From positions 1-5,807 of the forward strand of contig MHDQ01000202.1 of the NCBI GenBank assembly GCA_001803565.1: a stretch of DNA of 5,807 nt, written 5' to 3'. Numbering within the stretch: the stretch's first letter is position 1; each line of letters opens with the position of its first letter. The stretch comes from Nitrospinae bacterium RIFCSPLOWO2_12_FULL_45_22. GTDB taxonomy: Bacteria; 2-12-FULL-45-22. A program made the translations under genes and the position numbers. Below the pieces are notes generated by a model that had not been told where the DNA came from, did not search any database, and worked only from the letters and a program-made list of their open reading frames with translations. Below are positions 1 through 5,807 of this stretch, one piece after another.

Positions 1-222
1 CGAATAAAGACTAAAACCATTAAACAATGGGAGGTAGGCCGGGAGTTGAGGCGCAGGATAAAAAAGGTCTTTGATGCTAAAGGGATTGAGATGCCATTTC
101 CACACCGTACCATTTATTTCGGTTCTACCCCGCCTGTTTCCTTTGGGCCAGAGGCATCCTCCGAGTCTGCCGGCCAAGAGGATAAAAATCCTGAAGATGC
201 AGACACAAAGGGTGATAGCTAA
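1..222 (+). CDS. MscS-family mechanosensitive ion channel, C-terminal end (5' partial)
   Basis: Frame 1 is open from the first base to the TAA at 220-222 and encodes 73 residues, so the gene begins outside the window. The peptide opens with RIKTKTIKQWEVGRELRRRI, continues KKVFDAKGIEMPFPHRTIYFG, and ends in a polar acidic tail. The pattern of WEVGRELRRRIKK, an FDxxGIEMPFP stretch and RTIYF is the typical end of the cytoplasmic alpha/beta domain of MscS-type channels, inner-membrane proteins that open under osmotic down-shock. The membrane segments and pore helix would lie to the left. The last 25 or so residues (rich in S, E, D, P and K) are a disordered tail of the kind that varies in this family. 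The next gene is on the same strand 112 bp later; no convincing terminator is visible between them. The family call is fairly secure; the exact paralogue cannot be named. Confidence 0.85.
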   Translation, partial: RIKTKTIKQWEVGRELRRRIKKVFDAKGIEMPFPHRTIYFGSTPPVSFGPEASSESAGQEDKNPEDADTKGDS

Positions 223-277
223 AAATCGAATAAAAATAAGCTTGCCCTTCCGACGCCATAAAATGATAAAATGTAAC

Positions 278-318
278 CGGTAAAGATCACCGAAGAAAAA
301 ATTATTGTACCTTTACCG
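278..318. repeat. 8-bp inverted repeat upstream of the methyltransferase
   Basis: CGGTAAAG at 278-285 is mirrored perfectly by CTTTACCG at 311-318, with a 25-nt AT-rich spacer. The repeat ends 16 bp before the ATG at 335. It could be an operator or a leader stem-loop for the methyltransferase gene, whose translation start has no strong Shine-Dalgarno. It is not followed by a T tract, so it is not a simple terminator for the MscS gene. One 8-bp repeat in this much DNA can arise by chance. Confidence 0.3.
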
Positions 319-334
319 CGAATATAACCTAAGC

Positions 335-1399
335 ATGAAAATGGTGACCCAACCCAAAACAGATCTCTTGGCTCTCCTTGCGCAGGATTTTTCCTTTAAG
401 GGAGAAACTTCTCATCCTATGCATAATACTCACGCCTTTGCCGCTAAGTTTCCACCCCAATTGCCACGGGTGTTTATTGAGTCGTTGACTAAACCTGGAG
501 ATATTGTTCTGGATCCTATGTGCGGCTCAGGTACGACAGTCGTCGAGGCTAGTCATCTGGGTAGAATTGGGATTGGGATTGACATGGATATACTGGCTGT
601 AAAAGTATCGCAGGCAAAGACGTGTGCCCTGGGGCCTCCTTTGGTTCGGCATACCATCAATCAAGTGGTTGACCATGCGACCTTTAATTATCGCGCTCGC
701 ACTTTGGATATTAGGTCTTTTTTAAAAGAAAACTATGGACCCAAAGTGATATCTTTTTTCCAGTATTGGTTTCGAAAAGAAACAATTGAACAACTTGCCT
801 GTGTGGCAAAGGAAATTAAACGGCTTACCAATCCAGCCATCAGAAACTTCTGTGAGGTGGTATTTTCCTCTATCATTGTAACCAAAAGTGGCGGCATATC
901 GCTTGCCAGAGACCTAGCCCACTCCCGTCCCCATAAGGACGGATCAAAAAAGGTAAAAAACGCTATTGAGTCTTATGCAGAAAAGGCCGAGAAGATACTA
1001 GCCGCTATGGATAAAGCTAGAGGAGTTTCAGGCAGAGCGGTAATGCTACGTGGAGATGCAAGATCACTTCCGCTCGCAAAAAATAGTGTTGATTTGATTG
1101 TTACATCACCTCCTTATGCCAATGCCATTGACTATATGAGGGCCCATAAGTTCTCTATGTACTGGCTAGGGTTGGATTACGATTACTTGTCAAATCTGCG
1201 AAAGCGATATATTGGGGCTGAGGTGAAGCTGGATTTGCAGGAATTTCCCCATAGGCTAGCTTCAGAGGTCATAAGAAAAGTATCGGGAAAGGATATAAGA
1301 AAGGCAGGGATTCTTCTTAGATATTTTCAGGATATGGAAATGGCATCGAAGCCCGCATTAACCAGGAATATGTCATACTTTTATATAAGCCTTTTATAA
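335..1399 (+). pseudogene. SAM-dependent DNA methyltransferase, probably 3'-truncated
   Basis: From the ATG at 335 the frame encodes 354 residues; a TTG at 305 is also possible, and neither has a good ribosome binding site. Visible motifs are HAFAAKFPPQLP (about 33-44), LDPMCGSGTT (about 59-68, SAM-binding motif I) and LIVTSPPYA (about 254-262, catalytic motif IV of amino-methyltransferases). Between them is a helical region of about 190 residues. Motif I before TSPPY, together with the AKFPPQLP start, matches a group annotated as DNA modification methylases, acting on N6-adenine or N4-cytosine; the target cannot be told. In this group, a segment like LLRYFQDMEMA (ending at about residue 336, base 1342) is normally followed by further helix and a VLKPGG-type strand. 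Here the frame instead runs through an unrelated 18-residue tail to a stop. I infer loss of the C-terminal end by rearrangement. It may be inactive. No partner endonuclease is recognisable beside it. Confidence 0.7.
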
Positions 1400-1595
1400 A
1401 AACAACGCCCGGCTTCCTTTCTACTTTGTGGTAACCAACGAATATAACCCTGGCAGGCTTAACATAGCTAGACAAAACCAGTGTATCAACGGCCTTTTCC
1501 ATGTGAATAAGGATCTTCTCATAAAAGTAAACGGTGGCAATGGGAGGCTAGAAGGAGTCCAGGACCTTACCGAAGTGCTCCAGTATTTCAGGTAG
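1330..1595 (+). pseudogene. Unrecognised coding remnant in two shifted frames
   Basis: Just where the methyltransferase loses family resemblance, another frame opens (1330-1434, then a TAA). It reads GYGNGIEARINQEYVILLYK and then PFIKTTPGF. A third frame continues from 1422 with YFVVTNEYNPGRLNIARQNQ, then CINGLFHVNKDLLIKV, and stops at TAG 1593-1595. Joined near 1415-1421 by one frameshift, the two pieces would give a protein-like segment of about 85 residues with balanced composition. I do not recognise the family. The fragments lack a start and are short enough to be partly accidental, so this is a tentative call of gene debris. Confidence 0.3.
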
Positions 1596-1596
1596 A

Positions 1597-1773
1597 TTAT
1601 GTTTTGATGGAACTAGGAAGGCTTTCAAAAAGGTCTACATAAAGGAGATACGTTTTGATCCGGATATCCCGATGGGATTTTATAATCTCTCAACGAGAAC
1701 AAATCAGTGCTTGCGGCTATTGAATAATTTATCGTTGAAGTCATTCAACCCACATTCCGCTGTTTTCCCCTGA
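1597..1773 (+). pseudogene. Coding remnant with RNA polymerase alpha-CTD-like segment
   Basis: An open frame without a start codon runs from 1597 to the TGA at 1771-1773, 58 codons. It contains CFDGTRKAFKKVYIKEIRFD (from about 1600), then PDIPMGFYNLSTRTNQCLR (about 1660-1713). The spacing FDP-x-I...LSTRTxxCL resembles the start of the alpha-subunit C-terminal domain (FDPILL...L-T/S-V-R-S/T-x-N-C-L), a helix-hairpin-helix fold also found attached to other bacterial proteins. After CLR the resemblance ends, and the rest overlaps the tail of the hicB fragment on the other strand. This would be a broken piece of some protein with such a domain, not rpoA itself. The resemblance is by eye and weak. 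Confidence 0.25.
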
Positions 1774-1850
1774 CTGATACACCCTGGCAGGCTAGGACAT
1801 TCAGCAACCCAATAGCCATCCTCACCTGGATAAATTAAAACCTGTCTCAT
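1704..1850 (-). pseudogene. hicB: HicB-family antitoxin, truncated or fused after about 30 residues
   Basis: On the minus strand an ATG at 1850 sits 7 nt behind a perfect AAGGAGG (1864-1858). The 48-residue product begins MRQVLIYPGEDGYWVAECPS and continues LPGCISQGKT. This is the standard N-terminus of small HicB-like proteins: a strand, an EDGYWVAECPSLPGC turn and a SQGKT helix cap. Family members normally go on with an EEALxNIxEAI-type helix to about 70 residues. Here the sequence changes to an unrelated tail (AECGLNDFNDKLF and NSRKH) and stops. HicB proteins neutralise the HicA mRNA interferase, but no hicA-like gene is seen on either side. The start lies 28 nt from the GTTAGGC end of the attC-like element, as expected for the first gene of a cassette. 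I read it as an antitoxin gene cut by a deletion near base 1762; a functional stub is unlikely. Confidence 0.7.
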
Positions 1851-1857
1851 TGTCTTA

Positions 1858-1864
1858 CCTCCTT
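1858..1864 (-). promoter_or_regulatory. Strong Shine-Dalgarno for hicB fragment
   Basis: The plus-strand CCTCCTT reads AAGGAGG on the minus strand, 7 nt before the ATG at 1850. It is the best ribosome binding site in the window. It fixes the hicB start and shows that the 5' end of this gene is intact although its 3' end is not. Confidence 0.8.
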
Positions 1865-1876
1865 AAAGCCGCCGTT

Positions 1877-1953
1877 TCGCCTAACGTTCAAGGCTAAAAG
1901 AAGTCCCGCAATGTGGGATTTGGATGTCAATCTTTTAGCCTGTTGTTAGGCGA
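1877..1953 (-). other. attC-like integron recombination site (77 bp)
   Basis: The outer arms TCGCCTAAC (1877-1885) and GTTAGGCGA (1945-1953) are perfectly complementary, 9 bp, and contain the R boxes GCCTAAC (RYYYAAC) and GTTAGGC (GTTRRRY). The inner arms AGGCTAAAAGA (1891-1901) and TCTTTTAGCCT (1931-1941) pair over 11 bp. They are separated from the outer arms by unpaired GTTCA on one side and GTT on the other. The roughly 29-nt tip holds a small TCCC/GGGA hairpin. Two paired box sets, an unpaired central spacer, one-sided asymmetry and a variable tip are the architecture of attC (59-base element) hairpins recombined by integron integrases. The site lies 14 nt after the endonuclease stop and 26 nt before the hicB start codon, matching a cassette array read on the minus strand. 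The extra bases lie in the 1886-1890 arm; in classical sites they are in L'', which would suggest plus-strand polarity, so polarity is unresolved. Confidence 0.75.
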
Positions 1954-1967
1954 TGTGTTTTCTTGCA

Positions 1968-3089
1968 TCACTTGTCAGACTCTGCCGCCTTTCGCAAGAC
2001 AAGAAATGCTTCTTTCAGAGGTTGACTTACGGAACTGTCAGGCTCAGCCAAAACAAGACTTTGGTAAATGTCTAAGAAACTCGTGCGGTATCGGTGAAAG
2101 AAGTGAAGGAAATGTCTGACAAAGCCGATGCAGTCCAGAACAGCAATCTCGATGCCTGACTTGTTGTAGACACTCTTAGCGTACTCATTCACTTCGTACT
2201 CGATGACATCGGTTGTGATGAAGATATAGTTGTCAACTCGATACTTAAGGGTGGAAATCTTCTTAAGGGCATTCTCGATGTCAACGATTGTTACCCTTTT
2301 GTCCTTCATCTCATAGCAGGTGACTATCTGATCGTCGTTGATTAGGGTAACTTCGACATCTCCGATTGATCCGGTCTGGCTATCTGCGGCGGTGTGCGAT
2401 TGGAGTGGCAAAGCAGTCTCGCCAATGCGGTCTTTGACGGAAAGATAGGCAGCGGCAACCATTAAAACTGGAAGCCTACTTGAATTCTTGCTGCTGAGAT
2501 TTTGCTGAAGAAGAGTAACGGTTTGCTCGGAGGACAAGGGAAGCGTGTCTTCAGAGTGCTTGAGTTCTCGGAGAAGCTGCTTCATCCGAGTCTCGTTTTC
2601 GCTTTTAATGATGAGTAGGAAGCGAATGATTTCTTTAAGGGCATCGGAAGGAGCTACCTTGCCACGCTGTACGAGGTCGAGCAACTCAAGGACATTCGTA
2701 TAGACTTGCCGTGGCCTACCGACGAGAACCAAATCAGTCGTGAGCTTGCGGTCGATGTTTCTGAATGCAGGAGTGAGGAAAGCAGTTGTTGGGTTGGTGG
2801 GCAACTTGTATTTGATTACGAAAGGTTCAACGAACTGCTCATCGTAGGCACGCCCGGAGTAGGTGCCTTTGCCACCAATCTCCGTGTAGGGCTTTCTGAT
2901 GTCTACTTTGGAATCGTCGAGCTTTCCAAGAAGACAAGCCATCAGAAACCGAATTGGAGCCTTGTTTGTAAGACAACGACAAACAAATTCAATCTTAGCT
3001 CGAAGTTCAGCACCATCAATGAAGCACTTGTCTGGTTTGGGGCGGACATCTTGGTAATATTTTTCCAGTAGCGCTGCAGGATCAGTCAT
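1968..3089 (-). CDS. Type II restriction endonuclease, probably SacI-family
   Basis: The product is 373 residues from the ATG at 3089. This start overlaps the methyltransferase stop by 8 bp (ATGACTGA), which argues for translational coupling. An ATG at 3101 is possible; the open frame further upstream is only the methyltransferase read in another frame. The N-terminal half has a GRAYDEQFVEPFV stretch (about 79-91), NPTTAFLTPAFRN (about 99-111) and a conserved-looking VLELLDLVQRGK segment (about 133-144), which I associate with proteins annotated as SacI-family endonucleases. The likely nuclease core is GDVEVTL (D244/E246) followed by CYEMKDKRVT (E260, K262), a PD-(D/E)XK-type arrangement of acidic residue, strand, ExK. 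It should cleave unmethylated DNA at a short palindrome protected by the adjacent methyltransferase; the specificity cannot be read from the sequence. The frame appears intact. Its stop is 14 nt from the attC-like site. Endonuclease role is likely; the SacI assignment is from memory of the family pattern. Confidence 0.7.
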   Translation of the reverse strand: MTDPAALLEKYYQDVRPKPDKCFIDGAELRAKIEFVCRCLTNKAPIRFLMACLLGKLDDSKVDIRKPYTEIGGKGTYSGRAYDEQFVEPFVIKYKLPTNPTTAFLTPAFRNIDRKLTTDLVLVGRPRQVYTNVLELLDLVQRGKVAPSDALKEIIRFLLIIKSENETRMKQLLRELKHSEDTLPLSSEQTVTLLQQNLSSKNSSRLPVLMVAAAYLSVKDRIGETALPLQSHTAADSQTGSIGDVEVTLINDDQIVTCYEMKDKRVTIVDIENALKKISTLKYRVDNYIFITTDVIEYEVNEYAKSVYNKSGIEIAVLDCIGFVRHFLHFFHRYRTSFLDIYQSLVLAEPDSSVSQPLKEAFLVLRKAAESDK

Positions 3090-4002
3090 TGTGCGAAGCA
3101 TCCCTTTGGGAAAAGAGAGTGTAAGCTTTTTTGAAATTGTGAATATCGTAGTTAACCCAGAGAACTTCTTGACGCTTCTCTTTGGTGGAATGAATTGTTT
3201 TGAGCAAACCGAGATGTTTCTTCCATTTGGGTACAGGATACAATTCATCCATAAGGTCGCATTGGTAATTCGAGATAGCCACGAGACCTTTGACCGAGTT
3301 TAGAGCTTTAGCAAGTTCGCGATGTTCGTCGTCGGTCATTTCATAGCCATAAGACTTTGTGTCTCCTCTGGTACCGTGAACGTATGGTGGATCGCAGTAG
3401 AAAAGCGTTTCTTTGGAATCGTAAAGGCGGATTACATCAATAGCGGGACGGTTCTCTATTTGTACCCGGAGGAGTCTTTCTGCGATGAAAGTTAAGTCTT
3501 CAATTCCGCCAAGCCAGCGACTAATCACCCCGCTCATTCCATTTCTGCTCGTGTTCTTGCAGTTTGCCCATCGACCTATGGTTGCGGTCTGTGCCAAACC
3601 CGTTCTAACCTGACGAGCACGAACATAGAAACGCCTTGCCCGTTCAAAGCTTGATAGGTTGGGATCCAGTTGACAGGCTTTGGCAAATTCCTCTCGTGAA
3701 AATGGAGTCAGTCCAATGGCCTCAATTAGCTTTGCCTTTTCTTCACGTAGCACCTTGAAGAAATTGACAACCTCGCCGTCAAGATCGTTGTAGGTTTCGA
3801 CAGGGGATGAAGGACGGTTGACTAGGATAGCGGCTGAGCCCCCGAAAGGCTCACAATAATGGTAGCACTCGGGCAACAATGGAAGTAGCCAATCTAGATG
3901 CGAGAACTTTCCGCCGTACCAGCCGAAAGCGATAACCTTCCGAGAAGCCTTGAGTTGCGATATTGGTGCGGGAACTCTCCTCGCTCCTTCTCTCACTGCC
4001 AT
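3082..4002 (-). CDS. DNA adenine methyltransferase, D12 (Dam) class, of an R-M pair
   Basis: The protein has 306 residues. Motifs are GWYGGKFSHLDWLLPLLP (about 28-44, the SAM-binding start typical of the D12 class), CEPFGGSAAIL (50-60, motif I), ETYNDLDGEVVNFFKVLRE (69-87) and LFYCDPPYV (200-208, catalytic DPPY 204-207). A later VAISNY strand (241-246) and an EVLWVNY C-terminal strand (279-285) complete the fold. This is the alpha-class order (motif I, target recognition region, DPPY) of N6-adenine methyltransferases. It should add a methyl group to adenine in the recognition site and protect host DNA from the overlapping endonuclease. The ATG at 4002 is preceded by AAGGA about 8 nt upstream, supporting this start. 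About 97 bp separate the start from the GTTAGGC box at 4100-4106; a promoter is presumably there but no clear -35/-10 pair stands out. All key residues are present, so it looks functional. Confidence 0.88.
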   Translation of the reverse strand: MAVREGARRVPAPISQLKASRKVIAFGWYGGKFSHLDWLLPLLPECYHYCEPFGGSAAILVNRPSSPVETYNDLDGEVVNFFKVLREEKAKLIEAIGLTPFSREEFAKACQLDPNLSSFERARRFYVRARQVRTGLAQTATIGRWANCKNTSRNGMSGVISRWLGGIEDLTFIAERLLRVQIENRPAIDVIRLYDSKETLFYCDPPYVHGTRGDTKSYGYEMTDDEHRELAKALNSVKGLVAISNYQCDLMDELYPVPKWKKHLGLLKTIHSTKEKRQEVLWVNYDIHNFKKAYTLFSQRDASHND

Positions 4003-4099
4003 TCTGATGTCCTTATGTAATGGATAGCGGTGTTTGATAGCACTAATCTCCTAAATTAACGTGACTATTTCAAATTTGGAGAACTGCAAAGAACATATT
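4003..4099 (-). promoter_or_regulatory. Leader of the R-M operon (probable promoter region)
   Basis: This AT-rich gap lies between the recombination-site box and the methyltransferase start and must carry the R-M expression signals if the unit is self-contained. On the minus strand there is a TTGAAA (about 4073-4068) that could act as a -35 element, but no good TATAAT lies 16-18 nt on. AAGGA about 8 nt before the ATG serves as ribosome binding site. I see no palindromic C-box-like operator and no controller gene. Confidence 0.35.
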
Positions 4100-4106
4100 G
4101 CCTAAC
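4100..4106 (-). other. R'-like recombination box (GTTAGGC), attI-like or degenerate attC
   Basis: On the minus strand this reads GTTAGGC, identical to and in the same orientation as the R' box at 1885-1879. The flank also agrees: plus-strand GCCTAAC-TA-GTTCA here against GCCTAAC-GTTCA at the attC-like site, differing by a 2-nt insertion. No matching GTTRRRY partner box appears within the next 140 nt, so a complete attC hairpin is not seen. A simple site of this kind would suit an attI-type site or the right end of an inserted cassette. Together the two boxes bracket the R-M genes exactly. Confidence 0.5.
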
Positions 4107-4110
4107 TAGT

Positions 4111-4929
4111 TCACAGACGACTGTGTCGTCTTTTCTTAAAAATTGGAGGGATAGGCGACAATGTCGGATATCCCTCCTTTCTACCTCCTTCCTTCTGTAA
4201 AATCTGATCCAAGGGGTTTTTTATTCTCATCAAGTCTTTGTTGCTTACATGCGTGTAAATCTCTGTGGTTTTGGAACTTACGTGCCCTAATAATTCCTGT
4301 ATATACCGCAGGTCAATCCCATTCTCCAGTAGATGTGTAGCGAATGAACGTCTGAGACTGTGTATCGTCACTTTTTTCTTAACGCCTCCTCGATTACATG
4401 CCATTTCAAATATCCTTTGAGCAGTTCTTATTGAAATATGTCTTTCTTTACCCGGGCCGGGAAATAGCCAGAGGGCTGGTTTATACCTATCCAAATATTC
4501 CTTTAATATTTTTAATGCAGATTCTGAGAGCAGAGTATATCTATCCTTCCTGCCTTTTGCACCTCTTACATGAATCAGCATACGCTTGCTATCAATATCT
4601 TCTGGCTTCAATCTCACTACTTCGCTTACTCTAAGCCCTGCCGAATAAACAAACATTAATATCGCCTTATGTTTCACATTATCTACTAATGTTAAAATCT
4701 TTGCAACTTCTTCCTGGCTCAATACAATCGGTAATTTCTTGTCCTTTCGTGGCCTTTTCACTTCATATACGAACTTTTTTTTGAGCATCGTTCCGTAATA
4801 AAACTTCAGGGAGTTGATGGCCTGATTTAGGGTAGATGTTGCTGCTCCCTTCTCTTCAGAAAGAGTTATGGCTTTGATGTGTTGGATATAGCAAGTTCCT
4901 ATCTTTTCCGTACCCATTTGCTGGTACAC
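4111..4929 (-). CDS. XerC/XerD-like tyrosine recombinase (integrase), possibly N-terminally shortened
   Basis: A GTG at 4929 gives 272 residues. The catalytic domain is complete: SAGLRVSEV (R100), GAKGRKDR (K125), IHSLRRSFATHLL (H190, R193), ELLGHVSSK (H216) and TTEIYTHVS (Y225 nucleophile). The enzyme should cut and rejoin DNA through a phosphotyrosine link. Between the lysine and HxxR regions it is short and lacks the extra IntI-specific domain, so it is not a classical integron integrase. The core-binding part starts at about TSTLNQAINSLKFYYG (31-46); relatives usually have some 50 or more extra residues before this. Upstream the frame is closed by a TAA only 14 codons before the GTG, so the N-terminus is probably truncated or replaced. 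After NPLDQIL (about 238-244), where relatives usually end, there is an extra basic 28-residue tail encoded by hairpin-rich DNA. The stop is 4 nt from the GTTAGGC box. Base composition is more AT-rich than the flanking hydrolase gene, suggesting transfer. Confidence 0.85.
   Translation of the reverse strand: MYQQMGTEKIGTCYIQHIKAITLSEEKGAATSTLNQAINSLKFYYGTMLKKKFVYEVKRPRKDKKLPIVLSQEEVAKILTLVDNVKHKAILMFVYSAGLRVSEVVRLKPEDIDSKRMLIHVRGAKGRKDRYTLLSESALKILKEYLDRYKPALWLFPGPGKERHISIRTAQRIFEMACNRGGVKKKVTIHSLRRSFATHLLENGIDLRYIQELLGHVSSKTTEIYTHVSNKDLMRIKNPLDQILQKEGGRKEGYPTLSPIPPIFKKRRHSRL
4115..4131. repeat. Perfect 7-bp hairpin beside the GTTAGGC box
   Basis: AGACGAC (4115-4121) and GTCGTCT (4125-4131) are perfectly complementary around a 3-nt loop. 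The hairpin begins 8 nt from the GTTAGGC box and includes the last codons of the recombinase. There is no T tract next to it. It may form part of a recombination-site fold or be an arm-type binding repeat; this is inference. Confidence 0.5.
4145..4177 (-). terminator. Rho-independent-terminator-like hairpin inside the recombinase 3' end
   Basis: GGAGGGATA (4145-4153) pairs perfectly with TATCCCTCC (4169-4177). A 2x2 internal loop and an inner 4-bp stem (CGAC/GTCG, loop AAT) follow. On the minus strand the stem is followed by AATTTTTAAG. This is a plausible intrinsic terminator for the recombinase transcript, yet it lies inside the reading frame, in the extra C-terminal tail. It suggests the ancestral stop codon lay upstream of it and the tail was acquired by a later change. 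Confidence 0.5.
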
Positions 4930-4972
4930 CTTGGTGAAGCTTAGTGGCTCGTGGCTAAATAGTTAAAAGATA

Positions 4973-5599
4973 CTAAAGCTTTTTTAAGAAGCTGACTACC
5001 TCCTGGGCAAGGATGGTTTCTTTGCCCCAGAAGAAATGGTCAGTATCGGGTATGAGGCAGATGGATTTGGGCTCTTGCAAGCTTTCATAAAGAGTGGTTA
5101 TGCCTTGAGCCGGGCAGAAAGGGTCCTCTTTGCCAGCCAGAAGGAGTTTGGGTTTAGGACAGGTCTTTAGGTACGAGAAATCATAAAAGCCGATGGGTGG
5201 AGCAATGGCTACCCAGCCCTTTACCTCGGGGCTTTGAAGGGCTGCCCGTAGTCCTACTAATGCCCCAAAGGAGTAGCCAATCAGGAATAGCTTGGTGACC
5301 ATAGGCTGGAGATAGGCGATGGCCGCCAGCACATCGTCTCCTTCTTTCTCACCGCCGGCATGAACCCCCTGGCTACCTCCCACTCCCCTAAAATTGAACC
5401 GTAAGGTCATAAAATCTTTTTCAGGCAATGCCCTGGCTACTGCTACTACTACATTATTGTTCATGTCACCACCAAATTGCGGATGGGGGTGGCAGACTAT
5501 GGCTCCTCTGGCAGCCTCCTCTGAGGTACTATGGAGCATCCCTTCCAACAATAGATCACCAGCGTTAAAAACAACCCTTCTTGGTACCATTTTACTCAT
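4973..5599 (-). CDS. Alpha/beta hydrolase (COG2945-like)
   Basis: From the ATG at 5599 the product is 208 residues. Features in order are an ExxL-type strand, CHPHPQFGGDMNNNVV (about 36-51), the oxyanion-side FNFRGVGGSQG (about 68-78), the nucleophile elbow GYSFGA with Ser110, the acid loop GKEDPFCP with Asp159 and the DTDHFFWG histidine (His188). This is a complete Ser-Asp-His set in a small soluble hydrolase of the type annotated as predicted alpha/beta superfamily hydrolases, acting on an unknown ester or related bond, with no signal peptide. The start overlaps the stop of the upstream gene (ATGA), indicating coupling; a TTG at 5614 or an ATG at 5590 is possible. The gene is followed within about 45 bp by the recombinase on the same strand with no clear terminator between, so read-through into the recombinase is possible. 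Confidence 0.85.
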   Translation of the reverse strand: MSKMVPRRVVFNAGDLLLEGMLHSTSEEAARGAIVCHPHPQFGGDMNNNVVVAVARALPEKDFMTLRFNFRGVGGSQGVHAGGEKEGDDVLAAIAYLQPMVTKLFLIGYSFGALVGLRAALQSPEVKGWVAIAPPIGFYDFSYLKTCPKPKLLLAGKEDPFCPAQGITTLYESLQEPKSICLIPDTDHFFWGKETILAQEVVSFLKKL

Positions 5600-5807
5600 T
5601 GCCTTTTGAGCCAACTATTAAAGGGCTCTATTACCGGGGAATGGTAAGTGATCCGATCTAAATTAGCCGGGATAGGATAATGGCCATAGGTATGTACTGC
5701 CTTAATAACGGTATGGATATGCTCTGGTGGTGTATCAGCCGGTATATTAGCCAGGAAGATAAAGAATCTCCCATCCCTACCCAGGATATTTATATATTCT
5801 TTACTAC
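5596..5807 (-). CDS. Uncharacterised protein, C-terminal end (5' partial)
   Basis: The minus-strand frame is open from the right edge to the TGA at 5598-5596 and gives about 69 residues. They include INILGRDGRFFIFLANIPAD, then TPPEHIHTVIKAVHTYGHYP, then IPANLDRITYHSPVI, and end in a basic WLKRQ. The stop overlaps the hydrolase start as ATGA, so the two genes form an operon. I do not recognise it firmly. A strand with RFF, a helix, then a YPIPxxLDRI segment and a final helix is loosely reminiscent of the end of NurA-type repair nucleases, but this is a weak impression and should not be used as a name. Confidence 0.6.
   Translation of the reverse strand, partial: SKEYINILGRDGRFFIFLANIPADTPPEHIHTVIKAVHTYGHYPIPANLDRITYHSPVIEPFNSWLKRQ

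Follow-up and report, generated by a model that had tools for sequence, protein, structure and literature searches.

Can a complete restriction-modification (R-M) gene pair travel as one integron-style cassette and, if so, which recombinase would move it? An earlier note on the 5,807-nucleotide stretch of DNA analyzed here (the window) raised this question by proposing that two GTTAGGC boxes enclose exactly a methyltransferase and an endonuclease gene. The window is apparently all of contig C202 in a MAG of 3.67 Mb and 85% completeness, since all places reported as C202 carry window coordinates, and its array is therefore not traceable further. All features described below lie on the minus strand, beginning with an alpha/beta hydrolase gene (5614-4973). 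No tRNA was found in the window, and the sole match in an Rfam scan of it was a sub-threshold 'drum'.

Two boxes enclose a restriction-modification gene pair and a hairpin site

GCCTAAC occurs on the plus strand of the window at 1879 and 4100 only, corresponding to minus-strand GTTAGGC at 1885-1879 and 4106-4100. Between these boxes lie two intact genes and no others, as the earlier note had stated. The first encodes a D12-class, Dam-like DNA methyltransferase, putatively N6-adenine-specific (4002-3082; PF02086, 2.3e-22; PADLOC MTase_II, 1.3e-57); the second, which overlaps it, encodes a SacI-like type II restriction endonuclease (3101-1968; PF09566, 25.7 bits, 1.3e-05, cut-off 19.3). GTTCA had been placed beside GCCTAAC at both flanks; it directly adjoins the box on the left, while on the right it stands 3 nt further off (GCCTAACTAGTTCA). 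The gap between the endonuclease and the palindrome that follows it, given previously as 14 nt, is 16 nt from the stop codon. The hicB gene reported just beyond the palindrome proved to be a remnant: a second cassette begins there with a truncated HicB/UPF0150-like antitoxin of merely 48 codons (1850-1704), whose matches to PF21748 and PF15919 are weak and both below cut-off.

The left box belongs to a 73-nt palindrome (1951-1879) that forms the 3' end of the unit. Its far end (1951-1945) reads GCCTAAC on the minus strand, and the site runs in the order R'' GCCTAAC (1951-1945), a 3-nt spacer, an 11-bp stem, a loop, a 5-nt spacer and R' GTTAGGC (1885-1879). The boxes pair at 7/7 bases and the 11-bp stem is unbroken, with no extrahelical base in its L'' arm; R'' ends in AAC and R' begins with GTT, as canonical attC sites require. 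The single-strand fold was well below that of shuffled sequences (z -6.4) on the plus strand, the bottom strand with respect to the cassette genes. No T-run follows the hairpin. A covariance-model search, the check proposed for this site beforehand, scored it at 37.2 bits (E 2e-7) with a model (R1) built from 13 sites of the class described below, the window site being held out; the match is in the orientation of the array (minus strand). Under R2, a model made from canonical sites, the score was 20.4 bits (E 1e-3). Thus, the attC-shaped palindrome claimed for the left box is borne out as a hairpin site, but not as a canonical attC.

The cassette adjoins a decayed integrase of a clade next to IntI

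Directly upstream of the right box is a tyrosine recombinase gene (4929-4111) that is truncated at its 5' end. The best NCBIfam match of its product was NF040815, 'XerA / integron integrase' (5.5e-58, below the family cut-off), and TIGR02249 matched in two pieces only. An intact paralogue of 394 amino acids is present in the same genome (C55:3379-4563) and is 80-87% identical to the window copy. The similarity starts at C55 residue 163-165, so that most of the N-terminal core-binding domain is gone from the window protein; the catalytic motifs R/K/HxxR/H/Y are retained. As judged from its sequence, the window integrase is probably inactive.

The window protein, the C55 protein and 27 relatives lack the IntI-specific insertion of approximately 41 residues (patch III region/helix I2), and we refer to them as patch-less. 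Between the motifs KG.KDR and HxLRHSFA, these 29 proteins have 72-82 residues, compared with 114 in IntI1 and in the canonical IntI proteins of the host itself (C243, C304). Phylogenetic analysis placed the patch-less integrases in a single clade (support 97/90) that neighbors IntI and is separate from Xer, with the window and C55 proteins together (100/100); the tree otherwise contained three Xer-type proteins (two from the host, C65 and C77) and three IntI proteins, a set that does not test the side of the root strongly. The presence of a patch-less integrase beside the cassette was absent from the earlier note. A search of viral contigs for relatives of the C55 integrase found none. The 'xerD' found with tet(X3) on plasmids of Acinetobacter is 52% identical over the catalytic part. 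The ISCR2-type (ISVsa3) transposase beside that relative raised the possibility of IS91/ISCR-type transposition, which was set aside because no transposase of this kind was seen near the window or C55.

Comparison of the window with C55 also located a putative insertion point. DNA similarity spans the integrase gene and a palindromic attI-like region (4177-4115, with palindromes at 4145-4177 and 4115-4131), and ends at window position 4103, inside GTTA of the attI/cassette core GTTAGGC (4106-4100, cassette nucleotides 1-7). The palindromes stand at equal distance from the core at both loci, and in the window the second of them sits just ahead of the recombinase stop codon. Beyond the core, C55 carries an unrelated cassette with its own matching site. 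The same attI followed by different cassettes at two loci serves as a natural substitute for an empty site.

Cassette starts complement the R'' box of their own site

The opening bases of an integron cassette are complementary to the R'' box at the head of the attC that belongs to it, since both come together when the cassette is a circle. This end rule holds in the window: the start heptamer is the complement of its own R'' at 7/7 positions (1945-1951), and an extended comparison of the cassette start with the complement of the opposite end (GTTAGGCAATATGTTC against GTTAGGCGATGTGTTT) agrees at 13 of 16 nt. Extended matches were also seen at C55 (14/16), C313 (13/16, one of the differences lying in the core), and L147 and L150 (15/16 each). 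For C55, the R'' sequence ACATAAC was predicted from the attI core GTTATGT, and a site with that sequence was later found.

Downstream of patch-less integrases, a 7/7 end match with a stem of at least 9 bp was found in 9 of 22 loci, compared with 11 of 600 random starts taken in unrelated loci (Fisher P = 1.9e-9). By the same criterion, no linked site was found in the other 13 of the 22 loci, in some because the contig ends there. A genome-wide search with the exact GCCTAAC...GTTAGGC pattern returned the window site alone. Taken together, the matching termini, the hairpin site and the adjoining attI-like region support the proposal that the R-M pair is an integron-style cassette: window 4106-1879 is very probably one 2.2-kb, two-gene cassette with its hairpin site, situated at the attI of an integron-like platform of the patch-less kind.

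Patch-less integrases are accompanied by arrays of bulge-free sites

Some patch-less integrases are followed by cassette arrays that share their orientation. Arrays of two to four linked sites obeyed the end rule in L144, L145, L147 and L182; L147 has four near-identical sites, L145 has three, and L144 and L182 have linked sites. C55 has three sites, and a Rufibacter tibetensis plasmid (L138) carries six site-like repeats between same-strand ORFs. Canonical IntI was absent from 12 of the 13 genomes with patch-less integrases, including those with the best arrays, which makes the patch-less enzyme the natural candidate driver.

For a comparison of the two classes, sites of both were collected with the same bulge-tolerant, rule-linked detector. 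All 25 linked canonical sites, from six arrays that include C304 and C243, had extra bases on the L'' arm, compared with 3 of 18 patch-less sites (P = 5e-9 by site, where the sites of one array are not independent). Counted by array, with the majority of sites deciding and G086 left out because it also has an IntI match, the figures were 6/6 canonical and 0/5 patch-less (P = 0.002). An initial detector had required unbroken arms and so favored bulge-free sites; the dichotomy persisted with the bulge-tolerant version. Patch-less sites are 50-190 nt long, with an unbroken stem of approximately 8-20 bp, long and variable loops between the arms and, in most cases, a spacer on the R' side that is 2-4 nt longer, a difference from canonical attC. 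Misfits to this spacer rule were the first site of L142 (50 nt, symmetric) and two long repeats of L139. Covariation was strong in the 13-site alignment: 9 of 10 stem pairs showed two-sided changes, with 92% paired and a covariation score of 0.555 versus 0.199 shuffled.

The two covariance models separated the classes. R1 matched nothing in eight canonical loci with the threshold relaxed to E 10. R2 found held-out class 1 attC sites (such as those of aadA16 and other cassettes of L176) and the canonical arrays of the host, and missed every patch-less site in L095, L138, L139, L142, L144, L145, L147, L150, L182, L020 and L211. Site type thus follows integrase type; a departure from this rule was L160 (genome G086), where the linked sites include canonical ones and the genome also has a canonical IntI match. 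The pairing of enzymes that lack I2 with sites that lack extrahelical bases fits the known role of this helix.

R-M genes recur as probable cargo of patch-less platforms

In most of 80 homologous loci the methyltransferase and endonuclease genes are neighbors, and in the window the two are intact and adjacent, as in a type II R-M system. Most likely, the cassette genes would provide ordinary restriction-modification. Adjacent gene pairs are common to SacI-like type II systems; here the pair is packaged with a recombination site and the methyltransferase is of the D12 class. A homologue of the pair that continues across the boxes would have spoken against a cassette, and such a case was sought. 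The nearest homologue, in a KSB1 MAG (L015; 90% and 86% protein identity), shows DNA similarity confined to window positions 1972-4082 and has no such hairpin site.

The same genome contains a second two-gene R-M unit of the same layout on C313. Here, a remnant of a patch-less integrase C-terminus (52% identity over 25 residues), attI-like repeats and the core GGTATAT (6/7) precede a gene for a 325-residue partner with no Pfam match, designated an endonuclease by position only, and one for a 725-residue N6-methylase with a specificity domain. A patch-less hairpin site lies 13 nt past the stop codon, and both site types occur on C313. This second unit indicates that R-M packaging was not a singular event. 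Among 68 scanned loci, related R-M pairs elsewhere lie mostly outside cassettes; L033 and L076 were weak cases in this set and are not claimed. At three loci from other MAGs (L025, L026 and L053), genes of this R-M family are immediately preceded by a patch-less integrase or its remnant, from which a GTT core separates them, and the cassette ends are absent, cut off or matched at only 6/7 positions. R-M cassettes are already known from canonical superintegrons, so the cargo alone would not be new.

A proposed mechanism and its rivals

We propose that a recombinase of the C55 type would cleave between G and TTAGGC, and that the cassette would insert at the attI beside the integrase. The site would act as a folded bottom strand, with strand polarity set by the unequal central spacer instead of extrahelical bases. 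Recombination between the two GTTAGGC cores would excise a circle of approximately 2.2 kb, with a minus-strand junction of CTTTTAGCCTTGAACG joined to TTAGGCAATATGTTC, and would leave the platform with GTCGTCTGTGAACTAG joined to TTAGGCGAAACGGCGGC. The local platform is now decayed, with both the integrase and the next cassette truncated, and present movement would require the C55 enzyme, or a host Xer or IntI, in trans. Unless C55 acts in trans, the locus may now be static. The analysis found no evidence that the pair serves as an addiction module stabilizing the array, a possibility raised in the earlier note. More broadly, the data may reflect a second integron lineage, sister to IntI, that would shuffle cassettes without I2, using bulge-free hairpins with polarity in an asymmetric spacer, with R-M systems among its cassettes, and that would be missed by tools requiring the IntI patch and canonical attC. 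We place the probability of this reading at roughly 0.7.

Other explanations differ in how much of this they would retain. If the palindrome were a transcription terminator or a chance hairpin, the identity of the boxes would be coincidental; hairpins commonly follow genes and the window holds one site only, but the 13/16 match of the cassette ends, the held-out score (E 2e-7), the absence of a T-run and the homologous arrangement of C55 and C313 make this extremely improbable. It is also very unlikely that the unit is a canonical cassette moved by the IntI of the host (C243 or C304), with the neighboring patch-less integrase a coincidence. The host genome does encode canonical IntI with divergent arrays of classical attC sites (C243, C304), GTTAGGC agrees with the canonical GTTRRRY, the canonical model matches the window site weakly at 20.4 bits, and C313 bears both site types. 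However, the 11-bp L arm is bulge-free, the spacer is unequal as in the patch-less type, the patch-less model gives 37.2 bits, and the cassette points the same way as the patch-less integrase at whose attI it is found, an arrangement shared with the paralogue C55.

A further explanation keeps the cassette and changes how it moves: a Xer-like double-strand recombinase would use the palindromes as paired binding sites, not as folded single strands. Helix I2, which is held to be necessary for single-strand attC recombination (PMC7790495), is missing, and the attI regions have double-strand-like palindromes. Sequence-variable but paired stems, long variable loops and a constant spacer asymmetry are traits of structure recognition as in attC; they are not decisive, and they leave a double-strand mechanism rather unlikely in our judgment.

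Relation to known integrons and meaning of the finding

The platform of the second lineage that we propose shares much with canonical integrons such as those of IntI1 and VchIntIA: a tyrosine recombinase gene beside an attI or attI-like region, hairpin sites with AAC/GTT ends, GTT cores at the cassette borders, and a cassette start complementary to the R'' of the cassette's own site. It differs in the absence of the I2/patch insertion and of extrahelical bases, in the shared orientation of integrase and cassettes, and in an attI-like region placed where the integrase gene has its 3' end. XerA, XerC and XerD likewise have an insertion-free catalytic domain; they fall in another clade, whereas the patch-less integrases are linked to arrays and attI-like repeats.

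Smyshlyaev et al. (2021) defined an integron-like subgroup of simple tyrosine recombinases, and deemed the insertion essential for integron function (PMC8138268); we found no description in that paper of cassette arrays for members without it, and the patch-less clade probably belongs to these insertion-less members. Helix I2, a part of this insertion, is the docking element for extrahelical attC bases (PMC7790495; PMC3053210) and has been called unique and necessary, with no ancestral sequence available (PMC7790495). Extrahelical bases and the central spacer determine strand choice and efficiency (PMC2727003), and the additional domain is one of the traits by which Ghaly et al. define IntI (PMC9668308). 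IntegronFinder 2 reported attC clusters without integrases and found complete integrons to be rare in Bacteroidetes (PMC9024848). In the open literature searched, with most subscription journals and preprints outside its reach, we found no report of arrays of patch-less integrases.

The prevailing view is that integron integrases became able to capture cassettes by acquiring I2 (PMC7790495). A sister clade without I2, found beside arrays without extrahelical bases, is the missing comparison for the origin of integrons: I2 may have been added after cassettes existed, I2 may have been lost, or hairpin recombination may have arisen twice. With a natural enzyme and its own sites, that origin becomes testable. 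Standard integron searches probably overlook patch-less platforms, and the tet(X3)-associated 'xerD' of Acinetobacter plasmids may belong here, which would bear on the gathering of resistance genes. The window itself would represent a complete R-M system packaged as a single portable unit.

Integron-associated features beyond the window's R-M cassette

A second R-M unit, packaged in the same way as the window's R-M cassette, was identified in the window's genome, G000. This unit (L210, G000:C313, 2470-5876) comprises a remnant of a patch-less integrase (the IntI sister clade lacking helix I2), attI-like repeats, a REase-like gene, an N6-methylase with a specificity domain and a patch-less site, and the same contig carries a canonical-type site at 8437-8527. 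Analysis of L211 (G000:C211) revealed another patch-less site (7553-7637) about 100 nt after the gene for a NACHT/STAND-like NTPase with TPR repeats; together these are possibly another defence-type cassette. On its + strand, the window carries an additional DNA methyltransferase gene (PF01555; 305-1595) that seems to be interrupted close to position 1399. It represents a second remnant of an R-M system on the contig that holds the R-M cassette.

The intact patch-less integrase on C55 (L095:3379-4563) possesses an extra N-terminal region, residues 25-59. Its HARP-like match was weak (0.0015, below the cut-off), and the region was also covered by the alignment of several relatives. The 'xerD' upstream of tet(X3) on the Acinetobacter indicus plasmid NZ_CP041297 (L140, 4001-4900) is a member of the patch-less clade. 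The interval separating this gene from tet(X3) contains a palindrome (ATACGCCATTTGGCGTAT) and GTTATGT, an arrangement resembling the attI anatomy of the window and C55 patch-less integrases; no complete site was found 3' of tet(X3).

In seven genomes, the 3' end of a patch-less integrase lay within about 300 bases of a contig end (G329:C27, G045:C163, G087:C80, G177:C52, G270:C9, G054:C41 and G312:C6), which would fit assemblies broken by variable or repeated cassettes. Within G000, numerous short integrase relics were detected on C106, C127, C137, C287, C136, C317, C95, C7 and C115. The majority were C-terminal fragments of about 45-100 residues, both patch-less and canonical types were represented, and several retained conserved repeats directly 3' of the gene. 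G000 has the appearance of an integron-platform graveyard.
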